Assembly: GCF_002844195.1 (NCBI RefSeq)
Contig: NZ_PEND01000001.1
Coordinates: forward strand, 248,001-312,000
DNA length: 64,000 nt
Direction: 5' to 3'
Source: Halegenticoccus soli
Lineage (GTDB): Archaea > Halobacteriota > Halobacteria > Halobacteriales > Haloferacaceae
In this document: positions 1-64,000 of the stretch, piece after piece
How positions within the stretch are numbered: position 1 is the stretch's first letter
How the letters are laid out: every line of letters starts with the position of its first letter
Made by a program: the position numbers and the translations under genes
The notes under the pieces: model-generated
The model's input: only the letters and a program-made list of their open reading frames with translations
Told to the model about the DNA's origin: nothing
Databases searched by the model: none

Positions 1-435
1 GCTCGCCGCCCCGACGAGGGCGTGCCGCTCGTCGGCGCGGTGTTCGGCCAGCACGTCCACCTCCGGGCCGGTTTCTGCGACCGCGGCCCCGACGCGCCGG
101 CCGAACCGCGACTCGTTCACGTCCCCGGCGTCGACGACGACGGCGTCGTCCGCGTCGGCGACGGCCGCGATCGCCTCGGCCTGCGCGAGGACCGTCAGCG
201 CGTTCATGTCCGTCTCCGGGTCGTCTATCGTCTCCACCTCGACGACCGCGACGCCGATCTCGATCCCCTCCGCCGCCCGGAGGTCGGCGGCGACGGCTTC
301 GCGCCTGGCCGGCGCGAGGCGCTTCGAGTCGTCGATCCCGTCGGGTAGTGCACCCGGCTCCGCGCGCACCGCGGCGGCAACCATCGGACCGAGCACCGGA
401 CCCTTCCCCGCCTCGTCCGCGCCGACGCGCACCAT
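1..435 (-). CDS. rnhB: Ribonuclease HII, 3' end beyond window
   Basis: Ribonuclease HII cleaves the RNA strand of RNA/DNA hybrids, including single ribonucleotides left in DNA. The visible 145 residues begin at the ATG at 433-435 with the family signature GADEAGKGPVLGP, which carries the first two acidic metal ligands (Asp7, Glu8). The DDSKRL motif (about residues 35-40) follows, and a later DAGDVNESRF segment holds a further acidic residue. The gene runs off the left edge of the window, so the C-terminal third is unseen. No sign of damage is visible. The identification rests on these motifs and is secure for the family. Confidence 0.93.
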   Translation of the reverse strand, partial: MVRVGADEAGKGPVLGPMVAAAVRAEPGALPDGIDDSKRLAPARREAVAADLRAAEGIEIGVAVVEVETIDDPETDMNALTVLAQAEAIAAVADADDAVVVDAGDVNESRFGRRVGAAVAETGPEVDVLAEHRADERHALVGAAS

Positions 436-566
436 GGATCCGCAGTGGTCGAGCGCGCACTAATCGGTTTCTCTCCGAACCCGCTCGCCCGCGCCGACGG
501 CGGACGGCGAAAAAGCGGAACGTGGCGGATCTCGGCGGCCGCCGCGAGGACGCGGCGAGGGGCCGC

Positions 567-710
567 TCAGTCGTCCGCGGGCGTCGGCGTCCGTCTCTTC
601 TCTTCGCGCGCCGACTCCTCGCGTGCGGTCTCCTCCGGCTCCGGCTCGTCTTCGGCCTCGCGGAGGTTCTCACGCAGCGCTTCCCGTTCTCGTTCGAAGT
701 GGTGGCACAT
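567..710 (-). CDS. Small charged hypothetical protein (47 aa)
   Basis: A 47-residue reading frame starting MCHHFERERE and ending in TPADD. It is almost entirely charged (Glu/Arg-rich), and an N-terminal Cys-His-His cluster is its only distinctive feature. It lies on the same strand as rnhB and Pus10 between those two genes. Its acidic, alanine-poor composition is typical of haloarchaeal micro-proteins, but I do not recognise a family. The Cys-His-His start could bind a metal; that is inference only. Confidence 0.55.
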   Translation of the reverse strand: MCHHFEREREALRENLREAEDEPEPEETAREESAREEKRRTPTPADD

Positions 711-804
711 GGTAGCTCGCCTCACCAGTCGGTCGGGTCCGGGAAGACAAAACCGTGTCGCCCGTCGGGACGGCGAAGCGTCGTCGCCCGGCGACTCTCC
801 GGCG

Positions 805-2085
805 CTACCGGAAGAACTCCTCGCGCTCGAACGGCTCGTCCTCGCCCTCGACGGCGATCACGTCCAGCGCCGCGACGGTCGCGTCGACGCCGAGGAGCCC
901 CGCGAGGCTGGGCTCGGTCCGCCCCTCGTCGCCGGAGACGAGCTCCTTGATGTAGAGGCCGCCCTCCCCGTGGATCTCGATGGTCGCGCGGCGCGGATCG
1001 ACGAGTTCGCCGCTCGCGTCGTACACGCGACGCGTCCGCGTGAGGCCCGCCCGACGGTGGTCGACGCGGTGCGGGGTGTACTGCTCGACGGTCGCCCCGC
1101 GGAGCTCCGAGAGCGCCTCGTCCAGCGCCTCGGGCGTCACGTCGTCGCCGAACTCGACCGCCGCGCGGTACGTCTTGCTCGCGTCGAGCTCCTTCACCCG
1201 CTCGACCATGTCGTGCTCCGCCGAGCGGAGCCCCTCGACTTCGACCTTCCCCTCCGCGAACGCGTTGATGTCGGCTTCGAGGCGCTCGACGTCGACGTCG
1301 CGCCGTCGGGGCTCTTTCACCTCGATCACGAACGGGCGGCCGGTGCCGAGCATCCGCGCGTCCACGTCCTCGCGGCCCGCGCCGTGGAACAGCGCCTCGG
1401 TGCCGTCCATCACGTCCAGCACGACCGGCGCGGTCAGCCCCTCGACGCTCTCTTCGTACAGGTAGCCCGACCCCCCGCAGTGGTCGCACGCCGTTCGCCC
1501 CCGCCGGCCGCTGCCGTCGCACTCCCGGCAGGGCCACTCGGTCTGGGGGATGTCGCGTTCGAGCTTCCGGTACCGGCCGTACACGAACGCCGAGTTGACC
1601 GTCGTCTCGACGGTCCCGCGGTCGACGTCGAGGACGAACTGCACGTCCGGCCGGTCGAAGTCGACCCGCGTCCCGGTGAGCCGGCCGATTCGCTTTCCGA
1701 CCTCGCGGTTGCACTCCGATTTGAACGCCTCGCCGGCGTCCTCGGGCAGCCCCGCGCCCTCGCGGAGCAGGAGTTCGTTCTCCTCGATCAGGGGGGGCGC
1801 GCGGGTTCCGACCTGGTAGGTCTCGAACTCCACGTCCCCGACCGCCTCCGCGGCGCGCTCGGCCCACTCGTCGAAGCGGTCAGTCTCGCCCTCGCACACC
1901 CAGCACTCCGACGCGTCGACCGGTTCGAACGGCTCGTCGGCGTCGAGCGCCGCCGCGATCCGGAGCGACCGCCCGCGCTCCTCGTTCGTCAGCCCGTAAC
2001 TGCGGTCGGCGAAGACGCGGCCGAGGCAGGCGTCGCAGACGGGCCCGGCGTCCGCGAGCGCGCGGGCGTCCTCGAGAACACTCAT
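805..2085 (-). CDS. pus10: tRNA pseudouridine(54/55) synthase Pus10
   Basis: Archaeal Pus10 makes pseudouridine at tRNA positions 54 and 55 in the T-loop. The 426-residue protein starts at the ATG at 2083-2085. It has an N-terminal zinc module (Cys17-x2-Cys20 and Cys61-x2-Cys64) and a THUMP-like region (about 70-175). A second Cys-pair insertion resembles DnaJ CxxCxGxG (Cys186, Cys189, Cys200, Cys203). The catalytic block GREDVDARMLGTGRPF lies around 237-252, with the active-site aspartate in the EDVD stretch. A longer upstream in-frame start exists at 2184 but only adds basic, non-conserved residues. Length and motifs fit the family well. Confidence 0.95.
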   Translation of the reverse strand: MSVLEDARALADAGPVCDACLGRVFADRSYGLTNEERGRSLRIAAALDADEPFEPVDASECWVCEGETDRFDEWAERAAEAVGDVEFETYQVGTRAPPLIEENELLLREGAGLPEDAGEAFKSECNREVGKRIGRLTGTRVDFDRPDVQFVLDVDRGTVETTVNSAFVYGRYRKLERDIPQTEWPCRECDGSGRRGRTACDHCGGSGYLYEESVEGLTAPVVLDVMDGTEALFHGAGREDVDARMLGTGRPFVIEVKEPRRRDVDVERLEADINAFAEGKVEVEGLRSAEHDMVERVKELDASKTYRAAVEFGDDVTPEALDEALSELRGATVEQYTPHRVDHRRAGLTRTRRVYDASGELVDPRRATIEIHGEGGLYIKELVSGDEGRTEPSLAGLLGVDATVAALDVIAVEGEDEPFEREEFFR

Positions 2086-2282
2086 ACGGCGACTCAGACG
2101 CGGCACCCGTAACTGTCTTGCTATCGCGGGGGGCGGGGAACGGGCGGTCGGCCCGTCTCCGGACCGACCTACCGACCTCCTCATAGGGGTTATCGGAGGA
2201 GTTTACAGATTCGTCTCGTGGGATCGACCTCCCGCACCTGGTCGGGGGGCTCGTTCCCCCCGGTCGGCTACGGTACCCCCTA

Positions 2283-2843
2283 TCAGTATCCGCCGCCCCC
2301 GCCGCTCTCGTTGCCCGACGGCGTCTGCGCGGGGGTGGGCGTCGCGTACTCGGAGCCGATCTGCACGTCGCCTATCATCGTCTGCGGGTGGTACTCACAT
2401 CGGTACCGCGCCATCTCCTGGGTCGCCCGGAAGTCGACGGAGCGCGCCTCCCCCACGTTGGCGGTGGACTCGGTCGCGACGAGCTCCTCTCCCCCCCGGT
2501 TCAGGATCTGGAACTCGTGGTTCGCCCCGTCGAGGTTGATCCAGACGACCCGGTACTGCTCGCCCGGCTGGAACTTCAGCGGCGGGTTCTCCTGACGGTG
2601 GAAGGCGTCGACGACGGGCGACAGCCCCACCCAGTGCTCCGTCAGCCCCCCGAGGACGTACGTCGTCGGCTGCTGTCCGTTCTGCCCGCCGCCCTGCTGC
2701 GATCCGCTCTGTGCGCCTCCCTCCTGCGCGCTCCCGAGACCGGCGAGGCCGACCGCCGCCCCGATCCCGCCGACGGCCCGCATGAACCGCCGACGCGGCG
2801 CGCGGAAGTCGCTCTCGCTTCGTTGCCGCGTGTGTTCTGTCAT
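2283..2843 (-). CDS. Tat-exported cupredoxin (halocyanin-like)
   Basis: A small blue-copper-type protein, probably an electron carrier or copper protein on the outer face of the membrane. The 186 residues start with a twin-arginine signal (PRRRFMRAVGG, about residues 16-26) and a Gly/Gln-rich linker (about 40-60). A single cupredoxin domain follows, with apparent type 1 copper ligands His109, Cys149, His152 and Met156 (spacing CxxHxxxM). A Gly-rich tail ends the protein. A strong Shine-Dalgarno (GGAGGAG, 6 bases before the ATG) fixes the start. It is divergent from the EamA transporter; the 214-base gap must hold both promoters. The exact redox partner cannot be told. Confidence 0.82.
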   Translation of the reverse strand: MTEHTRQRSESDFRAPRRRFMRAVGGIGAAVGLAGLGSAQEGGAQSGSQQGGGQNGQQPTTYVLGGLTEHWVGLSPVVDAFHRQENPPLKFQPGEQYRVVWINLDGANHEFQILNRGGEELVATESTANVGEARSVDFRATQEMARYRCEYHPQTMIGDVQIGSEYATPTPAQTPSGNESGGGGGY

Positions 2844-3057
2844 TGTCTCTCCTCCCGGTGGAGTGATCAACGGTCGACGTGTTAACTGCTACCTCCGGTC
2901 AACTGCCTGACGCGACCGTTCCCGGTCGGCCGTGAGAAACCGTGACAGCGGTCCGGTACGTTCGCCTACGGATGCCGTGGGGCGTGATACCGCGAATCCG
3001 AGAAATTTCATGTGCGTCGGACGGGTACCACCGTTACCACCACGGGATCTCACCGAT

Positions 3058-4080
3058 ATGACACCTCTTCGAATCCTCTCGGAAAACCGAAACGGAGCGC
3101 TGTTCCTGGCGCTCGCGCTCGTCTGGGGCACGTCCTTTATCGCCATCAAGTCCGGCCTCGACGTGCTCCCCCCGGTGCTGTTCGCGGCGCTGCGGTACGA
3201 CATCGCCGGGCTGCTGTTGCTCGGGTACGCCGCCGTCGCCAGCGAGCGCTGGCGCCCGGAAACCGGAAGCGAGTGGCGGCTCGTCGCCGTCGGCGGAACC
3301 CTCATTATCGGCGTCCACTTCGCGCTACTTTTCACCGGCCAGCAGTACGTCACGAGCGGAACCGCCGCGATCGTCCTCAGCACGGCTCCGATGCTGACGC
3401 CGGTGTTCGCCTGGCTGCTCCTGTCCGACGAGCGCATCGGGCGGGCCGGGACGGTCGGCGCGCTGCTCGGGCTGGTCGGCGTCGCGATCGTCGCCGACCC
3501 CGATCCGGGCGCGATCGGCGACCAGCTTCACGGCGTCGGCCTGCTGTTCCTGTCGGCGGCAAGCTTCGCCTTCGGCGCGGTGCTGGTGAAGCGCATGCGC
3601 GCCGCGCTCCCACTCGCCGCGACGCAGGCGTGGATGATGCTCGTCGGCGCGGCGATGTTGCACGGGCTCAGTCCGCTCCTCGGCGAACCGTCCGTCGGCC
3701 GCGTCGGCTGGACGCCGGAGGCCGCGGCGGCGCTCGCCTACCTCGCCGTCGTCGCCGGGGCGGTCGGCTTTCTCATCTACTTCGACCTGCTCGACCGCGT
3801 CGGCGCGATCGAGATCAGCCTCGTCAACTACGCGGTCCCGGTCGTCGCCGCGCTCGCGGGGTGGGCGGCGCTCGGCGAGCGGATCACCGCGACGACCGCC
3901 GTCGGCTTCCTCGTCATCTTCGCCGGCTTCGGCCTGCTCAAGTGGGACGCGCTGTTCCCGCGGATCGTCCGCCTGCAGGCGCGGGCCGGCCGCGGCGCGT
4001 CCGCCGAGAACGTCTACGTGCTCGAAGGCGGAGCGTTCTCCGGGTCGTCGGCCGGCGAGCGGGCGTACGCGGACGACTGA
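3058..4080 (+). CDS. EamA/DMT family transporter
   Basis: A 340-residue polytopic membrane protein of the drug/metabolite transporter superfamily with two EamA repeats, about ten transmembrane helices in all. The N-terminal repeat begins LALALVWGTSFIAIKSGL, the typical DMT opening. The second starts near residue 170 after GDQLHGVGLLFLSAASFAFG. The start at 3058 is chosen because the membrane domain begins right after it; the upstream in-frame extension is soluble and unconserved. Substrate is not predictable from sequence; amino acids or metabolites are usual for the family. A soluble acidic tail of about 40 residues follows the last helix. Confidence 0.88.
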   Translation: MTPLRILSENRNGALFLALALVWGTSFIAIKSGLDVLPPVLFAALRYDIAGLLLLGYAAVASERWRPETGSEWRLVAVGGTLIIGVHFALLFTGQQYVTSGTAAIVLSTAPMLTPVFAWLLLSDERIGRAGTVGALLGLVGVAIVADPDPGAIGDQLHGVGLLFLSAASFAFGAVLVKRMRAALPLAATQAWMMLVGAAMLHGLSPLLGEPSVGRVGWTPEAAAALAYLAVVAGAVGFLIYFDLLDRVGAIEISLVNYAVPVVAALAGWAALGERITATTAVGFLVIFAGFGLLKWDALFPRIVRLQARAGRGASAENVYVLEGGAFSGSSAGERAYADD

Positions 4081-4151
4081 GCGCGTCGTCGGCGATGACG
4101 AGCCGGCGCGCCGTCGGTGGCGACGACCGCGCGGACGGTTCTCCGCCTCCG

Positions 4152-4667
4152 TCAGAGAACCCCGGCGGTCCGGAGCAGCCAGAGGAGCGACCCCGTCGCG
4201 GCGGCGCCGATCCCGAGAAGGAAAAGGAGGATCGCGCCCGTCGTGACCGCGAGGTATCGGCGGTCGGTCCGGGCGGCGTTCGGGTCGTCGACGCGGGCTT
4301 CGAGGAGGGCGACGTTCCTCGCGTTCGCCTTCCAGGCCGCGTCGAAGGCGTCGCCGACGACGGGGATCGCCCCGACGATCGCGTCGACGGAGAGGTTGAA
4401 CAGCATCCGCAGGAAAGTGGCGCGCGGCACCCCGCTGTGGACCGCCTCGGCGACGATGTACGCCGACAGCGCCGTCGTGGGGAACTCGCCGACGACCGGC
4501 ACCAGCCCCACCACCGGGTCGAGGCCGACGCGGCGATCCGTCCCCGGAACCCGGATGGCGTTGTCGAGCAGGTAGCTGAGGGCGCGGAGCCGTTCGCGCG
4601 TCGCGTCGCCCGCCCCCTCGCGCTCGGCGTCGCGTCTCGGCCGCGTCTGGGCCGGTTGCTCGCTCAC
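4152..4667 (-). CDS. DUF4112 membrane protein
   Basis: A protein of about 171 residues matching the DUF4112 family. It has the LLDNAIRVPGTDRRVGLDPVVGL opening (shown in part: RVPGTDRRVGLDPVVGL), repeated G-x-x-P-V-V-G motifs (VGLVPVVGEFPT and VGAIPVVGDAFDAAWKANAR) and one clear C-terminal transmembrane segment (GAILLFLLGIGAAATGSLLW). The GTG at 4665-4667 avoids overlap with the next gene; an in-frame ATG lies at 4724. The function of DUF4112 is unknown. The repeated hydrophobic glycine motifs suggest re-entrant or membrane-associated segments. Confidence 0.82.
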   Translation of the reverse strand: MSEQPAQTRPRRDAEREGAGDATRERLRALSYLLDNAIRVPGTDRRVGLDPVVGLVPVVGEFPTTALSAYIVAEAVHSGVPRATFLRMLFNLSVDAIVGAIPVVGDAFDAAWKANARNVALLEARVDDPNAARTDRRYLAVTTGAILLFLLGIGAAATGSLLWLLRTAGVL

Positions 4668-4714
4668 GTCAGCCCGGTCGAGCCGCGGGGGCTTGAGTCT
4701 CCCGGGCGACCGCC

Positions 4715-5752
4715 TCAGTCGCACTGGCCGGGGTCGTCGGGTTCGATGCCCGCGCGGCAGGCGTCCGCGTGGGGGTTTCTCGCGGACAGCTGGTCGTCCC
4801 CGTCGATCGCCACGGCCGCCTCGACGATCTGCCGCTCCGCGAAGTAGTTCGGCGGGAGGCGGATCCGGGTCGTTCCTTCGACCACCTGATCGTCCCGGAG
4901 GCCGTAGACGTACTCCTCCTCGTTGTACACCGTCCCGAGCGCGCAGTCCGCCTGGGCGGTGAGCACCTCCAGGAGCACCTCCTCGTAGGACCCCCGCACC
5001 TCGACGGTCGTGCAGTCGACGAACCTGATCCCCGGCGGCCCGGCCGCGCCTCCGCCGTCGTTCCCCGATCCGCGGTCGTCCGTCCCCGTGCCTTCGCCGA
5101 CGGACTCCGGATCGATCCGCTCCCCGTCGAGGTAAACCGTCGCGTCGCCGTCGACGCGAAGCGCCGCGAGGTCGCCCGTGAAGAGGAACGCGACGACGCC
5201 GTCGACCGAACCGCGGACGGTTCCGCCGTCCACCCGCGCCCCGGGATCGATGCGCGCGGCGGGGACCGGTGCGCCGCCGACCGTCCCGGTTCTGACGACG
5301 CGGCCCGTCGTCTCCGCCCGGTAGGTGACCGCGGACCCCGCGTCGCGGGCGTCGACGACGAGGTACCGCGCATCGCCGCTCAGCTCGGCCGGCGAGACGC
5401 GCGATCCGTCCGCGAGCACCGTGATCCCCCGGTCGGCGCCGAAGAGTCGCACCTCGCCCTCGACGGCGAACTCGGCGGTCCCGTTTCCGATCGCGCCCGC
5501 GACGCGGGTCACGCTGGTCCCGTTTTTCGACACGGTCGAGACCTGCTGTTCCGCGCTCCCGCCGGACGACACCGCCCGCCCGACGGTTCCGTCGACGAGG
5601 AACTCGTACCGGTTGACGCGCTCGGCCGCGTCGCTCCTGACGACCAGGCGCGTCGCCTCGTCTCCGCGCGCCTGTACGCCCGTGAGCGTCGCGCCGAGCA
5701 GCGCGACGCCCCCTGCGAGGAACCGCCGTCGGTAAAAGGACGAATCGTTCAT
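4715..5752 (-). CDS. Tat-exported protein of unknown function
   Basis: A 345-residue protein starting MNDSSFYRRRFLAGGVALLG, a twin-arginine signal, followed by a predicted all-beta extracellular region rich in Val, Asp and Gly. A Gly/Asp-rich linker (TGTDDRGSGNDGGG, about residues 210-225) splits the protein. The C-terminal part contains three cysteines (in FVDCTTVEV, ADCALGT and ADACRAG) plus a final QCD, so disulfides are possible. I do not recognise the fold. A GTG twelve bases upstream is an alternative start. The gene immediately downstream is the DUF4112 gene, on the same strand. Confidence 0.75.
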   Translation of the reverse strand: MNDSSFYRRRFLAGGVALLGATLTGVQARGDEATRLVVRSDAAERVNRYEFLVDGTVGRAVSSGGSAEQQVSTVSKNGTSVTRVAGAIGNGTAEFAVEGEVRLFGADRGITVLADGSRVSPAELSGDARYLVVDARDAGSAVTYRAETTGRVVRTGTVGGAPVPAARIDPGARVDGGTVRGSVDGVVAFLFTGDLAALRVDGDATVYLDGERIDPESVGEGTGTDDRGSGNDGGGAAGPPGIRFVDCTTVEVRGSYEEVLLEVLTAQADCALGTVYNEEEYVYGLRDDQVVEGTTRIRLPPNYFAERQIVEAAVAIDGDDQLSARNPHADACRAGIEPDDPGQCD

Positions 5753-5902
5753 AGGGTGGGTCACTTACGGAATAGTTTGGGCTGATTAATGGGATAAATC
5801 TTATTCATCGAAACCTATCGATCAGAACGCGGTACATTCGTCAAAAGGCGTGTGTCCGGTCGGTTGACCGTCGGAGATCACGGGGCGCAATCGGATCAAG
5901 CG

Positions 5903-5925
5903 CCCGTTTCGGGGCCCGAAACGGG
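5903..5925. repeat. Perfect inverted repeat (11-bp arms)
   Basis: CCCGTTTCGGG and its exact complement CCCGAAACGGG are separated by one base, forming a near-perfect palindrome in the gap downstream (on the minus strand) of the small membrane-protein gene at 5958. No T-run follows on either strand, so it is either a factor-dependent terminator hairpin or an operator. The repeat is seen directly; the role is inferred. Confidence 0.6.
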
Positions 5926-5957
5926 TGATTACGCGGACCAGGGGTCCGGACCGGGGA

Positions 5958-6164
5958 TCAGTCGCGCCGCCGCGCGACGCCCGCCGCGGTCGCCACGGCC
6001 GCGCCGACCAGCAGGCCGGCGGCGAACGCGGGGTACGACAGCAGCGCGACGGCCGCAAAGGGGATGGCCGTCAGCGCGACCATCGCGGCGAGCGACGGCG
6101 CGGGACGTCGGTGGGTCGGCGGGTAAGCGGTTCGGCGTCGGTCGGATCGCGTGCGTCTTCTCAT
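5958..6164 (-). CDS. Small two-helix membrane protein (68 aa)
   Basis: A 68-residue protein with a very basic N-terminus (MRRRTRSDRRRTA), two hydrophobic stretches (about residues 26-42, MVALTAIPFAAVALLSY, and 46-62, AAGLLVGAAVATAAGVA) and a basic C-terminal end (RRRD). The basic ends suggest both termini on the cytoplasmic side. The family is not recognised. The ATG at 6164 is in a good position, but M28 would give a shorter protein lacking the basic region. Confidence 0.55.
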   Translation of the reverse strand: MRRRTRSDRRRTAYPPTHRRPAPSLAAMVALTAIPFAAVALLSYPAFAAGLLVGAAVATAAGVARRRD

Positions 6165-6221
6165 GCTGTTTCCTCGGACGGAGTTGTGACTGGCGGGCGG
6201 TGCGAGCGCGGGGCGACCCCG

Positions 6222-6557
6222 TCAGCCGCGGTCGGCGCCGCGGACCGACTCGATCGCGGCGTCGGCGCGCTTTACGCCGAAGCCGTCGGCGAGCTGCGCC
6301 GAGACGGCGTCGTCGTCGACGCGCCCCGGCGGGGGGTCGCCGACGGGGCGGAGTGTGACGGTGACGGTCGCCTCGACCGCGAGGTCGTTCAGGCCCGGTC
6401 GGAGGCCGCGAACGTCGAGGTCGTCGACGGCCGTCACGCCCTCGATCCGCCGGATGCGCTCCGTGACGCCCTCGCGGAGGTCTCCGGGGGTGTGTCTCGA
6501 TACGAGCACCGTGAGATCGGCTCTGGCGACCACTTCGGGCCGTTTCTGGACTGACAT
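6222..6557 (-). CDS. Conserved-looking hypothetical protein (111 aa)
   Basis: A 111-residue soluble protein without cysteine or membrane segments. It alternates beta-strand-like and helical segments (ADLTVLVSRHTPGDLREGV, then VEATVTVTLRPVG), suggesting a small alpha/beta domain. Acidic composition and high GC third positions agree with a real haloarchaeal gene. I do not recognise a family and the flanking genes give no clue. Confidence 0.55.
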   Translation of the reverse strand: MSVQKRPEVVARADLTVLVSRHTPGDLREGVTERIRRIEGVTAVDDLDVRGLRPGLNDLAVEATVTVTLRPVGDPPPGRVDDDAVSAQLADGFGVKRADAAIESVRGADRG

Positions 6558-6891
6558 GAGGCTCCTGTCGCGATTCGAACGCTGACGCGCGGGGCGCGCC
6601 TCCGGGGATCGATTCCCAGGAGCGGTCGGCGTCGCGGTGCGGCGAGCGGCGGAGACGCCTCTCGCGGGCCCGTGCCTCGGGGGCGTCGGCGGGTCGGCCG
6701 GTCCCGACGCGGTTCGCGCTCGCGCGAACGACGTGCACGGCGATTCGGGACGCGGCGGACGCGCGGACGCCCGACGGTCGTCGGCGACGACGCGGCGACA
6801 GAAGGGAACCGCACCCGGTTCCGACTTCGCAGTCGACGCTCTCCGGTCGGAGTCCGAGAGAACGGTCGACCGTCGCCGCGGCGTCTTCCGC
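6558..6891. other. Gap without recognisable gene
   Basis: These 334 bases are open in several frames, but the translations are Arg/Pro-rich and lack the acidic bias of true genes here. I see no tRNA, promoter of note or repeat. Confidence 0.5.
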
Positions 6892-7053
6892 TTACGCGAC
6901 GACGAGGTCGGACGGGGTGCGCGGGAGCATCACCGCCGTTCCGAACCGACCGCCGTCCCGCTTGGCGCAGGTGCCGACGCGGGGATACCGGCCGTACCCG
7001 CCGTTCTCGGCGGAACGGGCGATCGGCCGGAGCGTGTGGTTCGGAACGGTCAT
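6892..7053 (-). CDS. Possible small protein (53 aa)
   Basis: A 53-codon frame beginning MTVPNHTLRPIARSAENG and ending PSDLVVA. Its only supporting signal is a Shine-Dalgarno-like GAGGTGA four bases before the ATG. The protein is basic and glycine-rich, unlike most neighbours, with one cysteine. No family recognised; it could be a chance frame. Confidence 0.35.
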   Translation of the reverse strand: MTVPNHTLRPIARSAENGGYGRYPRVGTCAKRDGGRFGTAVMLPRTPSDLVVA

Positions 7054-7256
7054 GTGCTCACCTCGTGCGTGACCGGGATGTCACGCGAACGACGTACACG
7101 ATTCATCTTTCGGACGGTACTTAAAATTTGCCGAGGTGTGGGTGGGCATAACGTGGCACGGAGGGGACAGACTCCGTCTCGGGACGTTCAGGCCCGCCTA
7201 CCCGCGACGGGCTTAGGAGCCGTCGCCTCCGAGTGCCGAACGGAGCACGTCTTGTC

Positions 7257-9074
7257 ATGCCCATCACACCGATCGAGCCGTCCGGGACGGACGGCGCAGC
7301 CACGCCCGACTACCAGGAGGTCTCGACGCCGGTGCTTGTCGTCGGAGCCGGCGCGGCCGGCGTTCGCACGGCGATCGAACTGGCCGAGAACGGCGTCAAA
7401 CCCCTCGTCATCGGCAAGCGCGCCCACGGGGACGCGCACACGACCTGGGCGGCGGGGGGGATCAACGCGGCGCTCGGCAGCCTCGATCCCGAGGACGACT
7501 GGACGATCCACGCCGCGGACACGTTCCGGGAGGGCCACTTCGTCAACGACCCCGACGCGGTCGAACTGGTCGCGCGAAACGCCCCGGCGCGGATCCTCGA
7601 ACTCGACGAGTGGGGCGCCGGGTTCGACCGGACCGACGACGGGAAGATCAACCAGCGGTACTTCGGCGCGCAGTCGTTCCGCCGGACCTGCTTCGTCGGC
7701 GACCGGACGGGCGAGGCGATCCTCTCGGCGCTCGTCGCGCACGCCCGCGAACTCGGCGTCCCGTACCGCGACGACGTGATGATCACGCGGCTGCTCTCGG
7801 ACGGCCGGCGCGTCCACGGCGCGGCGGGCTACGACATGGACGACGGCGGGTTCGTCCTGTTCGAGTCGCCCCGCGTCGTGCTCGCGGCCGGCGGTTACGC
7901 CGCGCTGTACAACCGCCACACGTCCGAGGCCGACGAGAACACCGGCGACGGACCGGCACTCGCCTGCGACGCGGGCGCGAACCTGCTCGACGCGGAGTTC
8001 GTGCAGTTCCACCCGACGGGCATGGTCGCCCGCGAGGAGTGGGACGACGACTGGGACGGCCAGCTCGTCACCGAGGCCGTCCGCGGCGAGGGCGGTCGAC
8101 TGTACAACGCGCGGGGCGAGCGCTTCATGGAGCGGTACTCGCCGACGCGGATGGAGCTCGACGCCCGCGACGTCGTCGCCCGCTCGATCGCCCGCGAGAT
8201 CCGCGAGGGGCGCGGCACCGAGCGGGGCGGCGTGCACCTCGACATCTCCCACCGCGACCGCGCGTTCATCGAGGAGCGCCTGCCGCGGATGTACGAGCGG
8301 TTCGCCGACCTCGGCGTCGACATCGCCGAGGAGCCGATGGAGATCGCCCCGACGGCGCACTACTCGATGGGCGGCGTCGACGTCGACCCGCGCACCGGTC
8401 GGACGAGCGTCGACGGCCTCTACGCGGTCGGCGAGACGAGCAGCGGGCTCCACGGCGCGAACCGCCTCGGCGGCAACTCCCTCGCGGAGACCGTCGCGCT
8501 GGGCCAGCTCGTCGGCGACCACCTCGCCGAGACGATCGACGAGGCCGATCCGACGCTCGACGGGGCCGAATCGGCGCTCCCCGACGGGATGCGGGCGGCG
8601 GCCGAGCGGGAGTTCGAGGCGCTCGTCGCCCTGGAGGGGGCGGACGGCGACACCGCGCCGGCGGAGCTCGTCGCGGCCCTCGGAGACCTGCTCTGGGAGC
8701 GCGCGGGACTCCTCCGGGACGCCGAGGGGCTCGAAGCCGGCCTCGGCGCGCTCGACGACCTCCGCGGGCGGCTGTCGGATCTCCGCGTCGAGGGCGGCCG
8801 TACTGGCCGGGACTTCGAGTTCGCCGTCGACCTCGCGTTCATGTTTGCGGTCGCGGAGGCGATCCTCCGGTCGGCGGCGTTCCGCACCGAGTCGCGCGGG
8901 GCGCACTTCCGGACGGACTTCCCCGACGAGGACGACGACTGGCGCGTCAACGTCGTCCTCGCCCGCGGCGACGACGGGATGGACCTGCGGACCCGGCCCG
9001 TCGGCACTCCGAGCGAGGAGGTTCGGGAGGCGCTGGACGAGGGATACGAACTGGACTATCACCACCTGGAGTGA
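7257..9074 (+). CDS. FAD-dependent oxidoreductase (NadB/SdhA superfamily)
   Basis: A 605-residue flavoprotein of the succinate dehydrogenase/fumarate reductase/L-aspartate oxidase group. It shows the dinucleotide fold VLVVGAGAAGVRTAIEL (about residue 24), the FAD-contact motif HTTWAAGGINAALGS, the substrate-site blocks QFHPTGM and EAVRGEGGRL, HYSMGGVDVD, and the FAD-binding end GLHGANRLGGNSL. A helical C-terminal domain (about 440-560) is present as in the family. No iron-sulfur subunit, cytochrome subunit, nadA or nadC lies beside it. It is therefore an orphan, and its substrate (aspartate, succinate/fumarate or other) is open. The ATG at 7257 is chosen over an upstream GTG at 7233. Confidence 0.85.
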   Translation: MPITPIEPSGTDGAATPDYQEVSTPVLVVGAGAAGVRTAIELAENGVKPLVIGKRAHGDAHTTWAAGGINAALGSLDPEDDWTIHAADTFREGHFVNDPDAVELVARNAPARILELDEWGAGFDRTDDGKINQRYFGAQSFRRTCFVGDRTGEAILSALVAHARELGVPYRDDVMITRLLSDGRRVHGAAGYDMDDGGFVLFESPRVVLAAGGYAALYNRHTSEADENTGDGPALACDAGANLLDAEFVQFHPTGMVAREEWDDDWDGQLVTEAVRGEGGRLYNARGERFMERYSPTRMELDARDVVARSIAREIREGRGTERGGVHLDISHRDRAFIEERLPRMYERFADLGVDIAEEPMEIAPTAHYSMGGVDVDPRTGRTSVDGLYAVGETSSGLHGANRLGGNSLAETVALGQLVGDHLAETIDEADPTLDGAESALPDGMRAAAEREFEALVALEGADGDTAPAELVAALGDLLWERAGLLRDAEGLEAGLGALDDLRGRLSDLRVEGGRTGRDFEFAVDLAFMFAVAEAILRSAAFRTESRGAHFRTDFPDEDDDWRVNVVLARGDDGMDLRTRPVGTPSEEVREALDEGYELDYHHLE

Positions 9075-9258
9075 CGTCCGGCCCCGCCCTCCCGATCCCC
9101 GGTTCGTCGGCGTCTGCGTCTGCGTCGGCGGGGGCACACCGACGCGCGAGGCGGGAGGTGGGACGGCGGAAAAGCGGAAGACCGCGAGCGTGCCAGTGGT
9201 AACCATTATCATCCGCCGTCGCTGACCTTAATCGCGTTCGTCCCCGACCTAGGGTCGA

Positions 9259-10245
9259 ATGACCGCTGCGCTCGAAATACGGGACCTGCGGAAGCGCTAC
9301 GCCGACGTGCAGGCGCTCGACGGGGTTTCGTTGACCGTCCCCGAGGGCTCCTTCTTCGGACTTCTCGGCCCGAACGGGGCGGGCAAGACGACGTTCATCA
9401 ACATCCTCGTCGGCCTCGTCCGGAAGAGCGGCGGCGAGGCCCGGGTGTTCGGCTACGACGTGGAGGACGACTACCAGGAGGCGCGCGACCGGATCGGCCT
9501 CGCGCCGCAGGAGTTCAACGTCGACCGCTTCTTCCCGATCAAGGAGGTGCTGGAGCACAAGGCCGGCTACCACGGCATTCCGGCCGACGAGGCGCGCGAG
9601 CGCGCCGACGAGGTGCTGAAGCAGGTCGGCATCTACGACAAGCGCGACACCCGGTTCGACTGGCTCTCCGGCGGGATGAAGCGTCGGTTCATGCTCGCCC
9701 GCGCGCTCATCACCGACCCCGACCTCCTGATCCTGGACGAGCCGACCGCCGGCGTCGACGTGCAGCTCCGGCGGGACCTGTGGGACCTCATCATCGACCT
9801 CAACGAGGCGGGGACGACGATCCTCCTCACCACCCACTACATCGAGGAGGCCGAGCGGCTCTGCGACGAGGTCGCCATCCTCGACTCCGGGAACGTCGTC
9901 ACGGTGGCGAGCCCCGAGGAGCTGATCGACCGCGGCGCGGACCGGATCGTCGTCCAGCTTCAGGACGCTCCGGCGGGGACGCCAGACCTCCCCTTCGAGG
10001 ACGATCGGGTCGACGCGGTCGAACTCGACGGGAACCGCCTCGTCGTCACCGCGCGGCGCGGCGGACTCGTCGCGCCCGACCTCGTCCGGGCGCTCGACCG
10101 CGCGGGACACGGGATCGTCGACCTGGAGATATCGCGGACCTCGCTGGAGGAGGTGTTCGTCGAGCTGACGCGCACCGAGGACGGGGCGGCGGTCGACGAG
10201 CCGGCCCCCGCGCTCGCGGCGAACGGTGAGGGCGGACGTCGATGA
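9259..10245 (+). CDS. ABC transporter ATP-binding protein (ABC-2 type)
   Basis: The ATPase of a two-component exporter. It has 328 residues with Walker A GPNGAGKTTF (about 37-46), Q-loop (GLAPQEFNV), signature LSGGMKRR, Walker B LLILDEPTAGVD and H-loop TTHYIEEAE. After about residue 225 a C-terminal regulatory extension runs to an Ala/Pro-rich tail. The sequence is closest in style to DrrA/NodI-like exporters of drugs or polysaccharides. It overlaps the permease gene by four bases (ATGA), so the two are translationally coupled. Confidence 0.93.
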   Translation: MTAALEIRDLRKRYADVQALDGVSLTVPEGSFFGLLGPNGAGKTTFINILVGLVRKSGGEARVFGYDVEDDYQEARDRIGLAPQEFNVDRFFPIKEVLEHKAGYHGIPADEARERADEVLKQVGIYDKRDTRFDWLSGGMKRRFMLARALITDPDLLILDEPTAGVDVQLRRDLWDLIIDLNEAGTTILLTTHYIEEAERLCDEVAILDSGNVVTVASPEELIDRGADRIVVQLQDAPAGTPDLPFEDDRVDAVELDGNRLVVTARRGGLVAPDLVRALDRAGHGIVDLEISRTSLEEVFVELTRTEDGAAVDEPAPALAANGEGGRR

Positions 10246-11024
10246 GCGTCGCCTCGAAGCTCCTGCCGGTCGGCTTTTACACCCTCGCCAAGCGGGAGAT
10301 CCTGCGGTACGTCCGCCGGCCGAAGAACACGTTCGTCCCGCCCCTCATCACGAACGTCCTGTACTTCTCGGTGTTCGGCGTCGTCCTCGGAACCCGCGTC
10401 GGGGAGATCGCCGGCGTGCCGTACATCCTTTTCATCCTCCCCGGGCTGGTCGTCCTCGGCGCGATCTCGAACGCCTTCGAGAACGCCTCCTTCTCCATCT
10501 TCCACGGCCGCTGGAACGAGTACATCCACGAGACGCTCACGTCGCCGCTGTCGTACGCGCAGATGGTCTGGGCGTACGTCGCCTCCAGCGCGATCCGCGG
10601 AATCGCCGTCGGCGTCCTCATCTCGGTCATCGGCGCGATCTTCACCACCGTCGGGGTCGAGCGGCCGTTCTACCTCGTCGCGTTCATGCTGGTCATCACC
10701 GTGCTGTTCGCCGGGCTCGGCGTTCTTGGGGGCCTCTGGGCCGAGGACTTCGACGATCTCACCATGATGAACCAGTTCATCCTCCGCCCGCTGGTGTTCT
10801 TCGGCGGGGTCTTCTACTCGCTGGACGACCTGAACTCGGAGCTGTTCTACACCGTCTCGCTGTTCAACCCGATGATCTACATGGTCAACGGCGTCCGCTA
10901 CGGCTTCATCGGCACCGCCGAGGTCGACCCGAACGCCTCGCTCGTCGTCCTGACGGTCCTCGCCGCGGCGGTCGCGGCGCTGGACGTCGCCCTGTTCCGG
11001 CGCGGATACGGGCTCACCGAGTGA
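10242..11024 (+). CDS. ABC-2 type permease
   Basis: The membrane partner of the preceding ATPase. It has 260 residues and six predicted transmembrane helices, with the conserved cytoplasmic segment NAFENASFSIFHGRWNEYIH typical of the DrrB/NodJ family, and FILRPLVFFGGVFYSLDDL in the fourth-fifth helix region. The start ATG lies inside the end of the ATPase gene. The exported substrate is unknown; lipid, drug or glycan export are usual for this family. Confidence 0.92.
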   Translation: MSVASKLLPVGFYTLAKREILRYVRRPKNTFVPPLITNVLYFSVFGVVLGTRVGEIAGVPYILFILPGLVVLGAISNAFENASFSIFHGRWNEYIHETLTSPLSYAQMVWAYVASSAIRGIAVGVLISVIGAIFTTVGVERPFYLVAFMLVITVLFAGLGVLGGLWAEDFDDLTMMNQFILRPLVFFGGVFYSLDDLNSELFYTVSLFNPMIYMVNGVRYGFIGTAEVDPNASLVVLTVLAAAVAALDVALFRRGYGLTE

Positions 11025-11064
11025 GGCGACCCCTCTCCGCGACTGTCTTTTTCGGACACAAGCG

Positions 11065-11625
11065 TCACTCCCGGTCGATCTCGGGTCCGACCCGGGTCGC
11101 CCCGTCGCGGAGCACCCCGAGACCCGGCGCTCCGTCGTGCACCCAGACGCCGAGCGCGACCGCGGCGAGCGCGCACTCGAACAGGAGCGTCGGCGTCGGA
11201 TCCAGCGACAGGAAGAACTCCAGGAAGCTGCGGTCGTACTCGATCCGGTCCGCGGGGACGGCCGGCCACAGCCAGAAGGCCATATCGGCGAAATCACCTC
11301 GGAGCAGCGGGTACAGCGAGTCGCCGACGAGGTGCGAGACGTGCCCGAAGGCGAACGCCGCTCCGGCGGACTCCCGCCCGTACCGACGCCCGAGCCACAC
11401 CGCGGCGACGCCGACGGCGACCGCGAAGAAGGCCGAGTGCGCGAACGAGCGCCCCGTGGGGAGCACGCCGAACGTCCACGACAGCGGCTTGTCGATCAGA
11501 TCGGGGAACTGGCTGCCGACGGCGAGCGCGAGCGCGCAGAGCCCGTCGGGACCGATCCCGGTCCGTCGCCGCGTCCAGAGCGTGTAGAGGAGGTACCCGA
11601 ACGCGACGTGACCCCAGGGGAGCAT
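11065..11625 (-). CDS. DUF457/YdjM-type membrane metal-dependent hydrolase
   Basis: A 186-residue membrane protein. It opens MLPWGHVAFGYLLY and carries the family's scattered His/Asp motifs: QFPDLIDKPLSW, RSFAHSAFF and FGHVSHLVGDSLYP. These lie between four to five hydrophobic helices and could form a metal site facing the membrane. The family (also called LexA-binding, inner membrane-bound hydrolase-like) is poorly characterised; the biochemical reaction is unknown. It is convergent with the ABC permease gene. Confidence 0.82.
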   Translation of the reverse strand: MLPWGHVAFGYLLYTLWTRRRTGIGPDGLCALALAVGSQFPDLIDKPLSWTFGVLPTGRSFAHSAFFAVAVGVAAVWLGRRYGRESAGAAFAFGHVSHLVGDSLYPLLRGDFADMAFWLWPAVPADRIEYDRSFLEFFLSLDPTPTLLFECALAAVALGVWVHDGAPGLGVLRDGATRVGPEIDRE

Positions 11626-11695
11626 CGGCCGGCGGTACGTCCACGCCCGGTAAAGGCGCTTCGCACTCGGGGTGCGGCGTCGGCGCTGCCCTCTC

Positions 11696-11893
11696 TCACC
11701 CGCTCCACTCGCCCTCGATGTCCGACGCGACCTGCGTCCGCCACCGCTCGAACCGCCCCGCGCACGCCGGCCGGTCGTCGATGTGCGCGATGAATCCGGC
11801 GCCGCCGTCTTCCAGCGCCGCGCCGCAGAACGGGCACCGCTCGGGATCGCTCCAGCGCGTTTCTGTCGCTGTCGTTGTCGTCTGGGCGCTCAT
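11696..11893 (-). CDS. Small Cys-pair (zinc ribbon-like) protein (65 aa)
   Basis: A 65-residue protein with ERCPFCGAAL (Cys20-x2-Cys23), a His at 37 in FIAHIDDRPAC and a third Cys at 44. This gives a C-x2-C...H...C set that could bind one zinc. Ends in an acidic tail. Haloarchaea carry many such micro-proteins and most are uncharacterised. The start ATG lies just after an AT-rich stretch (11920-11965) holding the likely promoter. Confidence 0.7.
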   Translation of the reverse strand: MSAQTTTTATETRWSDPERCPFCGAALEDGGAGFIAHIDDRPACAGRFERWRTQVASDIEGEWSG

Positions 11894-12257
11894 GTCGAGT
11901 GGACGTATGGCGAGAGAGGTAATCAATTTTTGGCTTATCGGGCTATTATGTCGAAAATATCCTTGGATACCTCTGACGAATCGGTGTGAATCGGTACGTA
12001 TGAATACACGAGTGGTGCCGTTGCGGCTGACTCCGCCGTCCGCCGCGTGCGTTCCCCGCCCGTCCAGCGGTTCCGGCGATCGGCGGGATGCGGTGCCGCG
12101 ATCGAGCGGCGCGCGGGTCGGTTGAACGGCCCGGTACGGCGGCTGTCGGTGCGGTTCCTCCGTTCGAAGCGCCGCGGCCGAGGCGCTCACAGATATATCA
12201 TCCGGTCGTCGCTTGGCGACGGCATCCGACACAGAGTTAAGTGCCGAACCACCTGGT
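11894..12257. other. Divergent intergenic region before tfb
   Basis: The left part (11920-11970) is AT-rich, with a TATCC-TT-GGATA palindrome near 11959, and fits a promoter for the minus-strand zinc-ribbon gene. A TATA-like AGATATATCA at 12191-12200 is placed for tfb. A 41-codon frame from 12001 has no acidic bias and is not called. Confidence 0.5.
12191..12200 (+). promoter_or_regulatory. TATA-like box for tfb
   Basis: AGATATATCA stands out in a GC-rich setting 58 bases before the preferred tfb start. This would place transcription start near 12222 and leave a leader of some 35 bases. Confidence 0.4.
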
Positions 12258-13229
12258 ATGCAATTGATGACAAATTCGTTTCGTGACCGAGAGCGCGCCC
12301 GCGAAACGGATGCGACGGAGTCCGAAGGCGAGCGCGAGCGGACGTGCCCGGAATGCGGCTCCGACACCCTTGTCAGAAGCGAGGACCTGGGTGAACTCCT
12401 CTGCGACGACTGCGGCCTCGTCATCGAGGAGGAAAGCATCGATCGCGGCCCCGAGTGGCGGGCGTTCAACCAGCAGGAACGAGACAGCAAATCGCGCGTC
12501 GGCGCGCCCGTTACCCAGCGGATGCACGACAAGGGGCTCACGACGACGATCGACTGGAAGAACAAGGACGCCTACGGGCGGTCCATCTCCTCGCAGAAGC
12601 GTAGCCAGATGCAGCGGCTCCGCAAGTGGCAGGAGCGCATCCGCACGAAGGACGCGGGCGAGCGCAACCTCCAGTTCGCGCTCTCGGAGATCGACCGCAT
12701 GGCCTCCGCGCTCGGCGTGCCCCAGTCGGTTCGGGAGGTCGCGTCCGTGATCTACCGCCGCGCGCTCAACGAGGACCTGATCCGCGGGCGCTCGATCGAG
12801 GGCGTCGCCACGAGCGCCCTCTATGCCGCCTGCCGCCAGGAGGGCATCCCGCGCAGCCTCGACGAGGTCGCCGAAGTGTCGCGGGTGCCGCAGAAGGAGA
12901 TCGGCCGGACGTACCGGTACATCTCCCAGGAGCTCGGCCTCGAACTCAAGCCCGTCGACCCCAAGCAGTTCGTCCCCCGCTTCGCCTCGGAACTCGGCAT
13001 GAGCAAGGAAGCGCAGGCGAAGGCGACGGAGATCATCGACGTGTCGGCAGAACAGGGGCTGCTGTCGGGGAAGTCGCCGACGGGGTTCGCGGCCGCGGCG
13101 ATCTACGCGGCGTCGCTCCTCTGCAACGAAAAAAAGACCCAGCGAGAGGTCGCCGACGTCGCGCAAGTCACCGAGGTCACCATCCGCAACAGGTATCAAG
13201 AGCAGATCGAAGCGATGGGGCTGTACTGA
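12258..13229 (+). CDS. tfb: Transcription initiation factor IIB
   Basis: TFB bridges TBP-bound promoter DNA and RNA polymerase. The 323-residue protein has an N-terminal zinc ribbon (CPECGSD...LCDDCG, about 22-45) and the B-reader/linker region ([14 protein letters not shown]). Two cyclin-like repeats follow, the first from about 115 ([17 protein letters not shown]) and the second from about 210, ending in a helix-turn-helix for BRE contact ([20 protein letters not shown]). ATGs at 12258 and 12267 are both possible. Haloarchaea carry several TFB paralogues; this one looks full-length. Which promoter set it serves cannot be read from sequence. Confidence 0.96.
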
Positions 13230-13270
13230 CGGCGCGGGGGCGGTCGTCTTCCGGACGTGTCCGGACGACG

Positions 13271-13336
13271 GACAGTCGACCGAATCGATGCTGACAGTCC
13301 ACAGAACCGACGCTGACAGTCCGCAGAACCGACGCG
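13271..13336. repeat. Three tandem 22-bp repeats before the MmgE/PrpD gene
   Basis: Three adjoining imperfect copies of a 22-base unit start GACAGTC at 13271, 13293 and 13315. The second and third differ by only two bases (GACAGTCCACAGAACCGACG against GACAGTCCGCAGAACCGACG); the first is more diverged. They lie between tfb and the start at 13375, so they are placed as upstream activator or operator sites; 22 bases is two helical turns. The repeats are seen; the function is inferred. Confidence 0.75.
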
Positions 13337-13374
13337 ACCGCACTGTTTTGGCCGTCGGCGCGGATCGTTCGGGT

Positions 13375-14730
13375 ATGACAACGACGGCCGAACTGGCGGC
13401 GTTCGTCACCGAAACCGGGTTCGACGACCTCTCGGAGGGGGTGGTCGAGGAGACGAAAAAGCGCGTCCTCGACTCCGTCGGCATCGCGCTCGGCGCCGTC
13501 GAGGCGGAGGCGACCGAGGCCGTCCTCGCGACGGCGCGGGAGGCGAGTCCGGGCGGCGGCGACTGTCGGCTCTGGGCGACGGACCGGTTCGCCTCGCCGC
13601 CGCAGGCGGCGATGTACAACACGTCGCTGACCCGGTACCTCGACTTCATGGACTCGTTTCTCGCCCCCGGCGAGACGCCGCACCCGAGCGACAACATCGG
13701 CGCGGCGGTCGCCTGCGCCGAGTACACCGAAGCCTCCGGGAAGGACCTGCTGACCGGCATCGCCGTGGCCTACGAGGTCCAGGGCGAGCTCGCGTGGAAC
13801 GCGCCAGTCCGCGACAAGGGGTGGGACCACGTCACCCACACGGTCATCTCGGCGGCGTGCGCGGCGTCGAAGCTGCTGGGACTCGACTACGAGCAGACGC
13901 GGAACGCCATCGGCATCGCCGGGACGGCGCACAACGCCCTCCGCGTGACGCGGACCGAAGGGATCAACATGTGGAAGGGAATCGCCTCGGCCAACGCCGC
14001 CCGCAACGCCGTCTACGCCGCCCTGCTCGCCGAGAACGGCGTGGAAGGCCCGGTGAACCTCTTCGAGGGGCGGAAGGGCTGGAAGCAGGTGATCTCGGGG
14101 GACTTCGAGGTGGATCTCGATCCCGGCTGTACGCGCCTGTTCGACGTGATGACGAAGCGGTACGTCGCCGAGACGTACGCCCAGTCGGCCGTCGAGGGCA
14201 TCATCGAGGTCGCGGAGCGCGAGGGGATCGACCCGCGCGAGGTCGAGGAGATCCGCCTGCGGACGTTCGCGGGCGCGAAACTCATCATCGGCGGCGGCGA
14301 GGGGAGCCGCTACGTCGTCGAAACGAAGGCGCAGGCCGACCACTCGCTGCCGTACATGCTGGCGGTCGCGCTCATCGACAAGGAGCTCACGGACGACGCC
14401 TACGATCCCGAGCGCATCAGCCTCGAAGACGTGCAGGACCTGCTGCAGACCGTCGAGGTCGAGGAGGACCCCGAGCTCACGGAGCGGTTCGAGGCGGGCG
14501 AGATGCCCGCTGTCGTCGACATCGAACTGTCGGACGGCACCGTCCACCACGTCGAAAAAGACCAGTTCAAGGGCCACCCGAACGACCCGATGGACTGGCC
14601 CGACATCGAGGACAAGTTCCGGACGCTGGCCGCGCCGATCTACGGAGAGTCCCGGCAGGACGACCTGATCGAGGTCATCCGATCGCTCGAAGGGCGCGAC
14701 ACCGTCGACCTCGTGGCGCTGCTCGACTGA
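13375..14730 (+). CDS. MmgE/PrpD family protein
   Basis: A 451-residue member of the MmgE/PrpD family, which includes 2-methylcitrate dehydratase and cis-aconitate decarboxylase. The N-terminal helical domain has the typical LDSVGIALGAVEAEAT segment, RYLDFMDSF (the family's N-D-x-x-D region, here LDFMD) and PSDNIGAAVACAEY. The C-terminal lid domain follows about residue 265 (KRYVAETYAQSAVEGI). Methylcitrate-cycle partners (prpB, prpC) are not adjacent, so calling it PrpD itself would go too far. The start ATG follows a set of 22-bp repeats. Confidence 0.87.
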   Translation: MTTTAELAAFVTETGFDDLSEGVVEETKKRVLDSVGIALGAVEAEATEAVLATAREASPGGGDCRLWATDRFASPPQAAMYNTSLTRYLDFMDSFLAPGETPHPSDNIGAAVACAEYTEASGKDLLTGIAVAYEVQGELAWNAPVRDKGWDHVTHTVISAACAASKLLGLDYEQTRNAIGIAGTAHNALRVTRTEGINMWKGIASANAARNAVYAALLAENGVEGPVNLFEGRKGWKQVISGDFEVDLDPGCTRLFDVMTKRYVAETYAQSAVEGIIEVAEREGIDPREVEEIRLRTFAGAKLIIGGGEGSRYVVETKAQADHSLPYMLAVALIDKELTDDAYDPERISLEDVQDLLQTVEVEEDPELTERFEAGEMPAVVDIELSDGTVHHVEKDQFKGHPNDPMDWPDIEDKFRTLAAPIYGESRQDDLIEVIRSLEGRDTVDLVALLD

Positions 14731-14862
14731 CCGACCGTCGCGGCGGCGGTCGTCTCGGCGGCGGTCGTCGCAGCGGGGTGGTCGCAGCGGCGATCACCGG
14801 CCGAGGGCCGTCGGCCGACGCGGAGATACAAGTACTTTAGTCCGTCTCTCGAACGCGCGGCC

Positions 14863-15375
14863 ATGGTGAAGCAGGTCACCGTGACGAGCGTCTACGCGGG
14901 CTTTCTCATCAGCGTTCTCGGCGCGGTCGCGTGGCTCACCGGACGGGCGTTCATCTTCCCGAGCCTGGGTCCGTCGGCCTACCTCCTCGCGTCGGTCCGA
15001 CGCGGCGAGATCATCTCGGCGCGGTACTTCCTCGGCGGACACGCCATCGGCGTGGTCGCCGGCCTCCTGGCGTACAACGTCTTCGCTCCGGGACTCGCCA
15101 TCACGGGGGCGGCTCCGTCCCTCTCGCCCGACCAGCTTCGCCTCGTCGGGAGCGCCGTGACCTCGGTCGCGCTCACGACCGCGGGGATGGCGTGGACGGA
15201 CGCCGTCCACCCGCCGGCCTGCGCGACGACGCTCATCGTCTCGCTCGGCCTCCTCCCGTCGCCGATCGACGGGATCATCATCCTGGTCTCGGTGGCGATC
15301 CTCTTTGCGATCCACGTCGCCGTGACGCGCTACGTCGCGCCGACGCTCGTCCCCGAGACGTACCCGTGGTCGTGA
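14863..15375 (+). CDS. HPP family membrane protein
   Basis: A 170-residue integral membrane protein with four to five helices and both hallmarks of the HPP family: FIFPSLGPSAYLL (about 30-42) and the name-giving DAVHPPACATTLIVSLG (about 113-129). Plant and cyanobacterial HPP proteins have been linked to nitrite transport; the archaeal role is not established. It sits between the MmgE/PrpD gene and comA on the same strand with gaps of about 95-130 bases. Confidence 0.86.
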   Translation: MVKQVTVTSVYAGFLISVLGAVAWLTGRAFIFPSLGPSAYLLASVRRGEIISARYFLGGHAIGVVAGLLAYNVFAPGLAITGAAPSLSPDQLRLVGSAVTSVALTTAGMAWTDAVHPPACATTLIVSLGLLPSPIDGIIILVSVAILFAIHVAVTRYVAPTLVPETYPWS

Positions 15376-15470
15376 GCTCCGTCCGGTCTCCCTGAAAGTC
15401 CCCCGCAGGCTACTCTCGCGTGTCACTGACGAATCACTAAGTGCGTCGCGGGCGAACGTCCGACCGAACC

Positions 15471-16295
15471 ATGACCGAGCGAGCATTCGACTTTCTGCGC
15501 GTCAACGAACGCGGCGAGAAGCCCCGGGAGAAGGGAATCACGGAGATACGCGGGCCGTACTACGACCCGATGGGACCGCGCGAGCTGCGCGACATCCTGG
15601 AGACGATGGGTCGGTACGTCGACATCTACAAGTTCTCGGGCGGGTCGTTCGCCCTGATGGACCGCGAGGTGGTCGAGGAACTCATCGGCATCTGCCACGA
15701 TCACGACGTGCAGGTGTCGACCGGCGGGTTCATAGAGCACGTCCTGATCGCGGACCACGACAAGGTCGACGACTACATACAGGAGTCGAAGGAGCTCGGC
15801 TTCGACATCGTCGAGATTTCGAGCGGATTTCTCGCGATCGACACCGAGGATCTCGTCGCGCTGACGGAGCAGGTGACGGAGGCGGGTCTGAAGGCGAAGC
15901 CGGAGATCAACGTCCAGTTCGGCGCGGGCGGGGCGTCGAGCGTCGAGGAGCTCGAAAGCGAGGCCGCGATCGATCCCGGGAGCGCCATCGAGGAGGCGAG
16001 GCGGCACCTCGACGCCGGGGCCTACAAGATCATGGTCGAGTCGGAGGGGATCACGGAGCGCGTCCGCGAGTGGCGGACGGACGTCGCCTTCGAGATCGCC
16101 AACGAGGTCGGCGTCGAAAACTGCGTCTTCGAGGCGGCCGACCCGGAGGTGTTCGAGTGGTACATCAAGAACTTCGGCCCGAAGGTGAACCTGTTCGTCG
16201 ACAACTCCCAGATCGTCGAACTGGAGTGCATGCGGTCGGGGCTGTGGGGGAAGAAGAGCTCCTGGGGCCGGATCACGAGCTACAGCCGCGAGTAG
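15471..16295 (+). CDS. comA: Phosphosulfolactate synthase
   Basis: ComA joins sulfite to phosphoenolpyruvate to give phosphosulfolactate, first step of one coenzyme M route and of sulfolactate synthesis. The 274-residue TIM-barrel protein shows the family blocks REKGITEIRGPYY, DIYKFSGGSFAL, STGGFIEHVL, FDIVEISSGF and AGAYKIMVESEGI, and LFVDNSQIVELECMRSG near the C-terminus. The start at 15471 follows an A-rich short leader. Coenzyme M is not expected in a non-methanogen, and no comB, comC or comDE partner is visible here. The physiological product may instead be sulfolactate or another sulfonate (inference). Confidence 0.9.
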   Translation: MTERAFDFLRVNERGEKPREKGITEIRGPYYDPMGPRELRDILETMGRYVDIYKFSGGSFALMDREVVEELIGICHDHDVQVSTGGFIEHVLIADHDKVDDYIQESKELGFDIVEISSGFLAIDTEDLVALTEQVTEAGLKAKPEINVQFGAGGASSVEELESEAAIDPGSAIEEARRHLDAGAYKIMVESEGITERVREWRTDVAFEIANEVGVENCVFEAADPEVFEWYIKNFGPKVNLFVDNSQIVELECMRSGLWGKKSSWGRITSYSRE

Positions 16296-16305
16296 CCCTC
16301 CCCGC

Positions 16306-16647
16306 CTACCGTTCGTCTCGCGCCCGCTCGGTTCGCGTCTGCTGTCGCCACCAGCGGAGCCACTGGACGAGCGGTCGCGTCCACTCCTCGACGCGAACGC
16401 GCACGGTCCCGTCGAGCCGCCAGTTCGCGCTCGCCGCCTCTTCCCCCATCCCCATCGGCACGTCGACCCGCACGTCCTCGAACGTGCACTCGACGACCTC
16501 CGGCCGCCGCTCCATCGTGACGATGATCTCCTCGAACGCGTCGAGCCACGAGTCGGCAGCGGGCGGCGGCCCCCCGGTCGGTTCGTCTCCCCAGCTTTCC
16601 GTGTCTGGCGTCCCCATCTCGTCCGAACGAACACGGCTCACGGACAT
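16306..16647 (-). CDS. Hypothetical protein (113 aa)
   Basis: A 113-residue acidic protein, convergent with comA with only 10 bases between stops. The central part forms a strand-rich block (VVECTFEDVRVDVPMGMGEE, then ANWRLDGTVRVRVE), followed by a Trp-rich helix (RPLVQWLRWWRQQ). There is one cysteine and no membrane helix long enough to call. Family not recognised. M11 is a possible shorter start. Confidence 0.6.
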   Translation of the reverse strand: MSVSRVRSDEMGTPDTESWGDEPTGGPPPAADSWLDAFEEIIVTMERRPEVVECTFEDVRVDVPMGMGEEAASANWRLDGTVRVRVEEWTRPLVQWLRWWRQQTRTERARDER

Positions 16648-16773
16648 ATTCTTTGGCCGTCGGCGGCCGCGGGGACACGTCGGCGCGGCCGACGCGCTCG
16701 TCGACCCCGCGACGGTCGCGCGAGACGAGTCCTCGCCGCGTCGCGCGCGAGCGCGCCGGTCCGACCGGGGTCG

Positions 16774-17091
16774 CTACGCCGCGGTCGTCTGGAGACCGAC
16801 GATTCCGGCGACGATGACGGCGATGCACAGGAGGCGGACGGGATCGCCCGGCTCGTCGAACAGCACGATGCCGAGCGACGCGGTCCCCACCGCGCCGATG
16901 CCCGTCCAGACCGCGTACGCGGTGCCGACCGGGAGCGTCTCCACGGCGCGCGCGAGCAGCACCATGCTGAGGACGAGCGCGACGACGGTCGCGACGGTCG
17001 CGGGGACGTTCTCGAACCCGTCCGCGTACTTCAAACCGATGGCCCACGCGATTTCGAACAGTCCAGCGACGAAGAGGGTGCCCCAGGACAT
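16774..17091 (-). CDS. SMR family exporter, Gdx/SugE-like
   Basis: A 105-residue four-helix protein of the small multidrug resistance family. The first helix FEIAWAIGLKYADGF carries the essential membrane glutamate (Glu13) and the W-x3-GLKY-x2-GF motif. That motif and PVGTAYAVWTGIGAVG in the third helix mark the guanidinium exporter (Gdx, formerly SugE) branch rather than the EmrE branch. It should work as an antiparallel dimer exchanging cations for protons. No partner SMR gene adjoins it. Substrate by homology only; a quaternary-ammonium role remains possible. Confidence 0.87.
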   Translation of the reverse strand: MSWGTLFVAGLFEIAWAIGLKYADGFENVPATVATVVALVLSMVLLARAVETLPVGTAYAVWTGIGAVGTASLGIVLFDEPGDPVRLLCIAVIVAGIVGLQTTAA

Positions 17092-17249
17092 GGCCGCTCC
17101 TCGGGATCGGTTCGGATGGCGGTTGCGGTTTCCGTCCGCCGCGAAACCGGATTCGCGCGCGGCTCTCGGAGCGGGTAGCCCGGAACGAAGAAGGCGCATC
17201 GTCGGGGGCGTTCGCGGTCGAACTCCTCCCGGTGGGTGGTTCGATACAG

Positions 17250-17417
17250 CTAGTACAGCTGGACGACGGGCGACCCGCACTCCTCGCAGACGGCGGCGCG
17301 GTTGTCCTTGTACGTCCCGATCTCGACGGTCCCGCCGTCGCAGTACTCGCACTCGCGCCCGTCTACGGCCTCCAGCAGCGCCTCGCGTCCGTCCTCCGCC
17401 TGCTCGATAACGCTCAT
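17250..17417 (-). CDS. Small double Cys-pair zinc protein (55 aa)
   Basis: A 55-residue protein with CEYCDGG (Cys24, Cys27) and CEECGSP (Cys45, Cys48), a classic zinc ribbon, ending PVVQLY. The N-terminal half is an acidic helix (MSVIEQAEDGREALLEAV). It resembles known haloarchaeal zinc-finger micro-proteins, possibly the HVO_A0556-like group; I state that from memory and not from a comparison. It is divergent from the MFS gene across a 263-base region with AT-rich promoter sequence at 17440-17480. Confidence 0.75.
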   Translation of the reverse strand: MSVIEQAEDGREALLEAVDGRECEYCDGGTVEIGTYKDNRAAVCEECGSPVVQLY

Positions 17418-17680
17418 CGGGAGTGGGTTGTTTCCACCGCGGGATAAAAATTTCTATAAGAAAGGGTAGAATTATTCTGCCAGAGGGGTTCGGTAAACCG
17501 CGGCACGGTTCGGGGACGAACGGCGCGTCGATCCGGACGCGCCGCCGACGGCACCGGCACCGCACGAACTTCCGCGATAGCGGGATATTTGCGCTCCCGG
17601 TTCCTACCGGCGCTGTTGCGAATGAGGAAAGACGTCCACCGCGCGGATCGACAGTCGACGACGGGGGTCGCGATCCGACG

Positions 17681-18898
17681 GTGACCCGGGCCCGGACGAT
17701 CGTTCTCGCGGTCATCGCCAGCACGTTCTTCGTCGGATTCGGCGGCGGGGTGATCTTCCCGATCCTGCCGAACCTGGGGACGGTGCTCGGGATCTCGCCG
17801 TTTCTGGTCGGACTCATCCTGAGCGCGAACCGGTTCGCCCGGCTCGTGGCGAACGCGCCGGCCGGCGCGCTCGTCGACCGCATCGGAACGCGGAAACCGT
17901 TCGTCGCGGGTCTCGTCGTCGAGGGGATCGCGACCCTCGGGTACGTCGCCGCGCTCGGCTCGTCCGCGCCGGAGGCGTGGTTCCTCGCCGCCCGCGTCGC
18001 GTGGGGGCTCGGCAGCGCGCTCGTGTTCGCGACGGCCTACACGATCACCGCCGACGTGAGCGCCCGCGAGTCGCGGGGGACCAGCATGGGGCTCGTCCGC
18101 GCGGGCATCACCTTCGGGTTCCCCGCGGGGCTCGTCCTCGGCGGGGTGGTGAGCGACGTCTACGGCGTGTCGGCGGCGTTCGCGCTCGCCGCCGCGTTCG
18201 CGCTCGTCGCCGGCGTGGTCGCGTACCTCGTGGTTCCCGAGACGCACGTCACCGACCGAGCGACCTCCACGCCGTGGGACGTCGACCGGAGCGTCCCGGC
18301 GCTCACGGCCGGGCTCGTCAACTTCGGCCTCTTTTTCTCCTACGCCGGGGTGCTCTTTTCGACGCTCGTGCTGTTCCTCCAGGTCCGCGGCTTCGCGTTC
18401 CTGGGCTACTCCGCGCAGGGCACCTCCGGCTTTCTCATGGCGGCGACCGTCCTCGCCGGCTCCGCGTTTATGCTGCTCGGGGGCAAGCTGAGCGACCTCC
18501 TCGGCGCGCGGGTCCCGATCCTCCTTTCCTTCCTCGGGCTGGCGTCCGTCGGCTTTCTGCTCCTCGTCGTCGCGGACTCCCTCCCGCTCCTGCTGGTCGG
18601 CTGCCTGCTCATCGGCGCGGGGCAGGGCGGCGTCGGCGGCCCCCTCATGGCGTTCCTGGCGGACCTGACGCCGACCGAGCGGATGGGGCGGGCGACCGGC
18701 ACGAACAACGTCCTGGGGGACGTCGGCGGGGGGCTCGGTCCCCTCGTGTCGCTGCCGCTGGTCGAGGCGGTCGGCTTCGCCCCGGTGTACGCCGCCTGTG
18801 CCCTCATTCCCCTCTTTGCGGGGATCGTGCTGGTCGCCGGCGCGTACGCCCACACCGGGAGCGTCAGCCCGGCGACCGACGCGGGCGGGGCCGACTGA
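17681..18898 (+). CDS. MFS transporter
   Basis: A 405-residue major facilitator with 12 predicted helices. It opens VLAVIASTFFVGFGGGVIFP and shows the loop 2-3 motif GALVDRIGTRKPF (the usual G-x3-D-R-x-G-R-R/K block) near residue 65. Its equivalent in the second half is GGKLSDLLGARVPI. A GTG at 17681 is preferred. Reading the frame back to 17423 would run through the AT-rich divergent promoter and add a basic, unconserved stretch. Substrate unknown; efflux-type (TetA/NarK-like fold) is usual. The next gene is convergent. Confidence 0.85.
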   Translation: MTRARTIVLAVIASTFFVGFGGGVIFPILPNLGTVLGISPFLVGLILSANRFARLVANAPAGALVDRIGTRKPFVAGLVVEGIATLGYVAALGSSAPEAWFLAARVAWGLGSALVFATAYTITADVSARESRGTSMGLVRAGITFGFPAGLVLGGVVSDVYGVSAAFALAAAFALVAGVVAYLVVPETHVTDRATSTPWDVDRSVPALTAGLVNFGLFFSYAGVLFSTLVLFLQVRGFAFLGYSAQGTSGFLMAATVLAGSAFMLLGGKLSDLLGARVPILLSFLGLASVGFLLLVVADSLPLLLVGCLLIGAGQGGVGGPLMAFLADLTPTERMGRATGTNNVLGDVGGGLGPLVSLPLVEAVGFAPVYAACALIPLFAGIVLVAGAYAHTGSVSPATDAGGAD

Positions 18899-18925
18899 GT
18901 GCCCGCGTCGGATCCGTCAGTCGGC

Positions 18926-19042
18926 TCACTGCTCGCGCGCGACGCCGATGTTCCGCAGTTGGCTCCCGCAGTCCGGACACGTGCCCGGGGACCGCTCCGC
19001 GCGGACTCGGTACCCGCAGTCGTCGCACTCGTACGTGTGCAT
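18926..19042 (-). CDS. Rubrerythrin-like/rubredoxin-like zinc ribbon (38 aa)
   Basis: A 38-residue protein, MHTYECDDCGYRVRA onward, with two Cys pairs (Cys6-x2-Cys9 and CPDCG, Cys22-x2-Cys25) as in the short rubrerythrin-like domain proteins common in haloarchaea. A perfect Shine-Dalgarno GGAGGTGA five bases before the ATG at 19042 decides the start over the in-frame ATG at 19075. It probably binds iron or zinc; no partner gene is evident. Confidence 0.8.
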   Translation of the reverse strand: MHTYECDDCGYRVRAERSPGTCPDCGSQLRNIGVAREQ

Positions 19043-19218
19043 CCGTTTCACCTCCGGTCGTCGGCTTCCGGTCATGCGTGCGAATACGTGGCACGGGACC
19101 AAAGCGGTTTCCGACGGTAGCCCTGTCCGTCGCGCGGCGGCGACCCTCACCTCCGCCGGACATTCGGTCGAAGGGGCGGGCCCGCACCGTTATCCGTCCG
19201 TCGGTCGCACCCCCTCCT

Positions 19219-20013
19219 ATGGAGGACGACCTCAGAACCAACGCCCTGCGCGAGACCGTCGAGTCGGGGGACGTCGCACTCGGCGTCCTCGACGGCTTCT
19301 ACAGCCCGACCACCGTCGAACTCTGCGGGGAGCTCGGCCTCGACTTCGTCTGGCACGACTTCGAGCACGCCGGGCCGAGCCCGTGGGACGCGGAGGCGAT
19401 CGAAGCGCTCCTCCGCGCCGCCGACGCGACGGGCACGGAGCTGCTCGTCCGGCTCCCGAAGGCCGAGCCGGCGCTCGCACGCAAGGCGCTGGACGCCGGC
19501 GTCCGCAACGTGTTCTTCTCGCGGGTGGAGACCGCCGACGAGCTCCGCGAGGCCGTCCGGGCGACCCGGTTCCGGTACGACGGCGACCCCGGTCAGCGCG
19601 GGCTGGCGGCACCGCGGGCGAGCCGGTGGGGGCTGGCCGACGACTACGCGACGGTCGAAGACCGGGAGATCTTCGTCGGCGTCACGGTCGAGAACCCGTC
19701 GGCGCTCGACGCGCTCGACGAGATCCTCGCGGTCCCCGAACTCGGGTTCGTCTTCATCGGCCCGTACGACCTGTCGGTCGCGTACGGCCACCCCGGCGAG
19801 GTCGACCACCCCGACGTGCAGGAGGCGGTCGAGACGATCCGCGAACGGAGCCTGGAGGCGGGCGTGACGGTCGGCGGTCTCGGATTCGGCATGGACGACG
19901 TGAACGAGAAGGCGGAGAGGGGCTATCAGATCCTCAACGTCGGGAGTTCGATCGCAGCGGTCTCCGAGATGGTCTCGTCCCGACTGGAGGCGTTCGAGGG
20001 CGACCGTCCCTGA
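19219..20013 (+). CDS. HpcH/HpaI family aldolase
   Basis: A 264-residue class II aldolase/citrate lyase beta-like TIM barrel. Recognisable blocks are DFVWHDFEHAGPSPWD (general base His and acidic residues), ARKALDAGVRNVFFSRVE, GVTVENPSALDALDEIL (metal-binding Glu) and FVFIGPYDLSVAYGHPG (metal-binding Asp). Members cleave or form 2-oxo-4-hydroxy acids with pyruvate or glyoxylate as one partner. The substrate is not deducible. The ATG at 19219 opens directly after a GC-rich leader. Not in an obvious operon. Confidence 0.87.
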   Translation: MEDDLRTNALRETVESGDVALGVLDGFYSPTTVELCGELGLDFVWHDFEHAGPSPWDAEAIEALLRAADATGTELLVRLPKAEPALARKALDAGVRNVFFSRVETADELREAVRATRFRYDGDPGQRGLAAPRASRWGLADDYATVEDREIFVGVTVENPSALDALDEILAVPELGFVFIGPYDLSVAYGHPGEVDHPDVQEAVETIRERSLEAGVTVGGLGFGMDDVNEKAERGYQILNVGSSIAAVSEMVSSRLEAFEGDRP

Positions 20014-20103
20014 GCGGGCACGCGGATCGCCACCGGCGCGACCGCAAACCTTTCCCCCTGTAGCCGACGAGAGGGAGACGTCACACCGAGAGGACGGGTC
20101 CCG

Positions 20104-20544
20104 ATGGCAACGGAACACACGACGCTGCTCGGTCGACTGCGCTCGAGAGTCCTATCGATCAACCTGCGGCGCCTGAAGCGCGCGGGGGTCTTCACGTACT
20201 TCTTCGTCTACGCGTGCATCGCGCTCGGCGCCCGCCGCGGCGTCAACGCGGCGTTCGCGTCCCTCCCGGTCGACGTGCGGCCGGCACCGATCAGGCCCCT
20301 CGACGTCGCGCTCGGTCTGCCGACGAGCGTCGCGTGGGGCTCGGTGAGCCTCGCCTTCGCCCTCGCCGTCGTCGTCGGACTCGCCGTCTGTTCCCTCTCT
20401 TTCGGGCGGGCGGAGGGGACCGAGGTGAGCGACGCGCCCGAAGCGGTCGAAACGTCCGAAGGGAACGACGGAACCGAGGACGACGACGCTCTCGGTGGGG
20501 ACCCCGCGATCTGGGCGGAGCGCGACGACCCGGAGAGCGAGTAA
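20104..20544 (+). CDS. Two-helix membrane protein, acidic tail
   Basis: A 146-residue hypothetical protein. A basic N-terminal segment (LRSRVLSINLRRLKRAG) precedes a first helix (VFTYFFVYACIALGA, about 29-43). An outside loop rich in Pro/Ala follows, then a second helix (VSLAFALAVVVGLAVCSLSF, about 81-100) and a strongly acidic 45-residue cytoplasmic tail. No family recognised. It is convergent with the MATE gene, 30 bases apart. Confidence 0.65.
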   Translation: MATEHTTLLGRLRSRVLSINLRRLKRAGVFTYFFVYACIALGARRGVNAAFASLPVDVRPAPIRPLDVALGLPTSVAWGSVSLAFALAVVVGLAVCSLSFGRAEGTEVSDAPEAVETSEGNDGTEDDDALGGDPAIWAERDDPESE

Positions 20545-20574
20545 CGCGGCCGTCGACCGCCGATCCGTCGGACC

Positions 20575-21993
20575 CTAATCGTCCGCGGCGCTCTTTTCCG
20601 CCCCGAGCTCGCCCGGCGCGGCGGGGCCCGCGCCGGTCACGTCGGCTCCGCGCCAGGTGCCGCGCTCGAACCACCGGTAGGCGATGACGGCCCCGGCGAC
20701 GTTCGAGACGGCGAACGCGATCCAGATCCCCGTCGCGCCGACGACCTCCGCGCCGACCCACGCGACCGGGAGCCGGATGACCCCGAGCATGAGCACGGAG
20801 ACCGCCGCCGCGATCAGGGTCCTGCCGGCGCCGCGGAAGCCGCCGGTGTACGCCCGCATGATGCCGATGCCGCCGAACGTCAGCGCCGTGTAGCGGAGGA
20901 AATCGACGCCCACGCCGATCACGTCGGGGTCGGACGTGAACACCGAGATGACGGGTTCGGCGGCGACGAACGCGACGACGCCGACCGCGGAGAGGATCGC
21001 GAACATCGCCTTCGCGGCGAAGTGGTTCGCGGCGGCCGCCCGGTCCGGCTCGCCGGCTCCGATGTTCTGGCCGGTCATCGTCTCGACGCCCTGGGAGACG
21101 GCAATCGCGGGCAGGAAGATGACCGAGAAGACGCGCGCGCCGATCCCGTAGGCCGCGACGACCGTCGTCGGGAACAGCCCGACGATGACGAGGAGCAGGT
21201 TGACAGACAGGGCGCGACCCGTCACCTCGACGGAGGCGGGCGCGCCGACCTCGAATATCCTGCGGGCGAACGCCGGGTCAGGGATCATCTGCTTCGGGTG
21301 GATCTGGACGCCCCGGGTCCCGCGGAGCATGATCCACAGCCCGACGGCCAGCGCCAGGGTGCGCGAGAACACGGTGGCGACGGCCGCGCCCTCGACGCCC
21401 AGCGCCGGAAAGCGCCACCAGCCGAAGATGAGGAACGGGTCGAGCGCGATGTTGACGACGACCGAGCCGAACATGACCAGCATCGGGGTTACGGTGTCGC
21501 CGTAGCCGCGCATCAGCGAGATGAACACGGCGAATCCGAACACCGACACCAGCCCGAGCGAGAACACCTCCATGTAGCCGGCCGCGAGCGGCAGGACCGC
21601 GGGCGAAGCGCCGAGCAGCGCGACGAAGTCCTCGACGAGGAAGTAGCCGACGCCGCCGAGCGCCAGGGCGGCGAGGATGGCGAAGCTCATCGTCTGGGAG
21701 GCGACGTACTCGGCGCGCGCTTCGTCGCCCGCGCCCACGTTCTGCGCGACGAGGACGCTGCCGGCGATGGAGATCCCGATCGCCAGCGCGATGAGCAGAA
21801 ACACCATCGGGAAGGCGAAGCTGATCGCCGCCAGCGCCTCGGTGCTGTGCTGGCCGAGCCAGAACGTGTCGGCGAGGTTGTACGCCGTCTGCAGCAGGTT
21901 CGTGACGACGATCGGCAGCGAGAGGTAAAACAGCGGCCACGCGATGCCGCCCGAGGTGAGGTCGAACTCGTCCCTGCCCTTGAACAGCCTCAT
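20575..21993 (-). CDS. MATE family efflux transporter
   Basis: A 472-residue protein with 12 predicted helices in two related halves. It opens with the MATE motif WPLFYLSLPIVVTNLLQTAYNLADTFW (quoted part: LLQTAYNLADTFW), then SFAFPMVFLLIALAIGIS. The second half starts VTGRALSVNLLLVIVGLF with SQGVETMTGQNIGAG. It exports cationic compounds in exchange for Na+ or H+; in a halophile Na+ is the likely driver (inference). Its start overlaps the stop of the TetR gene by four bases, so the regulator and pump are co-transcribed. Confidence 0.93.
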   Translation of the reverse strand: MRLFKGRDEFDLTSGGIAWPLFYLSLPIVVTNLLQTAYNLADTFWLGQHSTEALAAISFAFPMVFLLIALAIGISIAGSVLVAQNVGAGDEARAEYVASQTMSFAILAALALGGVGYFLVEDFVALLGASPAVLPLAAGYMEVFSLGLVSVFGFAVFISLMRGYGDTVTPMLVMFGSVVVNIALDPFLIFGWWRFPALGVEGAAVATVFSRTLALAVGLWIMLRGTRGVQIHPKQMIPDPAFARRIFEVGAPASVEVTGRALSVNLLLVIVGLFPTTVVAAYGIGARVFSVIFLPAIAVSQGVETMTGQNIGAGEPDRAAAANHFAAKAMFAILSAVGVVAFVAAEPVISVFTSDPDVIGVGVDFLRYTALTFGGIGIMRAYTGGFRGAGRTLIAAAVSVLMLGVIRLPVAWVGAEVVGATGIWIAFAVSNVAGAVIAYRWFERGTWRGADVTGAGPAAPGELGAEKSAADD

Positions 21994-22595
21994 TCGGCGG
22001 CGACCTCCGGGTCGCGGCCGTCGGCGAAGAGCTGCGTTTCGAGGTACGCCATCAGGGTCCGACGGGCGTCCCCGACGGGCGCGCCGACCGCGACGTACCG
22101 CGCGTTCGCGCCGTTCATCACCGTGATCACGAACGAGGCGACGTCGTCCGGGTCCGCGTCGCCCCTGAAGACGCCCCGCTCGATCCCGTCGGCGACGATC
22201 GAGCGGACGCGGTCGTGCATCAGCCGGTCGAACTCGGCGAGCCGCTCGCGGAACCCGTCGTCGTACGGCGCCTGCGCTTTGATCTCCAGGACCGCCGTTT
22301 TGAACTCCCGGTGGGTGTCCTCGCGCCGCGGCGTGAACACCACGTCGACGAAGGCGGCGAGGCGCTCGGCCGGGTCGTCGGCGTCGGCGGCGTCGATCCG
22401 CTCGCGGAACCGGTCGAGCAGGTAGTCGAGGAACGCCAGGAGGAGGTCGCGTTTGCTGTCGTAGTGGTAGTGGAGGGCGGCCTTGCTCAGCCCCGACTCG
22501 TCCGCGATGTTCTGCATCGTCAGCGCGGCGTACCCGTGCTTGCAGAGGGCGCAGTACGTCGCGCCCATGATCTCTTCGGTCGTGTCTTCGCTCAT
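21990..22595 (-). CDS. TetR/AcrR family regulator
   Basis: A 201-residue repressor. The DNA-binding helix-turn-helix is at about 18-60 (YAALTMQNIADESGLSKAAL followed by HYHYDSKRDLL). A long helical ligand domain follows, with an Arg/Glu-rich dimer region. It is the first gene of the operon with the MATE pump (ATGA overlap), so it probably senses a pump substrate and represses both. A palindrome 21 bases before its ATG is the likely operator. One cysteine pair (CALCKHG, 15-18) lies just before the HTH, which is unusual and might make it redox- or metal-sensitive. Confidence 0.92.
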   Translation of the reverse strand: MSEDTTEEIMGATYCALCKHGYAALTMQNIADESGLSKAALHYHYDSKRDLLLAFLDYLLDRFRERIDAADADDPAERLAAFVDVVFTPRREDTHREFKTAVLEIKAQAPYDDGFRERLAEFDRLMHDRVRSIVADGIERGVFRGDADPDDVASFVITVMNGANARYVAVGAPVGDARRTLMAYLETQLFADGRDPEVAAE

Positions 22596-22615
22596 GGGGG
22601 ACCCGTTCTCGTCGT

Positions 22616-22635
22616 AACTAACTGGCCGGTCAGTC
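22616..22635. promoter_or_regulatory. Candidate TetR operator
   Basis: An imperfect 20-bp palindrome, AACTAACTGG / CCGGTCAGTC, in which seven of ten positions match between half-sites. It sits 21 bases upstream of the TetR start and its CTGACCGG/CCGGTCAG core resembles common TetR operators. It would cover the transcription start and so shut off the operon. Confidence 0.6.
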
Positions 22636-22801
22636 AAATATCCTCGGATAACGGAATCCGCGCGAAGAATCCTCGAAGAGCGGGACCCGCGCGAAGAGCC
22701 GACTCGCCGACGTACCGCCCGCTCCCCGCGTCGCGGGCGTCGACGCCGAGCCCGTCGAGGTCCGAGCCGTCGGGGACGCCCGCGCCCGCGGCCGTCCGAG
22801 G

Positions 22802-24151
22802 CTAGTACTCGCGGTATCCCGGATTCTCGAACGGGCGGATCTCCGGGTCGTCCCCCTCGACCCGGCGGACGTACTCCCGGAGGCGCTCGCGGAGGTCGTC
22901 GGCCACGTCCCGGTACTCGGGTCGGCCGACGAGGTTGATCCGTTCGGCGGGATCCCTGCGGAGGTCGTAGAGGTACCGATCGACGTACAGGTCGCTCTTC
23001 TCCTCTCCGACGCCCCCGCGCCACCCGTTCATCGTCGGCGCGGAGACGGCGTATTTCCAGCGGTCCGTCCGGATCGCCCGCCCGATCTCCGACTCGCTGA
23101 TCTGGACGAACGCGTCGTCGGACCACTCGGCGTCCGCGGACGAGAGCAGCGGGACGACGCTGTCCCCCTCCATCCGGTCCGGCACGTCGCACCCCGCCGC
23201 GTCGAGGAGCGTCGGCGGGATGTCGACGTGGCTCACGATCTCCGACACCGTCCGTCCGCGGTCGAAGCCGGGACCGCACAGGATCGCGGGGACGCGGATC
23301 GACGCCTCGTGGCAGCTCCGCTTGTACTCGCCGGGGCGCGTCCGGAAGTGACAGCCGTGGTCCGAGGTGAAAAGCACGATCGTCCGTTCGGTCTGCCCCA
23401 GGCGCTCAAGGGTCGAACGGAGCCTGCCGACGCACTCGTCGATCCGCTTGCACATCCCGTAGTAGTCCGGGAGCTCCTCGTACCACTCGCCGGGGCGGTT
23501 GCGGAGGTCCGGCGGTACGTGCGGGTTTCGCCGGTACCGGTCCGCGTAGCCGTCCGGGGCGACGAAGGTCCACTCGTCGTTCTGGTCGTGCGGTTCGAGG
23601 TACGCGACGGTGAGAAGGTACGGCTCCGAAAGCGCCTCCAGCGCCGACACCGCGAAGTCGGTGAACGCGTCCGTCCGGTACCCGTCGAACTCCACCGGCT
23701 CCCCGTCGCCGTCGTAGAGTACGCCCTCGTACGGTCGGGAGGTGAACTCGGGGACGTCGGCGGCGAGCCAGTAGTCGGCGTATCCCCCCCGTCGCTCGGC
23801 CGGGACGGGATCGTCGACGGTTCCCGCGAGGTGCCAGTCGCCGACGTAGCCCACCTCGTACCCCTCGTCCGCGAACTCGTGTGCCAGCGTCCGCTCGCCC
23901 TCGGCGAGGGGCATCGCGCTCCGCCAGACGCCGGTCTGCGTCGCGTACCGCCCCGTCTGGAGGACGCTCCGGGCGGGTCCGCACAGCGGCTGCGCCGAGA
24001 AGGCGCGCTCCAGCGTGACCCCCCGCCGGGCCATCGCGTCGACGTTGGGCGTCAGATCCATCGGGCAGCCGTACGCGCCGACGGTGTCCCAGCGCTGCTG
24101 GTCGGTCAACACGATGAGCACGTTCGGGGGGAACTCGCCGCCGTCCGACAT
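22802..24151 (-). CDS. Sulfatase family hydrolase
   Basis: A 449-residue type I sulfatase-like enzyme without a signal peptide, so cytoplasmic. The N-terminus NVLIVLTDQQRWDTVGAYG supplies metal aspartates. The modification motif C-x-P/A-x-R is present as CGPARSVLQTGR with Cys57, the residue turned into formylglycine in active sulfatases. FTSDHGCHF supplies further metal ligands and EYKRSCHEASIRVP the lysine block. No formylglycine-generating or anaerobic maturase gene is visible. Its place beside a sugar-uptake locus suggests desulfation of imported sulfated sugar (inference). It has its own AT-rich upstream region. Confidence 0.88.
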   Translation of the reverse strand: MSDGGEFPPNVLIVLTDQQRWDTVGAYGCPMDLTPNVDAMARRGVTLERAFSAQPLCGPARSVLQTGRYATQTGVWRSAMPLAEGERTLAHEFADEGYEVGYVGDWHLAGTVDDPVPAERRGGYADYWLAADVPEFTSRPYEGVLYDGDGEPVEFDGYRTDAFTDFAVSALEALSEPYLLTVAYLEPHDQNDEWTFVAPDGYADRYRRNPHVPPDLRNRPGEWYEELPDYYGMCKRIDECVGRLRSTLERLGQTERTIVLFTSDHGCHFRTRPGEYKRSCHEASIRVPAILCGPGFDRGRTVSEIVSHVDIPPTLLDAAGCDVPDRMEGDSVVPLLSSADAEWSDDAFVQISESEIGRAIRTDRWKYAVSAPTMNGWRGGVGEEKSDLYVDRYLYDLRRDPAERINLVGRPEYRDVADDLRERLREYVRRVEGDDPEIRPFENPGYREY

Positions 24152-24499
24152 CGTACCGGAGACAAACCCGAAGGACGCATAAGAACCGTTCGATGCGACG
24201 GCGGGTCGACCGAATCGACGGCTCGTCTCGCCCCCACCTGAACGTTATTTATTAGACCGCTCCGATCAAGAGGAGTTACGTATTTGTTGTAATATTAGGA
24301 GTATCGCGCAATATGCACAGTAAGTCGAAGGTAAAGACTCGTCTATATTATATACAAAGAATAAATAATGAAATAAAGACGCGGGAAAATTGGTAAATAC
24401 GAATTATTCTATCTGACAGTCGTCGAACCGCGCCACAGACGGTCGCAGCCCGGATCGGCCGGCGGACGACGGGTGGTCGAAACCGCGCGGATCCGGCGG
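24152..24499. other. AT-rich intergenic island
   Basis: About 180 of these 348 bases (24240-24420) are strikingly AT-rich for this genome, with runs such as TATATTATATACAAAGAATA near 24352. It separates the sulfatase promoter from the 3' end of the isomerase gene (both minus strand). It may hold the sulfatase promoter and the terminator of the isomerase unit. No gene or repeat is recognisable. Confidence 0.5.
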
Positions 24500-25288
24500 T
24501 CAGGGAGCCATGTCGACGACCGACCGGACGGCTTCGTCCGGATCGCCGGCCGGGAAGAACTCGCAGCCGACGTACCCGTCGTACCCCGTCTCGGCTATCG
24601 CCGCCAGGACGTTCGGGTAGTTCAACTCCCCGGTTCCGGGCTCGTGGCGGCCCGGCACGTCGGCGACGTGGAAGTGGCCGATCAGGCCGACGCGTTCTCG
24701 CACCGTCTCGATGATGTTGCCCTCCGTTATCTGCTGGTGGTACACGTCGTAGAGCACCCGGACGCGATCGCTGCCGACCGACTCGACGATCTCGAACGCC
24801 TCCTCGGAGTCGGTCAGGAAGTACCCCGGGTGGTCGACCGCCACGTTCAGCGGCTCGACGACGACCGTGACGCCCGCGGACTCGGCGGCCGGGGCCACGC
24901 GGTCGAGGACCTCGGCGACGCTCGCCCGCTGCGCGTCCCGGTCGAGGTTCGGCTGCTCCGGCCCGGTCGTGACGATCAGGCTCCGAGCGCCGAGGGCGGC
25001 CGCGGCGTCGAGGGAGCGCTCGACGTCGGCGACGACCGTCTCGACCGACTCGGGTCGGGTCATGGCGGGACCGTCGAAGTCGTCGATGTTCGAACCGCCC
25101 CCCGCCGAGAGCGTCGCGGCGACTTCGACCCCGTGTTCGTCGCACAGTTCGCCGACGGTCCCGGCGTCGTGCTCCTCCCAGCGGAAGAACTCGAACCCGT
25201 CGACGCCGATCGCGGTGGCCCGTTCGATGCCGGCTTCGAGCGAGTCCGCTCGGAGGGCCATCGGCAGCGTGGCGCTGATCCTCACCAT
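24500..25288 (-). CDS. Sugar phosphate isomerase/epimerase (hydroxypyruvate isomerase-like)
   Basis: A 262-residue AP-endonuclease-2-type TIM barrel. The metal-site pattern is visible: the glutamate in VVVEPLNVAVDHPGYFL, Asp/His in LYDVYHQQITEGN, His in GHFHVADVPGRHEPGTGELNY (quoted part: GHFHVADVPGRHEPG), and the last glutamate in VGCEFFPAG. The H-V-A-D-x-P-G-R-x-E-P-G-x-G-E block is typical of hydroxypyruvate isomerase and related enzymes. It starts two bases after the stop of the Gfo/Idh gene, so the pair is one unit. It probably isomerises a keto-sugar or hydroxypyruvate-like product of the oxidoreductase. Confidence 0.85.
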   Translation of the reverse strand: MVRISATLPMALRADSLEAGIERATAIGVDGFEFFRWEEHDAGTVGELCDEHGVEVAATLSAGGGSNIDDFDGPAMTRPESVETVVADVERSLDAAAALGARSLIVTTGPEQPNLDRDAQRASVAEVLDRVAPAAESAGVTVVVEPLNVAVDHPGYFLTDSEEAFEIVESVGSDRVRVLYDVYHQQITEGNIIETVRERVGLIGHFHVADVPGRHEPGTGELNYPNVLAAIAETGYDGYVGCEFFPAGDPDEAVRSVVDMAP

Positions 25289-25290
25289 GG

Positions 25291-26301
25291 TCACTCGACC
25301 ACCGCCTGCCGCTCGCGCTTCGGCGAGACCGGCCCGTCGCGGCGGATCGCCTCGTTCACCGCGAGCGTGAGGTCGAACGTGCGGCGGGCGTCGGCGTACG
25401 CCGACCGGACGTCGCCGCCCCCCGCCTTCACCGCCTCGACGAACGCGTCGACCTCCGAGCGCCACGCACAGCCCTCGGATTCGAACTCGATCTCCTCGCC
25501 GTCGACAACGCCTTCGAGCGAACTGGTCGACTCCGGCGGGGAGCCGTCGGCGAAGCCGAACGACAGTTCGAGGTGGAACCCGTCCCCGACGAGCAGGAGG
25601 CCGACGTCGTCGCCGGGGGACGCGGCGGACGTCGAGACGTGGCTGACGGTCCCGTTCTGGTGTTTCATCGTCGCCGAGACGGCGTCCTCGAAGTCGATCT
25701 CGTCGCCGACGACCCGCTTGCCGCCGACCGCGCGCACGCTCTCGACCTCGCCGCCGAAGTACCGCACCAGGTCGAAGACGTGCGCGGTCTGCTCGACGAC
25801 CTGTCCGCCCGACTTCTCCTTTATCCCCCACCAGCTAGCGCCGGGCACGCCGCCGACCCACCGCCCGTCGACGAGCGCCACGTCGCGGTCGCCGATCAGC
25901 TCCCGGGCCTTCTCCACCGCGTCGGCGTAGCGGAGCATGTGTCCGACCTGCGAGACGACCCCGGCGTCTTCGATCGCCGCCTCGACCTCGTCGGCCGTCT
26001 CCGTCCGCAGCCCGATCGGCTTCTCCACGAAGAGGTCGAACCCCCGTTCGGCGGCCAGCACCTCCTGATCCGTGTGCGCGAACGGCGGGATGGCGACGAA
26101 CACCGCGTCCGGATCCTCGGCTTCGAGGAGTTCCCGGTGGTCGGTGTACACGGACGCCCCGTGCGGCTCTGCGGCCCGCCGGGCCGCCTCCTCCGCGACG
26201 TCGCACACGGCGACGACGTCGACGTCGTCGCGCGCTTCGAGGTTTCCGAGGTGGATCGACGCGATGCCGCCCGCTCCGATGAAGGCTAACGCTACCGTCA
26301 T
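25291..26301 (-). CDS. Gfo/Idh/MocA family oxidoreductase
   Basis: A 336-residue NAD(P)-dependent sugar or inositol dehydrogenase. The N-terminal Rossmann motif AFIGAGGIASIHLGNL (about residues 6-21) is followed by DPDAVFVAIPPFAHTD and the catalytic FVEKPIGL (Lys of E-K-P). The C-terminal substrate domain includes SWWGIKEKSGGQVVEQTAHV, with the family's G-G-G/Q...D/T-x-x-H block. It is the first gene of a two-gene unit with the isomerase. A TATA-like GTTAAAGTG on the minus strand (about 26325-26334) suggests its own promoter, separate from the ABC genes upstream. Confidence 0.9.
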   Translation of the reverse strand: MTVALAFIGAGGIASIHLGNLEARDDVDVVAVCDVAEEAARRAAEPHGASVYTDHRELLEAEDPDAVFVAIPPFAHTDQEVLAAERGFDLFVEKPIGLRTETADEVEAAIEDAGVVSQVGHMLRYADAVEKARELIGDRDVALVDGRWVGGVPGASWWGIKEKSGGQVVEQTAHVFDLVRYFGGEVESVRAVGGKRVVGDEIDFEDAVSATMKHQNGTVSHVSTSAASPGDDVGLLLVGDGFHLELSFGFADGSPPESTSSLEGVVDGEEIEFESEGCAWRSEVDAFVEAVKAGGGDVRSAYADARRTFDLTLAVNEAIRRDGPVSPKRERQAVVE

Positions 26302-26421
26302 ACAGATTCAGTAGGAAATCGCCGGCACTTTAACCTACCTTTCACGGAAACGGTCTCCATTAGTTGGGAATAATGCGCAAATAAGGCTAACGGAGGGGCT
26401 TCCGGAAGGGTTGCTTCGGGG

Positions 26422-27315
26422 TCAGGTCCCTTTCATTCCCCCGTTCGCCAGCCCCTCGACCAGCCACCGCTGGACGACGGCGAACAGGAGGATCACGGGG
26501 ACCATCGTGATCACGGCGGCCGTGAGCACGAGCCCCCAGTTGATCTGGTTCTGCGTCTGGAACAGCTGGAGGCCGAACGGCAGGGTGCGCGTCGCGGCGG
26601 TCTGAGAGAGGACCGAGACGGCGAGGTAGTCGTTCCACGAGAGGACGAACGTGTAGAACCCGGCGACGGCCATCCCCGGCGCGGACAGCGGCAGGATGAC
26701 GCGCCAGAGGACGTCCACCTGCGAACAGCCGTCCATCTTCGCGGCGTCGTCGAGCGACTCCGGGATGTCGTCGAAGTACCCCTTCAGCATCCACGTCGCG
26801 AAGGGGAGCGCGAAGGCGGTGTGCGCGAGGACGATGCCGGTGAACGAGTCGACGAGCCCCAGCTCGAACATCAGGAGGAAGAAGGGGATGAGCACGAGCA
26901 CCCACGGCAGCATCTGGGTCGAGATGTACCCCAGGAGGAGCACGCTCCGTCCGGGGAACTCGAAGCGGCTGAGCGCGTAGCCGGCGAGCGTTCCGAACAC
27001 GAGCGTCAGCGCGGTGGTCGCGGTCGCGACGACGGTCGAGTTGACGAAGTACCGCCGGAACTCCGGGCGCGCCAGGACGTGCGCGTAGTTCCGCAGGGTG
27101 AGTTCGTCCGCCGCCGGAACGACCCGGCCGGAGTACATCACCTCCGTCGACATGAGCGTCGACAGGATCAGCCAGGCGATGGGGAGCAGGAGGAAGCCGA
27201 AGTAGACGGCGAGGACGCCGTAGACGGCGAGCGCGCGGCGAGGGCTCGTCTCCTCGTCGAGCCAGTCGTCGAACCGACCGAGGAGCCCCCGACCGCCGAC
27301 GTCGCGCGTCGCCAT
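26422..27315 (-). CDS. Carbohydrate ABC transporter permease (MalG type)
   Basis: A 297-residue inner permease of a CUT1-family sugar importer, six helices. It has FVNSTVVATATTALTLVFGT at the start of the permease fold and the EAA loop ESLDDAAKMDGCSQVDVLWRVILPLSAPG (quoted part: DDAAKMDGCSQVDV). The C-terminal ...EGLANGGMKGT ending is typical of MalG-like proteins. A Shine-Dalgarno GGAGGTGG precedes the ATG at 27315; an in-frame GTG lies nine bases upstream. It follows the MalF-type permease with a small open frame between them. Confidence 0.92.
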   Translation of the reverse strand: MATRDVGGRGLLGRFDDWLDEETSPRRALAVYGVLAVYFGFLLLPIAWLILSTLMSTEVMYSGRVVPAADELTLRNYAHVLARPEFRRYFVNSTVVATATTALTLVFGTLAGYALSRFEFPGRSVLLLGYISTQMLPWVLVLIPFFLLMFELGLVDSFTGIVLAHTAFALPFATWMLKGYFDDIPESLDDAAKMDGCSQVDVLWRVILPLSAPGMAVAGFYTFVLSWNDYLAVSVLSQTAATRTLPFGLQLFQTQNQINWGLVLTAAVITMVPVILLFAVVQRWLVEGLANGGMKGT

Positions 27316-27455
27316 CAGCGCCACCTCCCGCGCGTCCGGTGGGCTCCGCAGAGCGCGCGGGCGCGGCGCGCGCCGGCCGGGAGGTGGCTGCCGGTGACGC
27401 CGAGCCAGTGGGGGTCGTCTCCGGCGCTCGCGTCGGTCGTCGGTTCGTCGCTCAT
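27315..27455 (-). CDS. Small coupled open frame between permeases (46 aa)
   Basis: A 46-codon frame (MSDEPTTDASAGDDPHWLGV...) starts one base after the stop of the upstream permease. Its TGA overlaps the ATG of the downstream permease (TGATG). Its N-terminal half is acidic as in real haloarchaeal proteins; the C-terminal half is Arg-rich and unconvincing. It either encodes a micro-protein or merely keeps ribosomes moving between the two permease genes. No family recognised. Confidence 0.38.
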   Translation of the reverse strand: MSDEPTTDASAGDDPHWLGVTGSHLPAGARRARALCGAHRTRGRWR

Positions 27456-27456
27456 C

Positions 27457-28374
27457 TCAGGTCTCCTCCAGTTTCACGTACACCGCGGTGAACGTCAAAA
27501 GCAGAATCAGCATCACCACGCCGACGCTGGCCGCGTAGCCCAGCGCGTACGAGGTGAACGCCTGCTTGTAGACGTACGTCGCGAGGACCTCGGTGCTGTT
27601 CACGGGCCCGCCGCCGGTCGAGAGGTAGACGATGTCGAAGTTGTTGAACGTGAAGATGACGTGGAGCACGATCATGATCATCGACACGTAGGAGATCTGC
27701 GGCAGGGTGATGTACCGGAACCGCTGGAGGGGGCCCGCGCCGTCGAGCTGGGCGGCCTCGTACAGCGACTCCGGGACCGACTGCATGCTCGCCATCAGCG
27801 CGATGGCGAAGAAGGGGACGTTCCGCCACACGTGCATCGCGACGACGAGCGGGAACGCCCAGGTTTCGTTGCCGAACCAGTAGGTCGTCGGCAGCCCGAG
27901 CCAGTCGAGCACGATGTTGACGAACCCGAAGTCGGGCTGGACGAGCCACCGGAAGATGATCACCATGACGATGATCGGCAGGACCCACGTCACCATCGAG
28001 ACGCTCCGAAAGAGGCCGATCCCGGGCACCTTCTCCTTGAGCGCGAGCGCGAGGCCCAGGCCGAGCAGGTACTCCAGCGAGACGGCGACCGCCGTCAACA
28101 GGACGGAGTTTTTGAACGCGAGCCAGAACGTCGGGTCCGCCACCATCCGCGCGTAGTTTCCGAGGCCGACGAACTCGGCGTCGCCCGGATTGATGAGCGA
28201 CTGCTCGAACAGGCTGATCCAGACGCCGCTCACCGTCGGGTAGACGACGATGACCCCGAGCAGGACCGTGGTCGGGAGGACGAGCGCGTAGCCGAGCCAC
28301 GTCTCCCGGAGGAACCAGCGGAACTCCTCGGCGTAGCGGCCGAACCGCTCGCGACCCGTGGTTGTCGTCGCCAT
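27457..28374 (-). CDS. Carbohydrate ABC transporter permease (MalF type)
   Basis: A 305-residue permease of the same CUT1 importer. The six-helix core carries FKNSVLLTAVAVSLEYLLGL and the EAA loop ESLYEAAQLDGAGPLQRFRY. The C-terminal segment TEVLATYVYKQAFTSYALGY is typical of MalF/UgpA relatives. The ATG at 28372-28374 lies one base upstream of the stop of the binding-protein gene's frame region (gap of one base), indicating tight coupling. It pairs with the MalG-type permease and an UgpC/MsmX-type ATPase encoded 1.5 kb upstream. Confidence 0.93.
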   Translation of the reverse strand: MATTTTGRERFGRYAEEFRWFLRETWLGYALVLPTTVLLGVIVVYPTVSGVWISLFEQSLINPGDAEFVGLGNYARMVADPTFWLAFKNSVLLTAVAVSLEYLLGLGLALALKEKVPGIGLFRSVSMVTWVLPIIVMVIIFRWLVQPDFGFVNIVLDWLGLPTTYWFGNETWAFPLVVAMHVWRNVPFFAIALMASMQSVPESLYEAAQLDGAGPLQRFRYITLPQISYVSMIMIVLHVIFTFNNFDIVYLSTGGGPVNSTEVLATYVYKQAFTSYALGYAASVGVVMLILLLTFTAVYVKLEET

Positions 28375-28375
28375 G

Positions 28376-29737
28376 TCAGACTTCGGATTCGAGGGATTTC
28401 AGCTGGGAGTGGAGGTCCTTCCCGGCGGCGTCCGGCCCCTTCTTCCCGTAAACGACGTTCTGCATCTCCGTCCAGAACGCCTCCTGAACCGGCCCCCAGC
28501 TGATCTTGGCCAGCGGCTTCCCGGTTTCGAAGACGTCGACGAGCGGTTTCCAGTTCTCGTTGTCGATGGTGGACTCGACGTCCTCGTGGACCGGCGTCGC
28601 CAGGTCGCCGGAGTCGGGGATCGCCTCCTTCTGTTTCCGTAGCGACTCGGGACTGGTGAACCTCCTGACGCCCTCCCACGCGGCGTCCTTATTCCCCGAA
28701 TTCGCGTTCACCATCACCGGCTTCACCTCGAGGTACGTCCCTTTCGATCCCCCCTTCGCCCGCGGCAGGTGGGCGACCGCCGACTTCTCGTCGAGGAGGG
28801 CCTTCGTCCGTTCCGCGTCCTGGATCTCCTCGCCGGTCGTCCAGCCGCGCAGCCACGGCCCGCACTCGATCATGGCGAACTGGCCGTTGAGGAAGCCGGG
28901 GTCGTTCACCTGCCAGCCGGTGCCCTTCTGCTCCGGATTCGCGATCGGATCGTCGGCCGCCCACACCCGGTAGTAAAACGCGTCGAAGACCTTCGCGAAC
29001 ACCTCGGCGTCGGGGACGAGCGTCCAGCCGTCGCCCTCGCGCTCGTAGAGGTTGTCCTCGTGCTGGTAGACGTGCGACATCCACTCCTGGAACGCCCGGA
29101 CGCTCCCCTTCTTCGTGCAGTTGTGGAAGGCCCACATCCCGTCTTCCTTCTCGTTTATCGTCCTGCCGACCTCCAGGAACTCCTCGGCTGTCTGCGGCGG
29201 CTCCAACCCGTGCCTCTCGAAGACGTCCTTCCGGTAGATGAGCGCCCGGCCGTTCCCGGTGAACGGCAGACCGTACAGCTTCCCGTCGTACTCCATCGCC
29301 CTCATCGCGCCGTCGACGTACCCGTCGAAGTAGTCGAGTTCCTTCGCGCGGTCGCCGATCGGTTCGACGAGGTCGGCCTTCACGAACTCGCTGAGGTGCG
29401 AGAGCACGCCCTCGATGTAGTCCGGGTTCCCGCTGCGGGCGCCGGTGAGGAACTTCTGCCGACGGTCCTCGTAGCTGAACGCCGCCACCTTCAGGTTCGT
29501 CCCGGTCTCCTCCTCGAAGCTCTCCTTGTACCACTTCTCCCACGGGTCGTCGTTCTCGTCGCTGAAGTAGTCGGTCCAGAAGATGAGCTCCTTGTCGTTC
29601 CCCGACCCGTTCGACCCGCTCGATCCGCCGGAGAAGCTCCCGCCGATGCAGCCCGCGAGCGTAGCTGCGGCGCCGACGCTCAGCCCTCTGACGCAGTCGC
29701 GCCTGCTCGGACGCGAGGTCTTGCGTGACTCTGTCAT
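28376..29737 (-). CDS. Sugar ABC transporter substrate-binding lipoprotein
   Basis: A 453-residue family 1 extracellular solute-binding protein. The N-terminus has a twin-arginine signal (SRRDCVRGLSVGAAATLAGC) with the lipobox LAGC, so it should be exported folded by Tat and lipid-anchored. The mature part opens ELIFWTDYFSDENDDPWEKW, followed by GKLYGLPFTGNGRALIYRKD, the typical sugar-binding segment. It is the first gene of the importer operon; a TATA-like box precedes its short leader. Ligand class: carbohydrate by family. The nearby sulfatase and Gfo/Idh enzymes hint at a modified sugar. Confidence 0.93.
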   Translation of the reverse strand: MTESRKTSRPSRRDCVRGLSVGAAATLAGCIGGSFSGGSSGSNGSGNDKELIFWTDYFSDENDDPWEKWYKESFEEETGTNLKVAAFSYEDRRQKFLTGARSGNPDYIEGVLSHLSEFVKADLVEPIGDRAKELDYFDGYVDGAMRAMEYDGKLYGLPFTGNGRALIYRKDVFERHGLEPPQTAEEFLEVGRTINEKEDGMWAFHNCTKKGSVRAFQEWMSHVYQHEDNLYEREGDGWTLVPDAEVFAKVFDAFYYRVWAADDPIANPEQKGTGWQVNDPGFLNGQFAMIECGPWLRGWTTGEEIQDAERTKALLDEKSAVAHLPRAKGGSKGTYLEVKPVMVNANSGNKDAAWEGVRRFTSPESLRKQKEAIPDSGDLATPVHEDVESTIDNENWKPLVDVFETGKPLAKISWGPVQEAFWTEMQNVVYGKKGPDAAGKDLHSQLKSLESEV

Positions 29738-29773
29738 GCTAATCGTTCGTGGCTACAATCGAAACAGGAATAC

Positions 29774-29784
29774 TAATATTTTTC
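29774..29784 (-). promoter_or_regulatory. TATA-like box of sugar ABC operon
   Basis: On the minus strand GGAAAAATATTAG stands in a GC-rich context about 35-45 bases before the binding-protein ATG. This spacing fits an archaeal TATA element with a leader of only a few bases. The rest of 29738-29935 shows no gene. Confidence 0.5.
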
Positions 29785-29935
29785 CCTGATGGACTATCCC
29801 GCCGGAGCGACGTTTCGTCGAACCGACGCGGCCCCGTGCTGTCGGTGGCTCGCGCCGACGCTCGGTTCGTCGGCGACGACGTGCGCTCGATCTACTCTCG
29901 GCTCCGCGTTCTCGGGCGCGGGGGAGTCCGCCCGA

Positions 29936-31081
29936 TCACACGCTGAGCCTCGCCTCCGCGTCCTCCGACGGCGGCTCCCGGTTCCGAAGCGCCTCTCCGG
30001 TGCGACCGTCGAAGAGGTGAACGCGGTCCTCCGGGAAGGTGACTTCGACGGTGCTGCCCGGGTCGAGGATCACGTCCCCGTCGAAGCTGGCGGTGTACTG
30101 GTCGCCCCCGATCTGCAGGTACACGAACGTGACGTCGCCGAGCGGCTCGGTGACGTTCACCTCCGTGGCGAGGACGTTCTCGTCGTCCGGTTCGGCGAGG
30201 CGGACGTCCTCGGGACGGACGCCGAGCACGAACTCCGTGCCGCGCCCGACCACGTCCGCGGCGAGTTCGTCCGAGAGGTCGTACGCGAACGCCTCGTGGA
30301 CGAGCGACGGCGAGTCGCCCGACTCGTCGAGCCGCACGTCGAAGAAGTTCATGCTCGGCGAGCCGATGAACCCGGCGACGAACCGGTTCGCGGGAGCGTG
30401 GTAACATTCGAGGGGGGTGCCGATCTGCTGGAGTTCGCCGCCGTTCAAGACGGCGATGCGGTCGCCCATCGTCATCGCCTCGGTCTGGTCGTGCGTCACG
30501 TAGATCGTCGTCACGCCGAACTCCTGCTGGAGGCTCTGCAGCTCCGTGCGCATCTGCGTGCGCAGCTTCGCGTCGAGATTAGAGAGGGGTTCGTCCATCA
30601 GGAACACCTCGGGATCGCGGACGATGGCGCGCCCGAGTGCGACGCGCTGCTGCTGGCCCCCGGAGAGCTCCTTCGGCTTCTGGTCGAGGAGCTCTTCGAT
30701 CCCCATCATCTCCGCGGTCTCCGTCACCCGCCGGTCGATCTCGTCCGTCGAGAGATCCGTCGTCATCTTCAGGCCGAACGCCATGTTCTCCCGGGCGGTC
30801 ATGTGGGGGTACAGCGCGTAGTTCTGGAACACCATCGCCATGTTCCGGTTCTTCGGCTTCTCGTCGGTCACGTCGTCGCCGTCGAGCACGATCTTCCCGT
30901 CGGTCGGTCGTTCGAGCCCGGCGATACAGCGGAGCGTCGTCGACTTCCCGCAGCCGGACGGGCCGACGAGGATCAGGAACTCCCCGTCCTCGATCGCGCA
31001 GTTCAGCTCGTCCACCGCGACGATCTCGTCGCCGCCGTCTCCGAACACCTTGGTCAGTCCGTCTATGTCAATCCGGCCCAT
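29936..31081 (-). CDS. ABC transporter ATP-binding protein (UgpC/MsmX type)
   Basis: The 381-residue ATPase of a CUT1 sugar importer. It shows Walker A GPSGCGKSTT (about 42-51), the Q-loop VFQNYALYPHMT, signature LSGGQQQR, Walker B VFLMDEPLSNLDAKLR and H-loop YVTHDQTEAM. After about residue 240 comes the regulatory OB/TOBE region (FIGSPSMNFFDVRL, LGVRPEDVRLAE). It is transcribed from its own promoter, divergent from the IclR gene, and energises the importer downstream. A TATA-like GTTTTAAC (minus strand, about 31106-31113) would give an almost leaderless mRNA. Confidence 0.94.
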   Translation of the reverse strand: MGRIDIDGLTKVFGDGGDEIVAVDELNCAIEDGEFLILVGPSGCGKSTTLRCIAGLERPTDGKIVLDGDDVTDEKPKNRNMAMVFQNYALYPHMTARENMAFGLKMTTDLSTDEIDRRVTETAEMMGIEELLDQKPKELSGGQQQRVALGRAIVRDPEVFLMDEPLSNLDAKLRTQMRTELQSLQQEFGVTTIYVTHDQTEAMTMGDRIAVLNGGELQQIGTPLECYHAPANRFVAGFIGSPSMNFFDVRLDESGDSPSLVHEAFAYDLSDELAADVVGRGTEFVLGVRPEDVRLAEPDDENVLATEVNVTEPLGDVTFVYLQIGGDQYTASFDGDVILDPGSTVEVTFPEDRVHLFDGRTGEALRNREPPSEDAEARLSV

Positions 31082-31218
31082 AGTCACTGACAACGAACTC
31101 GGGGAGTTAAAACTACTGCATGTCAGTACCCGATCACGCTCCCGATCAGTACCGCCTCGGCGTCGCCGCTCGGACCCGCGCGCTGGGCCCGCCGATTCGC
31201 GGTTCGTCCGCGACGTTC

Positions 31219-31235
31219 GTTCACGGTGCGTGAAC
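31219..31235. promoter_or_regulatory. IclR-type operator candidate 1 (GTTCAC-N5-GTGAAC)
   Basis: A perfect 6+6 palindrome with a 5-base spacer (GGTGC) in the shared region between the ATPase gene and the divergent IclR gene, 138 bases from the ATPase start. It matches two further copies at 31394 and 32252. Confidence 0.7.
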
Positions 31236-31393
31236 GAGGGGCGGTCGCGTCCGGGTAGCGGCGGTTCGACCGCGGCTCGGCCGCAGTTCGGCCGCGGTCC
31301 GCCGCTTCTCTTCCGAGGCCGTCGGAGCCGGCCGGGAGCGACCGATCGGCGGAGACGGCGCGTCGGTCGGATCGCTCGCCCGACCCGACGTTC

Positions 31394-31410
31394 GTTCACG
31401 CTCCGTGAAC
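31394..31410. promoter_or_regulatory. IclR-type operator candidate 2 (GTTCAC-N5-GTGAAC)
   Basis: The second perfect copy (spacer GCTCC), 175 bases from the first, abuts the TATA-like AAGGTTTTT that precedes the IclR start by some 35 bases. A protein bound here would block TFB/TBP, which fits autorepression. Confidence 0.72.
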
Positions 31411-31450
31411 AAGGTTTTTGTCGGCTCGATACGTCCGTCGCCGTAGTGCC

Positions 31451-32233
31451 ATGACCGAGACGCGACCGGAGGACGAACGCCCGACCCGCGTGGCGAAGAC
31501 CACGATGACCAGCTTCGAGATCGTCGAGGCGCTCTCCGAGCGCGAATCGGCGGGCGTGTCGGAACTCGCCCGGGAGGTCGGGCTGGCGAAGGGAACGGTC
31601 CACAAGCACCTCTCGACGCTTCACCGACTGAACTACGTCGTCAAGGACGGCGACTCCTATCGGCTCGGTCTGCGCTTTCTCGGACTCGGGGTCGGGGTTC
31701 GAAAGCGGCTGCCGATCTACCGCCGCGCGCGGGGACACCTCGAACACCTGGCCGAGGCGACCGGCGAAGTGGCGAACCTCATGGTCCCCGAACACGGGTA
31801 CGGCGCGTACGTGCGGACGGTGTCCGCCGACAAGGGGTACGAGCCGCCGTTTCACGAGGGCGAGCGCGTCCACCTCCACGCCACCGCGGGCGGGAAGGCG
31901 ATCCTCGCGTACCTGTCGGCGGACGACCGCGAGCGCGTCATGGAGACGCGCGGCCTCCCCCCGCTGACCGAGAACACGATCACCGACCGATCCGCGCTCG
32001 GAACGGAGCTGCAGTCGATCCGCGACAGGCGGGCGGCGTACGACCGCGAGGAGCACACGGAGGGGTGGCGGTGCGTCGCCGCGCCGATCACCGACCCGAC
32101 CGACGCGGCGATCGGCGCGGTGTCGATCTGCGGCTCGACCGAGCGAATGACCCGCCGCCGGACCGACGCCGACATCCCGGGCATCATCGGGAGCGCGGCG
32201 AGCTCCATCGAGAACAAGCTCTTTTCCCGCTGA
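31451..32233 (+). CDS. IclR family transcriptional regulator
   Basis: A 260-residue regulator with an N-terminal winged helix (about 20-80: SFEIVEALSERESAGVSELA, then VGLAKGTVHKHLSTLHRLNY). The C-terminal effector domain carries the IclR signature around HLHATAGGKAILAYLSADDR and GWRCVAAPITDP. It lies divergent to the sugar ABC ATPase, so its probable targets are the importer and catabolic genes. The effector is probably a sugar or keto-acid intermediate. Three matching palindromes flank the gene, two upstream and one 19 bases past the stop. Confidence 0.93.
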   Translation: MTETRPEDERPTRVAKTTMTSFEIVEALSERESAGVSELAREVGLAKGTVHKHLSTLHRLNYVVKDGDSYRLGLRFLGLGVGVRKRLPIYRRARGHLEHLAEATGEVANLMVPEHGYGAYVRTVSADKGYEPPFHEGERVHLHATAGGKAILAYLSADDRERVMETRGLPPLTENTITDRSALGTELQSIRDRRAAYDREEHTEGWRCVAAPITDPTDAAIGAVSICGSTERMTRRRTDADIPGIIGSAASSIENKLFSR

Positions 32234-32251
32234 CGAACTTCCGCCGCTTTC

Positions 32252-32268
32252 GTTCACGTACTGTGAAC
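32252..32268. promoter_or_regulatory. IclR-type operator candidate 3 (GTTCAC-N5-GTGAAC)
   Basis: The third perfect copy (spacer GTACT), just downstream of the IclR gene. No promoter target is obvious on this side; the next gene starts 530 bases away. It may help DNA looping with copies 1 and 2. Confidence 0.62.
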
Positions 32269-32270
32269 GG

Positions 32271-32300
32271 TCGCGTTACACGGCTAACCGTGTAACGCGA
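32271..32300. repeat. Perfect 13-bp inverted repeat with 4-base loop
   Basis: TCGCGTTACACGG, loop CTAA, then the exact complement CCGTGTAACGCGA. It follows operator copy 3 by two bases. As RNA this is a very stable hairpin after the IclR stop and may terminate or protect that mRNA; no T-run follows. A DNA-binding role is the alternative. Confidence 0.7.
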
Positions 32301-32801
32301 CCGGCGCTCTCCCCTCGGTCGCACCGCCCCGACACGCGGTGCGGCGAACCGATTCGCGGCTCGCGGACCGGGAGTCGGATCCAATTAACAATATCCGATT
32401 TTGTCGAACGACTCCACAAAACGGATCTCCGGAAAAGGGGATCGATTCTCACAGAGCGGCGCTGTCCGCGGGCTGATCCGTCGAACTCGCTCGTTCGCTC
32501 ACAAGAACTGCCGATCCGTTTTTAACCGGGGGATTATAGTTGCTCATCAGATATACATTCCCGTGCGGATCACCCGATCGTGATGTTACCATGGAAATTT
32601 CCACACGATCGACGTTTTTTGTTCCGTCCTGTAGCCCCGTTAAAAACATAAATAATTATACATCATCCGCTCGTCAAACTCCGGCTGCTCTCGCCGGCAG
32701 ATCCACGCTCGGTCCCCGATCGGGGAGACGCGGAGCGAGCGAGAAAAGTAGCTCGCCGCCCTACTTCGCTCGTCCGTGTCACGAACGCCCCGCCACAGAA
32801 A
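32301..32801. other. AT-rich intergenic region
   Basis: Five hundred bases without a convincing gene. AT-rich patches occur at 32380-32400, 32517-32550 and 32585-32665, including GGAAATTTCC (a 10-bp palindrome near 32594) and AACATAAATAATTATACATC. A 66-codon minus-strand frame (32449-32649) starts within the TATA-like patch and is not called. The last AT patch may hold the promoter for the gene at 32802, although it is 130 bases away. Confidence 0.45.
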
Positions 32802-33773
32802 ATGCTCCGATTGAAGGACGGCATCCACTTCGACCTCTCCCGCACGATCGTCGCCGACGCCCGCGGCGCGGTCGGCGACGTCAACGTCGTGAGCCACGCC
32901 CACGCCGACCACCTCCTCGAACGCGCTTCGACGGGAACCGTCGTGTGCTCCGCCGCGACCGCGGCGCTCGCCGGCGCGCGGACCGGCGCGGACGTCGAGT
33001 TCGTCGAGGAGACCGACGGGATCTTACTCCTCCCGGCGGGGCACATCGTCGGCTCCCGCGCGGCGCTCATCGAGGAGGACGGCAGACGGTTCCTCTACAC
33101 CGGCGACGTCTCGACCCGCGACCGGCTCTCGCTCCGGGGATTCGAGCCGGTTCCCGCGGACGAACTCGTCGTCGAAACGACCTACGGCCATCCGGACTAC
33201 CGATTCCCCGACCAGCGCGAGCTGGAGGGACGCATCGTCGATTGGATCGCGGACGCCGAAGACAGGCCGCTGTTCCTGTTCGGGTACTCGCTCGGGCGGG
33301 CCCAGGAGATCCAGGCGCTGGCCGAGCGAGCGACGAACCGCCGGCTCGTCGCCCACGGCGCGGTCGCGAAGATGAACCGGGTGATCGAGTCGGTCTCCGA
33401 CCGCCGGTTCTCCGCCGTCCCGTACGCCGAGGTCGACGAACTCGCCCCCGACGACGTGTTCGTCGTCCCGACGCACCTCGCCCGGAACGGGTGGGTCAAC
33501 CGCCTCGCGGACCGGCTCGGCGCGGCGAAGGTCGGCTTCTCCGGGTGGGCCGTCGACGAGTCGTTCCGGTACCGCGGCGGCTACGACGAGACGTTCGTCC
33601 TCTCGGACCACTGCGACTTCGACGAGCTCGTCGACCTCGTCGGGGCGGTCGACCCGGAGCGCGTGTACACCCACCACGGGTTCGACGAGACGTTCGCGTC
33701 GCACCTCGCGACCGAACACGGGTACGAGGCGTACCCGCTGCGGCGGAACCAGCGGACGCTCGGGGAGTTTTGA
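32802..33773 (+). CDS. MBL-fold exonuclease / mRNA 3'-end processing factor-like
   Basis: A 323-residue metallo-beta-lactamase protein of the nuclease (SNM1/CPSF-like) kind. The metal motif H-x-H-x-D-H is SHAHADHL (His32, His34, Asp36, His37). Next come LPAGHIVGS (third His), FLYTGDVS (Asp) and VVETTYGHPDYRFP. The C-terminal beta-CASP-like part shows GYSLGRAQEIQALA, VLSDHCDF and VYTHHGFDETFA (His at the active site). These features fit the haloarchaeal proteins annotated as 3'-end processing factor or ATP-ligase-associated exonuclease. No DNA ligase gene is adjacent, so DNA or RNA substrate is open. Confidence 0.87.
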   Translation: MLRLKDGIHFDLSRTIVADARGAVGDVNVVSHAHADHLLERASTGTVVCSAATAALAGARTGADVEFVEETDGILLLPAGHIVGSRAALIEEDGRRFLYTGDVSTRDRLSLRGFEPVPADELVVETTYGHPDYRFPDQRELEGRIVDWIADAEDRPLFLFGYSLGRAQEIQALAERATNRRLVAHGAVAKMNRVIESVSDRRFSAVPYAEVDELAPDDVFVVPTHLARNGWVNRLADRLGAAKVGFSGWAVDESFRYRGGYDETFVLSDHCDFDELVDLVGAVDPERVYTHHGFDETFASHLATEHGYEAYPLRRNQRTLGEF

Positions 33774-33857
33774 GCGCGCGCCGGAGGACGGTGCGGGCGA
33801 TCCGCAAACGGCGACGCGACCACAAAGCAGATGACGCGGAAGGGGCGACTGGTGTGT

Positions 33858-34190
33858 ATGCCCTCCCGCCACGCCCCGACCGCCGCGAAGTCCCGAACCG
33901 CCGCGGACGCGACCGACGCGACCACGGCCCGCGTTACCGGGGTCCGCATCCGCGACACGGCGTCGGGCCCCGCCGTGGAGCTCTCGCTGGACAACAAACT
34001 GCTGCGGCTCCCCCGCGGCGGAGACGCCCTCCCGGCGGTTCTCGCCGCGTTCGATCTCGACACCTGGCGGGACGCCGGGCGGCTCTTCGGCGAGGAGATC
34101 CCCGTCGAGGTCGACGAGCGCGGCGAGTGGACGCGCCCCGACCTGGACGCGCTTCGGCGACCGAACCGCGATCGGCTCGTCGCTCAGTGA
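33858..34190 (+). CDS. Hypothetical protein (110 aa)
   Basis: A soluble acidic protein. The conserved-looking core is ARVTGVRIRDTASGPAVELS, LRLPRGGDALPAVLAAFDLD and a C-terminal VDERGEWTRPDLDALRRP. An Ala/Thr-rich N-terminus (residues 1-25) may be unstructured. An ATG at 33831 would add nine residues. Family not recognised. It stands alone between the MBL gene and the stress-protein gene, all on the plus strand. Confidence 0.62.
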   Translation: MPSRHAPTAAKSRTAADATDATTARVTGVRIRDTASGPAVELSLDNKLLRLPRGGDALPAVLAAFDLDTWRDAGRLFGEEIPVEVDERGEWTRPDLDALRRPNRDRLVAQ

Positions 34191-34307
34191 GCGCGTCGCT
34201 CGCTCGTCCCGCCCGGCTCTCGGTTATCCGAACCGGCGACCCTCCTTCGAATATCGCATCAACGGCCGTGAACGCAAGACTAAGCGCCGCCCCCGCGTAT
34301 CCGGCAC

Positions 34308-35210
34308 ATGGGACGGAGTGACAACGGAGGCGTCCCCGACGACGCCGAGAGGGGGACCCGAGGGCACGAGCCGGAGTCGCGGTCGGGGTACCGAGTTCTC
34401 GTCGCGGTCGGCAACCCGGCCCACGTCGACCAGCTCGTGCGGACCGCGGGAGACCTCGCCGTCGACCGCGGGGGGGAGATCGTCGTCCTGAGCGTGATCG
34501 TCAAGCCGTACCGGTCGCCGTTTTCGATCTTCACCGACGAGACGATCGAACGGGAGTTCGGGCGGGATCGGCAGGAGATCCTGGATCGCGCGCTGCGAGC
34601 GCTCGGGAAGCGCGACGCCCCGGTCCGCGGCGAGGTGCGGGTGAGCCACGACCTGGCCGCCGCGGTCGTGGGCGCGGTCCGCGAACACGACTGCGACGGC
34701 GTCGTCCTCGGCTGGCGCGAGCGCCCCCGGTTCGACCTCGTCTTCGGGAGCGACGTCGACCGGACCGCGACGAACGCGCCCTGCGACGTGCTCGTGGAGA
34801 AGATCGGCGCGACGGCGGACGGGGTCGAGTCGGTTCTCCTCGTCGCCGCGGACGGCCCGCACGGCGACCTCGCGGCGGACGTCGCCCGGGCCGTGGCCCG
34901 GATGAACGAGGCGCGCGTCGAGGTGGTTCGGATCGTCGACCCCGGCGCGTCGGACGCCGATCCCGGCGAGGATCGACGGTTGATCGACTCGGCGGTCGCC
35001 GGACTCGACGACGTCGAGGTCGAACGCTCGGTGCGCGCGAGCGACGACCCCGCCGAGACCGTTCTCTCCCTCACCGAGCGCCACGACGTCACCGTGATCG
35101 GCGCGACGGCCGCCCGTCCGCTCCGCCGCTCCGTCATGGGCGCCGTCCCCGAGCGCGTGGCAAAGCGGGCGGAGAAGACGGTCATCCTCGCGCGGCGAAA
35201 CTGCGCCTGA
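34308..35210 (+). CDS. Tandem universal stress protein
   Basis: A 300-residue protein with two UspA-like domains, the first about 28-160 (YRVLVAVGNPAHVDQLVRTA) and the second about 168-297 (ESVLLVAADGPHGDLAADVA). The nucleotide loops are degenerate. The first has VVLGWRERPRFDLVFGSDVD and the second VIGATAARPLRRSVMGAVPE, so ATP binding may be weak. Its function is not known beyond a stress or signalling role. A disordered, charged 25-residue N-terminus precedes domain 1. Confidence 0.82.
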   Translation: MGRSDNGGVPDDAERGTRGHEPESRSGYRVLVAVGNPAHVDQLVRTAGDLAVDRGGEIVVLSVIVKPYRSPFSIFTDETIEREFGRDRQEILDRALRALGKRDAPVRGEVRVSHDLAAAVVGAVREHDCDGVVLGWRERPRFDLVFGSDVDRTATNAPCDVLVEKIGATADGVESVLLVAADGPHGDLAADVARAVARMNEARVEVVRIVDPGASDADPGEDRRLIDSAVAGLDDVEVERSVRASDDPAETVLSLTERHDVTVIGATAARPLRRSVMGAVPERVAKRAEKTVILARRNCA

Positions 35211-35402
35211 ACGGCTCCCGGTTCGTCTCATCCCCTCGGTTTTCCTGCGGTGGCTTTTCGGCGCTTCGGGTTTCCCGCGACGGGGGTGCGCCGTTCTCGG
35301 TCTCGCGCCTCGTCGGTCGATCGATCGTCCCCGCCTGACGGTCGCGCGCGACTCACACTCCGGACAACAAGGTTATTGTGACTCCTCCGGTAGGTAATAC
35401 AC

Positions 35403-36811
35403 ATGGATATCGAGTCCGCCGTCGTGCTCGCGGCCGGGGAGGGGACCCGCCTCCGACCGCTCACGAAACACCGGCCGAAGCCGATGCTGCCGGCGGCAAA
35501 CCGACCGATCCTGGAGTACGTCTTCGACGCGCTCATCGACGCCGGCGTGGAGGACCTGCACCTCGTCGTCGGCTACAAGCGCGACCGGGTGCAGAACCAC
35601 TTCGGCGCGGCGTACCGCGATCGGCCGATCACCTACCACGTCCAGGGGAAGCAGCTCGGGAGCGGCCACGCGCTCCTCCAGGCGTCGCACGCGCTCGACG
35701 CCGACTTCCTGGTCGTCAACGGCGATCAGATCGTCCGCGAGGAGACCGTGACCGCCGTCCGGGAGGCGCACACCGTCGAGGACGTGGCGACCCTCGCGGT
35801 CATCGAAAGCGAGGAGGCGCCCAACTACGGCGCCGTCAAGCTCGACGGCGACCGCGTCGTCGAGTTCACGGAGAAGCCGCGGAGCGACTCCTACCGCCTC
35901 CTGAACGCCGGCGTCTACGTCTTCGCCCCGTCGTTCTTCGTCGAGGTGGAGTCGACGCCCCGACAGCACGGCGAACTGTCGCTCTCCGACAGCATCGCCC
36001 AGCTCGTCGAGAACGGGAGCCCGGTCCGCGGGGTTCTCACCGACGGCATCTGGGAGGACGCGACCTACCCGTGGGATCTACTCTCGCTCGCCCGCAAGCT
36101 CATGAACCGGGGGCTGGTCGAGGGCGCGGCGGGCCCGAACGCGGCGGTCGTCCCCGGCGGACGCGACGGAGCGGGCGGGCCCGACGGAGCGGGCGGGACC
36201 GACAGAACGGACGGCGCGGGAGGCGCTGACGAACCGGGACGCGTTGACGGGCCGGAGGGCGTGGACGGCACCGACGGCGCGAGCGAAACGGCCGGAGCCG
36301 GCCGAACGGCCGGACTCCGCGGCGCGGCGGCACTCGACCGATCGGCCGGAGCGGACGGCGTGTACGTCGACCGGACGGCGACCGTCCACCCCGACGCGAC
36401 GCTCCAGGGGCCGGCGATCGTCGGCCCGGACAGCGTGATCGGACCCGCCGCCGTCGTCGGTCCGAACACCGCCCTCGGTCGGAACGTCACGGTCGAGGCG
36501 GGGGCCGTCGTCCGCGGCTCCGTCGTCGACGTGGACTCGCGCGTCGGGCCGAACGCGACTCTCGTCGACTGCGTCACCGGAGAGGGGGTCCAGGTCGGCG
36601 CGGGAACGGTCGCTCCCGGCGGATCGGCGGACGTCCGCATCGGGACGCGGATCCACGAGGGGTGTCAGCTCGGGGCGGTCATCGCGGATCGGGCGCGGCT
36701 CGACGGCGGCGCGACGGTCGAACCCGGATCGCTCGTCGGCCCGCACGCCAGCGTCCGGACGGGGGCGCACGTCCGGGGCGACGTCGACGAGGGCGCGGAG
36801 GTGCGGCGCTG

Positions 36812-36812
<1 letters not shown>
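35403..36812 (+). CDS. glmU: Bifunctional sugar-1-phosphate nucleotidylyltransferase/acetyltransferase (GlmU-type)
   Basis: Probably makes UDP-GlcNAc from GlcN-1-phosphate by acetylation and uridylylation. The 469-residue protein has an N-terminal nucleotidyltransferase (VVLAAGEGTRLRPLT at 7-21, VVNGDQI at 104-110, FTEKPRSD at 155-162). A left-handed beta-helix of hexapeptide repeats runs from about 320 to 469 (ATVHPDATLQGPAIVGPDSV). Between them, about residues 241-319, is a Gly/Asp-rich low-complexity stretch that is not part of either domain. Its stop overlaps the start of glmS by one base (TGATG), so the pathway pair is translationally coupled. Confidence 0.87.
36123..36359 (+). repeat. 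Gly/Asp-rich low-complexity coding insertion in glmU
   Basis: About 79 codons rich in repeated GGA/GGC-GAC units (GGRDGAGGPDGAGG, then VDGPEGVDGTDGAS) between the two enzyme domains. The codon pattern is repetitive at DNA level, consistent with slippage-driven growth of a linker. Confidence 0.75.
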
Positions 36813-38620
<1,808 letters not shown>

Positions 38621-38633
38621 GCGTTCGGATCCC

Positions 38634-38705
38634 CGACGGGATTCGACCCGGGAGGCTCGACGGGGTTCGAGCCAGGCCCCCCGACGGGATTCGAACCGAG
38701 ACACC
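38634..38705. repeat. Three tandem 24-bp imperfect repeats
   Basis: Units starting CGACGGG at 38634, 38658 and 38682 share CGACGGG(A/G)TTCGA(A/G)CC at their head. They follow glmS directly. The last unit, read on the minus strand, gives GGTTCGAATCCCG, like a tRNA T-arm, but no tRNA is present. Confidence 0.7.
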
Positions 38706-38878
38706 CACGGCGTCGAACGGGTGCGCTTTTCGGAGCGTACGACGACGGATTCAGCTCCGCGGCTCTCTCCGAGGCTCCGCCGTGATATCCGCCAGTTACT
38801 GACCCGATATCTGGTATTTACCGAAGGGATGAAAGTACACAGAAAGTTTATTATCGGATCGCTTAGTCGTCCCGTACG

Positions 38879-40120
38879 ATGCTCACGGGGTGGCGGTACA
38901 GGGTGGCGAGCGTTTCGGGCGCCGCGGTCGCGACCGTGCTCGCGGTGCTCGCGGCCAACCACCCGCTCGTGCAGTGGCTTTTCACCCCGCACGTCCCCGC
39001 GTTCAACCGACTGGACGCGGTCGTCCTGCGCGGCGAGTCGCTCCTGTCGGCGACGCTGCTCAGCGTCTGCGCCGTGGCGGGGTGTCTGATCCCGCTGTAC
39101 AAGCCGCGGCCCCGCCGCGTCCTCGACACGGTCGCGCTGACGGCGAAGCGCGTCCTGACCGCGGGGATGGCCCTGGCGGCGTTCGGCTTCTTCCAGTGGT
39201 CCCACAGGCTCCCGCGGGCGACACTCGTCGCGGCCGTCGGGGTGCTCGTTATCGTCCTGCCGCCGTGGTTCGTCTGGGTGCGCCGCCGGCCGTCCGCCGA
39301 CCCCGAGCGGGCCGTCATCGTCGGCGACGACCCGGCGCTGATCGGGCGCATCGCGACGGGCGTTCCGATTCCGGTGCTGGGCTACCTCTGTCCGACGAGC
39401 GCGCTCTCCGCGGTCGGGCGGGCCGAGCGGCGCGGGGCGACGAGCGCCCGCGCGGTCGCGGACGGCGGAACGTCGGTCGCCGCGCGCGACCGCCTCGGCG
39501 GACTGTCCCGGCTGGACGACGTGCTCGTGGAACGCGACGTCGACGCCGTCGTGCTCGCGTTCGCGCGGGCCGACCGGGCGGAGTTCTTCGGCGCGATCGA
39601 GGCGTGCCACGAGCACGGCATCCCGGTCAAGGTCCACCGCGACTACGCCGACAGCGTGCTGACGGCGGAGGGCGAGGCGGGGCCGCTCGTCGACGTGGAG
39701 GTCGAGCCGTGGGACCCGCAGGACTACCTGTTCAAGCGGGCGTTCGACGTGGCGTTCGCGGTGGCGGGGCTGGTCGCGCTCTCGCCGCTGATGGCGCTCG
39801 TCGCCCTCGCGATCAAACTCGACAGCCCGGGGCCGGTGTTGTACCGACAGGAGCGGACGGCGGTCTTCGGCGAGACGTTCGGCGTCTACAAGTTCAGGAG
39901 CATGGTCCGGGACGCGGAATCGGAGAGCGGCGCGAAGATCAGCGAAGAGGACGCCGGCGGGGTCGATCCGCGGGTCACCCGCGTCGGTCGCGTGCTGCGG
40001 CGGACACACCTCGACGAGGTCCCCCAGCTCTGGGCGATCCTCGTCGGCGACATGAGCGTCGTCGGCCCGCGGCCCGAGCGGCCCGAACTGGATTCGGACA
40101 TCCAGTCCGGCGTCGTCGAC
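38879..40120 (+). pseudogene. Sugar transferase (polyprenyl-phosphate type), 3'-truncated
   Basis: An initiating phosphoglycosyl transferase for lipid-linked glycan synthesis, intact for 414 codons and then cut. The N-terminal half has four helices (LAVLAANHPLVQWLF onward) and a CoA-binding-like domain (ERAVIVGDDPALIGRI). The catalytic domain opens YLFKRAFDVAFAVAGLVALS and shows LDSPGPVLYRQERTA, YKFRSM, RTHLDEVPQLWAIL and DMSVVGPRPERPEL. After DIQSGVVD the family continues with a WRQRW...GLTG-type block of some 65-70 residues; here it is replaced by sequence antisense to a nucleotidyltransferase. The frame then reads on to a stop at 41294-41296, inside aglM. A TATA-like GTTTATTATC (38848-38857) suggests a leaderless start. 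Confidence 0.85.
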
Positions 40121-40402
40121 GTGCTCTTCGACGGTCAAGAGCGCGTGCGCGAGGCCGTTCTGCTCGCGCTGGTGGGTGTACGTGATGGGGATGCCCCGGA
40201 ACTCGTCCCCGTAGTGGCTGATGACGTGCTCCTTCTTGTAGCCGACGACGACGATGAACTCGTCCGCGCCGAGCCCCGCGAGCGACTCGAAGCAGTGAGT
40301 GATGATCGGCTTGCCCGCGACCTCGACGAGCCCCTTCGGTTTGTCCTCGGTCAGGGGCCTGAGCCGCGTTCCCTCCCCGGCTGCCAGCACGACCGCTTTC
40401 AT
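40112..40402 (-). pseudogene. Sugar nucleotidyltransferase, 3'-truncated (97 codons)
   Basis: Only the first 97 residues of a glucose-1-phosphate uridylyl/thymidylyltransferase-like enzyme remain. They include MKAVVLAAGEGTRLRPLTED (nucleotide loop), KPIITHCFESLAGLGADEF, VVVGYKKEHVISHYGDEF and NGLAHALLTVEEHVDD. Relatives continue DDFMLMLGDNIF and run to about 240 or more residues. Here the sequence changes at 40112-40120 into the antisense of the convergent sugar transferase. It keeps a good promoter (AT-rich TAAATATATTTA, about 40421-40432), so it may still be transcribed. The frame stays open on the minus strand far beyond the junction, but that extension is antisense to other genes and is not a real product. 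Confidence 0.85.
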
Positions 40403-40480
40403 ACGCGTCTTCTGCTATGTTCGGAAGGTAAATATATTTATGCTGGCGCGGGGGATAACGATCTCCAACGGCGTCTGAAC

Positions 40481-40518
40481 CGGGTATCGGAGCTGTCATC
40501 GGACCCGATCGATACCCG
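40481..40518. repeat. 9-bp inverted repeat upstream of aglM
   Basis: CGGGTATCG (40481-40489) and CGATACCCG (40510-40518), separated by 20 bases, in the shared region between the truncated nucleotidyltransferase and aglM. Half-site spacing of about 29-30 bases (nearly three turns) would suit a dimeric regulator; no regulator is linked. Confidence 0.5.
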
Positions 40519-40589
40519 AAGTATCATCAGGCGCGACAGAGATGGGTCCGCCGATGAGTACGAGTTCGCCGACGAGCGCGGGTTCGCCG

Positions 40590-41888
40590 ATGGACGTCAG
40601 CATCGTCGGCAGCGGCTACGTCGGCACGACGGTCGCCGCCTGCCTCGCCGACCTCGGCCACCGGGTCGTGAACGTCGACGTCGACGAGGGCGTCGTGTCG
40701 AGCCTCAACGACGGCGTCGCGCCCATCCACGAGCCGGGCCTCTCCGACCTCGTCGCGACGCACGCCGGGTCGCGACTCGCGGCGACGACCGAGTACGGGG
40801 CCGTCCGCGACACCGACGTCACGTTCGTCTGCCTCCCAACGCCCGCGAACGACGACGGGTCGATAAACGCGTCCGTCGTCGAATCGGGGATGGCGTCGCT
40901 GGGCGAGGCGATCGCCTCGACGGACGGCCGCCACCTCGTCGTCGTCAAGAGCACGGTCGTTCCGGGGACGACGGAGGAGGTCCTCCGGCCGGCCGTCGAG
41001 CGGGCGTCCGGAACCGTCGCCGGGGAGGACTTCGACCTGGTCGTGAACCCGGAGTTCCTCCGCGAGGGGAGCGCGGTGGCCGACTTCTTCGCGCCGGACA
41101 AGCTCGTCTTCGGATCGCCCACGGCGCGGGGCCACGACGCGCTCGCGGCGGTGTACGACCCGCTCTTCGACCGCGCCGACGGCGAGATTCCGGTCGTCCA
41201 GACCGGCGTGCGCGAGGCGGAGATGATCAAGTACGCCAACAACGCGTTCCTCGCGACCAAGCTCAGCCTCGTCAACGAACTCGGGAACGTCTGTAAGGCG
41301 TACGGCGTCGACGCCTACGAGGTGGCCGAGGCGATCGGCCTCGACGACAGGATCGGCGAGCGGTTCCTCCGGAGCGGCGTCGGCTGGGGCGGCTCCTGCT
41401 TCCCGAAGGACGTGTCGGCGCTCGTCGCCGCCGCGCGCGAGGTCGGATACGACCCCCAACTGCTCGAAGCGGCGGTCGCGGTGAACGACGAGCAACCGCG
41501 CCGGCTGCTCGATCTCCTCGCGGGGCGCGTCGACGTTCCCGGCGCTCGCATCGCGGTGCTCGGGCTGGCGTTCAAGCCCGGAACCGACGACGTGCGCCAC
41601 TCCAGGGCGATCCCGGTGATCGAGTCCCTCCTCGACCGCGGCGCTGACGTCGTCGCGTACGATCCGGCGGCGGCGGGGAACATGCGGGCGCTGTTCCCGG
41701 ACGTCGAGTACGCCCCGTCCGCCGCCGGCGCGCTCCGGGGTGCCGACGGGGCGGTCGTTCTCACCGACTGGGAGGAGTTCGCCACCCTCGACGGCGAGTT
41801 CGACGCGATGGCCTCGCCCGTCGTCGTCGACGGCCGTCGGATCGTCGAGCGGCGCGAGGGGATCGAGTACGAGGGGCTCACGTGGTGA
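40590..41888 (+). CDS. aglM: UDP-glucose 6-dehydrogenase family
   Basis: Oxidises UDP-glucose to UDP-glucuronate, a donor for S-layer N-glycans in haloarchaea, or acts on UDP-GlcNAc/ManNAc in related pathways. The 432-residue protein begins [20 protein letters not shown] (Rossmann). It has [49 protein letters not shown] and the catalytic cysteine motif [16 protein letters not shown], then [20 protein letters not shown] in the C-terminal nucleotide domain. An upstream in-frame ATG at 40542 adds a Ser/Thr-rich stretch and is less likely. It closely resembles AglM; exact substrate is inferred. Confidence 0.92.
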
Positions 41889-41897
41889 ACGGGAGGG

Positions 41898-43967
41898 TCA
41901 GGCCGCCGACAGCGCCTCGCTCACGACCCGCACCGCGGGGAGCGCGAACTCGCCGGCGGCCGAGAAGTGAACGACCCCCGAGAGGAGCAGAAACGCCGTG
42001 GCGACGCCGCCGACCGCCCCGAGCAGGACGGCGCCGAGCCGATCGCTCCGCCGCGCGGTCGACGCGGTCGAGAGCCCCCAGACGCCGAGACAGAGCGCCG
42101 CCGCGAGCGCGAGCAGCGCGTGGCCCTGCATCGCCTCGCCGAGCGCCGGGCGGCGCAGGAGGGTCGCGAGGAGGAGCAACTGTCCGCCGACGAGCACCGT
42201 CGCCGCGTACGCCCACGCCATCGTCCGCCACGCCCGCGCCGCGCTCCGAACCGGTTCGAGTCGGGTCAGCAGGTACGCGAGCGCCGGAACCGCCGGAACG
42301 AGGTAGCGGACGGTCACCGTCGCGTGGAGGGGCAGACGCGGGAGGTACAATAGCGTCAGGACGCCCGCGAACGCGAGCGAGAACAGGTCGACCGCGCGCG
42401 CCGGCGTTGGATCGACCTCCCTCCGAGCGCGCGCCCCCGGCCGCCCTGACCGCCCCGACCGTCCCGACCGCCCCGGATCCTCCCGGAGGCGCAGGGCGAG
42501 GTGCCCCGGAAGCGCCAGCGCCGCGCCGAGCAGCGGCATCGATTCGAGGAGCGAGAGGCTGATCGCCTCGTTTCCGTCCTCGGGGGCGACCGAGTCGACG
42601 TACCCGCTCCTGACGAACGTCCGGTACAGCCGGTCGCCGTCGAGGAGCGCGTCGACGCCGCGGGCCATGAACCGCCAGAACAGCCCGGCGTTGTCGATCG
42701 CGGTCGCCCCGACCCGACCGAGAAAGCGGGCGAGCGCGACGGCCGCCGAGCGCCGGCCGCCGGCGTCGGCCGACGCTGAGGCCGAGAGCGGATCCGACGC
42801 CGCGTCGACCGATCCGTCGCCGAGCGCGCCCGTCCCGCGACCGGGACCCTCGACGGCGCTCGTCGGCGAGAGCGCCTCGCCGGCGTACCGCGGCAACAGC
42901 CGCGGCGGCAGCAGGGGGTTCCCGCTCATCGCGTAGTTCGTCAGGAGAAACGGCAAAAGCGACAGCCCGAACGCCCCGCCGACGGCCGCGAGCTCCCGCC
43001 GCCCGGTCGACCGCGCGGTGAGGAGATCCGCCGGGACGAGCGCGACGAGGAGCGCCAGCGCCTCGGCGGGCTGGATCCACGCGCAGAACCCGACTAACCC
43101 GTACGCCAGCGCCCGGAACCCGAGCGCCCGCCGCCGGCGGTCCCGTCGCCGTGCGCGGCCGTCGGGGCCGGCTGCGGTTTCGGCCTCCCGCGTCCGGTAC
43201 AGACAGTAGGCGACGGCGACGACGAGCGCCGCGACGGACGCGTGTCGCTTCGGCAGCGGCGCCCAGAAGCCGACCGGCGAGGCGAACGCGACCGCCGCCC
43301 CGGCGGCCATCCCGGTTCGACGGCCGCGAATCCGGCGCACGAGCCGGTACAGGAGGACGGCGGTCATCGCCGCCGCGGTCATCGACGAGAGCTGCAGCGC
43401 CGCGAGGGGGATCCAGCGCGCCTCCAGTTCGGTGGCGACCGCGAGGTTCGCCCCGAAGAGGGCGAGGACGACCCCGGAGCCGGCCAGCGCGAACGCCCGT
43501 CTGCGGCCGGTGATCCGCCCGAGGAGCACGAAGCATCCGAGCAGCGAGAGGCACCAGAGCCCGACCACGGCGAGTCGGAGATCGGCGACGAGAGCCAGCC
43601 CCCGCAGGAGGTGCGCGGCGGGGAGCGCGAGGAACACCTGCCCGTAGTTCCGGCCGTACCGCTCCCCGCCGGCGACGACCATTCCCGGCGTCTCGCCCGA
43701 CGCCGGCCCGTACGCGATCCGGTCGACGGAGAGACTCCCCTCGCTCACCGCCGCCGCGGCGTTCGCCACGGTGTACGTGTCGGTGATGAAGACGCCGACG
43801 CGCCAGTACAGCCCGAAGAAGGCGAGCGCGCCGAGAAACAGCGCCGCTCCGCACCGGTCGCCGAAGGCGACCCCGTACAGCGCGCGCCCCGCCCGACGGA
43901 GGCGCGCCAGCCCCCGAGAGCGGAAACCGGAGTCGGAATCCGGTCCGTCCCCTTCCCCGTCGGTCAC
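41898..43967 (-). CDS. Large polytopic membrane protein (GT-C-like)
   Basis: A 689-residue membrane protein with about a dozen helices. The layout fits a GT-C-type glycosyltransferase or related dolichol-sugar enzyme, but I see no definite catalytic motif. After the first helix is a loop GVFITDTYTVANAAAAVSEG containing an Asp pair region (ITDT), then YGPASGETPGMVVAGGERYG. A long outside loop lies at about 370-480. The C-terminal part has LPLHATVTVRYLVPAVPALA. The GTG start overlaps the stop of the preceding secreted-protein gene by four bases. It is convergent with aglM, nine bases apart, which supports a surface-glycan role. Confidence 0.72.
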   Translation of the reverse strand: MTDGEGDGPDSDSGFRSRGLARLRRAGRALYGVAFGDRCGAALFLGALAFFGLYWRVGVFITDTYTVANAAAAVSEGSLSVDRIAYGPASGETPGMVVAGGERYGRNYGQVFLALPAAHLLRGLALVADLRLAVVGLWCLSLLGCFVLLGRITGRRRAFALAGSGVVLALFGANLAVATELEARWIPLAALQLSSMTAAAMTAVLLYRLVRRIRGRRTGMAAGAAVAFASPVGFWAPLPKRHASVAALVVAVAYCLYRTREAETAAGPDGRARRRDRRRRALGFRALAYGLVGFCAWIQPAEALALLVALVPADLLTARSTGRRELAAVGGAFGLSLLPFLLTNYAMSGNPLLPPRLLPRYAGEALSPTSAVEGPGRGTGALGDGSVDAASDPLSASASADAGGRRSAAVALARFLGRVGATAIDNAGLFWRFMARGVDALLDGDRLYRTFVRSGYVDSVAPEDGNEAISLSLLESMPLLGAALALPGHLALRLREDPGRSGRSGRSGRPGARARREVDPTPARAVDLFSLAFAGVLTLLYLPRLPLHATVTVRYLVPAVPALAYLLTRLEPVRSAARAWRTMAWAYAATVLVGGQLLLLATLLRRPALGEAMQGHALLALAAALCLGVWGLSTASTARRSDRLGAVLLGAVGGVATAFLLLSGVVHFSAAGEFALPAVRVVSEALSAA

Positions 43968-44464
43968 CCGCGCACCTCGATCTCGACCGTCCGCTCGTCG
44001 AGGACGCGGTCCCTCTCGTTCGCGCGCGCGAGGACGCGAACCTCGGCGCGGTACCGTCCCGCGGCGATCCGTTCGGGGGAGAGGGCGTCCTTCCCGAGGG
44101 AGATCCGGACGGTTCCGACCGCGCCCTCGCTCGGGAACGCGGTTGTCGAGCGCGCGTAGCCGAGATCGGCGATCCGGACCTCGTAGACGAGCATCGGCCG
44201 TCCGTCCACGGACGCCACCTCGACGAACGCGTCGGGTGCGACCAGGTAGTACGCGCCGGATCCGTGCGCGCCCCGCTCCAGCCGGTAGCCGGTCTCCCCG
44301 AACGCCACCGCCTCGACCGCGACGCTCCCCTGCCCGACGTTCCCGGAGACGGGCGCCGGGGCCGGCGGCGCGAGGTCGACGCCCGGAACCAGCGGTCCGC
44401 CGAGAACCGCCGCGACCGCGACGACGAGCGCCGTCAGCCGAACGGCGAGCCGGCGCGACTGCAT
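43964..44464 (-). CDS. Secreted protein of unknown function (166 aa)
   Basis: A 166-residue protein with a Sec-type N-terminal helix (RLAVRLTALVVAVAAVLGGPLV), then a predicted beta-sandwich. It has strands such as GSVAVEAVAFGETGYRLER and PMLVYEVRIADLGYARSTT, and a final ERTVEIEVRG strand. No cysteine and no lipobox. It is coupled to the membrane-protein gene by a GTGA overlap, so the two likely act together at the cell surface. Family not recognised. Confidence 0.68.
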   Translation of the reverse strand: MQSRRLAVRLTALVVAVAAVLGGPLVPGVDLAPPAPAPVSGNVGQGSVAVEAVAFGETGYRLERGAHGSGAYYLVAPDAFVEVASVDGRPMLVYEVRIADLGYARSTTAFPSEGAVGTVRISLGKDALSPERIAAGRYRAEVRVLARANERDRVLDERTVEIEVRG

Positions 44465-44611
44465 TGGCTCCCGAAGGTGACACGAGACACATAAGTTATC
44501 CGGAAGATCGGTTTCCGCGCCCGGCCCCGAAGCGCGTCGGCGTCGCCGGAAACGCGGGCCACTCGGCGCAAAGAAGCGTGGGATGTGCGGAGCGCGCGGA
44601 AGCGCGCTCGT

Positions 44612-44699
44612 TCGGCGGTTTGGCGGTTCGATGGTTCGGCGGTTCGACGACTCGGCGGTTCGGCGGTTCGGTGGTTCGACGGCTCGGCGGTTCGACGCG
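44612..44699. repeat. Tandem array of 8-bp units (about 11 copies)
   Basis: Eleven consecutive 8-base units based on TCGGCGGT, with variants TCGATGGT, TCGACGAC, TCGGTGGT and TCGACGGC, fill the gap between two minus-strand secreted-protein genes. An 8-mer is not a multiple of three and is outside coding sequence. It is a candidate variable-number locus. Confidence 0.8.
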
Positions 44700-44703
44700 G
44701 CCG

Positions 44704-45087
44704 TCAGCCGCCGACGGAGACGTTCTCGAGCGTCACCCCGACGTTCCGCACCGTGATCGTCACGTCGCCGATCGCGTACGTCGTCCCGTCGTGCGCGATC
44801 GCCACCTCGTCGACCGTCACCGTCGACTCTTCGATCGTGTAGTCCGCACGGTCGACCGACTTCTCGGGGAGTCCGGTCCCCGTGACGTGGGTGTCTTCGA
44901 CGCGGACGTCGGCGTCGGCGACGACGACGTCCTCGCCTCCGAGTCGAACGACGTCGTCGGACGCGTCGGAGGGCTGTTCTGCGCTCTCGCCGGCCGCGAG
45001 CGCGCCGGCCGCTCCGGCGACGGCCAGGAGCAGGCCGGCGAGCGCCGCGACGGCCAGCCGGCGGGTCGGGAGGTTCGATCGAAGCAT
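44704..45087 (-). CDS. Secreted protein of unknown function (127 aa)
   Basis: A 127-residue protein with an N-terminal signal (RRLAVAALAGLLLAVAGAAGALA) followed by an acidic region and a beta-rich C-terminal part with repeated Val/Thr strands. These read VVVADADVRVEDTHVTGTG, then YTIEESTVTVDEVAIAHDG, then YAIGDVTITVRNVGVTLENV. The strand pattern recalls a short beta-helix or ladder. ATGs at 45114 and 45165 are alternative starts. No cysteine after the signal. Family not recognised. Confidence 0.62.
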   Translation of the reverse strand: MLRSNLPTRRLAVAALAGLLLAVAGAAGALAAGESAEQPSDASDDVVRLGGEDVVVADADVRVEDTHVTGTGLPEKSVDRADYTIEESTVTVDEVAIAHDGTTYAIGDVTITVRNVGVTLENVSVGG

Positions 45088-45357
45088 CGTCGGCACCGAC
45101 GGGGGAGACCGCATTTGACGTGCGGGGTCGTTACGGCGCGGTATCGTGAGGAATACTCGCCGCACGTACCAGTTTCGAGCCGACGTTCCGCTCGAAAGGA
45201 GGGATTTCGCGGCTAGGGTCGCCCTACCGGGATGCCGAGCCGTGCCGCCGGAAAAGCGGGCCGCCCTACCGCCCCGTCGGATCGCCGCGAACGCCGCACC
45301 GAACCCGACGTGCGGCGGAACGACGGCAGCGGTCGACGGCTCGTTTCGCGGGCCGTT

Positions 45358-45627
45358 CTATCGGTCACGGGGCAGATCCTCGAACTCGTCGGGGATCCAC
45401 CACAGGTCGACGCGATCGCCGATCCCGTGAGCGCACACCCGTCCTTCGTCGAACAGCTCGGTCAAAAGTTCGGCGGCCTCCGCCCGCGCGATTCGGAGTT
45501 CGTTCGCGACGTACCGGGTGTTCACCACCGGCGCCGGGGCGGCGCGGATCGCCGCCAGCGCGTCCTCGCCCGTCGCCGCCTCCCCCCGTCGCGGTCTCTC
45601 GGTTCGGTCGTGGTCGTCGTCTGGCAC
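45358..45627 (-). CDS. Small winged-helix protein (89 aa)
   Basis: An 89-residue protein that reads as a stand-alone winged helix. GEDALAAIRAAPAPVVNTRY is the first helix, VANELRIARAEAAELLTELF the helix-turn-helix, and VCAHGIGDRVDLWWIPDEFE the wing. The recognition-type pattern (A-N-E-L-x-I-x-x-x-E-A-x-x-L) matches haloarchaeal regulators that sit free in the genome. Target unknown. The N-terminal 20 residues are charged and probably flexible. Confidence 0.68.
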   Translation of the reverse strand: MPDDDHDRTERPRRGEAATGEDALAAIRAAPAPVVNTRYVANELRIARAEAAELLTELFDEGRVCAHGIGDRVDLWWIPDEFEDLPRDR

Positions 45628-45987
45628 GATTGATCTCCTCCGGGACTTCGTTCGGAGAGACGAACTCCACGCGCTTCGGTCGCTCCCCGAGCGGGTCGCG
45701 GCGCACCGTCTCCGTAGTCTCCGCGCGCGCCTCGCGCCCGAAACGGCGTCTCAGTACCCGACGACCCACGTCCGAACGGCGGACGGGGGCGCTCGGTCTC
45801 GCGATTCTCGACCGCGTTCGACCGTCTCTCTCGGTTCGCTCGGGTCGTCTCTATAGCGCTCCTAGTTAGTTACTTATCGACTCGGTTTCTCCGATAGTCC
45901 GTAGAAAAACCGTCCCCGAACAGACGAGAAGACCGCCCCGACACGGTGCCCGTGTCACCGAGTCACCGAGACGAACACGACGAACCG
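45628..45987. other. Gap without recognisable gene
   Basis: Frames through 45640-45830 translate to Arg/Ser-rich sequence without the acidic bias of real genes. An AT-richer stretch (45855-45880, TAGTTAGTTACTTATCG) may be a promoter pointing right. No repeat or RNA recognised. Confidence 0.4.
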
Positions 45988-46107
45988 ATGACACAGACCG
46001 ATCTCCCCGACTACAGCCGAATCCAGCGAACCCTGACGGAACTGAACGCGACCGCCTCCGTCCTCCCGCGGGACAACCTCCCCGAGCCCGCGTGGCCGTC
46101 GCCGTGA
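45988..46107 (+). CDS. Possible small protein (39 aa)
   Basis: A 39-residue frame, MTQTDLPDYSRIQRTLTELN onward, ending AWPSP. The composition is balanced and soluble, with a predicted helix (residues 9-22) followed by a Pro-rich tail, unlike random GC-rich frames nearby. No Shine-Dalgarno is seen. Family not recognised. Confidence 0.4.
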   Translation: MTQTDLPDYSRIQRTLTELNATASVLPRDNLPEPAWPSP

Positions 46108-46199
46108 CCGCCCGGACGCGATTCTGATCGCGGTCGATCGAACCGTCCCTCGTTCCTCCACCGTTCCGAGCGTTTGCGAGAGGTCCTCTAGGGGAGTGA

Positions 46200-46208
46200 G
46201 ACTTTTAA
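46200..46208 (+). promoter_or_regulatory. TATA-like box for the GH5-like gene
   Basis: GACTTTTAAC, placed 31-39 bases before the ATG at 46239, gives an almost leaderless transcript. Confidence 0.5.
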
Positions 46209-46238
46209 CGCCGCGTGATGTTGATCCCAACGGTACGC

Positions 46239-47504
46239 ATGGGGAACCGACTTACCCGGCGGCGAGTTCTCGCACTCGGAGCCGGCGCGAGCGTCGGCGG
46301 GCTGTTGAACGCGCGGCGGACGCGCGGCGACGCCGGCGGAGCGCCGCGGGAGGCGCGCGACCGCCTCCGGACGCGGGATCGACCGACCGACAGGACCCGG
46401 TCCGGGACGGACGATTCGGGCGCGCCGGTCGACGTCCGCGGCGCGGTCTACATCCCGGCGCGCGCCTACAACCGCTATCAGATGTGGCACGACTACGACC
46501 CCGCGGTCGTAGAGCGTGATCTGGGGTACGCCGCTCGCCTCGATCTGAACGCGCTGCGGACCTGGCTGAGCTACGAGTTCTGGCTGCAGGATCCCGAAGC
46601 CCACCTCGACGCGCTCGAACACTTTCTCGACACCGCGGACCGGTACGGCATCCGGATCCTGCTCGGGCTGTTCGACGGCGTCGGGCGCGAGCCGACGTAC
46701 GAGAACCTGATCGACGACGACCCCCTGACGGCCGTCCAGACCCACTCGCCGTCGACCAGGACGGTGCGAAACGAGGAGCTGTGGGACGAGCCGAGGCGTT
46801 ACGTCGAGCGGTTCATGGACCGCTACCGCGACGACGACCGCCTCCTCGCGATCGAACTGACCAACGAACCGGGGTGGAGCAGAGCGGAGGTCAGATTTTC
46901 GAGGGAGATGGCCGGAGCGCTCGCGGACCGCCGCGGCGACGTTCCGCTCACGGTCGGGTCGACGAGCCTCGCGAACAACGCCGAGTACCTCGGGTGGGGT
47001 ATGGACATCGTCCAGTTCCACTACAACTTCCCCCGGACGCGGGGTATCTACCGCCGCGTCCTGCGGCAGGCGAACCACGTCGCCGCCGAACTCGGCAAGC
47101 CCGTCTGGCTGTCCGAGTGGCAGCGCGCGCGCGAACCGGAGTCGGGGGCCCTGGGCGTCCCCGTCCTGGAAGCGACGGGGTCCGACACGCACGACGCCCG
47201 GCGGACGCCGGACTACGCGTCGCTCGCCCCGCTCGTCCGCGACGCCGGCGTCGGGAACTTCTTCTGGTCGCTCATGCTCAAGCCGGCGTTCACGCTCGCG
47301 GTCCGAAAGCGCGGCGTGATAAACGGCCTGTTCCACGAGGACGGCGCGGTGTGGAGCTTAGACGACGCCCGCGCGATCAAGTCGATGTCCGGCGATCCCA
47401 CCTTCGAGGGGCTCCAGCGCCGGGAGTACCCCGAGTGGGCCGAGGTGATAAAAGAGCGAGCGACGAACGAGCCGGGCGCGGGCGAGTCCGGCGAGTCGAG
47501 CTGA
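46239..47504 (+). CDS. Tat-exported glycoside hydrolase, GH5/mannanase-like
   Basis: A 421-residue exported TIM-barrel glycosidase. A twin-arginine signal (LTRRRVLALGAGASVGGLL) is followed by a charged linker (to about 70). The catalytic domain opens VDVRGAVYIPARAYNRYQMW. The acid/base glutamate is in LLAIELTNEPGWSRAEV (N-E-P motif), and a second glutamate in KPVWLSEWQRARE is the likely nucleophile, as in GH5 and clan A enzymes. Late aromatic residues NFFWSLMLKP fit the substrate cleft. Substrate (beta-mannan, glucan or similar) is not deducible. It may degrade external polysaccharide or trim surface glycans. Confidence 0.82.
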   Translation: MGNRLTRRRVLALGAGASVGGLLNARRTRGDAGGAPREARDRLRTRDRPTDRTRSGTDDSGAPVDVRGAVYIPARAYNRYQMWHDYDPAVVERDLGYAARLDLNALRTWLSYEFWLQDPEAHLDALEHFLDTADRYGIRILLGLFDGVGREPTYENLIDDDPLTAVQTHSPSTRTVRNEELWDEPRRYVERFMDRYRDDDRLLAIELTNEPGWSRAEVRFSREMAGALADRRGDVPLTVGSTSLANNAEYLGWGMDIVQFHYNFPRTRGIYRRVLRQANHVAAELGKPVWLSEWQRAREPESGALGVPVLEATGSDTHDARRTPDYASLAPLVRDAGVGNFFWSLMLKPAFTLAVRKRGVINGLFHEDGAVWSLDDARAIKSMSGDPTFEGLQRREYPEWAEVIKERATNEPGAGESGESS

Positions 47505-47546
47505 GTCGCCCCGGCCGCGATCGGCCTTCGATTCGATTGCGCGCGG

Positions 47547-48224
47547 TTATCGACGCCCGCCTCCCTCGACCGGCGCTCTGAGCCGCGGATCGTCGGTCCC
47601 CCGTGGCGATCGCTCCCACCGCTCCACGTCGCCGGCGTAGTTGCCCTCGATCCGGCTCCGTTCGATCTCGATCCCCTCGCTCCGGTCGTCGACGACGACG
47701 CCGAACAGGTTCTGCTCCGCGATCGAGTCGGTCACCGAACTCCGGCTCGCGTTCCAGAACGCGATCCCCTCGGCGTTGTGCGAGGCGTTCACCCCCCGCA
47801 CCGAGACGTCGGACGCGTTTCTGACGTGGATCCCGCGGTTCCAGTCGGTGACGGTGAGAGAGTGGACGGTGACGTTCGTGACCGACCGGGGGTGCGACAC
47901 GAGGATCCCGGTCGAGTCGCTCACGCCGCCGCCGCCGACCGTGCGATCCGCCCCGTCGAGCGTCACGTGGCTCGAACTGATCGTGATGCAACTGGCGGAC
48001 AGGCCCGTCCCATCGCCGAGATCCTCCGCGAGGACGTACCGTCCTGGCTCGGTGATCGTCGTGCACTGCGTGATCGGAGTGGCGTTTCCGGGGTCCGAAT
48101 CGTCCGAACCGGACGGGTAGTCGTGCGAGGTGACGACAGAGCCGATGCTCAAAAGCGCGAGAACGAAAAGCAGCCCGAGTGCGACTCGCTTCCGCTTCCC
48201 TGACGGTACTTTCGCGGGGACCAT
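47547..48224 (-). CDS. Membrane-anchored right-handed beta-helix protein
   Basis: A 225-residue protein with an N-terminal helix (VALGLLFVLALLSIGSVVTS) and an outside region. There the motif TQCTTITEPGRYVLAEDLGD precedes several NosD-like parallel beta-helix coils: SCITISSSHVTLDGADRTVG, GILVSHPRSVTNVTVHSLTV, GIHVRNASDVSVRGVNASHN and GIAFWNASRSSVTDSIAEQN. About four to five coils are visible, shorter than most family members. It may bind or modify surface sugars. A GTG at 48245 is an alternative start. Confidence 0.78.
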   Translation of the reverse strand: MVPAKVPSGKRKRVALGLLFVLALLSIGSVVTSHDYPSGSDDSDPGNATPITQCTTITEPGRYVLAEDLGDGTGLSASCITISSSHVTLDGADRTVGGGGVSDSTGILVSHPRSVTNVTVHSLTVTDWNRGIHVRNASDVSVRGVNASHNAEGIAFWNASRSSVTDSIAEQNLFGVVVDDRSEGIEIERSRIEGNYAGDVERWERSPRGTDDPRLRAPVEGGGRR

Positions 48225-48287
48225 GCTCTCTTCAGTCGTGTTCACCGCCGTCGGTAAAAGTATCCGTGGCTTTCCGTCGGCTCCGGA

Positions 48288-49367
48288 TCAGCCGTCGCTC
48301 CGCTCTGCGACGATGCGGACGTGATCGCCGTCCTTGAGGAAGTACTCCTCGGGGTTCACCGGCTCTCCGTTCACCTCGACGGTGACGGTCGTGCCGGCGT
48401 CGCTGTCGGAGTAGGACTCGCCGCCGTACGTCAGCGCGCCGTCCTGGACCGTGATGCCCGGAAGCGTCCCCATCGCGTACTCGATCGTCATCGCCCAGGT
48501 GTGGGCGTGCCAGTAGCTGCCGTCACCGTCCTCGAAGTGGAAGTACGCGTCGCGACCCTGGTACTCGTCCCGGCTGAAGTCGACCGTCTCGCCGTCGACG
48601 ACGAACTCGATGGTCCCGTGGACGTGCGAGCGGTCGGCGTCGATGTACTTGCCCGGCGGATCGACGTCCGTCTCCGCCGTCTCGACCGTCACCCACACCT
48701 CGTCGCCGTCCTGCAGCGCGTAGCTCCGGGGATCGACCTCCTCGCCGTTGACGCGGAAGTGCAGCGACGTTCCGGCGTCGCTCGCGCGGTAGGTCCGCCC
48801 GTCGTACCGGACGACGTCGGCGCTCGCGTCGACGCCGACCGTCGAGAGCGCCTCCGCGAGCGTCACGTCGCCGCTCGCGCGCCACTGCCCCTCCGAACCG
48901 AACTGAAAGCCCGCCCCCTGCGAGCCTTCGTCGGCCGTCCGGAGCTGTTCCCCGGCCACGACGACGGTCATCTCGCCCGTCGCGTCGCCGCTCGCGCTCT
49001 CGGAGCCGTCGCCCTCGCCCGCTCCGTCGCCGGCGCCTTCGCTCTCGCCGTCTCCGTGCTCGTGGCCGTGCTCCGAGTCCGCCGCCTCCCGCCCGTCGGA
49101 CTCGTTCGCCGTCGCGCTCTCCGATCCGGAGGACGCGCCGTCCGACTCCGACGCGGACTCGTTCGCGTCCGGGGCGTCTCCGCTCGCGGTCGTCGTCGAC
49201 GCCGTCGCGTTCGCCTGCGCGTCCGCCGTCGCGGCGGGGCTCTGCGTCCCGCCGGCCCCCTCGTCAGCACCGGGGGAACCGCCGAGGCCCGCGCAGCCGG
49301 CGGCGAGAAGAACGATGCAAACGGCGAGCAGCGCGCGCCCGCCACGTCCGATAGCTGAATAGTTCAT
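48288..49367 (-). CDS. Lipoprotein with two repeated beta domains
   Basis: A 359-residue lipoprotein. The signal ends with lipobox LAAGC (Cys25). A long low-complexity spacer follows (about 27-135, Ala/Ser/Glu/Gly-rich with HGHEHGDGE). Two related segments end in VNGEEVDPRSYALQDGDEVW and VNGEPVNPEEYFLKDGDHVR, suggesting a duplicated ubiquitin-like or beta-grasp fold. A central part is His-rich (RSHVHGTIEF and SYWHAHTWAMTIEYAMG), which might bind a metal. Family not recognised. The disordered spacer probably lifts the domains above the membrane. Confidence 0.72.
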   Translation of the reverse strand: MNYSAIGRGGRALLAVCIVLLAAGCAGLGGSPGADEGAGGTQSPAATADAQANATASTTTASGDAPDANESASESDGASSGSESATANESDGREAADSEHGHEHGDGESEGAGDGAGEGDGSESASGDATGEMTVVVAGEQLRTADEGSQGAGFQFGSEGQWRASGDVTLAEALSTVGVDASADVVRYDGRTYRASDAGTSLHFRVNGEEVDPRSYALQDGDEVWVTVETAETDVDPPGKYIDADRSHVHGTIEFVVDGETVDFSRDEYQGRDAYFHFEDGDGSYWHAHTWAMTIEYAMGTLPGITVQDGALTYGGESYSDSDAGTTVTVEVNGEPVNPEEYFLKDGDHVRIVAERSDG

Positions 49368-49556
49368 CCGACGCTACGTTCTTACAATCGGTACTTTGTT
49401 ATCCGGACATTAAGTCAGCGGGCGAACACGATCGCCCCCGACGCAGACGGTCGAAACGCGCCACGGAGAGCACGATAATTGACATGCTCTGGGCCGATCG
49501 GGGCCCGCTCGCGCCGCGGGCGCTTCGTCGCTTCGCCCTCGCCACCGTTCGGGCGC

Positions 49557-49919
49557 TCAGGCGTCCGACGAGAGCAGGCGGTACGCCTCTTTCGCCGCCC
49601 GGAGCAGGTCCGCGACGCGGGTCCGATCGGGGGTCACTCGCTTGCGGTCGGCGTCGTAGGTCGCCACGCCGATGTCGGCCAGCTTCGGGAGGTGGACGTG
49701 GTGCAGTTCGAGCGCGACGGCCGTCCGGTCGTCGGTCACGCCGCCCGAGTCCGCCGCCTCCAGTTCCCGAACGTCGTCGACGAGCGCGGCGAGTTCGACG
49801 CTGTCGCCGTCGCTCGCGTCGAGCGCCTCGACGACGTACTGCCGCCGCGGGTTCGAAAGCAGCTCCGATACGTCGTTCACCTCATCTCGCCCAGAAAGCT
49901 CACTGTTTTCGGCGGCCAT
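49557..49919 (-). CDS. Winged-helix protein, DUF7344-like
   Basis: A 120-residue protein with the haloarchaeal winged-helix pattern NDVSELLSNPRRQYVVEALD (about 13-32). It then has ELAALVDDVRELEAADSG, ALELHHVHLPKLADIGVATY and a wing ADRKRVTPDRTRVADLL. It resembles the large family of small DUF7344 regulators. An in-frame ATG at 49988 is upstream but starts in an AT-rich promoter-like stretch, so 49919 is chosen. Target unknown. Confidence 0.78.
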   Translation of the reverse strand: MAAENSELSGRDEVNDVSELLSNPRRQYVVEALDASDGDSVELAALVDDVRELEAADSGGVTDDRTAVALELHHVHLPKLADIGVATYDADRKRVTPDRTRVADLLRAAKEAYRLLSSDA

Positions 49920-50172
49920 CGCGTCGAAACAACGGCGGGTGGGATAAAATATCCCGGCGACTGTTGTGTCCGTTTCAGATTGTTTCACGCGAGCTGAACT
50001 GTCGGCGACAGAACGCCGTCGACGGATTCGATCGACGCCGACCCGACGACCGTCAGCGGCGGACGCGGCCGTTATCGATCGTTAAAACGCGGCGAGTGAG
50101 GGTAAACGCGGAGTTTTGCAGCGGAAGTGACACCTTTCGGCGGAGAGCCGGTGATGTAACCGGGCGCTCGGT

Positions 50173-52134
50173 TCACCTCGGATTTCGGATCGTATCTCGA
50201 CCGCTGGGCGTCGCGCCCCCGACGGCGCGCAGACACGCGAACGGTGCGGCCGCGGCCCACGCCTGCGGCTCGCAGGCGACGCCGTACGGCACGGGGACGT
50301 CCGTCTCGTCCCGGTCGAACCCGGCGAAGAGCTCCGGCAGGCGGTCGTTGCCCCGCGCGATCGCGGCCTCGACGAGGCCGGTCGCCACTCGCTCCGCCGC
50401 GCCCGTCCGGCCGTACCGGGCCATCCCGAGCGCGACGAGCGAGGTGTCGTGCGGCCAGACACTGCCGCGGTGGTAGCTCTGCGGGTTGTACGCCGCGTGC
50501 TCGGCCGAGACGGTGCGGAGCCCCCACCCCGAGAACGCGTCGTCCGAGACGAGGCGGTCGACGACCCGATCGGCCCGCGACTCGGGGACGATCCCGCTCC
50601 AGAGGCAGTGGCCGGGGTTCGTCGACACCGTCGCCACGGGTTCGTTGTTCCCGTCGAGCGCGATCGCGTAGAAGCCCTCGTCTTCGAGCCAGAACGCGTC
50701 GTCGAACGCCTCCCTCAGTTCCTCGGCCTCGGCTTCGAGCCGGTCGGCCGTCGCGCCGTCGCCGACGACCTCGCGGGCGAGGTCGGCCGCCCGGCGCTTC
50801 GCGTCGTAGGCGTACCCCTGCGCCTCGGCGACGGCGAGCGGCCCCTCGGGGTGCGCTCCGTCGGGATGCACGATCCCGTCGTCGCTGTCCTTCCACGCCT
50901 GGTGAGTGAGCCCGCCGTCGTCGCCCCGGTCCGTGGGGTATTCGAGGAAGCCGTCGCCGTCGCGGTCGCCGTACCCGTCGAGCCACGAGAGCGCCCGCTC
51001 GACGCTCCCCCACAGCTCCTCGACGAACGCGTCGTCGCCCGTCCACGCCCACGTCTCGTGGACGAGAATCGCAAAGAGCGCGGTCGCGTCGATCGTCCCG
51101 TAGTACGGCGAGTGGGGGACCTCGCCGCGGACCGTCAGCTCCCCGTGACGGATCTCGTGGAGGATCTTCCCCGGTTCGGCCATCCGAAACGCGTCTTCCT
51201 CGGTCGCCTGGTGGGCGGCGAGGTACCGGCATGTCCCCTTCGCCGGGCGCGTCGAGAGCGGCAGCGCCTGGTACGCGGCGATGAGCGCGTCGCGGCCGAA
51301 CGCCGTCGCGAACCACGGGACGCCCGCGGCGAACACCGGGCCGTGGTCGGTTTCCAGGAGCAGTTCCAGGAGGTTCCGCCGGCTCTCTTCGAGCACAGGG
51401 GCCCAGCGCCGGTCGGGGAGGTCCGCCCGCCCGACGTCCGCCGTCGTCTCCCGCCACGACCGCTCGCGCTCCCGCACCGCCTCGCGAGCCGATTCGTGGG
51501 CGGCGGTCGGGTCGGCGGACGGCGCGCCCGTCTCGACGGCGATCGTCGCGTCCGCCGACTCGCCGGGATCGAGGGCGAGCGGAATCCGGATCGTCGCGTC
51601 GGCCCGCCCCTCGCCCCGTTCGACCGACGCGACGTGGCCGCGCGAGACGGTCACCGTCGCTTTCCAGCGCGCGTCGAGGTCGTCGGGATCGTAGCGGAAG
51701 ACGACGCGGCGATCGCCGGACTCCGCCTCGACGCGGCGGCCGCGCCCCGAGCGGTAGTAGCCGCGCACCTCGAACAGGTCGTCGAAGGCGGTCCCCACGG
51801 CGAGTTCGAGCGTCTCCTCGATCGGCTCCGCGGTCAGGTTCGTCGCGCGGACGCGCTCGTACAACCCGCCGGTCGCGACCTGCCGCCGGCTCACCCGCAG
51901 CCGGCGCGCGCCGTCGACCTCGACGACGGGACTACAGAGGTGCAGGACGCGCTCCCCCGGGCGGGGGTGAACCGCCGCCAGCGTCTCCAGGCGCTCGCCG
52001 GCCGCGTCCAGGCGGTACCGGTCGAGGTGTCGCGCGTCTCGGTGGTAGAACCCGTCGTGCTCCCGGGTCTGCCGCCCGTCGGGGTCGGTGACGAGGAACG
52101 TCGACCCGCGGACGACCGCGCTGTCTCGCATCAT
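50173..52134 (-). CDS. Glycogen-debranching (amylo-alpha-1,6-glucosidase) family
   Basis: A cytoplasmic enzyme of 653 residues related to amylo-alpha-1,6-glucosidases. The N-terminal beta domain holds TFLVTDPDGRQTREHDGFYH and LYERVRATNLTAEPIEETLE. The C-terminal (alpha/alpha)6 barrel holds FAAGVPWFATAFGRDALIAA (the conserved W-F-x-x-F-G-R-D block), HSPYYGTIDATALFAILVHE, then SDDGIVHPDGAHPEGPLAVA and YHRGSVWPHDTSLVALGMAR. Possible roles are glycogen or trehalose-like glucan breakdown. In-frame ATGs at 52161 and 52167 are alternative starts. The neighbouring PHA genes make a carbon-storage context, which is suggestive only. Confidence 0.85.
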   Translation of the reverse strand: MMRDSAVVRGSTFLVTDPDGRQTREHDGFYHRDARHLDRYRLDAAGERLETLAAVHPRPGERVLHLCSPVVEVDGARRLRVSRRQVATGGLYERVRATNLTAEPIEETLELAVGTAFDDLFEVRGYYRSGRGRRVEAESGDRRVVFRYDPDDLDARWKATVTVSRGHVASVERGEGRADATIRIPLALDPGESADATIAVETGAPSADPTAAHESAREAVRERERSWRETTADVGRADLPDRRWAPVLEESRRNLLELLLETDHGPVFAAGVPWFATAFGRDALIAAYQALPLSTRPAKGTCRYLAAHQATEEDAFRMAEPGKILHEIRHGELTVRGEVPHSPYYGTIDATALFAILVHETWAWTGDDAFVEELWGSVERALSWLDGYGDRDGDGFLEYPTDRGDDGGLTHQAWKDSDDGIVHPDGAHPEGPLAVAEAQGYAYDAKRRAADLAREVVGDGATADRLEAEAEELREAFDDAFWLEDEGFYAIALDGNNEPVATVSTNPGHCLWSGIVPESRADRVVDRLVSDDAFSGWGLRTVSAEHAAYNPQSYHRGSVWPHDTSLVALGMARYGRTGAAERVATGLVEAAIARGNDRLPELFAGFDRDETDVPVPYGVACEPQAWAAAAPFACLRAVGGATPSGRDTIRNPR

Positions 52135-52240
52135 CGTGCGCCGGTACCGCGTCGGATTCATAAACACCTGCGCTTTCGCGGTCGACCGTCACGGCGAACG
52201 CACCGTTCGTTGATCCCCGTCGCCGACGTACTCTCCGCTC

Positions 52241-52663
52241 ATGTACGCGAACGTCCTGATTCCGATCGACGGAAGCGAAGGGGCCCGCCGCGGCGTGGAG
52301 CACGCGCTCGCGCTGGGCGAGCGGTACGGCGCGCGGATCCACGCGCTCTACGTCGTCGACGAGTCCGTCTACGGCGGCACTGCCGCGCTGAGCAGCGAGG
52401 AGCTCTCGCTGGAACGGATCGAACGGCGCGGGGAGGAACTGCTCGAGGAGATCGAGCGCCGGGCGGCGGACCGGGGACTCGAAGCGAACTGCGCGTGCGT
52501 CCGGGGAACTCCCCACCGGGCGATTCTCTCCTACGCGGCGGACAACGAGGTCGACCTGATCGTGATGGGAAAACACGGGCGGTCGGCTCACGGCCCGCCG
52601 CACCTCGGGAGCACAACCGACCGCGTCCTTCGGCTGGCCGACGTCCCGGTCCTGCCCGTGTGA
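52241..52663 (+). CDS. Universal stress protein (single domain)
   Basis: A 140-residue UspA fold opening NVLIPIDGSEGARRGVEHAL, with helix ERIERRGEELLEEIERRA. It has an exact nucleotide loop G-x2-G-x9-G-S (GKHGRSAHGPPHLGSTTDRV), so ATP binding is likely. It ends PVLPV as typical. Function is a stress or signalling role by family. It is divergent from the debranching-enzyme gene and convergent with phaB. Confidence 0.9.
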   Translation: MYANVLIPIDGSEGARRGVEHALALGERYGARIHALYVVDESVYGGTAALSSEELSLERIERRGEELLEEIERRAADRGLEANCACVRGTPHRAILSYAADNEVDLIVMGKHGRSAHGPPHLGSTTDRVLRLADVPVLPV

Positions 52664-52675
52664 GCGCTCGTCGCG

Positions 52676-53419
52676 CTACCACTCCATGCCGCCGTTGACG
52701 CCGAGCACCTGTCCGGTCATGTAACAGGAGTCGCGGCTGGCGAGGAAGCGGACGATGCCGCAGATGTCCTCCACCTCGGCGAACCGCTTCAGGGGGATGC
52801 GCTGGAGGATCTTCTCCTGGACGCGCTCGGAAACCTCGTCCAGCATGTCCGTCTTGACGAACCCGGGCGCGACGCAGTTCGCCGTCGTGTCGTACCGGGC
52901 GAGTTCGAGGGCGATGGTCCGCGTGAAGCCGAAGAGCCCGCTCTTCGTCGTGGCGTAGTTCGCCTGGCCGTAGTTGCCCTGCTGGCCGACGACGCTCGAG
53001 ATGTTGATCAGCCGGCCGTGGTCCGCCTCCTTGAGGTCGGGGAAGAAGGTGCTCGTGCAGTTGAACACCCCGCCCAGGTTCACGTCCATCACGAGGTCCC
53101 AGTCCTCGCGGGTCATCTCCTCGAACTTCTTGTCGACGGTAATCCCGGCGTTGTTCACCAGGACGTTCGCCGTCCCGAAGGTGTCGGTGACCGTCTCGCG
53201 CATCGCCTCGACCTCCGCTTCGTCGGTCACGTCGGCCTGGACCGCGATGGCGGTTCCGCCCTCCGAATCGATCCGGTCGACGACGTCGTACGCGTCCCGC
53301 TCCGACGAGCGGTAGTTCACGACGACGTTCGCGCCGTGACGACCGAGTTCCTCCGCGATTCCCCGTCCGATTCCCCTCGACGACCCCGTTACGATGCAGG
53401 TGCGGTCTTGTAGCGTCAT
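52676..53419 (-). CDS. phaB: Acetoacetyl-CoA reductase (SDR)
   Basis: Reduces acetoacetyl-CoA to (R)-3-hydroxybutyryl-CoA with NADPH for polyhydroxyalkanoate synthesis. The 247-residue short-chain dehydrogenase has TGSSRGIGRGIAEELG (TGxxxGxG), VLVNNAGITVDKKFEE (NNAG), SSVVGQQGNYGQANYATTKS (catalytic Ser, Tyr, Lys) and APGFVKTDML. It ends with the typical YMTGQVLGVNGGMEW. It lies 190 bases downstream of phaC with an AT-rich gap (53500-53575), so it may have its own promoter. Other SDR activities are possible, but context favours PhaB. Confidence 0.9.
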   Translation of the reverse strand: MTLQDRTCIVTGSSRGIGRGIAEELGRHGANVVVNYRSSERDAYDVVDRIDSEGGTAIAVQADVTDEAEVEAMRETVTDTFGTANVLVNNAGITVDKKFEEMTREDWDLVMDVNLGGVFNCTSTFFPDLKEADHGRLINISSVVGQQGNYGQANYATTKSGLFGFTRTIALELARYDTTANCVAPGFVKTDMLDEVSERVQEKILQRIPLKRFAEVEDICGIVRFLASRDSCYMTGQVLGVNGGMEW

Positions 53420-53608
53420 GGTAGGTTCAAGGTACAGAACGGTCGGCTCGGCGGTCAGGTCGGATCGCGCGAACGATCGCGTCTACCGCCCGCTCTGTCC
53501 TCCTACCTGTGTGTCCAACAAATTCGAGGATAAACGTTGTTGCGAGCTCGCACTGAATACTATTATTGTATAAATGCGTAAAATGATCGAACGAAACGAC
53601 GCTTCCGC

Positions 53609-55168
53609 TCACCGATCTCCGACGCGCTCGCGCGCCTGCTCGACCCAGGCGTCCACGCGGCTCTCCGAGACGCCGATCCGCTGTGCGAGCGACGCGGCGT
53701 CCGCCTCGGCGAGGGCGGCGACGCCGTCGACTCCCTCCTCGCGGAGCCGATCGGCGTAGGCCGGTCCGATGCCTTCTATCGTCCGAAGGCTCCCCGACTC
53801 GGCCGTCTCGGCCTCGATCTCGGTACCCTCCGTGATCTCCTGGTCCTCCGAGATGTCCGTCTCGGTCTGGTCCATCGTCGCCACGTCCGCCGCCGCCGCC
53901 TCGTCGTCTGCCAGCCCGACCTGCTCAGCCGTCGGTTCCTCCGGCGTCGCCTGCTCGGCGTCGTCCGCCGTCGAGGCCGCTTCGCCCGCTGTCTTTCCTT
54001 CGCCGCGGGTCGTCTCCCGCTCGACGGTCACTCCGTCCGGCATCCCCGTCCCGGCCTCGATCTCGGCCGCGGCCTCTCGGCCCTCGGGGACCGATCGCTC
54101 CGCGTACCACTCGGCGACGTTCGGCCAGAGCTCGGCGTGGGACTTGCCAGAGACGGACAGGCCGATGTGCCCCGTCGGGAACTCCATGACGGTCGTGTCG
54201 TCGCTGCCGACGACCTCGTTGAACGGCTTGCTCGCGTCCGGCGGGATGAGGTGGTCGTACTCGCCGACGATCTGGAGGACCGGCATGTCGATCTCCTCCA
54301 GGTCGACGCGCTTGCCGTCCAGCGACAGTTCGCCGTTCATCAGCTTGTTCTCCTGGTAGATGTCGCGCAGGAACTGCTCGTAGGTCTTCCCGGCGACGTC
54401 GATCCCCTCGGAGAGCCACCGCTCCATCCGGGCGAAGTTCTCCACGAACTCGTCGTCCTCCAGGTTGTCGTACAGCCGGAGGTACTTGGTGACGTAGTTC
54501 GACACGGGATCCATCAGCGCGAAGCCGACGTCGAGGAACCCCGCCGGGACGTTGCCGAACGCCCGCCGGACCTGCTCGGGCGAGTAGTAGTCCTCCTCGC
54601 CCCAGAGTTCGAGGATGCCGCCGGTCCCGGCGAAGCACAGCCCGGCCGCCATGAGCCCGAGGTTGCGGACCTTCTCCGGGTGGAGGGCGGCGTACATCGC
54701 GCTCATCGTCCCGCCCATGCAGTACCCGAGGAGGTTGATCGAATCCTGCCCCGACCGCTCGCGGACCACGTCGACGCAGTTGTCGACGTACCGGTTGACG
54801 TAGTCGTCGAGCGTGAGGTGGACGTCGAGCTTCGAGGGCTCGCCCCAGTCGATCAGGTACACGTCGAACCCGCTTTCGAGCAACCGACGGACCACGCTCC
54901 GGTCCGGCTGGAGGTCGAGGATGTACGGCCGGTTGATCAGCGCGTAGACGATGAGGATCGGCACGTCGCGCTGCTCGTCCGTCAGCGGCTCGTAGTGGAG
55001 CAGTTCGAGCTTGTTCTCCTCGTAGACGACCTCGCTCGGCGTCTGTCCGACCTCGATCTCGGCCATCCGGTCGGCCTGCTCCTCGAAGGCTTCCGCCTTC
55101 TCCGCGAACTCGGTCACGGCGTCCCACCCCTCCCGCTGGAAGTGTAAAGCCGCCGCGAGGGGGTTCAT
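53609..55168 (-). CDS. phaC: Class III PHA synthase subunit PhaC with C-terminal HhH domain
   Basis: Polymerises (R)-3-hydroxyacyl-CoA into polyhydroxyalkanoate together with PhaE. The 519-residue protein has the alpha/beta-hydrolase core with lipase box GYCMGG (nucleophile Cys150), Asp305 (VGEYDHLIP) and His334 (TGHIG), the usual triad positions of class III enzymes. After about residue 360, where the core ends, is an acidic, Glu/Ala/Thr-rich linker of about 100 residues. It is followed by a helix-hairpin-helix domain (461-519: [20 protein letters not shown] onward). This extra domain is unusual for a PHA synthase. The start overlaps the phaE stop by four bases, as expected for the PhaEC complex. 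Confidence 0.93.
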
Positions 55169-55716
55169 TCTTCCACCGCCTCGAGGATCCTGTCGAGCTT
55201 CGTTTCGACGGCGTGCTGGCGCCGTTCGAGCTCGACGAGCCGTTTGCCCACCTCCTCGATGTCGCCGTCGGTCGCGAACCCGTAGGCGCGGAGGGTCGAC
55301 TCCGCCAGCTGATCGAACCCCTCCTTCGCGCCGAGCGCGTTGTCGACCGTCTGCCCGGTGGCGAGGGCGAACGCGGTCGTCCCCATCACCTCCTTGAACG
55401 CCTCGTTCGCGGCGTTCAACCAGATGTCGCGGAAGTCCTCGAGCGGGACGTCCTCGCCCTCCATCGCGTCGTGAACCCGCTCTATCTGCTCTTCCGCGGC
55501 GCGCATCCACACCTGGTACGCGCGGGCGTACCCCCTCGCGCCGTCCTTCCAGGTCTCGTCCATCGCCGTCTCGTCGATCGATCTCATCCAGGCGTCGAGG
55601 AACTGGCTCTGCATCTCCACGTTCCGCTCGACGGCGTCGAGGAACGAATCTCCCATCTGATTCATCTGCTCGGACCACGCTCCGGGATCCGATCGCTGTG
55701 AATTACTGTCTACCAT
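55165..55716 (-). CDS. phaE: PHA synthase subunit PhaE
   Basis: PhaE is the partner of class III PhaC and is needed for its activity at the granule surface. The 183-residue protein is short, as in archaea, and nearly all-helical. It has [20 protein letters not shown], a Trp/Arg-rich [39 protein letters not shown] and a C-terminal coiled-coil-like [20 protein letters not shown]. Its stop overlaps the phaC start by four bases. It follows phaP by 52 bases on the same strand. Confidence 0.9.
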
Positions 55717-55768
55717 TGGTCTGTGGGGCTTGTTACGGCGAGTGAAAACAAAAGGATTGTTCGGGTAA

Positions 55769-56344
55769 CTACTCGGACGACGAGCTAGACGACGAGCGCG
55801 ACGAGCGGGACGACCGCGACGCGGACTCGGAGGCGGACTGGGCCGTCTCCTCGGCGGCCTGCGCCATCTGCTGGGCGCTCTCTTCGACGTGCCGCTCGAC
55901 GTCGTTCAGCGAGTCCTCGTAGGCGTTCATCGAGTCGTCGACAATCGAGACCGTCTGGTCGATGACCTGGTTGTACGCGTCCGAGTTGTCGTCGATGTTC
56001 TGCCGGACCGTCTGCCAGGTCTGCTCGTTGATCTGGTTGACCGCGTCGAACTGATCGTCGACGGCCTGCTCGAGGCTGTCGAACGCGTCCTCGCTCTCGT
56101 CGCTGGGGACGCTCGCCTTGAACACGTCGAGGTACGCCTTCCAGATGTTGCGCGTCGCGTCGACGCCCGACTGCTGGACCGACCGCCCGGACTCCATCGT
56201 GTCCTGGAGGGCCTTCGGGAACTGCTTCTGGGCGTTCATACTCTGGTGGAGCCACTGCTGGCCCTGCTTCATCGACTGACGCTGCATCTCGAACATCGCG
56301 TTTATCGGGTTAGACTGCTGGTTCTGGTTGGAACTTTCACTCAT
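55769..56344 (-). CDS. phaP: PHA granule-associated phasin PhaP
   Basis: Phasins coat PHA granules and control their size. The 191-residue protein is rich in Gln, Asn and Ser and nearly all-helical. An N-terminal Gln-rich segment (MFEMQRQSMKQGQQWLHQSM) is followed by amphipathic helices (NIWKAYLDVFKASVPSD, FDAVNQINEQTWQTVRQNID). The C-terminal tail is made of Ser and Arg (about 170-191, RSSRSSRSSSSSSSE). It begins inside the phaR stop (ATGA), so regulator and phasin are co-translated, as in the Haloferax mediterranei phaRP operon. The Ser/Arg tail is an odd extension. Confidence 0.87.
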   Translation of the reverse strand: MSESSNQNQQSNPINAMFEMQRQSMKQGQQWLHQSMNAQKQFPKALQDTMESGRSVQQSGVDATRNIWKAYLDVFKASVPSDESEDAFDSLEQAVDDQFDAVNQINEQTWQTVRQNIDDNSDAYNQVIDQTVSIVDDSMNAYEDSLNDVERHVEESAQQMAQAAEETAQSASESASRSSRSSRSSSSSSSE

Positions 56345-56658
56345 TGTTGATCACCGGAGGCTCGCTTTATCGGGATGACGAACGTCTGGACGATGTCGCC
56401 CTCGTCGAGGTCCAACGCCTCCCGCTCGGCGTCGGGGATACTTATCCGACCGCCGCTCCGGATGCGCGTTTTGAACATCGCCACCCCCGTCCCCATCGAC
56501 ATGAGGTCGGGATAGCTGCTCATCCCCGATCCGGCGTTCATCGACAGCATCTGGTTCAGCAACCGCATCTGCTGGTCTGTGAACTCCTCGCCCGCCTTCT
56601 GCATCTGCTTGGCGAAGAACGCCGGCGACCACGGCATCTCGTCCAGTCCGTCCGTCAT
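56341..56658 (-). CDS. phaR: AbrB-type regulator PhaR
   Basis: A 105-residue protein. The N-terminal half is helical and Gln/Met-rich (SPAFFAKQMQKAGEEFTDQQ, then LLNQMLSMNAG), probably granule-binding. The C-terminal half is an AbrB/SpoVT swapped-hairpin DNA-binding domain (MFKTRIRSGGRISIPDAERE onward, DLDEGDIVQTFVI). In Haloferax mediterranei the AbrB-type PhaR represses phaRP and is titrated by PHA granules. The same logic is likely here from gene order phaR-phaP-phaE-phaC (inference). The ATG at 56658 follows a TATA-like AAAATACTTA by about 30 bases. Confidence 0.86.
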   Translation of the reverse strand: MTDGLDEMPWSPAFFAKQMQKAGEEFTDQQMRLLNQMLSMNAGSGMSSYPDLMSMGTGVAMFKTRIRSGGRISIPDAEREALDLDEGDIVQTFVIPIKRASGDQQ

Positions 56659-56685
56659 CTCACTTCCAACTGGGGGCCCCGCACG

Positions 56686-56726
56686 TAAGTATTTTCCGCT
56701 CAGAACCACTTAGTGCCAATAGGTGG
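56686..56726 (-). promoter_or_regulatory. phaR promoter and candidate operator
   Basis: On the minus strand CGGAAAATACTTA (about 56686-56698) looks like BRE plus TATA for phaR. Directly upstream, ACCAC at 56704-56708 and GTGGT at 56722-56726 form an inverted repeat, with a CACTTAGTG palindrome inside it (56706-56714). A regulator bound there would sit next to the TATA box. PhaR itself is the obvious candidate. Confidence 0.45.
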
Positions 56727-56838
56727 TAATGAGTGTCGCCAAACGGTGAGAATACTGTCGGGCCGGCGAGCGTACGGGTCGCGTATCGAAATAGCTAATA
56801 GATCATGATACCCAGTACCAAACAGACCGACTTTACAA

Positions 56839-57495
56839 ATGAATAGTCAAGAGACGAAACGGGAGGCCGCTACGCTCGGGTACGGATTCACCGACGCGTG
56901 GATTCGGGCGACCGGACACATGATAAACAGCGCGGTCGAGGCCCAGCGGGCGGCCCTGGCCGCCTACGGAATCAAGGGCGGCTCGGACGATCGCTCGAAC
57001 GGCGGCATCGATTCGGTAGCGTATTCGAAAGACGAGTGGTCGTTCGAACGGACCGTCGATTCTCCGGGCGAGATCGGCGTCGGCGACGCCGTCACGTTCT
57101 CCAAGACGCTCTCTCACGACGACGTCGAGGCGTTCGCCGACGCGAGCGGCGACACGAATCGCCTCCACCTCGACGGCGGATTCGCCGAGGAGACGCGGTT
57201 CGATCGGCCGATCGTCCACGGAACGCTCGTCGCCGGGCTGATCAGCGCGGCGCTGGCGCGGCTTCCCGGTCTCACGATATACCTCTCGCAGGACGTGGAG
57301 TTCCTCCGACCCGCCTTCCCCGAGCAGCGCTTGACGGCGACCGTCGAGGTGATCGAGGACATGGGTAACAAACGGTACCTCCTCTCGACGGACGTGACAG
57401 ACGAGGAAGGGCGCCCCGTCATCGAGGGCGAGGCGATCGTCCTCATCGACCCCCTCCCCGGGGCAGCCGAGAAGGCCGACGACCCGGCGCGGTAG
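56839..57495 (+). CDS. phaJ: MaoC family (R)-enoyl-CoA hydratase, PhaJ-like
   Basis: Likely hydrates trans-2-enoyl-CoA to (R)-3-hydroxyacyl-CoA, feeding beta-oxidation products to PHA synthase. The 218-residue protein has a hot-dog fold with the hydratase-2 motif FADASGDTNRLHLDGGFAEE (Asp105, His110), followed by RPIVHGTLVAGLISAALARL. A roughly 70-residue N-terminal extension (AWIRATGHMINSAVEAQRAA) is helical and resembles a phasin segment, which might bind it to granules. It is divergent from phaR. A 25-bp direct repeat covers its last codons. Confidence 0.85.
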   Translation: MNSQETKREAATLGYGFTDAWIRATGHMINSAVEAQRAALAAYGIKGGSDDRSNGGIDSVAYSKDEWSFERTVDSPGEIGVGDAVTFSKTLSHDDVEAFADASGDTNRLHLDGGFAEETRFDRPIVHGTLVAGLISAALARLPGLTIYLSQDVEFLRPAFPEQRLTATVEVIEDMGNKRYLLSTDVTDEEGRPVIEGEAIVLIDPLPGAAEKADDPAR

Positions 57496-57538
57496 CCGCC
57501 GCCGTTCGAGCGCCCGAGAAGGCCGACGACCCGGCGCG
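57467..57538. repeat. Exact 25-bp direct repeat at the phaJ 3' end
   Basis: The block at 57467-57491 (last codons of phaJ, encoding AEKADDPAR) is repeated without change at 57514-57538 downstream of the stop; starts are 47 bases apart. It begins CCGAGAAGGCCG and ends CCCGGCGCG. A recent short duplication or a functional repeat are both possible. Confidence 0.85.
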
Positions 57539-57635
57539 CGCGATTGTTCCCGCGTCGCGGACACTCGCCGCCGCGAACCGGTCGCTCGACCCGTGGTAAC
57601 CATTTACGCCCCTCGGCCGTCACTGTCCGTACGGC

Positions 57636-58088
57636 ATGACCGACAGCGAACATCTGTCCACCTCGGTCACGCTTTTCGTCCGTGCGCGGCCGGCGTTCGG
57701 GGCCGAGGAGTACAAGCGAGAGGTGATGGAGCGGATCGCGGAGCTGGAGCGAGGGGGGAGACTCGAACGGTTCGACGTTCGGACGTGGGAGAAAGCGGTA
57801 CGCGACGCCGGTCCGCTCGAGAGGTGCGAGTCCCTCCGCTCGGTGTTCCGGCGGCTGGAGGAGTTCGAACGGTGGGCCGATCGGAACGGCGTCTCCGTCG
57901 ACGGCGTTTTCAGGCGCCGCGAGGTCCACTCGGCCATCACCGACGAGCGGTACGCCGTCGTCTCGCTTCCGACGCTGTGCCTCGTCGCCTACGAGGGGGG
58001 CGAACTGCGCGGCGTCTACCCCCACTCGGACGGGTCGGACACCCGGACCGTGTTCGACTTCCTCGACGCGCTCCAACGTGATCGTTGA
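57636..58088 (+). CDS. Hypothetical protein (150 aa)
   Basis: A 150-residue protein. STSVTLFVRARPAFGAEEYK at the N-terminus is followed by a long helix (REVMERIAELERGGRLERFD), a middle charged region (LRSVFRRLEEFERWADRNGV) and a C-terminal strand-rich part (AVVSLPTLCLVAYEGGELRG). The pattern recalls haloarchaeal HTH-associated domains, but I do not recognise it with confidence. It has two cysteines, with no pair spacing. It starts about 35 bases after a TTTACG element. Confidence 0.62.
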   Translation: MTDSEHLSTSVTLFVRARPAFGAEEYKREVMERIAELERGGRLERFDVRTWEKAVRDAGPLERCESLRSVFRRLEEFERWADRNGVSVDGVFRRREVHSAITDERYAVVSLPTLCLVAYEGGELRGVYPHSDGSDTRTVFDFLDALQRDR

Positions 58089-58467
58089 GTGTCTGTTCTC
58101 AGTTATTGAGAAGTACTGTGCGATACTGTCCCATCGCCCCGACTCCGTCTCCGCCGGTCCTTGGTCACAGGTCACACAGCGCCGCCGTCGCCGGTGTTTG
58201 CGATCCGGCATGTTCGGAACGCGGACCATGAACCTCCTATGTTCTTATTATGACCTTTAACGGATCTCATCCCGTTTTAGCCAAGTCCTATATGTGTCCG
58301 CGTTGACCCTCCCAGTGAACGCGGTCGGTCGACGACCGGCCTGTGCAACGGCCCCGCGGCGGAACGGGACGCCGACCTCTCGTCGCCGACGATACAGTCG
58401 CTCGATTCCGCCACCGAGGGAACGGAGTCCGTCAGCGCCCCGCGCAAACGATCAGAAACACCCAACC
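58089..58467. other. Long intergenic leader region
   Basis: Nearly 380 bases before the small winged-helix gene. AT-richer patches occur at 58095-58125 and 58228-58260 (ATGTTCTTATTATGACCTTT). The latter is a likely promoter, which would give a leader of up to 200 bases, long for a haloarchaeon. No RNA structure recognised. Confidence 0.4.
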
Positions 58468-58725
58468 ATGACCCAGTCAACAGTGAACTACGAACCGGCT
58501 TCGGGCGGCATCGAATCGAGCGTCGAACAACTCGCGGTTCCCGCGGAACTCGACTCGACGAGCACCAAACTCGTCTACCTGTACCTGCGGACCGCCGACG
58601 AGGTGACGGTCGACGAACTCCGCGAATCGCTCCGCATGAAAACCATCGCCCTGTACCCCGTCCTCGAGACGCTCCGCCGGAAGGGGCTCGTCCAGCAGAG
58701 CGGCGAAACCTACCGCTGTTCCTGA
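58468..58725 (+). CDS. Small winged-helix protein (85 aa)
   Basis: An 85-residue TrmB/MarR-style winged helix: VPAELDSTSTKLVYLYLRTA, then DEVTVDELRESLRMKTIALY (helix-turn-helix) and PVLETLRRKGLVQQSGETYR (second helix and wing). No effector domain is attached. Such stand-alone wHTH proteins are common in haloarchaea. The ATG at 58468 is chosen because upstream codons are Arg/Pro-rich. Target unknown. Confidence 0.78.
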   Translation: MTQSTVNYEPASGGIESSVEQLAVPAELDSTSTKLVYLYLRTADEVTVDELRESLRMKTIALYPVLETLRRKGLVQQSGETYRCS

Positions 58726-58813
58726 GCGCCACGCGCCGCTCTCGCGCGCTCCCGTCGGACGAGCGCACCGTCCCGTGCGCGTGATCGCCTTTTCGCGCCC
58801 CGAAAACCCGTTT

Positions 58814-58975
58814 TCAGAGTTCGACTGCGCCGACCCAGGCGTCCTCGCCGTGTCTCGGGCACCAGGGTTGGTGTGCGTCCGCGCAGCGCGGATCCATCGT
58901 CCATCCGCACGTGCAGTACGTTTGAAACTCTCTCGCTTCGATCAGCCGTCGGCAGAGCCGGCATCGCACGCTCAT
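58814..58975 (-). CDS. Cys/His-rich zinc-finger micro-protein (53 aa)
   Basis: A 53-residue protein, MSVRCRLCRRLIEAREFQTY onward, with Cys5-x2-Cys8, then Cys21, Cys23 (YCTCGW), Cys30 (DPRCADAH) and CPRHG (Cys39, His42). Six Cys and two His could hold two zinc ions. Basic N-terminus. It is one of several such micro-proteins in the window; role unknown. It is convergent with the winged-helix gene at 58468 and just downstream of the thiolase. Confidence 0.75.
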   Translation of the reverse strand: MSVRCRLCRRLIEAREFQTYCTCGWTMDPRCADAHQPWCPRHGEDAWVGAVEL

Positions 58976-59053
58976 GCTAGTGGGTAGCACTCGGTGGGTG
59001 ATAAACGGCTTTCGCGCCCGGCGGGGACTGTCTACCCCGCTGTCCTGACCGCG

Positions 59054-60217
59054 TCACCGGGCGAACAGCGCCGCGATTCCGCCGCCGCCGCCGACGCTCA
59101 TCCCGACGACGCCGTAGCTCGCGTCCTCGTCGACCATCGCGTGCACGAGCGTCGTCGACAGCATCCCGCCGCTCGCGCCGATCGGGTGTCCGAGCGCGAT
59201 CGCGCCCCCGAGCGGGTTCAGCTTCTCCCGGGGGACCCCGAGCGTCTCGCCGACGTACACCATCTGCGCCGCGAACGCCTCGTTCAGTTCGAACACGTCG
59301 ACGTCGGAGACGTCGAGGTCGTTCGCGCGGAGCAGCTCCTCGACCGCGTCCGCGACGGCCATCCCGAACCACCGCGGGTCGCGGTACGCGACCGCGTAAT
59401 CGACGATCCGCGCGAGGGGATCGAGGTCGGCGTCGCGCGCCGCCTCCGCGTCGGCGAGCAGGACGCACCCGGCCCCGTCGCTGAGGTCCGAGGCGTTGCC
59501 GGCGGTGATCGTCCCGCCGTCCCGGAACGCCGGCCGGAGTCCGGCGAGCCGCTCTTCGCTCGTGTCGGCCCTGGGCCCTTCGTCCTCGTCCACCTCCTCC
59601 CCGTCGACCGACACGGGGACGATCTCGTCGTCGAACGCGCCGTCAGCTATCGCCTCGACCGCGCGGCGGTGGCTCCCGAGCGCGTACTCGTCCTGCGCCT
59701 CCCGGGAGATGTCGAACCGCTCCGCGAGGTCCTCGGTGAGTTCACCCATGTGGGCGTCGTAGTTCGCGTCCCACAGCGAGTCGTAGATCATCGAATCGCG
59801 GAGCGTCACGTCGCCGTACCGGTGCCCCCGGCGGATTTCCGACGCCACGTACGGCGCGTTCGACATCGACTCCATCCCGCCCGCGACGACGAACGTCGCC
59901 CGCCCGGCCGCGATCCGATCAGCCCCCAGCGCGATCGCGCGAAGGCCCGACCCGGAGGCCTCGTTCACGGTGGTCGCCGCGAGGTCGTCCGGCAACCTGG
60001 CCTCGACGACGACCTGCCGGGCGGGCACCTGGCCGAGCCCGGCCGAGATCGCGTTGCCGAGGGCGACCCAGTCGAGCCGCTCGGCGTCGATCGGCGTCCG
60101 ATCGAGCAGCCCCGAGAGGGCCGTCGTCCCGAGTTCGACGGCCGACCGGTCGGCGAGCGAACCGAGAAACGACCCGTGAGCGGTGCGAGCAGCGTCGATG
60201 AGCGCGATGTCGGTCAT
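59054..60217 (-). CDS. Thiolase family protein with Ser in place of catalytic Cys
   Basis: A 387-residue acetyl-CoA acetyltransferase-type thiolase, a candidate for making acetoacetyl-CoA for PHA. It opens IALIDAARTAHGSFLG. The usual nucleophile block NKxCxSG is here VNEASGSGLRA (Ser88). The middle VAGGMESMSNAPYV is normal and GGAIALGHPIGASGG keeps His344. The usual second Cys block is VVGMSVGGGGGIA (Ser374). Ser-type catalytic centres have been reported for the alpha subunits of haloarchaeal beta-ketothiolases, which work with a small OB-fold partner. No such partner lies beside this gene. Confidence 0.87.
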   Translation of the reverse strand: MTDIALIDAARTAHGSFLGSLADRSAVELGTTALSGLLDRTPIDAERLDWVALGNAISAGLGQVPARQVVVEARLPDDLAATTVNEASGSGLRAIALGADRIAAGRATFVVAGGMESMSNAPYVASEIRRGHRYGDVTLRDSMIYDSLWDANYDAHMGELTEDLAERFDISREAQDEYALGSHRRAVEAIADGAFDDEIVPVSVDGEEVDEDEGPRADTSEERLAGLRPAFRDGGTITAGNASDLSDGAGCVLLADAEAARDADLDPLARIVDYAVAYRDPRWFGMAVADAVEELLRANDLDVSDVDVFELNEAFAAQMVYVGETLGVPREKLNPLGGAIALGHPIGASGGMLSTTLVHAMVDEDASYGVVGMSVGGGGGIAALFAR

Positions 60218-60316
60218 GGAATGCGTTCGGGTGGACGCGCGCGCCGGCCAAGTAACCGCGGACCGTCTAGACGGCCGGACGGTGCGGTTCGCCGGACTGT
60301 CGCTCGTCGCGTCACC

Positions 60317-60736
60317 TCAGTCCGACCGGTCCGGGTCCTCCGAAAGCGGCCCCGGTTCGTTACCCGGAAGACACACGAGGTTTCTCCGCCCGATTCGGTG
60401 TCTCGTGACGGCTCCTTCGCGTTCGAGGTGCGAGAGCGTCCGGCTCGCCGTCGAGGCGGAGACCCGCGCTTCCTCGACGAGTGTCTTCTGCTGGGCGCGT
60501 CCCCCGTTCAGCTCGATGAGGCGGAGGAGGTACTCCGCGGGTGTCGCCCCCTCTTCGAGCAACAGTTCGGCCGGCGAACGCTGACCCTCTCGGCGCTCGG
60601 CGGACGCGCCCGGTTCCTCGACCGACTCCGGCGTCGGTTTCTCGCTCCCGGCCGCGGCGGTCGTCCGACCGTCCGAACCGGGGCCCCCGTCGGCCCCTCC
60701 GAACAGCCGATCCGCCAGCCGTCTCAGGTGGCTCAT
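60317..60736 (-). CDS. MarR-like winged-helix regulator (139 aa)
   Basis: A 139-residue protein. A disordered Gly/Ser/Pro/Glu-rich N-terminal half is followed by a winged helix (about 67-125): ATPAEYLLRLIELNGGRAQQ, KTLVEEARVSASTASRTLSH and LEREGAVTRHRIGRRNLVCL. It ends in an acidic tail. It lies next to the thiolase on the same strand, 99 bases upstream, and could regulate it; that is inferred from position only. Confidence 0.75.
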   Translation of the reverse strand: MSHLRRLADRLFGGADGGPGSDGRTTAAAGSEKPTPESVEEPGASAERREGQRSPAELLLEEGATPAEYLLRLIELNGGRAQQKTLVEEARVSASTASRTLSHLEREGAVTRHRIGRRNLVCLPGNEPGPLSEDPDRSD

Positions 60737-61063
60737 CGACCCCGATCCTCCGCCTCGGCTACCTGCGCTCGCTGTGACCTTCCCATCGACATTCCGACGT
60801 GCGATCCGATCGCCCGCTCGAAGAATGACGAAATTGCTTGCGTGGACAAGCGAGTTTTACGTGTCCGTCCCCGGACGGCCGAGCCGACGGATCGCCGTCC
60901 CGGGTCGTCGCCGGCCCGTCCCTGCCGACCGTTCTGCGCCGACCGCTCTCCTCCGACCGCTCGACGCCGCCGTCACCCGAACGGACGGTGTGAAAAGGGA
61001 TTGGCGAAGCGGCCCGCCGGGGGAATAACAGCCTTTAACATTCTGACGCCCCTCGATTAATAC
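60737..61063. other. Divergent intergenic region before nikR
   Basis: Contains AT-richer GAATGACGAAATTGCTTGCG at about 60825 and a second AT patch at 61025-61062 (AACAGCCTTTAACATTC, then GATTAATACATG). The latter places a TATA-like box and start codon of nikR together, consistent with a leaderless mRNA. No gene seen. Confidence 0.45.
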
Positions 61064-61492
61064 ATGACAGTGGTCAGCGTTTCCATGCCGGAGGAGTTGC
61101 TCGCCCGCATCGACGCCTTCGCCCAGGAACACGGCTACACCGGCCGCAGCGAGGTCATCCGCGAAGCGTCCCGAAACCTCCTGGGGGAGTTCGAGGACAA
61201 ACGCCTCGAAGACCGGGAGCTGATGGCCGTCGTGACCGTCGTGTTCGACTACGAGACGACGAGCGTCGAAGAGCGGATGATGCACCTCCGCCACGAGTAC
61301 GAGGGGCTCGTCGCGTCGAACTTCCACAGCCACGTGGGCAACCACTACTGCATGGAGATTTTCGTCCTCGAAGGGGAACTCGAAGATATCTCGACGTTCG
61401 TCGGGAAGATCCGTGCGACCAAGGACACGCTCAGCGTCGACTACTCCGTCATGCCCGTCGACGACTTCTCCCCCTTCACCGAGATCGAGTGA
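61064..61492 (+). CDS. nikR: Nickel-responsive regulator NikR
   Basis: A 142-residue ribbon-helix-helix regulator. The DNA-binding part is [20 protein letters not shown], then [20 protein letters not shown]. The ACT-like metal domain carries the full high-affinity nickel set: His77, His88 and His90 (NFHSHVG) and Cys96 (HYCMEIF), aligning one residue after the His76, His87, His89 and Cys95 of Escherichia coli NikR. It should therefore be a true nickel sensor that represses nickel uptake genes, which are not in the window. The start follows GATTAATAC directly. Confidence 0.94.
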
Positions 61493-61611
61493 GGTCCCGC
61501 GCCCGTCGACCACGTTCGGGACCGCGGCGACGCTCGACGATTCAACCGGGCGCGGCATCTCGCCGGCCGAGAAGCGACTATTATTAATATTCGAAGGTCT
61601 ATTTTTAATAC

Positions 61612-62046
61612 ATGGCCGTCGTGAGCGTCTCGATGGACGATAGGCTGCTCGAACGGGTCGACGAGTTCGTCGCGGACCACGGCTACACCGGCCGCAGCGA
61701 GGTCGTCCGCGAAGCGGTGCGAGCGCTGCTGGGCGAGTTCCGCGACCGGCGGCTCGCCGACCGAAACCTGGCGGGCGCCGTCACGGCGCTTTTCGAGTAC
61801 GACAGCCCCGACGTCGAGGCGCGGATGACGGAGCTCCGCCGCGAGCACGGGTCGCTCATCGCGTCCAACGCCCACCACTGCGTCCGCGACAACGGCGGGT
61901 GCGTCGAGTCGTTCGTCGTCGAGGGCGACCTCGCGGAGATCTCGGCGTTCGTCGCCAAGCTCCGCGCGTCGGCAGAGACCGTGACCGTCGAGTACTCGCT
62001 CGCGCCGACTGACGCGATCGGCGAGCCGCTGTTTCCCGACCGCTGA
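61612..62046 (+). CDS. NikR paralogue with altered metal site
   Basis: A 144-residue paralogue of the upstream NikR. The DNA-binding part is almost the same ([20 protein letters not shown]). In the metal domain only His88 is kept. His77 is Arg, the second His of HxH is Cys90 (NAHHCVRDNGG), and the Cys is displaced by one residue to Cys97. It also has an extra His (His89). The set Cys90, Cys97, His88 could prefer another metal such as zinc, copper or cobalt, or a redox signal (inference). The start follows TTTTTAATAC, similar to the promoter of the first copy. Confidence 0.88.
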   Translation: MAVVSVSMDDRLLERVDEFVADHGYTGRSEVVREAVRALLGEFRDRRLADRNLAGAVTALFEYDSPDVEARMTELRREHGSLIASNAHHCVRDNGGCVESFVVEGDLAEISAFVAKLRASAETVTVEYSLAPTDAIGEPLFPDR

Positions 62047-62085
62047 CGTCGCCGGATTCGGTCGCCTCTCGCCCCCTCGGGGCGA

Positions 62086-62751
62086 TCAGCCGTCGAACTC
62101 GGCGACGTCCCTTCCGATCGAGACGACGTTCTTCACGAGGTTGCCGTGCGCCCGCTGTAACCGCTCGGACAGCGCCTGCTGGGAGATGCCGAACTCGGCG
62201 GCGAGCTCCTCGGTCGACGCGCGGCTCGGTATCTCGTAGTATCCGCGCTCGAACGCCTCCTTGACGGCCTCGTACTGGCTCTCCGTGAGGTCGAACTGCG
62301 CGCGCCGGGCCTTGTCGATCTCGTAGATCCGGTCGACCCGGACGTCGATGCCCCGCTCCCGGCAGAAGGCGTTGGCCGCCGCGGCGTCCTCCCGATCCGT
62401 GAACACGATCGTGAGCCGCCAGCTGTCGTCGTCCGTGAACGCCTGCTGAACGACGGCTTGCAGTTCGTTCGTGACGTACTCGACGAGCGTCTCGTTTTCG
62501 ACCCAGTCCATCCGGTAGAGCCACTCCTCGTCGAACTCGGCAAGCAGACGGACGTTCTCGACCGTCGGATCGTCGTCCAGGAGCCGGTTCAGGCGGTCGG
62601 GGTCGCACTTCATCGCCCAGACGAACGGCACGAGCGTCGCCTCCGTCGCCACGACGCGCTCGATCTCGAACTCCGCGTCCGGCATCTGCTCCAGCGTCCG
62701 TTCGAGCATGAACTCGTCCGCCGGCAACGTGACCTCCGCGGCTGTAGGCAT
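62086..62751 (-). CDS. Bat-type helix-turn-helix regulator
   Basis: A 221-residue regulator of the bacterioopsin-activator type. An N-terminal domain (about 1-160: TLPADEFMLERTLEQMPDAE, then WAMKCDPDRLNRLLDDDPTV) is followed by the Bat HTH_10: FDLTESQYEAVKEAFERGYY, RASTEELAAEFGISQQALSE and RLQRAHGNLVKN. The N-terminal region may bind an effector. Convergent with the NikR paralogue, 39 bases apart. Target unknown. Confidence 0.9.
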   Translation of the reverse strand: MPTAAEVTLPADEFMLERTLEQMPDAEFEIERVVATEATLVPFVWAMKCDPDRLNRLLDDDPTVENVRLLAEFDEEWLYRMDWVENETLVEYVTNELQAVVQQAFTDDDSWRLTIVFTDREDAAAANAFCRERGIDVRVDRIYEIDKARRAQFDLTESQYEAVKEAFERGYYEIPSRASTEELAAEFGISQQALSERLQRAHGNLVKNVVSIGRDVAEFDG

Positions 62752-62965
62752 CGAGGGGGGGTTTGACGCGCAGGGACTTATACGGATTCCCGCCGCCTCG
62801 ATGCCCTCGCTGGCCGGCGGAAACGCGGCGGCGCGCCCGCCGGAAATCGCCCGATGTCGTCGGTAGTCGAGCGCCGGCGGTCCGCCTCGCTCGACTCGCC
62901 ACGGATAAGTAACCTGTTATAACAAGTACGATCGATTACCTTCGTTTGCCGATACACTGTTCGTC

Positions 62966-63652
62966 GTGACGACCGTCGTCGAACTCAATCTGTCTCCTGA
63001 AGCGTTCATTCTCTCTGAAACTGTCGCCGATCACCCCGGGATCGAACTCGCGGTCGTGCGGGCCACCGCGCACCCCTCCGTGCTCGCTCCCATCTTCTGG
63101 GTTTTCGACGCCGACTTCGACGCGCTGACGGCGTCGCTTGAGTCCGATCCGACCGTCCGGGGCGTCGAACTGGTCGCGTCGTTCGACGGCGAGCGGCTGT
63201 ACCGGGCCGAGGACGTCGAGCACGGCGAACTGCTTCGGTACCTCGTCTGCGAGAAGGGGGCGACCGTCCAGCGGGCGTCGCTGTCGGGCGGCCGGTGGCG
63301 GTTCCGGGCGCTGTTCGACGAGCAGGAGAACGTGTCCGGGTTGTTCGACTTCAGCCGCCGACAGGGGCTCGACGTGCGCGTCGACCGGGTGTACCCGCTC
63401 TCCGAGCTCCACCGAGCCGGTCTCGGGCTCTCGGAGGCGCAGTACGAGGCGATCGGGCTGGCTCTGACAGCGGGGTACTACGACATCCCCCGGGAGGCGA
63501 CGATCGCTGACCTCGCCGGCGACCTCGACATCTCCTCGCAGGCGCTGTCCGAGCGGCTGCGGCGCGCGCACGGGGCGCTCGTCCGGGAGGCCGTCCTTCC
63601 CCGGTTCGACGAGCAGTCGCTCTCCGACTCCGACCCGCTCTCCGGCCCGTAG
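62966..63652 (+). CDS. Bat-type helix-turn-helix regulator (second copy)
   Basis: A 228-residue paralogue of the regulator at 62086, divergent from it. It has the same layout: LSPEAFILSETVADHPGIEL, FWVFDADFDALTASLESDPT, a middle region with DEQENVSGLFDFSRRQGLDV, and the HTH_10 block LGLSEAQYEAIGLALTAGYY, DLAGDLDISSQALSERLRRA. The two differ mainly in the central effector region. It probably arose by inverted duplication. AT-rich sequence upstream (62905-62960, TAAGTAACCTGTTATAACAA) holds an inverted-looking GTAACCTGTTATAAC promoter element. Confidence 0.9.
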   Translation: MTTVVELNLSPEAFILSETVADHPGIELAVVRATAHPSVLAPIFWVFDADFDALTASLESDPTVRGVELVASFDGERLYRAEDVEHGELLRYLVCEKGATVQRASLSGGRWRFRALFDEQENVSGLFDFSRRQGLDVRVDRVYPLSELHRAGLGLSEAQYEAIGLALTAGYYDIPREATIADLAGDLDISSQALSERLRRAHGALVREAVLPRFDEQSLSDSDPLSGP

Positions 63653-63780
63653 AGCCGCTCCCACCGCCGCGAAGTCGCTCTCGCCTCCGGTCGGCGAGCG
63701 CTCTCGCCGACCGACCGACGCGCGCCATCGCGTCGCCGAACGGACGACGTGTTTTCGACGCAATAGATCGTAGGTGGGGT

Positions 63781-64000
63781 ATGAACCGCGACGCCGTCCG
63801 GGTGGGGGTGCTGACGCTTCACGACAGCAAGGAGACGAAGGCGATTCTGAACGCGGTCGAGGCGCTCGGCCACCGACCGGAGTGGCTCCGCGAGGAGAAC
63901 ACCGTCTTCCGGGTGGTCGACGGGCGGCCGCGGCTGCGGCCCGACGTGGACGTCGTCGTCAACCGCCTGCTGCTGTCGAACGCCGACCGGCCGGCGGAGC
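63781..64000 (+). CDS. RimK-like ATP-grasp protein, 5' part only
   Basis: The first 73 residues (MNRDAVRVGVLTLHDSKETK, then EWLREENTVFRVVDGRPRLR) of an ATP-grasp ligase of the RimK/LysX kind, running off the right edge. The opening VGVLTLHDSKETKAILNAVE and VDVVVNRLLLSNADRPAE (the last in the pre-ATP-grasp domain) are typical of haloarchaeal RimK-like proteins. The ATP-grasp part is not visible, so the role (glutamate or tetrahydromethanopterin-type ligation) cannot be assigned. Confidence 0.78.
   Translation, partial: MNRDAVRVGVLTLHDSKETKAILNAVEALGHRPEWLREENTVFRVVDGRPRLRPDVDVVVNRLLLSNADRPAE

Follow-up and report, generated by a model that had tools for sequence, protein, structure and literature searches.

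A conserved pair of MmgE/PrpD and ComA-like genes in haloarchaea, with a possible role in carbon metabolism instead of coenzyme M synthesis

The locus in Halegenticoccus soli

The window is a stretch of 64,000 nucleotides from the genome of Halegenticoccus soli. The first-pass annotation had singled out a comA gene next to genes for an HPP membrane protein and an MmgE/PrpD enzyme; all three genes are real, on the same strand and with clear Pfam matches (Table 1). In frame, comA could start as early as 15441; relatives align from the N-terminus that begins at 15471 (MTERAFDF). A search of the genome gives this single ComA match, and the nearest named genome is that of Halegenticoccus tardaugens, whose ComA is 95% identical.

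Table 1. Genes of the MmgE/ComA locus (positions in the window).
Feature	Position	Strand	Evidence and place
Transcription initiation factor TFB	12213..13229	+	NF001658, 455 bits; upstream neighbour of the pair
MmgE/PrpD-family enzyme	13375..14730	+	PF03972 (N-terminal domain), 260 bits; PF19305 (C-terminal domain), 157 bits; first gene of the conserved pair
HPP-family small membrane protein	14863..15375	+	PF04982, 49 bits (cut-off 27.2)
ComA-fold TIM-barrel protein, distinct class	15471..16295	+	PF02679, 264 bits (cut-off 25.2); second gene of the conserved pair

The TFB gene is kept at the equivalent place in H. tardaugens (L090), with 96% identity; as an upstream neighbour only, it is a putative member of the MmgE/ComA unit. 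TFB genes also occur beside the pair in Halopiger (L141) and beside ComA in Halosimplex (L116).

The position of the HPP gene between MmgE and ComA is shared, among the loci tested, by the window and H. tardaugens only. At the 45 remaining comA loci sampled from the order, tblastn with the window HPP sequence gives no counterpart (alignments longer than 40 residues), and in a genome scan of 48 loci H. tardaugens alone has HPP beside comA (tblastn). The proposal that comA and HPP form a functional pair is therefore rejected, since HPP accompanies comA in Halegenticoccus only among these loci, and the idea that HPP moves an anion such as sulfite fails as a general reading for the same reason. 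In Halegenticoccus, HPP may be a late insert, perhaps a carrier of an anion or an acid.

Conservation of the gene pair

The conserved unit is MmgE/PrpD with ComA, not ComA with HPP. In the order sample of 195 genomes, the ComA class of the window (class A) is present in 42, an orthologue of the window MmgE in 48, and both in 41. The MmgE neighbour seen in the first pass is thus meaningful: 41 of the 42 genomes that have the ComA class also have MmgE, and only 7 of the 48 genomes with MmgE lack the class (Fisher 1.2e-33, uncorrected for descent, a value which overstates the evidence because related genomes share ancestry). Orthologues were defined by at least 60% identity to the window MmgE, which kept 48 of the 53 matching genomes and dropped G174 (50%) and four genomes with matches of 32–38% only.

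In the order sample, 40 of the 42 class-A loci (the window included) have MmgE upstream of ComA, on the same strand and within flanks of about 9 kb. In the genome scan, MmgE was found at 39 of the 48 loci, and upstream at 38 of these. Near-identical second copies of comA in two genomes (G194 and G114) were left out of the flank analysis. MmgE is also the annotated gene next upstream of ComA on Salinibacter, Methylocystis and Methylosinus plasmids. Beyond haloarchaea, in which it is conserved, the pair turns up again in some bacteria, often on a plasmid.

The association has exceptions. MmgE was not found within the available flanks of five bacterial class-A loci (L129, L131, L133, L134 and L135); at L129, L134 and L135 about 8 kb of upstream DNA contains no MmgE. 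Four archaeal loci gave no MmgE in the scan either (L116, L124 and two fragments, L136 and L137), nor did the annotated stretch of Natrinema halophilum (L142).

The ComA-like protein

The window ComA shares the TIM-barrel fold and the family of the phosphosulfolactate synthases of Methanocaldococcus jannaschii (Mj, structure 1qwg) and Bacillus subtilis (1u83), to which it is 28% and 24% identical, respectively. Its AlphaFold2 model (pLDDT 81) matches 1qwg with a Z of 28.1 (rmsd 2.3 over 240 residues), the next unrelated fold having a Z of 15.2; no other TIM-barrel relative lies near ComA among the structure matches listed. The score against the archaeal ComA equivalog TIGR03849 is 102.7 bits for a cut-off of 280, a shortfall which is weak evidence on its own because a canonical haloarchaeal ComA (L033, 237 bits) falls short as well.

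We compiled a residue table from tblastn matches of at least 200 residues, one per locus (126 matches, 77 distinct sequences, of which 72 belong to class A and 5 are canonical); the canonical set of seven consists of these five and two PDB sequences, and broken or short copies were excluded. Mj Lys137, which has a catalytic role in phosphosulfolactate synthase, is present in 7/7 canonical sequences and replaced by Gln in 72/72 members of the class (Gln149 in the window protein). Mj Arg170, also present in 7/7 canonical sequences, is deleted in all 72, the window protein having lost the whole segment. The class retains E103, S105, G107, E133 and E168 in 72/72 members and K43 and E205 in 71/72, while N227 is changed to Phe in 71/72 and Q212 to Phe in 68/72. 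A tree splits the class from the canonical sequences with a support of 100/100. Despite the shared fold, the class is probably not a phosphosulfolactate synthase, judging from these residues.

The genomic context differs too. Canonical ComA occurs in four haloarchaeal genomes of the 195, each time with ComB beside it, whereas the partner of the present class is MmgE; the class is not associated with ComB (4 of 42 genomes, Fisher 0.92, in the same 195 genomes). Haloarchaea are not methanogens, and the suspicion that this is not a coenzyme M locus is supported: the genome of H. soli gives no match to ComB and none above the cut-off to the beta subunit of sulfopyruvate decarboxylase (ComDE), for which there are six weak matches, the best at 38.8 bits for a cut-off of 221.5. 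Going by these two steps, coenzyme M synthesis is an improbable role for the locus, and on the same two steps a coenzyme M pathway encoded elsewhere in the genome was likewise rejected.

The coenzyme M operon of Xanthobacter offers a comparison in bacteria. It too has a plasmid-borne ComA-family gene (presumably XcbB1) adjoining genes annotated as fumarate lyases. However, the residues of this ComA are canonical, as it belongs to the set of seven, and the neighbours listed for it, two fumarate-lyase genes and one deaminase-like gene, include no MmgE.

The MmgE/PrpD protein

The solved structures nearest to the window MmgE are those of E. coli PrpD (1szq, E 6.7e-28) and of cis-aconitate decarboxylase (7br9, E 1.4e-25). 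The family and a set of residue columns are shared with E. coli PrpD and B. subtilis MmgE. These columns were chosen by alignment to active-site positions of human cis-aconitate decarboxylase, which include H103, H277 and Y318. They were read in 93 matches of at least 430 residues without stops, 75 of them distinct, a filter that left out copies that are split or short (that of G156, for example). At the positions of PrpD D100, T104, H112, K284 and E290, the relatives have D in 74, S (for T) in 74, H in 75, K in 73 and E in 74 of 75 sequences; the corresponding residues of the window protein are D90, S94, H103, K261 and E266. The column of H277 of the mammalian decarboxylase contains Glu in 74/75, as in PrpD.

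The window MmgE nevertheless differs from PrpD. Trp110 of PrpD is Thr in 75/75 relatives, a replacement that appears compatible with other substrates too, and the scores against PrpD equivalogs stay far below their cut-offs (164/950, 144/575 and 118/458 bits).

Genes linked to the pair

An orthologue of an acetolactate-synthase-like ThDP enzyme is present in 36 of the 42 genomes that contain the ComA class (it is missing from six), versus 48 of the 153 that do not. Of those 36 genomes, 17 have the ThDP gene no more than 10 kb from comA and 27 no more than 40 kb from it. At 20 of 80 distinct loci the ThDP gene lies within seven genes of the pair, arranged in several different ways. At least 27 of 84 genomes have it less than 300 bp from an SSADH-type gene and on the same strand, a lower bound since the pairs were read from match lists by eye. 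In H. soli these two genes are separated by 20 bp, on a contig other than that of the window. There, NCBIfam names the ThDP gene acetolactate synthase (622 bits, cut-off 509). For the SSADH-type gene, the best model gives 602 and 630 bits, short of its cut-off of 730. Two of the 14 control sequences, a set that includes a cyanobacterial one, pass the ThDP-family cut-off. The presence of the SSADH-type gene (ALDH) was dropped as evidence, because relatives occur in 128 of the 195 genomes and presence alone says little.

In cyanobacteria, the 2-oxoglutarate decarboxylase gene is acetolactate-synthase-like and adjoins an SSADH gene. The adjacency of the ThDP and SSADH-type genes is as expected of such a 2-oxoglutarate decarboxylase bypass, although the activity on 2-oxoglutarate is putative; the haloarchaeal genes differ from the cyanobacterial ones by their linkage to the MmgE/ComA pair. 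The bypass reactions in cyanobacteria are summarised in PMC10418658. Going by its titles, the literature retrieved on 2-oxoglutarate decarboxylase in haloarchaea concerns polyhydroxyalkanoates only.

In Methylocystis, a single gene separates MmgE from an SSADH that has 54% identity to its haloarchaeal counterpart. At locus L074, MmgE and a shortened ComA flank genes for E1-alpha, E1-beta and E2-type subunits of a 2-oxoacid dehydrogenase.

Possible functions of the pair

For the MmgE and ComA-like pair, the evidence favours a part of carbon metabolism that has gone unrecognised over a role in coenzyme M synthesis. Aconitase and 2-oxoglutarate:ferredoxin oxidoreductase are iron–sulfur enzymes that are sensitive to stress. 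We tentatively propose, as a possibility that falls short of being probable, that the pair forms an iron–sulfur-free side route of the TCA cycle: MmgE would dehydrate citrate to cis-aconitate without an iron–sulfur cluster, and the ComA-like enzyme would add water to cis-aconitate to form isocitrate, by chemical analogy with the addition of sulfite to an acrylate-type acid (phosphoenolpyruvate) by canonical ComA. Isocitrate dehydrogenase would then give 2-oxoglutarate, which the ThDP enzyme and SSADH would convert into succinate, as in cyanobacteria, so that both aconitase and 2-oxoglutarate:ferredoxin oxidoreductase would be avoided between citrate and succinate. According to PMC9468356, PrpD dehydrates citrate as well, with a lower efficiency than aconitase. 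Our literature search returned nothing that joins phosphosulfolactate with PrpD.

Such a route would not be an obligate replacement of aconitase. This idea was rejected, since the H. soli genome encodes an intact aconitase (1188 bits, cut-off 719) and PF00330, which does not separate aconitase from LeuC, has matches in 42/42 genomes with the ComA class; one genome that is 81% complete (G008) has a single match. An order-wide search for PF00330 with strict limits mixed LeuC and aconitase and was excluded from the counts.

It may also be that the pair acts on another carboxylic acid, which we consider a fair contender although not the probable answer. MmgE would then make an acrylate-type acid from a hydroxy-acid, the ComA-like enzyme would add or remove a nucleophile, and the ThDP/SSADH-type pair would decarboxylate and oxidise the 2-oxo-acid that results. 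The pair and its link to the ThDP gene hold without any citrate step. The relative at L134 (Actinomycetales), whose context looks catabolic, is accompanied by a TcuA-like tricarballylate dehydrogenase (465 bits, cut-off 369), two ComDE-like halves, an ALDH and ABC-transporter-like genes; this set differs from the MmgE pair and counts against the citrate proposal. On the other hand, no identified neighbour indicates which other acid it would be.

The citrate-to-succinate route can be extended to a bolder picture, which we regard as unlikely: an iron–sulfur-free aconitase made of two unrelated proteins which, with ThDP and SSADH, would let the conversion of citrate to succinate survive heat and oxidative stress, would have spread among halophilic archaea and bacteria on plasmids, and would place the plant heat-memory protein HSA32 in the same class of hydratases. 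If the aconitase reading is true, the pair would be a non-homologous stand-in for a near-universal iron–sulfur enzyme, and a biochemical role, as an enzyme, would be suggested for HSA32.

Sulfonate synthesis, as first suggested for this locus, is a weaker rival than the citrate/cis-aconitate proposal, and we hold it to be quite unlikely. A phosphosulfolactate synthase would make sulfolactate or another sulfonate, the ThDP enzyme being a sulfopyruvate decarboxylase and the ALDH a sulfoacetaldehyde dehydrogenase. The ComA fold and Pfam family are in keeping with this, as are the ComD- and ComE-like halves downstream at L134, both of which score under their cut-offs (105/148 and 143/221.5 bits). 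The idea is weakened because no member of the class keeps the canonical residue at Mj 137 or at Mj 170; ComB, which adjoins ComA in all four genomes with the canonical protein, is absent from the genome and unassociated with the class, and the ALDH scores 602–630 bits against the SSADH model versus 257–289 against SafD.

A variant of the 2-methylcitrate cycle for propionate, in which MmgE would be a 2-methylcitrate dehydratase and the ComA-like protein a 2-methyl-cis-aconitate hydratase, would agree with PrpD as the nearest solved relative and with the PrpD-type residue columns. It is very unlikely, however: the genome gives no match to PrpB at an E of 0.001, on which ground the cycle was rejected, the PrpD equivalog scores are low, and the tryptophan replaced by Thr in every relative is the one nearest to the methyl group in PrpD.

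That the ComA-like protein is no enzyme, and instead a stress protein like the chaperone-stabilising HSA32 of plants, seems still more improbable. USP genes lie near the pair at 5 of 80 distinct loci, and the Salinibacter locus contains Dps and DsrE genes. A C-terminal motif of the VDxSQI..LEC type is probably common to HSA32 and the ComA-like class; HSA32 is not known to have an MmgE partner. The tomato HSA32 transcript bears the name phosphosulfolactate synthase-related (PMC3162933), and HSA32 is reported to protect HSP101 (PMC11840417). Against this reading, many polar residues are invariant in 28/28 aligned members of the class, and the frequent partner is an enzyme gene.

An itaconate-type route, in which MmgE would be a cis-aconitate decarboxylase (as its match to the mammalian enzyme could suggest) and the ComA-like enzyme would add a nucleophile to itaconate, has hardly any likelihood given the Glu in the column of H277, a residue reported to be important in the mammalian enzyme, although bacterial IRG1 likewise lacks it (PMC7347537).

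A clean residue signature and a frequent partner mark the ComA-like class, so that two purified proteins would be enough to look for its true reaction. Last, 19 of the 21 plasmid records that contain the class annotate it as phosphosulfolactate synthase, so that organisms are credited with a sulfonate or coenzyme M metabolism which they probably lack.

Conservation of the MmgE–ComA pair

The first-pass annotation had drawn attention to a row of MmgE/PrpD, HPP and ComA genes and had laid the emphasis on HPP as the partner of ComA. The three genes are indeed found where they were placed (table below), and ComA has a single match in the genome. The locus is real and interesting, but the emphasis was on the wrong neighbour: it is MmgE, rather than HPP, that accompanies ComA.

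Genes discussed in the window and in comparison loci
Feature	Locus	Position	Strand
TFB gene, upstream of MmgE/PrpD-HPP-ComA	window	12213-13229	
MmgE/PrpD	window	13375-14730	+
HPP	window	14863-15375	+
ComA	window	15471-16295	+
NikR-like and HTH_10/BAT-type regulators	window	61064-63652	
2-oxoacid dehydrogenase-type genes	L074	8296-12025	-
Gene row with distant class-A ComA	L134 (Actinomycetales)	6510-14583	
Split class-A ComA	L135 (Vreelandella massiliensis)	8001 onward	
Further genes of the pair plasmid	L138 (Salinibacter)	14409-16280	-

ComA-family genes occur in 45 of the 195 genomes of the order sample; their surroundings were retrieved for every match except, in each of G194 and G114, a second copy nearly identical to the first, and one genome (G111) has two distinct copies. 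The loci split into two classes. Class A, in 42 genomes including that of the window, has at least 70% identity to the window ComA, and class B is the canonical haloarchaeal ComA beside ComB; in class-A genomes, comA and any ComB lie on separate contigs. Of the 42 class-A loci, 40 have an MmgE orthologue (at least 60% identity to the window protein) upstream of comA and on its strand, the two gene starts being 1.4 to 8.6 kb apart. Two genomes depart from this: G102 has MmgE 35 kb from comA, and no MmgE orthologue was found in G193. Counted by genome, class-A ComA is present in 42, the MmgE orthologue in 48 and both in 41.

The inserts between MmgE and ComA differ by lineage, and HPP is one of them, found among the loci tested only in the window and in Halegenticoccus tardaugens, the closest named relative, whose ComA is 95% identical. 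The comA–MmgE pair is widespread; the comA–HPP pair, initially suspected to be a unit, is local. No report of the MmgE–ComA pair was found in the literature searched.

TFB genes adjoin the pair in Halegenticoccus and Halopiger (L141) and adjoin ComA in Halosimplex (L116); it is possible that this is a dedicated stress TFB. Elsewhere in the window, two tandem NikR-like regulators are followed by two oppositely oriented HTH_10/BAT-type regulators.

Residues of the ComA-like protein

The structure model of the window ComA (mean pLDDT 81) matches Methanocaldococcus jannaschii ComA with Z 28.1 and rmsd 2.3 over 240 residues, while the next unrelated barrel reaches Z 15.2, which makes the homology to ComA clear. 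The seven canonical sequences compared (M. jannaschii, B. subtilis, four haloarchaeal class B and Xanthobacter) all have Lys137, Arg170, Gly173, Pro207, Gln212 and Asn227 (M. jannaschii numbering, 1qwg). Position 137, whose lysine we take to be catalytic, is Gln in all 72 class-A sequences, the positions of Arg170 and Gly173 are gaps in all 72, and Phe takes the place of Asn227 in 71 and of Gln212 in 68. Conversely, E103, S105, G107, E133 and E168 are kept in 72/72, and K43 and E205 in 71/72. The tree separates the 7 canonical from the 72 class-A sequences with a support of 100/100, on a branch of 2.65 and 7.35 changes per column on the two sides of the midpoint root and with several long branches flagged. 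We read these sequences as a barrel that has been kept, probably with its metal site, and whose anion-binding part has been rebuilt for another substrate.

Plant HSA32 may be another member of the ComA-like group, an idea suggested by the listing of a tomato transcript. This transcript is called phosphosulfolactate synthase-related and is identified with HSA32 (PMC3162933); HSA32 is reported to stabilise HSP101 in heat memory (PMC11840417).

MmgE and the neighbouring genes

Among solved structures, the window MmgE comes closest to PrpD and cis-aconitate decarboxylase. At the positions examined, 75 distinct MmgE relatives retain the PrpD residues (D in 74, S for T in 74, H in 75, K in 73 and E in 74), and the column of H277 of the mammalian decarboxylase is Glu, as in PrpD. 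PrpB was not found in the window's genome, a result that makes a methylcitrate cycle less likely.

Of 80 distinct loci, 20 have a ThDP gene (NF006187, acetolactate synthase-like) at most 7 genes from the pair: 16 of these carry class-A ComA and the other 4 only MmgE. The four class-B loci are not among them. Its position varies: it is divergent beside MmgE in Halococcus, a few genes downstream in Haladaptatus, and behind ComA and convergent in others. An orthologue is present in 36 of the 42 class-A genomes vs 48 of the 153 others. Among these 36, its distance from comA is at most 10 kb in 17 and at most 40 kb in 27; it is farther on the same contig in 3 and on other contigs in 6. By size alone, about 1 in 200 would be expected within 10 kb of comA. 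At least 27 of 84 genomes have an SSADH-type gene no more than 300 bp from the ThDP gene and in the same orientation. In the window's genome the two matches lie on contig C6 with 20 bp between them, the SSADH-type protein scoring 602 of 730 bits, and in Methylocystis an SSADH that shares 54% identity with its haloarchaeal counterpart is one gene away from MmgE. At L074, genes of 2-oxoacid dehydrogenase E1-alpha, E1-beta and E2 type, all scoring under their models' cut-offs, lie between MmgE and a shortened ComA. These partners would act on 2-oxoacids of the kind found downstream of isocitrate. Stress genes are rarer than the ThDP link: universal stress proteins occur at 5 of the 80 loci, and Salinibacter has Dps and DsrE.

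Two further loci, L081 and L083, retain MmgE and the same three gene clusters as L074; class-A ComA was not found in their genomes in the ComA search of the order sample. In four genomes of one genus (G053, counted as a circular single contig, G061, G069 and G085), an aconitase-type PF00330 match lies about 9-18 kb from the MmgE–ComA–ThDP cluster.

Occurrence outside the order

A genome-contig scan and a plasmid search also recovered class A in Salinibacter ruber, Methylocystis sp. MJC1, Methylosinus trichosporium OB3b, Wenzhouxiangella, an Oleiphilaceae assembly and Vreelandella massiliensis, where the gene is split by an inserted transposase-type gene pair; a more distant member (47%) comes from an Actinomycetales assembly. 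The annotated gene directly upstream of ComA is MmgE/PrpD in Salinibacter, Methylocystis and Methylosinus, and MmgE (48% identical) has this place on an uncultured-bacterium contig; at L113, it is downstream of ComA. MmgE is present in 39 of the 48 loci of the genome scan. It was not found in the DNA examined of five bacterial class-A loci (L129, L131, L133, L134, L135), which covers about 8 kb upstream in three of them, nor in four archaeal scan loci (L116, L124 and the fragments L136 and L137), and these nine cases count against the generality of the pair; nor is it among the annotated neighbours in Natrinema halophilum (L142). Of 23 plasmid records with a ComA match, 17 are haloarchaeal. 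We read the MmgE–ComA unit as mobile and common to archaea and bacteria, some carriers having the ComA-like gene alone.

In the Actinomycetales row, with ABC-transporter-like genes around, the distant ComA is accompanied by a HIBADH-type reductase, a CMD protein, a TcuA-like dehydrogenase, ComD/ComE-like halves, an ALDH and a second ThDP enzyme. At least one branch thus works in a different, probably catabolic setting.

The Salinibacter pair plasmid also carries a phosphoenolpyruvate hydrolase-like gene (PF09370, 363 bits) and a bacteriorhodopsin gene less than 7 kb from ComA.

Possible function of the pair

Wild-type PrpD is reported to convert citrate into cis-aconitate in one step, with no rehydration to isocitrate, and to be less efficient on citrate than aconitase (PMC9468356). 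Since PrpD stops at cis-aconitate, MmgE alone would stop there too, and the next step would call for another enzyme. There is a chemical rationale for the ComA-like enzyme in this role: in the ComA reaction a nucleophile is added across an acrylate double bond, and the addition of water to cis-aconitate would be the same kind of step. The sequences show the pair, the lost residues and the gene linkage; from these we infer a route in which MmgE would produce cis-aconitate from citrate, the ComA-like enzyme would turn this into isocitrate, the ThDP enzyme would convert 2-oxoglutarate into succinate semialdehyde, and SSADH would oxidise the latter to succinate. The advantage, if this is true, would be a route free of iron–sulfur clusters.

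The presence of aconitase-family genes in genomes that have the pair, the carriers without MmgE and the Actinomycetales setting lead us to consider a carboxylate route of the same design, its acid unspecified, as a possibility short of probable, and the specific citrate-to-succinate reading as tentative and slightly less likely. The production of a sulfonate, proposed in the first-pass annotation, is now a minority view: class A belongs to the ComA fold family but, to judge from its residues, lacks what would mark a phosphosulfolactate synthase.

Canonical ComA in haloarchaea

Class B is found in 4 of the 195 genomes (L031, L032, L033 and L048), with 28-32% identity to the window ComA, and keeps the canonical Lys and Arg. 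On the 3' side of ComA comes a gene of the same cluster as the L031 VOC/glyoxalase gene, then a ComB-family gene, which scores above the PF04029 cut-off at all four places, the L033 copy reaching 101.8 of 175 bits against TIGR00298. This ComA–VOC/glyoxalase–ComB set is likely to be a haloarchaeal sulfolactate cluster. A tripartite tricarboxylate transporter (TctCBA-type) comes next in two of these loci, L031 (tested) and L032 (by clustering).

Follow-up and report, generated by a model that had tools for sequence, protein, structure and literature searches.

An acidic helix-hairpin-helix tail fixed on haloarchaeal PHA synthases and recurring on phasins is a candidate granule-docking module

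In the haloarchaeon Halegenticoccus soli, the PHA synthase PhaC ends in a helix-hairpin-helix (HhH) domain that is joined to the enzyme by a long acidic linker. What might this domain contact, and why is it carried by a synthase? The window analyzed here is the whole stretch of 64,000 nucleotides (contig NZ_PEND01000001.1, positions 248,001 to 312,000), in which the relevant features are the following:

52676..53419, minus strand: SDR reductase (PhaB/FabG type), downstream of phaC (PF13561, E 1.1e-62)
53612-55168 (stop to 53609), minus strand: PhaC, 519 aa
53612..53788, minus strand: PhaC C-terminal HhH, residues 461-519 (Pfam HHH_5, AlphaFold2, conservation)
53789..54088, minus strand: PhaC acidic low-confidence linker, approximately residues 361-460 (pLDDT, composition, length variability)
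54089..55168, minus strand: PhaC class III PHA synthase core, residues 1-360 (TIGR01836; invariant triad C150/D305/H334)
55165..55716, minus strand: PhaE, short haloarchaeal type (PF09712, E 3.4e-07)
55769..56344, minus strand: PhaP, a haloarchaeal phasin without HhH (phasin profile)
56341..56709, minus strand: PhaR-like AbrB-fold regulator, start codon position provisional (TIGR01439 AbrB domain, E 3.1e-04, below cut-off; gene order)
56839..57495, plus strand: MaoC/PhaJ-type enoyl-CoA hydratase adjoining the pha cluster (PF01575, E 1.3e-18)

The phaC gene is the last of phaR-phaP-phaE-phaC, its start overlaps the phaE stop by four bases, and a MaoC gene adjoins. This is the usual haloarchaeal cluster, for which the order maoC-phaR-phaP-phaE-phaC is conserved (PMC7137286). 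A preliminary description of this DNA, made from the sequence alone, had proposed a normal class III synthase core, and this proves correct. The core scores 417.3 bits against TIGR01836 (curated cut-off 365.3), the GxCxGG box is present as GYCMGG with phaE adjacent, and C150, D305, and H334 are invariant among the 42 sequences compared.

The same description had placed an HhH at residues 461-519, beyond an acidic tether of roughly 100 residues, and had suggested structure prediction and a search of other haloarchaeal synthases as checks. HHH_5 (PF14520) matches residues 461-519 with 45.1 bits against a cut-off of 27 (E 1.4e-11), and each of the 72 rows in the tail alignment also matches this family. 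In an AlphaFold2 model of full-length PhaC, pLDDT is 89-97 at 461-519 and the core is mostly confident, with values of 36-57 across about 371-459. Modeled alone, the tail likewise folds confidently as an HhH (pLDDT 89.6, five helices). The tether also agrees with its composition, given that residues 350-460 contain 32 Asp/Glu versus 5 Lys/Arg, and with its low pLDDT. Only the interval first assigned to the HhH, 53609-53900, has to be narrowed: the domain occupies 53612-53788, and 53789-53900 is linker.

We searched 194 Halobacteria genomes, obtained a PhaC match in 103, and extracted 111 PhaC-family proteins, of which 107 carry a C-terminal HhH. The four tailless members, one of which is L020 of this genome, are PhaC2-like paralogues that have diverged (40-52% identity). 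In a second search, among named genomes, the tail is present on 80 of 80 PhaC orthologues (a set that overlaps in part with the 107), and the nearest PhaC is that of Halegenticoccus tardaugens (73%). Beyond the haloarchaea, the HhH is absent from both non-halobacterial archaeal PhaCs of the phylum that we read (L260 and L261); the remaining PhaCs from other archaea of the phylum are mostly short frames of 305-403 codons, with one exception, and plasmid-borne bacterial class III PhaCs align to the core alone. Across the haloarchaea sampled, the tail is thus a constant element of PhaC, and the suggested search leaves an HhH-tailed PhaC that is real, conserved, and ordinary for haloarchaea.

Three further observations concern synthases related to this set. 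L260 and L261 carry short Lys/Arg-rich C-terminal tails where haloarchaea have the HhH. A tailless PhaC2-like paralogue of this genome (L131:8237-9544) has GYSTGA in place of GxCxGG, which replaces the catalytic Cys by Ser. Finally, a PhaC of Halorubrum lacusprofundi was reported on the basis of C-terminal identity to Haloferax mediterranei PhaC (PMC7137286), and this assignment may be mistaken because the C-terminal region includes the HhH tail common to other proteins.

Within the tail, the hairpin GxG glycines G466 and G468 are kept in all 107 orthologues, as are L475, L486, and W508, whereas the linker drifts freely: it is approximately 100 aa long in this PhaC and 4 to 186 aa in relatives, with approximately 40% Asp/Glu. 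Conservation of these five residues excludes a chance HhH match. In the last helix, R504 and Q511 are near-invariant beside the invariant W508.

The idea that this domain ties granules to the nucleoid, which the preliminary description put forward, is not new, since it has been stated for H. mediterranei. A 2025 report describes the C-terminus of H. mediterranei PhaC as a disordered region plus an HhH in an AlphaFold model, and suggests nucleoid attachment by analogy with Caulobacter PhaH (PMC12028471). That protein is the orthologue of the window PhaC and has the same architecture, but its tail and linker sequences differ. The HhH of the Caulobacter crescentus phasin PhaH is reported to bind DNA non-specifically, and its loss to disorganize the granules (PMC13052382); these findings are those of Salinas et al. 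2023, as described in PMC12028471 and PMC13052382. From such descriptions PhaH resembles PhaC as a granule protein that ends in an HhH. However, PhaH is a phasin for which DNA binding and a granule phenotype are reported, whereas the HhH of the window sits on a synthase and thus lacks the PhaH-type combination of phasin domain and HhH. A granule-nucleoid tie has also been proposed for PhaM of Cupriavidus and PhaF of Pseudomonas. Unlike PhaC, these are separate proteins that have histone-like tails and no HhH; the PhaC tail is acidic and shows nothing of their Lys-rich character.

What appears to be new is that the HhH type of PhaC also occurs on second phasins. When all fetched loci were searched with a profile of the PhaC tails, 15 such phasins from 14 genomes proved to carry the tail, none of them adjoining phaC. 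The representative in this genome (L130:7218-8075; contig C1, approximately 205,217-206,074) lies approximately 42 kb before the window, and similar proteins are present in 13 other haloarchaeal genomes. It joins a haloarchaeal phasin domain to a C-terminal HhH and therefore has the architecture of PhaH. The window PhaP and the second phasin share 51% identity over 163 aa. For the phasin half of this gene the nearest sequence is the window PhaP (74% DNA identity over 494 bases), and for its tail it is the window PhaC tail (78.6% DNA identity over 154 bases, 73% protein identity), with which it groups in the tail tree (support 100/96). The gene is thus chimeric, combining a duplicated PhaP with the PhaC tail of its own genome. 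The fusion may be recent, since Halegenticoccus tardaugens has strong tail matches in two frames only, of 258 and 679 codons, which are known by tail match alone and the longer of which we take to be PhaC. Gene conversion is another process that could have made the phasin and PhaC tails more alike.

In the phasin-domain tree the tailed phasins occupy four positions, of which starred branches (SH-aLRT only) require at least three. The tail tree by itself does not formally reject one origin for the phasin tails (p-AU 0.064); it comprises only 55 columns, leaves many forks open, and does not settle where the PhaC tails stand with respect to the small HhH protein described below. The best reading is that phasins probably gained their tails independently at least twice. 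Because the HhH is fixed on the synthase and is also found on coat proteins, a module acting at the level of the granule is the best reading of its distribution, which speaks for a portable module that docks granules over a part of the catalytic machinery. In a partial literature search we found no paper on HhH phasins in haloarchaea, nor a universality count, phasin fusions, or a residue comparison of the kind reported here.

What such a module binds may be judged in part from its relatives. The closest HhHs outside PHA proteins are those of a small haloarchaeal protein, then TopA. The small protein (L132:4887-5621) starts with M(A/G)LLDKLKSLLG and continues with an acidic linker and an HhH, which is the layout of the PhaC tail; relatives occur in many genomes, including some without phaC. 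The L132:4887-5621 gene, with the start MALLDKLKSLLG, lies between an aroE-like gene and a trpE/pabB-looking gene (both by eye). Structural matches to the predicted tail fold include haloarchaeal L32e, RadA/Rad51, NusA AR2 and AR1, Hel308, and Pol theta, with Z of about 10 for RadA and NusA AR2. The N-terminal HhH of RadA/Rad51 is the closest whole-domain fold and also gives significant profile matches, but it sits in a recombinase, and its hairpin reads GVGPATA compared to GIGPTYA in PhaC. NusA AR1 and AR2, which are likewise acidic, match in whole-domain fold and profile. HhH-like units were also observed, about three each, at the extreme C-termini of two repeat-rich, adhesin-like frames of 15,179 codons (L351; G014:C3 near 107,089) and 9,006 codons (L352; G036:C7 near 63,189).

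Comparison with these relatives reveals a loss of basic residues. Lys or Arg occupies the GxGxK position in 1 of 107 PhaC tails versus 19 of 21 haloarchaeal TopA proteins. Position 465 is basic in 9 of 107 PhaC tails and position 511 in 4 of 107, whereas the small HhH protein retains a basic residue at these sites in 29 of 31 and 25 of 31 sequences, respectively. PhaC tails average 3.1 Lys/Arg in about 54 residues compared to 5.9 per tail in the small protein (p 2e-12, a value that overstates independence because the compared sequences are kin). Overall net charge was dropped as a test of DNA binding in favor of this site-by-site comparison, since the TopA HhHs (-8.5) are as acidic as the PhaC tails (-8.9 on average). 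The GxGxK lysine is common but not universal among DNA-binding HhHs, and it is likewise missing from both RadA copies of this genome. Given the acidic TopA HhHs and these RadA copies, contact with DNA through the hairpin backbone is possible for the PhaC HhH, also at molar KCl, and these comparisons leave DNA a plausible ligand.

We tentatively favor, at somewhat less than an even chance, the reading that the PhaC tail is an HhH docking module on a flexible acidic tether, most likely to nucleoid DNA. PhaC presumably sits at the granule surface on the growing polymer, from which the HhH would project outward on its long tether and hold the nascent granule to some large structure of the cell. 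That structure would most likely be nucleoid DNA, contacted without sequence preference via the backbone of the GIG hairpin. Granules would then form on the chromosome and be inherited with it, as with bacterial PhaM, PhaF, and PhaH, and the copying of the module onto extra phasins in some haloarchaea would add contact points.

The docking model draws on the HhH fold, its presence on all orthologues of both searches (107/107 and 80/80) and absence from the four diverged paralogues, and its low-confidence, variable tether, together with the 15 phasins from 14 genomes, their four tree placements, and the 73% identity and 100/96 grouping of this genome's phasin tail with its PhaC tail. A docking role in general is supported by the recurrence of this HhH type on phasins and by the bacterial precedent of PhaH (PMC13052382). 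Weighing against a DNA tether are the acidity of the tails and the missing GxGxK lysine and basic residues at 465 and 511; in addition, our literature search found no haloarchaeal granule-localization data.

A second possibility, doubtful but substantial in our estimation, is that the tail is a NusA-like HhH for protein docking. Its partner would be a protein of the granule or the cytosol, or a further HhH, and PhaC and phasins would thereby be assembled into one surface complex with no involvement of DNA. Over the whole domain, NusA AR2 (6ib8, 1wcn) and AR1 (1u9l) rank with the nearest solved structures, and, unlike the PhaC tail, these domains are known to bind proteins (SuhB, phage N) in transcription complexes, with structure entries that include SuhB-AR2 and NusA-protein N complexes. 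Basic residues have been lost in comparison with the closest HhH relative, which is consistent with this reading, the last-helix residues W508, R504, and Q511 could make an interface, and the giant repeat proteins that end in the same HhH type do not look like DNA enzymes. However, no partner is known, RadA-type HhHs match the structure equally well, and W508 may be merely structural, since it is also invariant in TopA and the small HhH protein.

Less probable still, and in our view unlikely, is that the tail serves the synthase itself at high salt, through folding, PhaE pairing, or nucleation, with localization as a secondary effect. The C-terminal extension of haloarchaeal PhaC, including that of H. 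mediterranei, is reported in reviews and a primary paper to be indispensable for in vivo activity at high salinity, and its removal in published work led to activity loss, not misplacement (PMC6631277, PMC2939530), which weighs against a role in positioning alone. In addition, the tailless PhaC2 is inactive (PMC2939530), and within the haloarchaeal PhaC family the tail is missing only from diverged paralogues. However, grafting the C-terminus of PhaC3 onto PhaC2 left the enzyme inactive (PMC2939530), which means that a tail alone does not suffice for activity, and the published truncations may have cut linker and HhH together. A catalytic role also fits poorly with a linker that ranges from 4 to 186 aa, with the same domain type on non-catalytic phasins, and with tailless plasmid-borne bacterial class III and sampled non-halobacterial archaeal PhaCs. 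Positioning and synthesis roles can coexist, since PhaM of Cupriavidus combines synthase activation with DNA binding (PMC13052382, PMC9049629). Very improbable is a role as an unspecific acidic extension, common in haloarchaea, that keeps a granule protein soluble and has no particular ligand, because solubility would not require an invariant fold with five residues fixed in 107 sequences, even though the linker is rich in Asp/Glu and other haloarchaeal proteins seen here end in an acidic linker plus HhH.

Returning to docking, we cautiously propose, as a statement that falls short of probable, a docking module that belongs to the haloarchaeal carbonosome. This acidic HhH, a constant of the synthase that was repeatedly passed to phasins, would contact either DNA through its hairpin backbone alone or a shared protein, in molar salt. 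The extension of the haloarchaeal PHA synthase has been known as indispensable, yet unexplained, for over a decade, and an invariant HhH, with the same domain type on phasins, narrows a loosely described “longer C-terminus” to a single part that can be tested. Should the domain not bind DNA, the published reading would be corrected, and binding to a shared protein partner would go against expectation for an HhH. If instead granules dock to the chromosome, Archaea and Bacteria would have arrived at granule inheritance by an HhH through different proteins.
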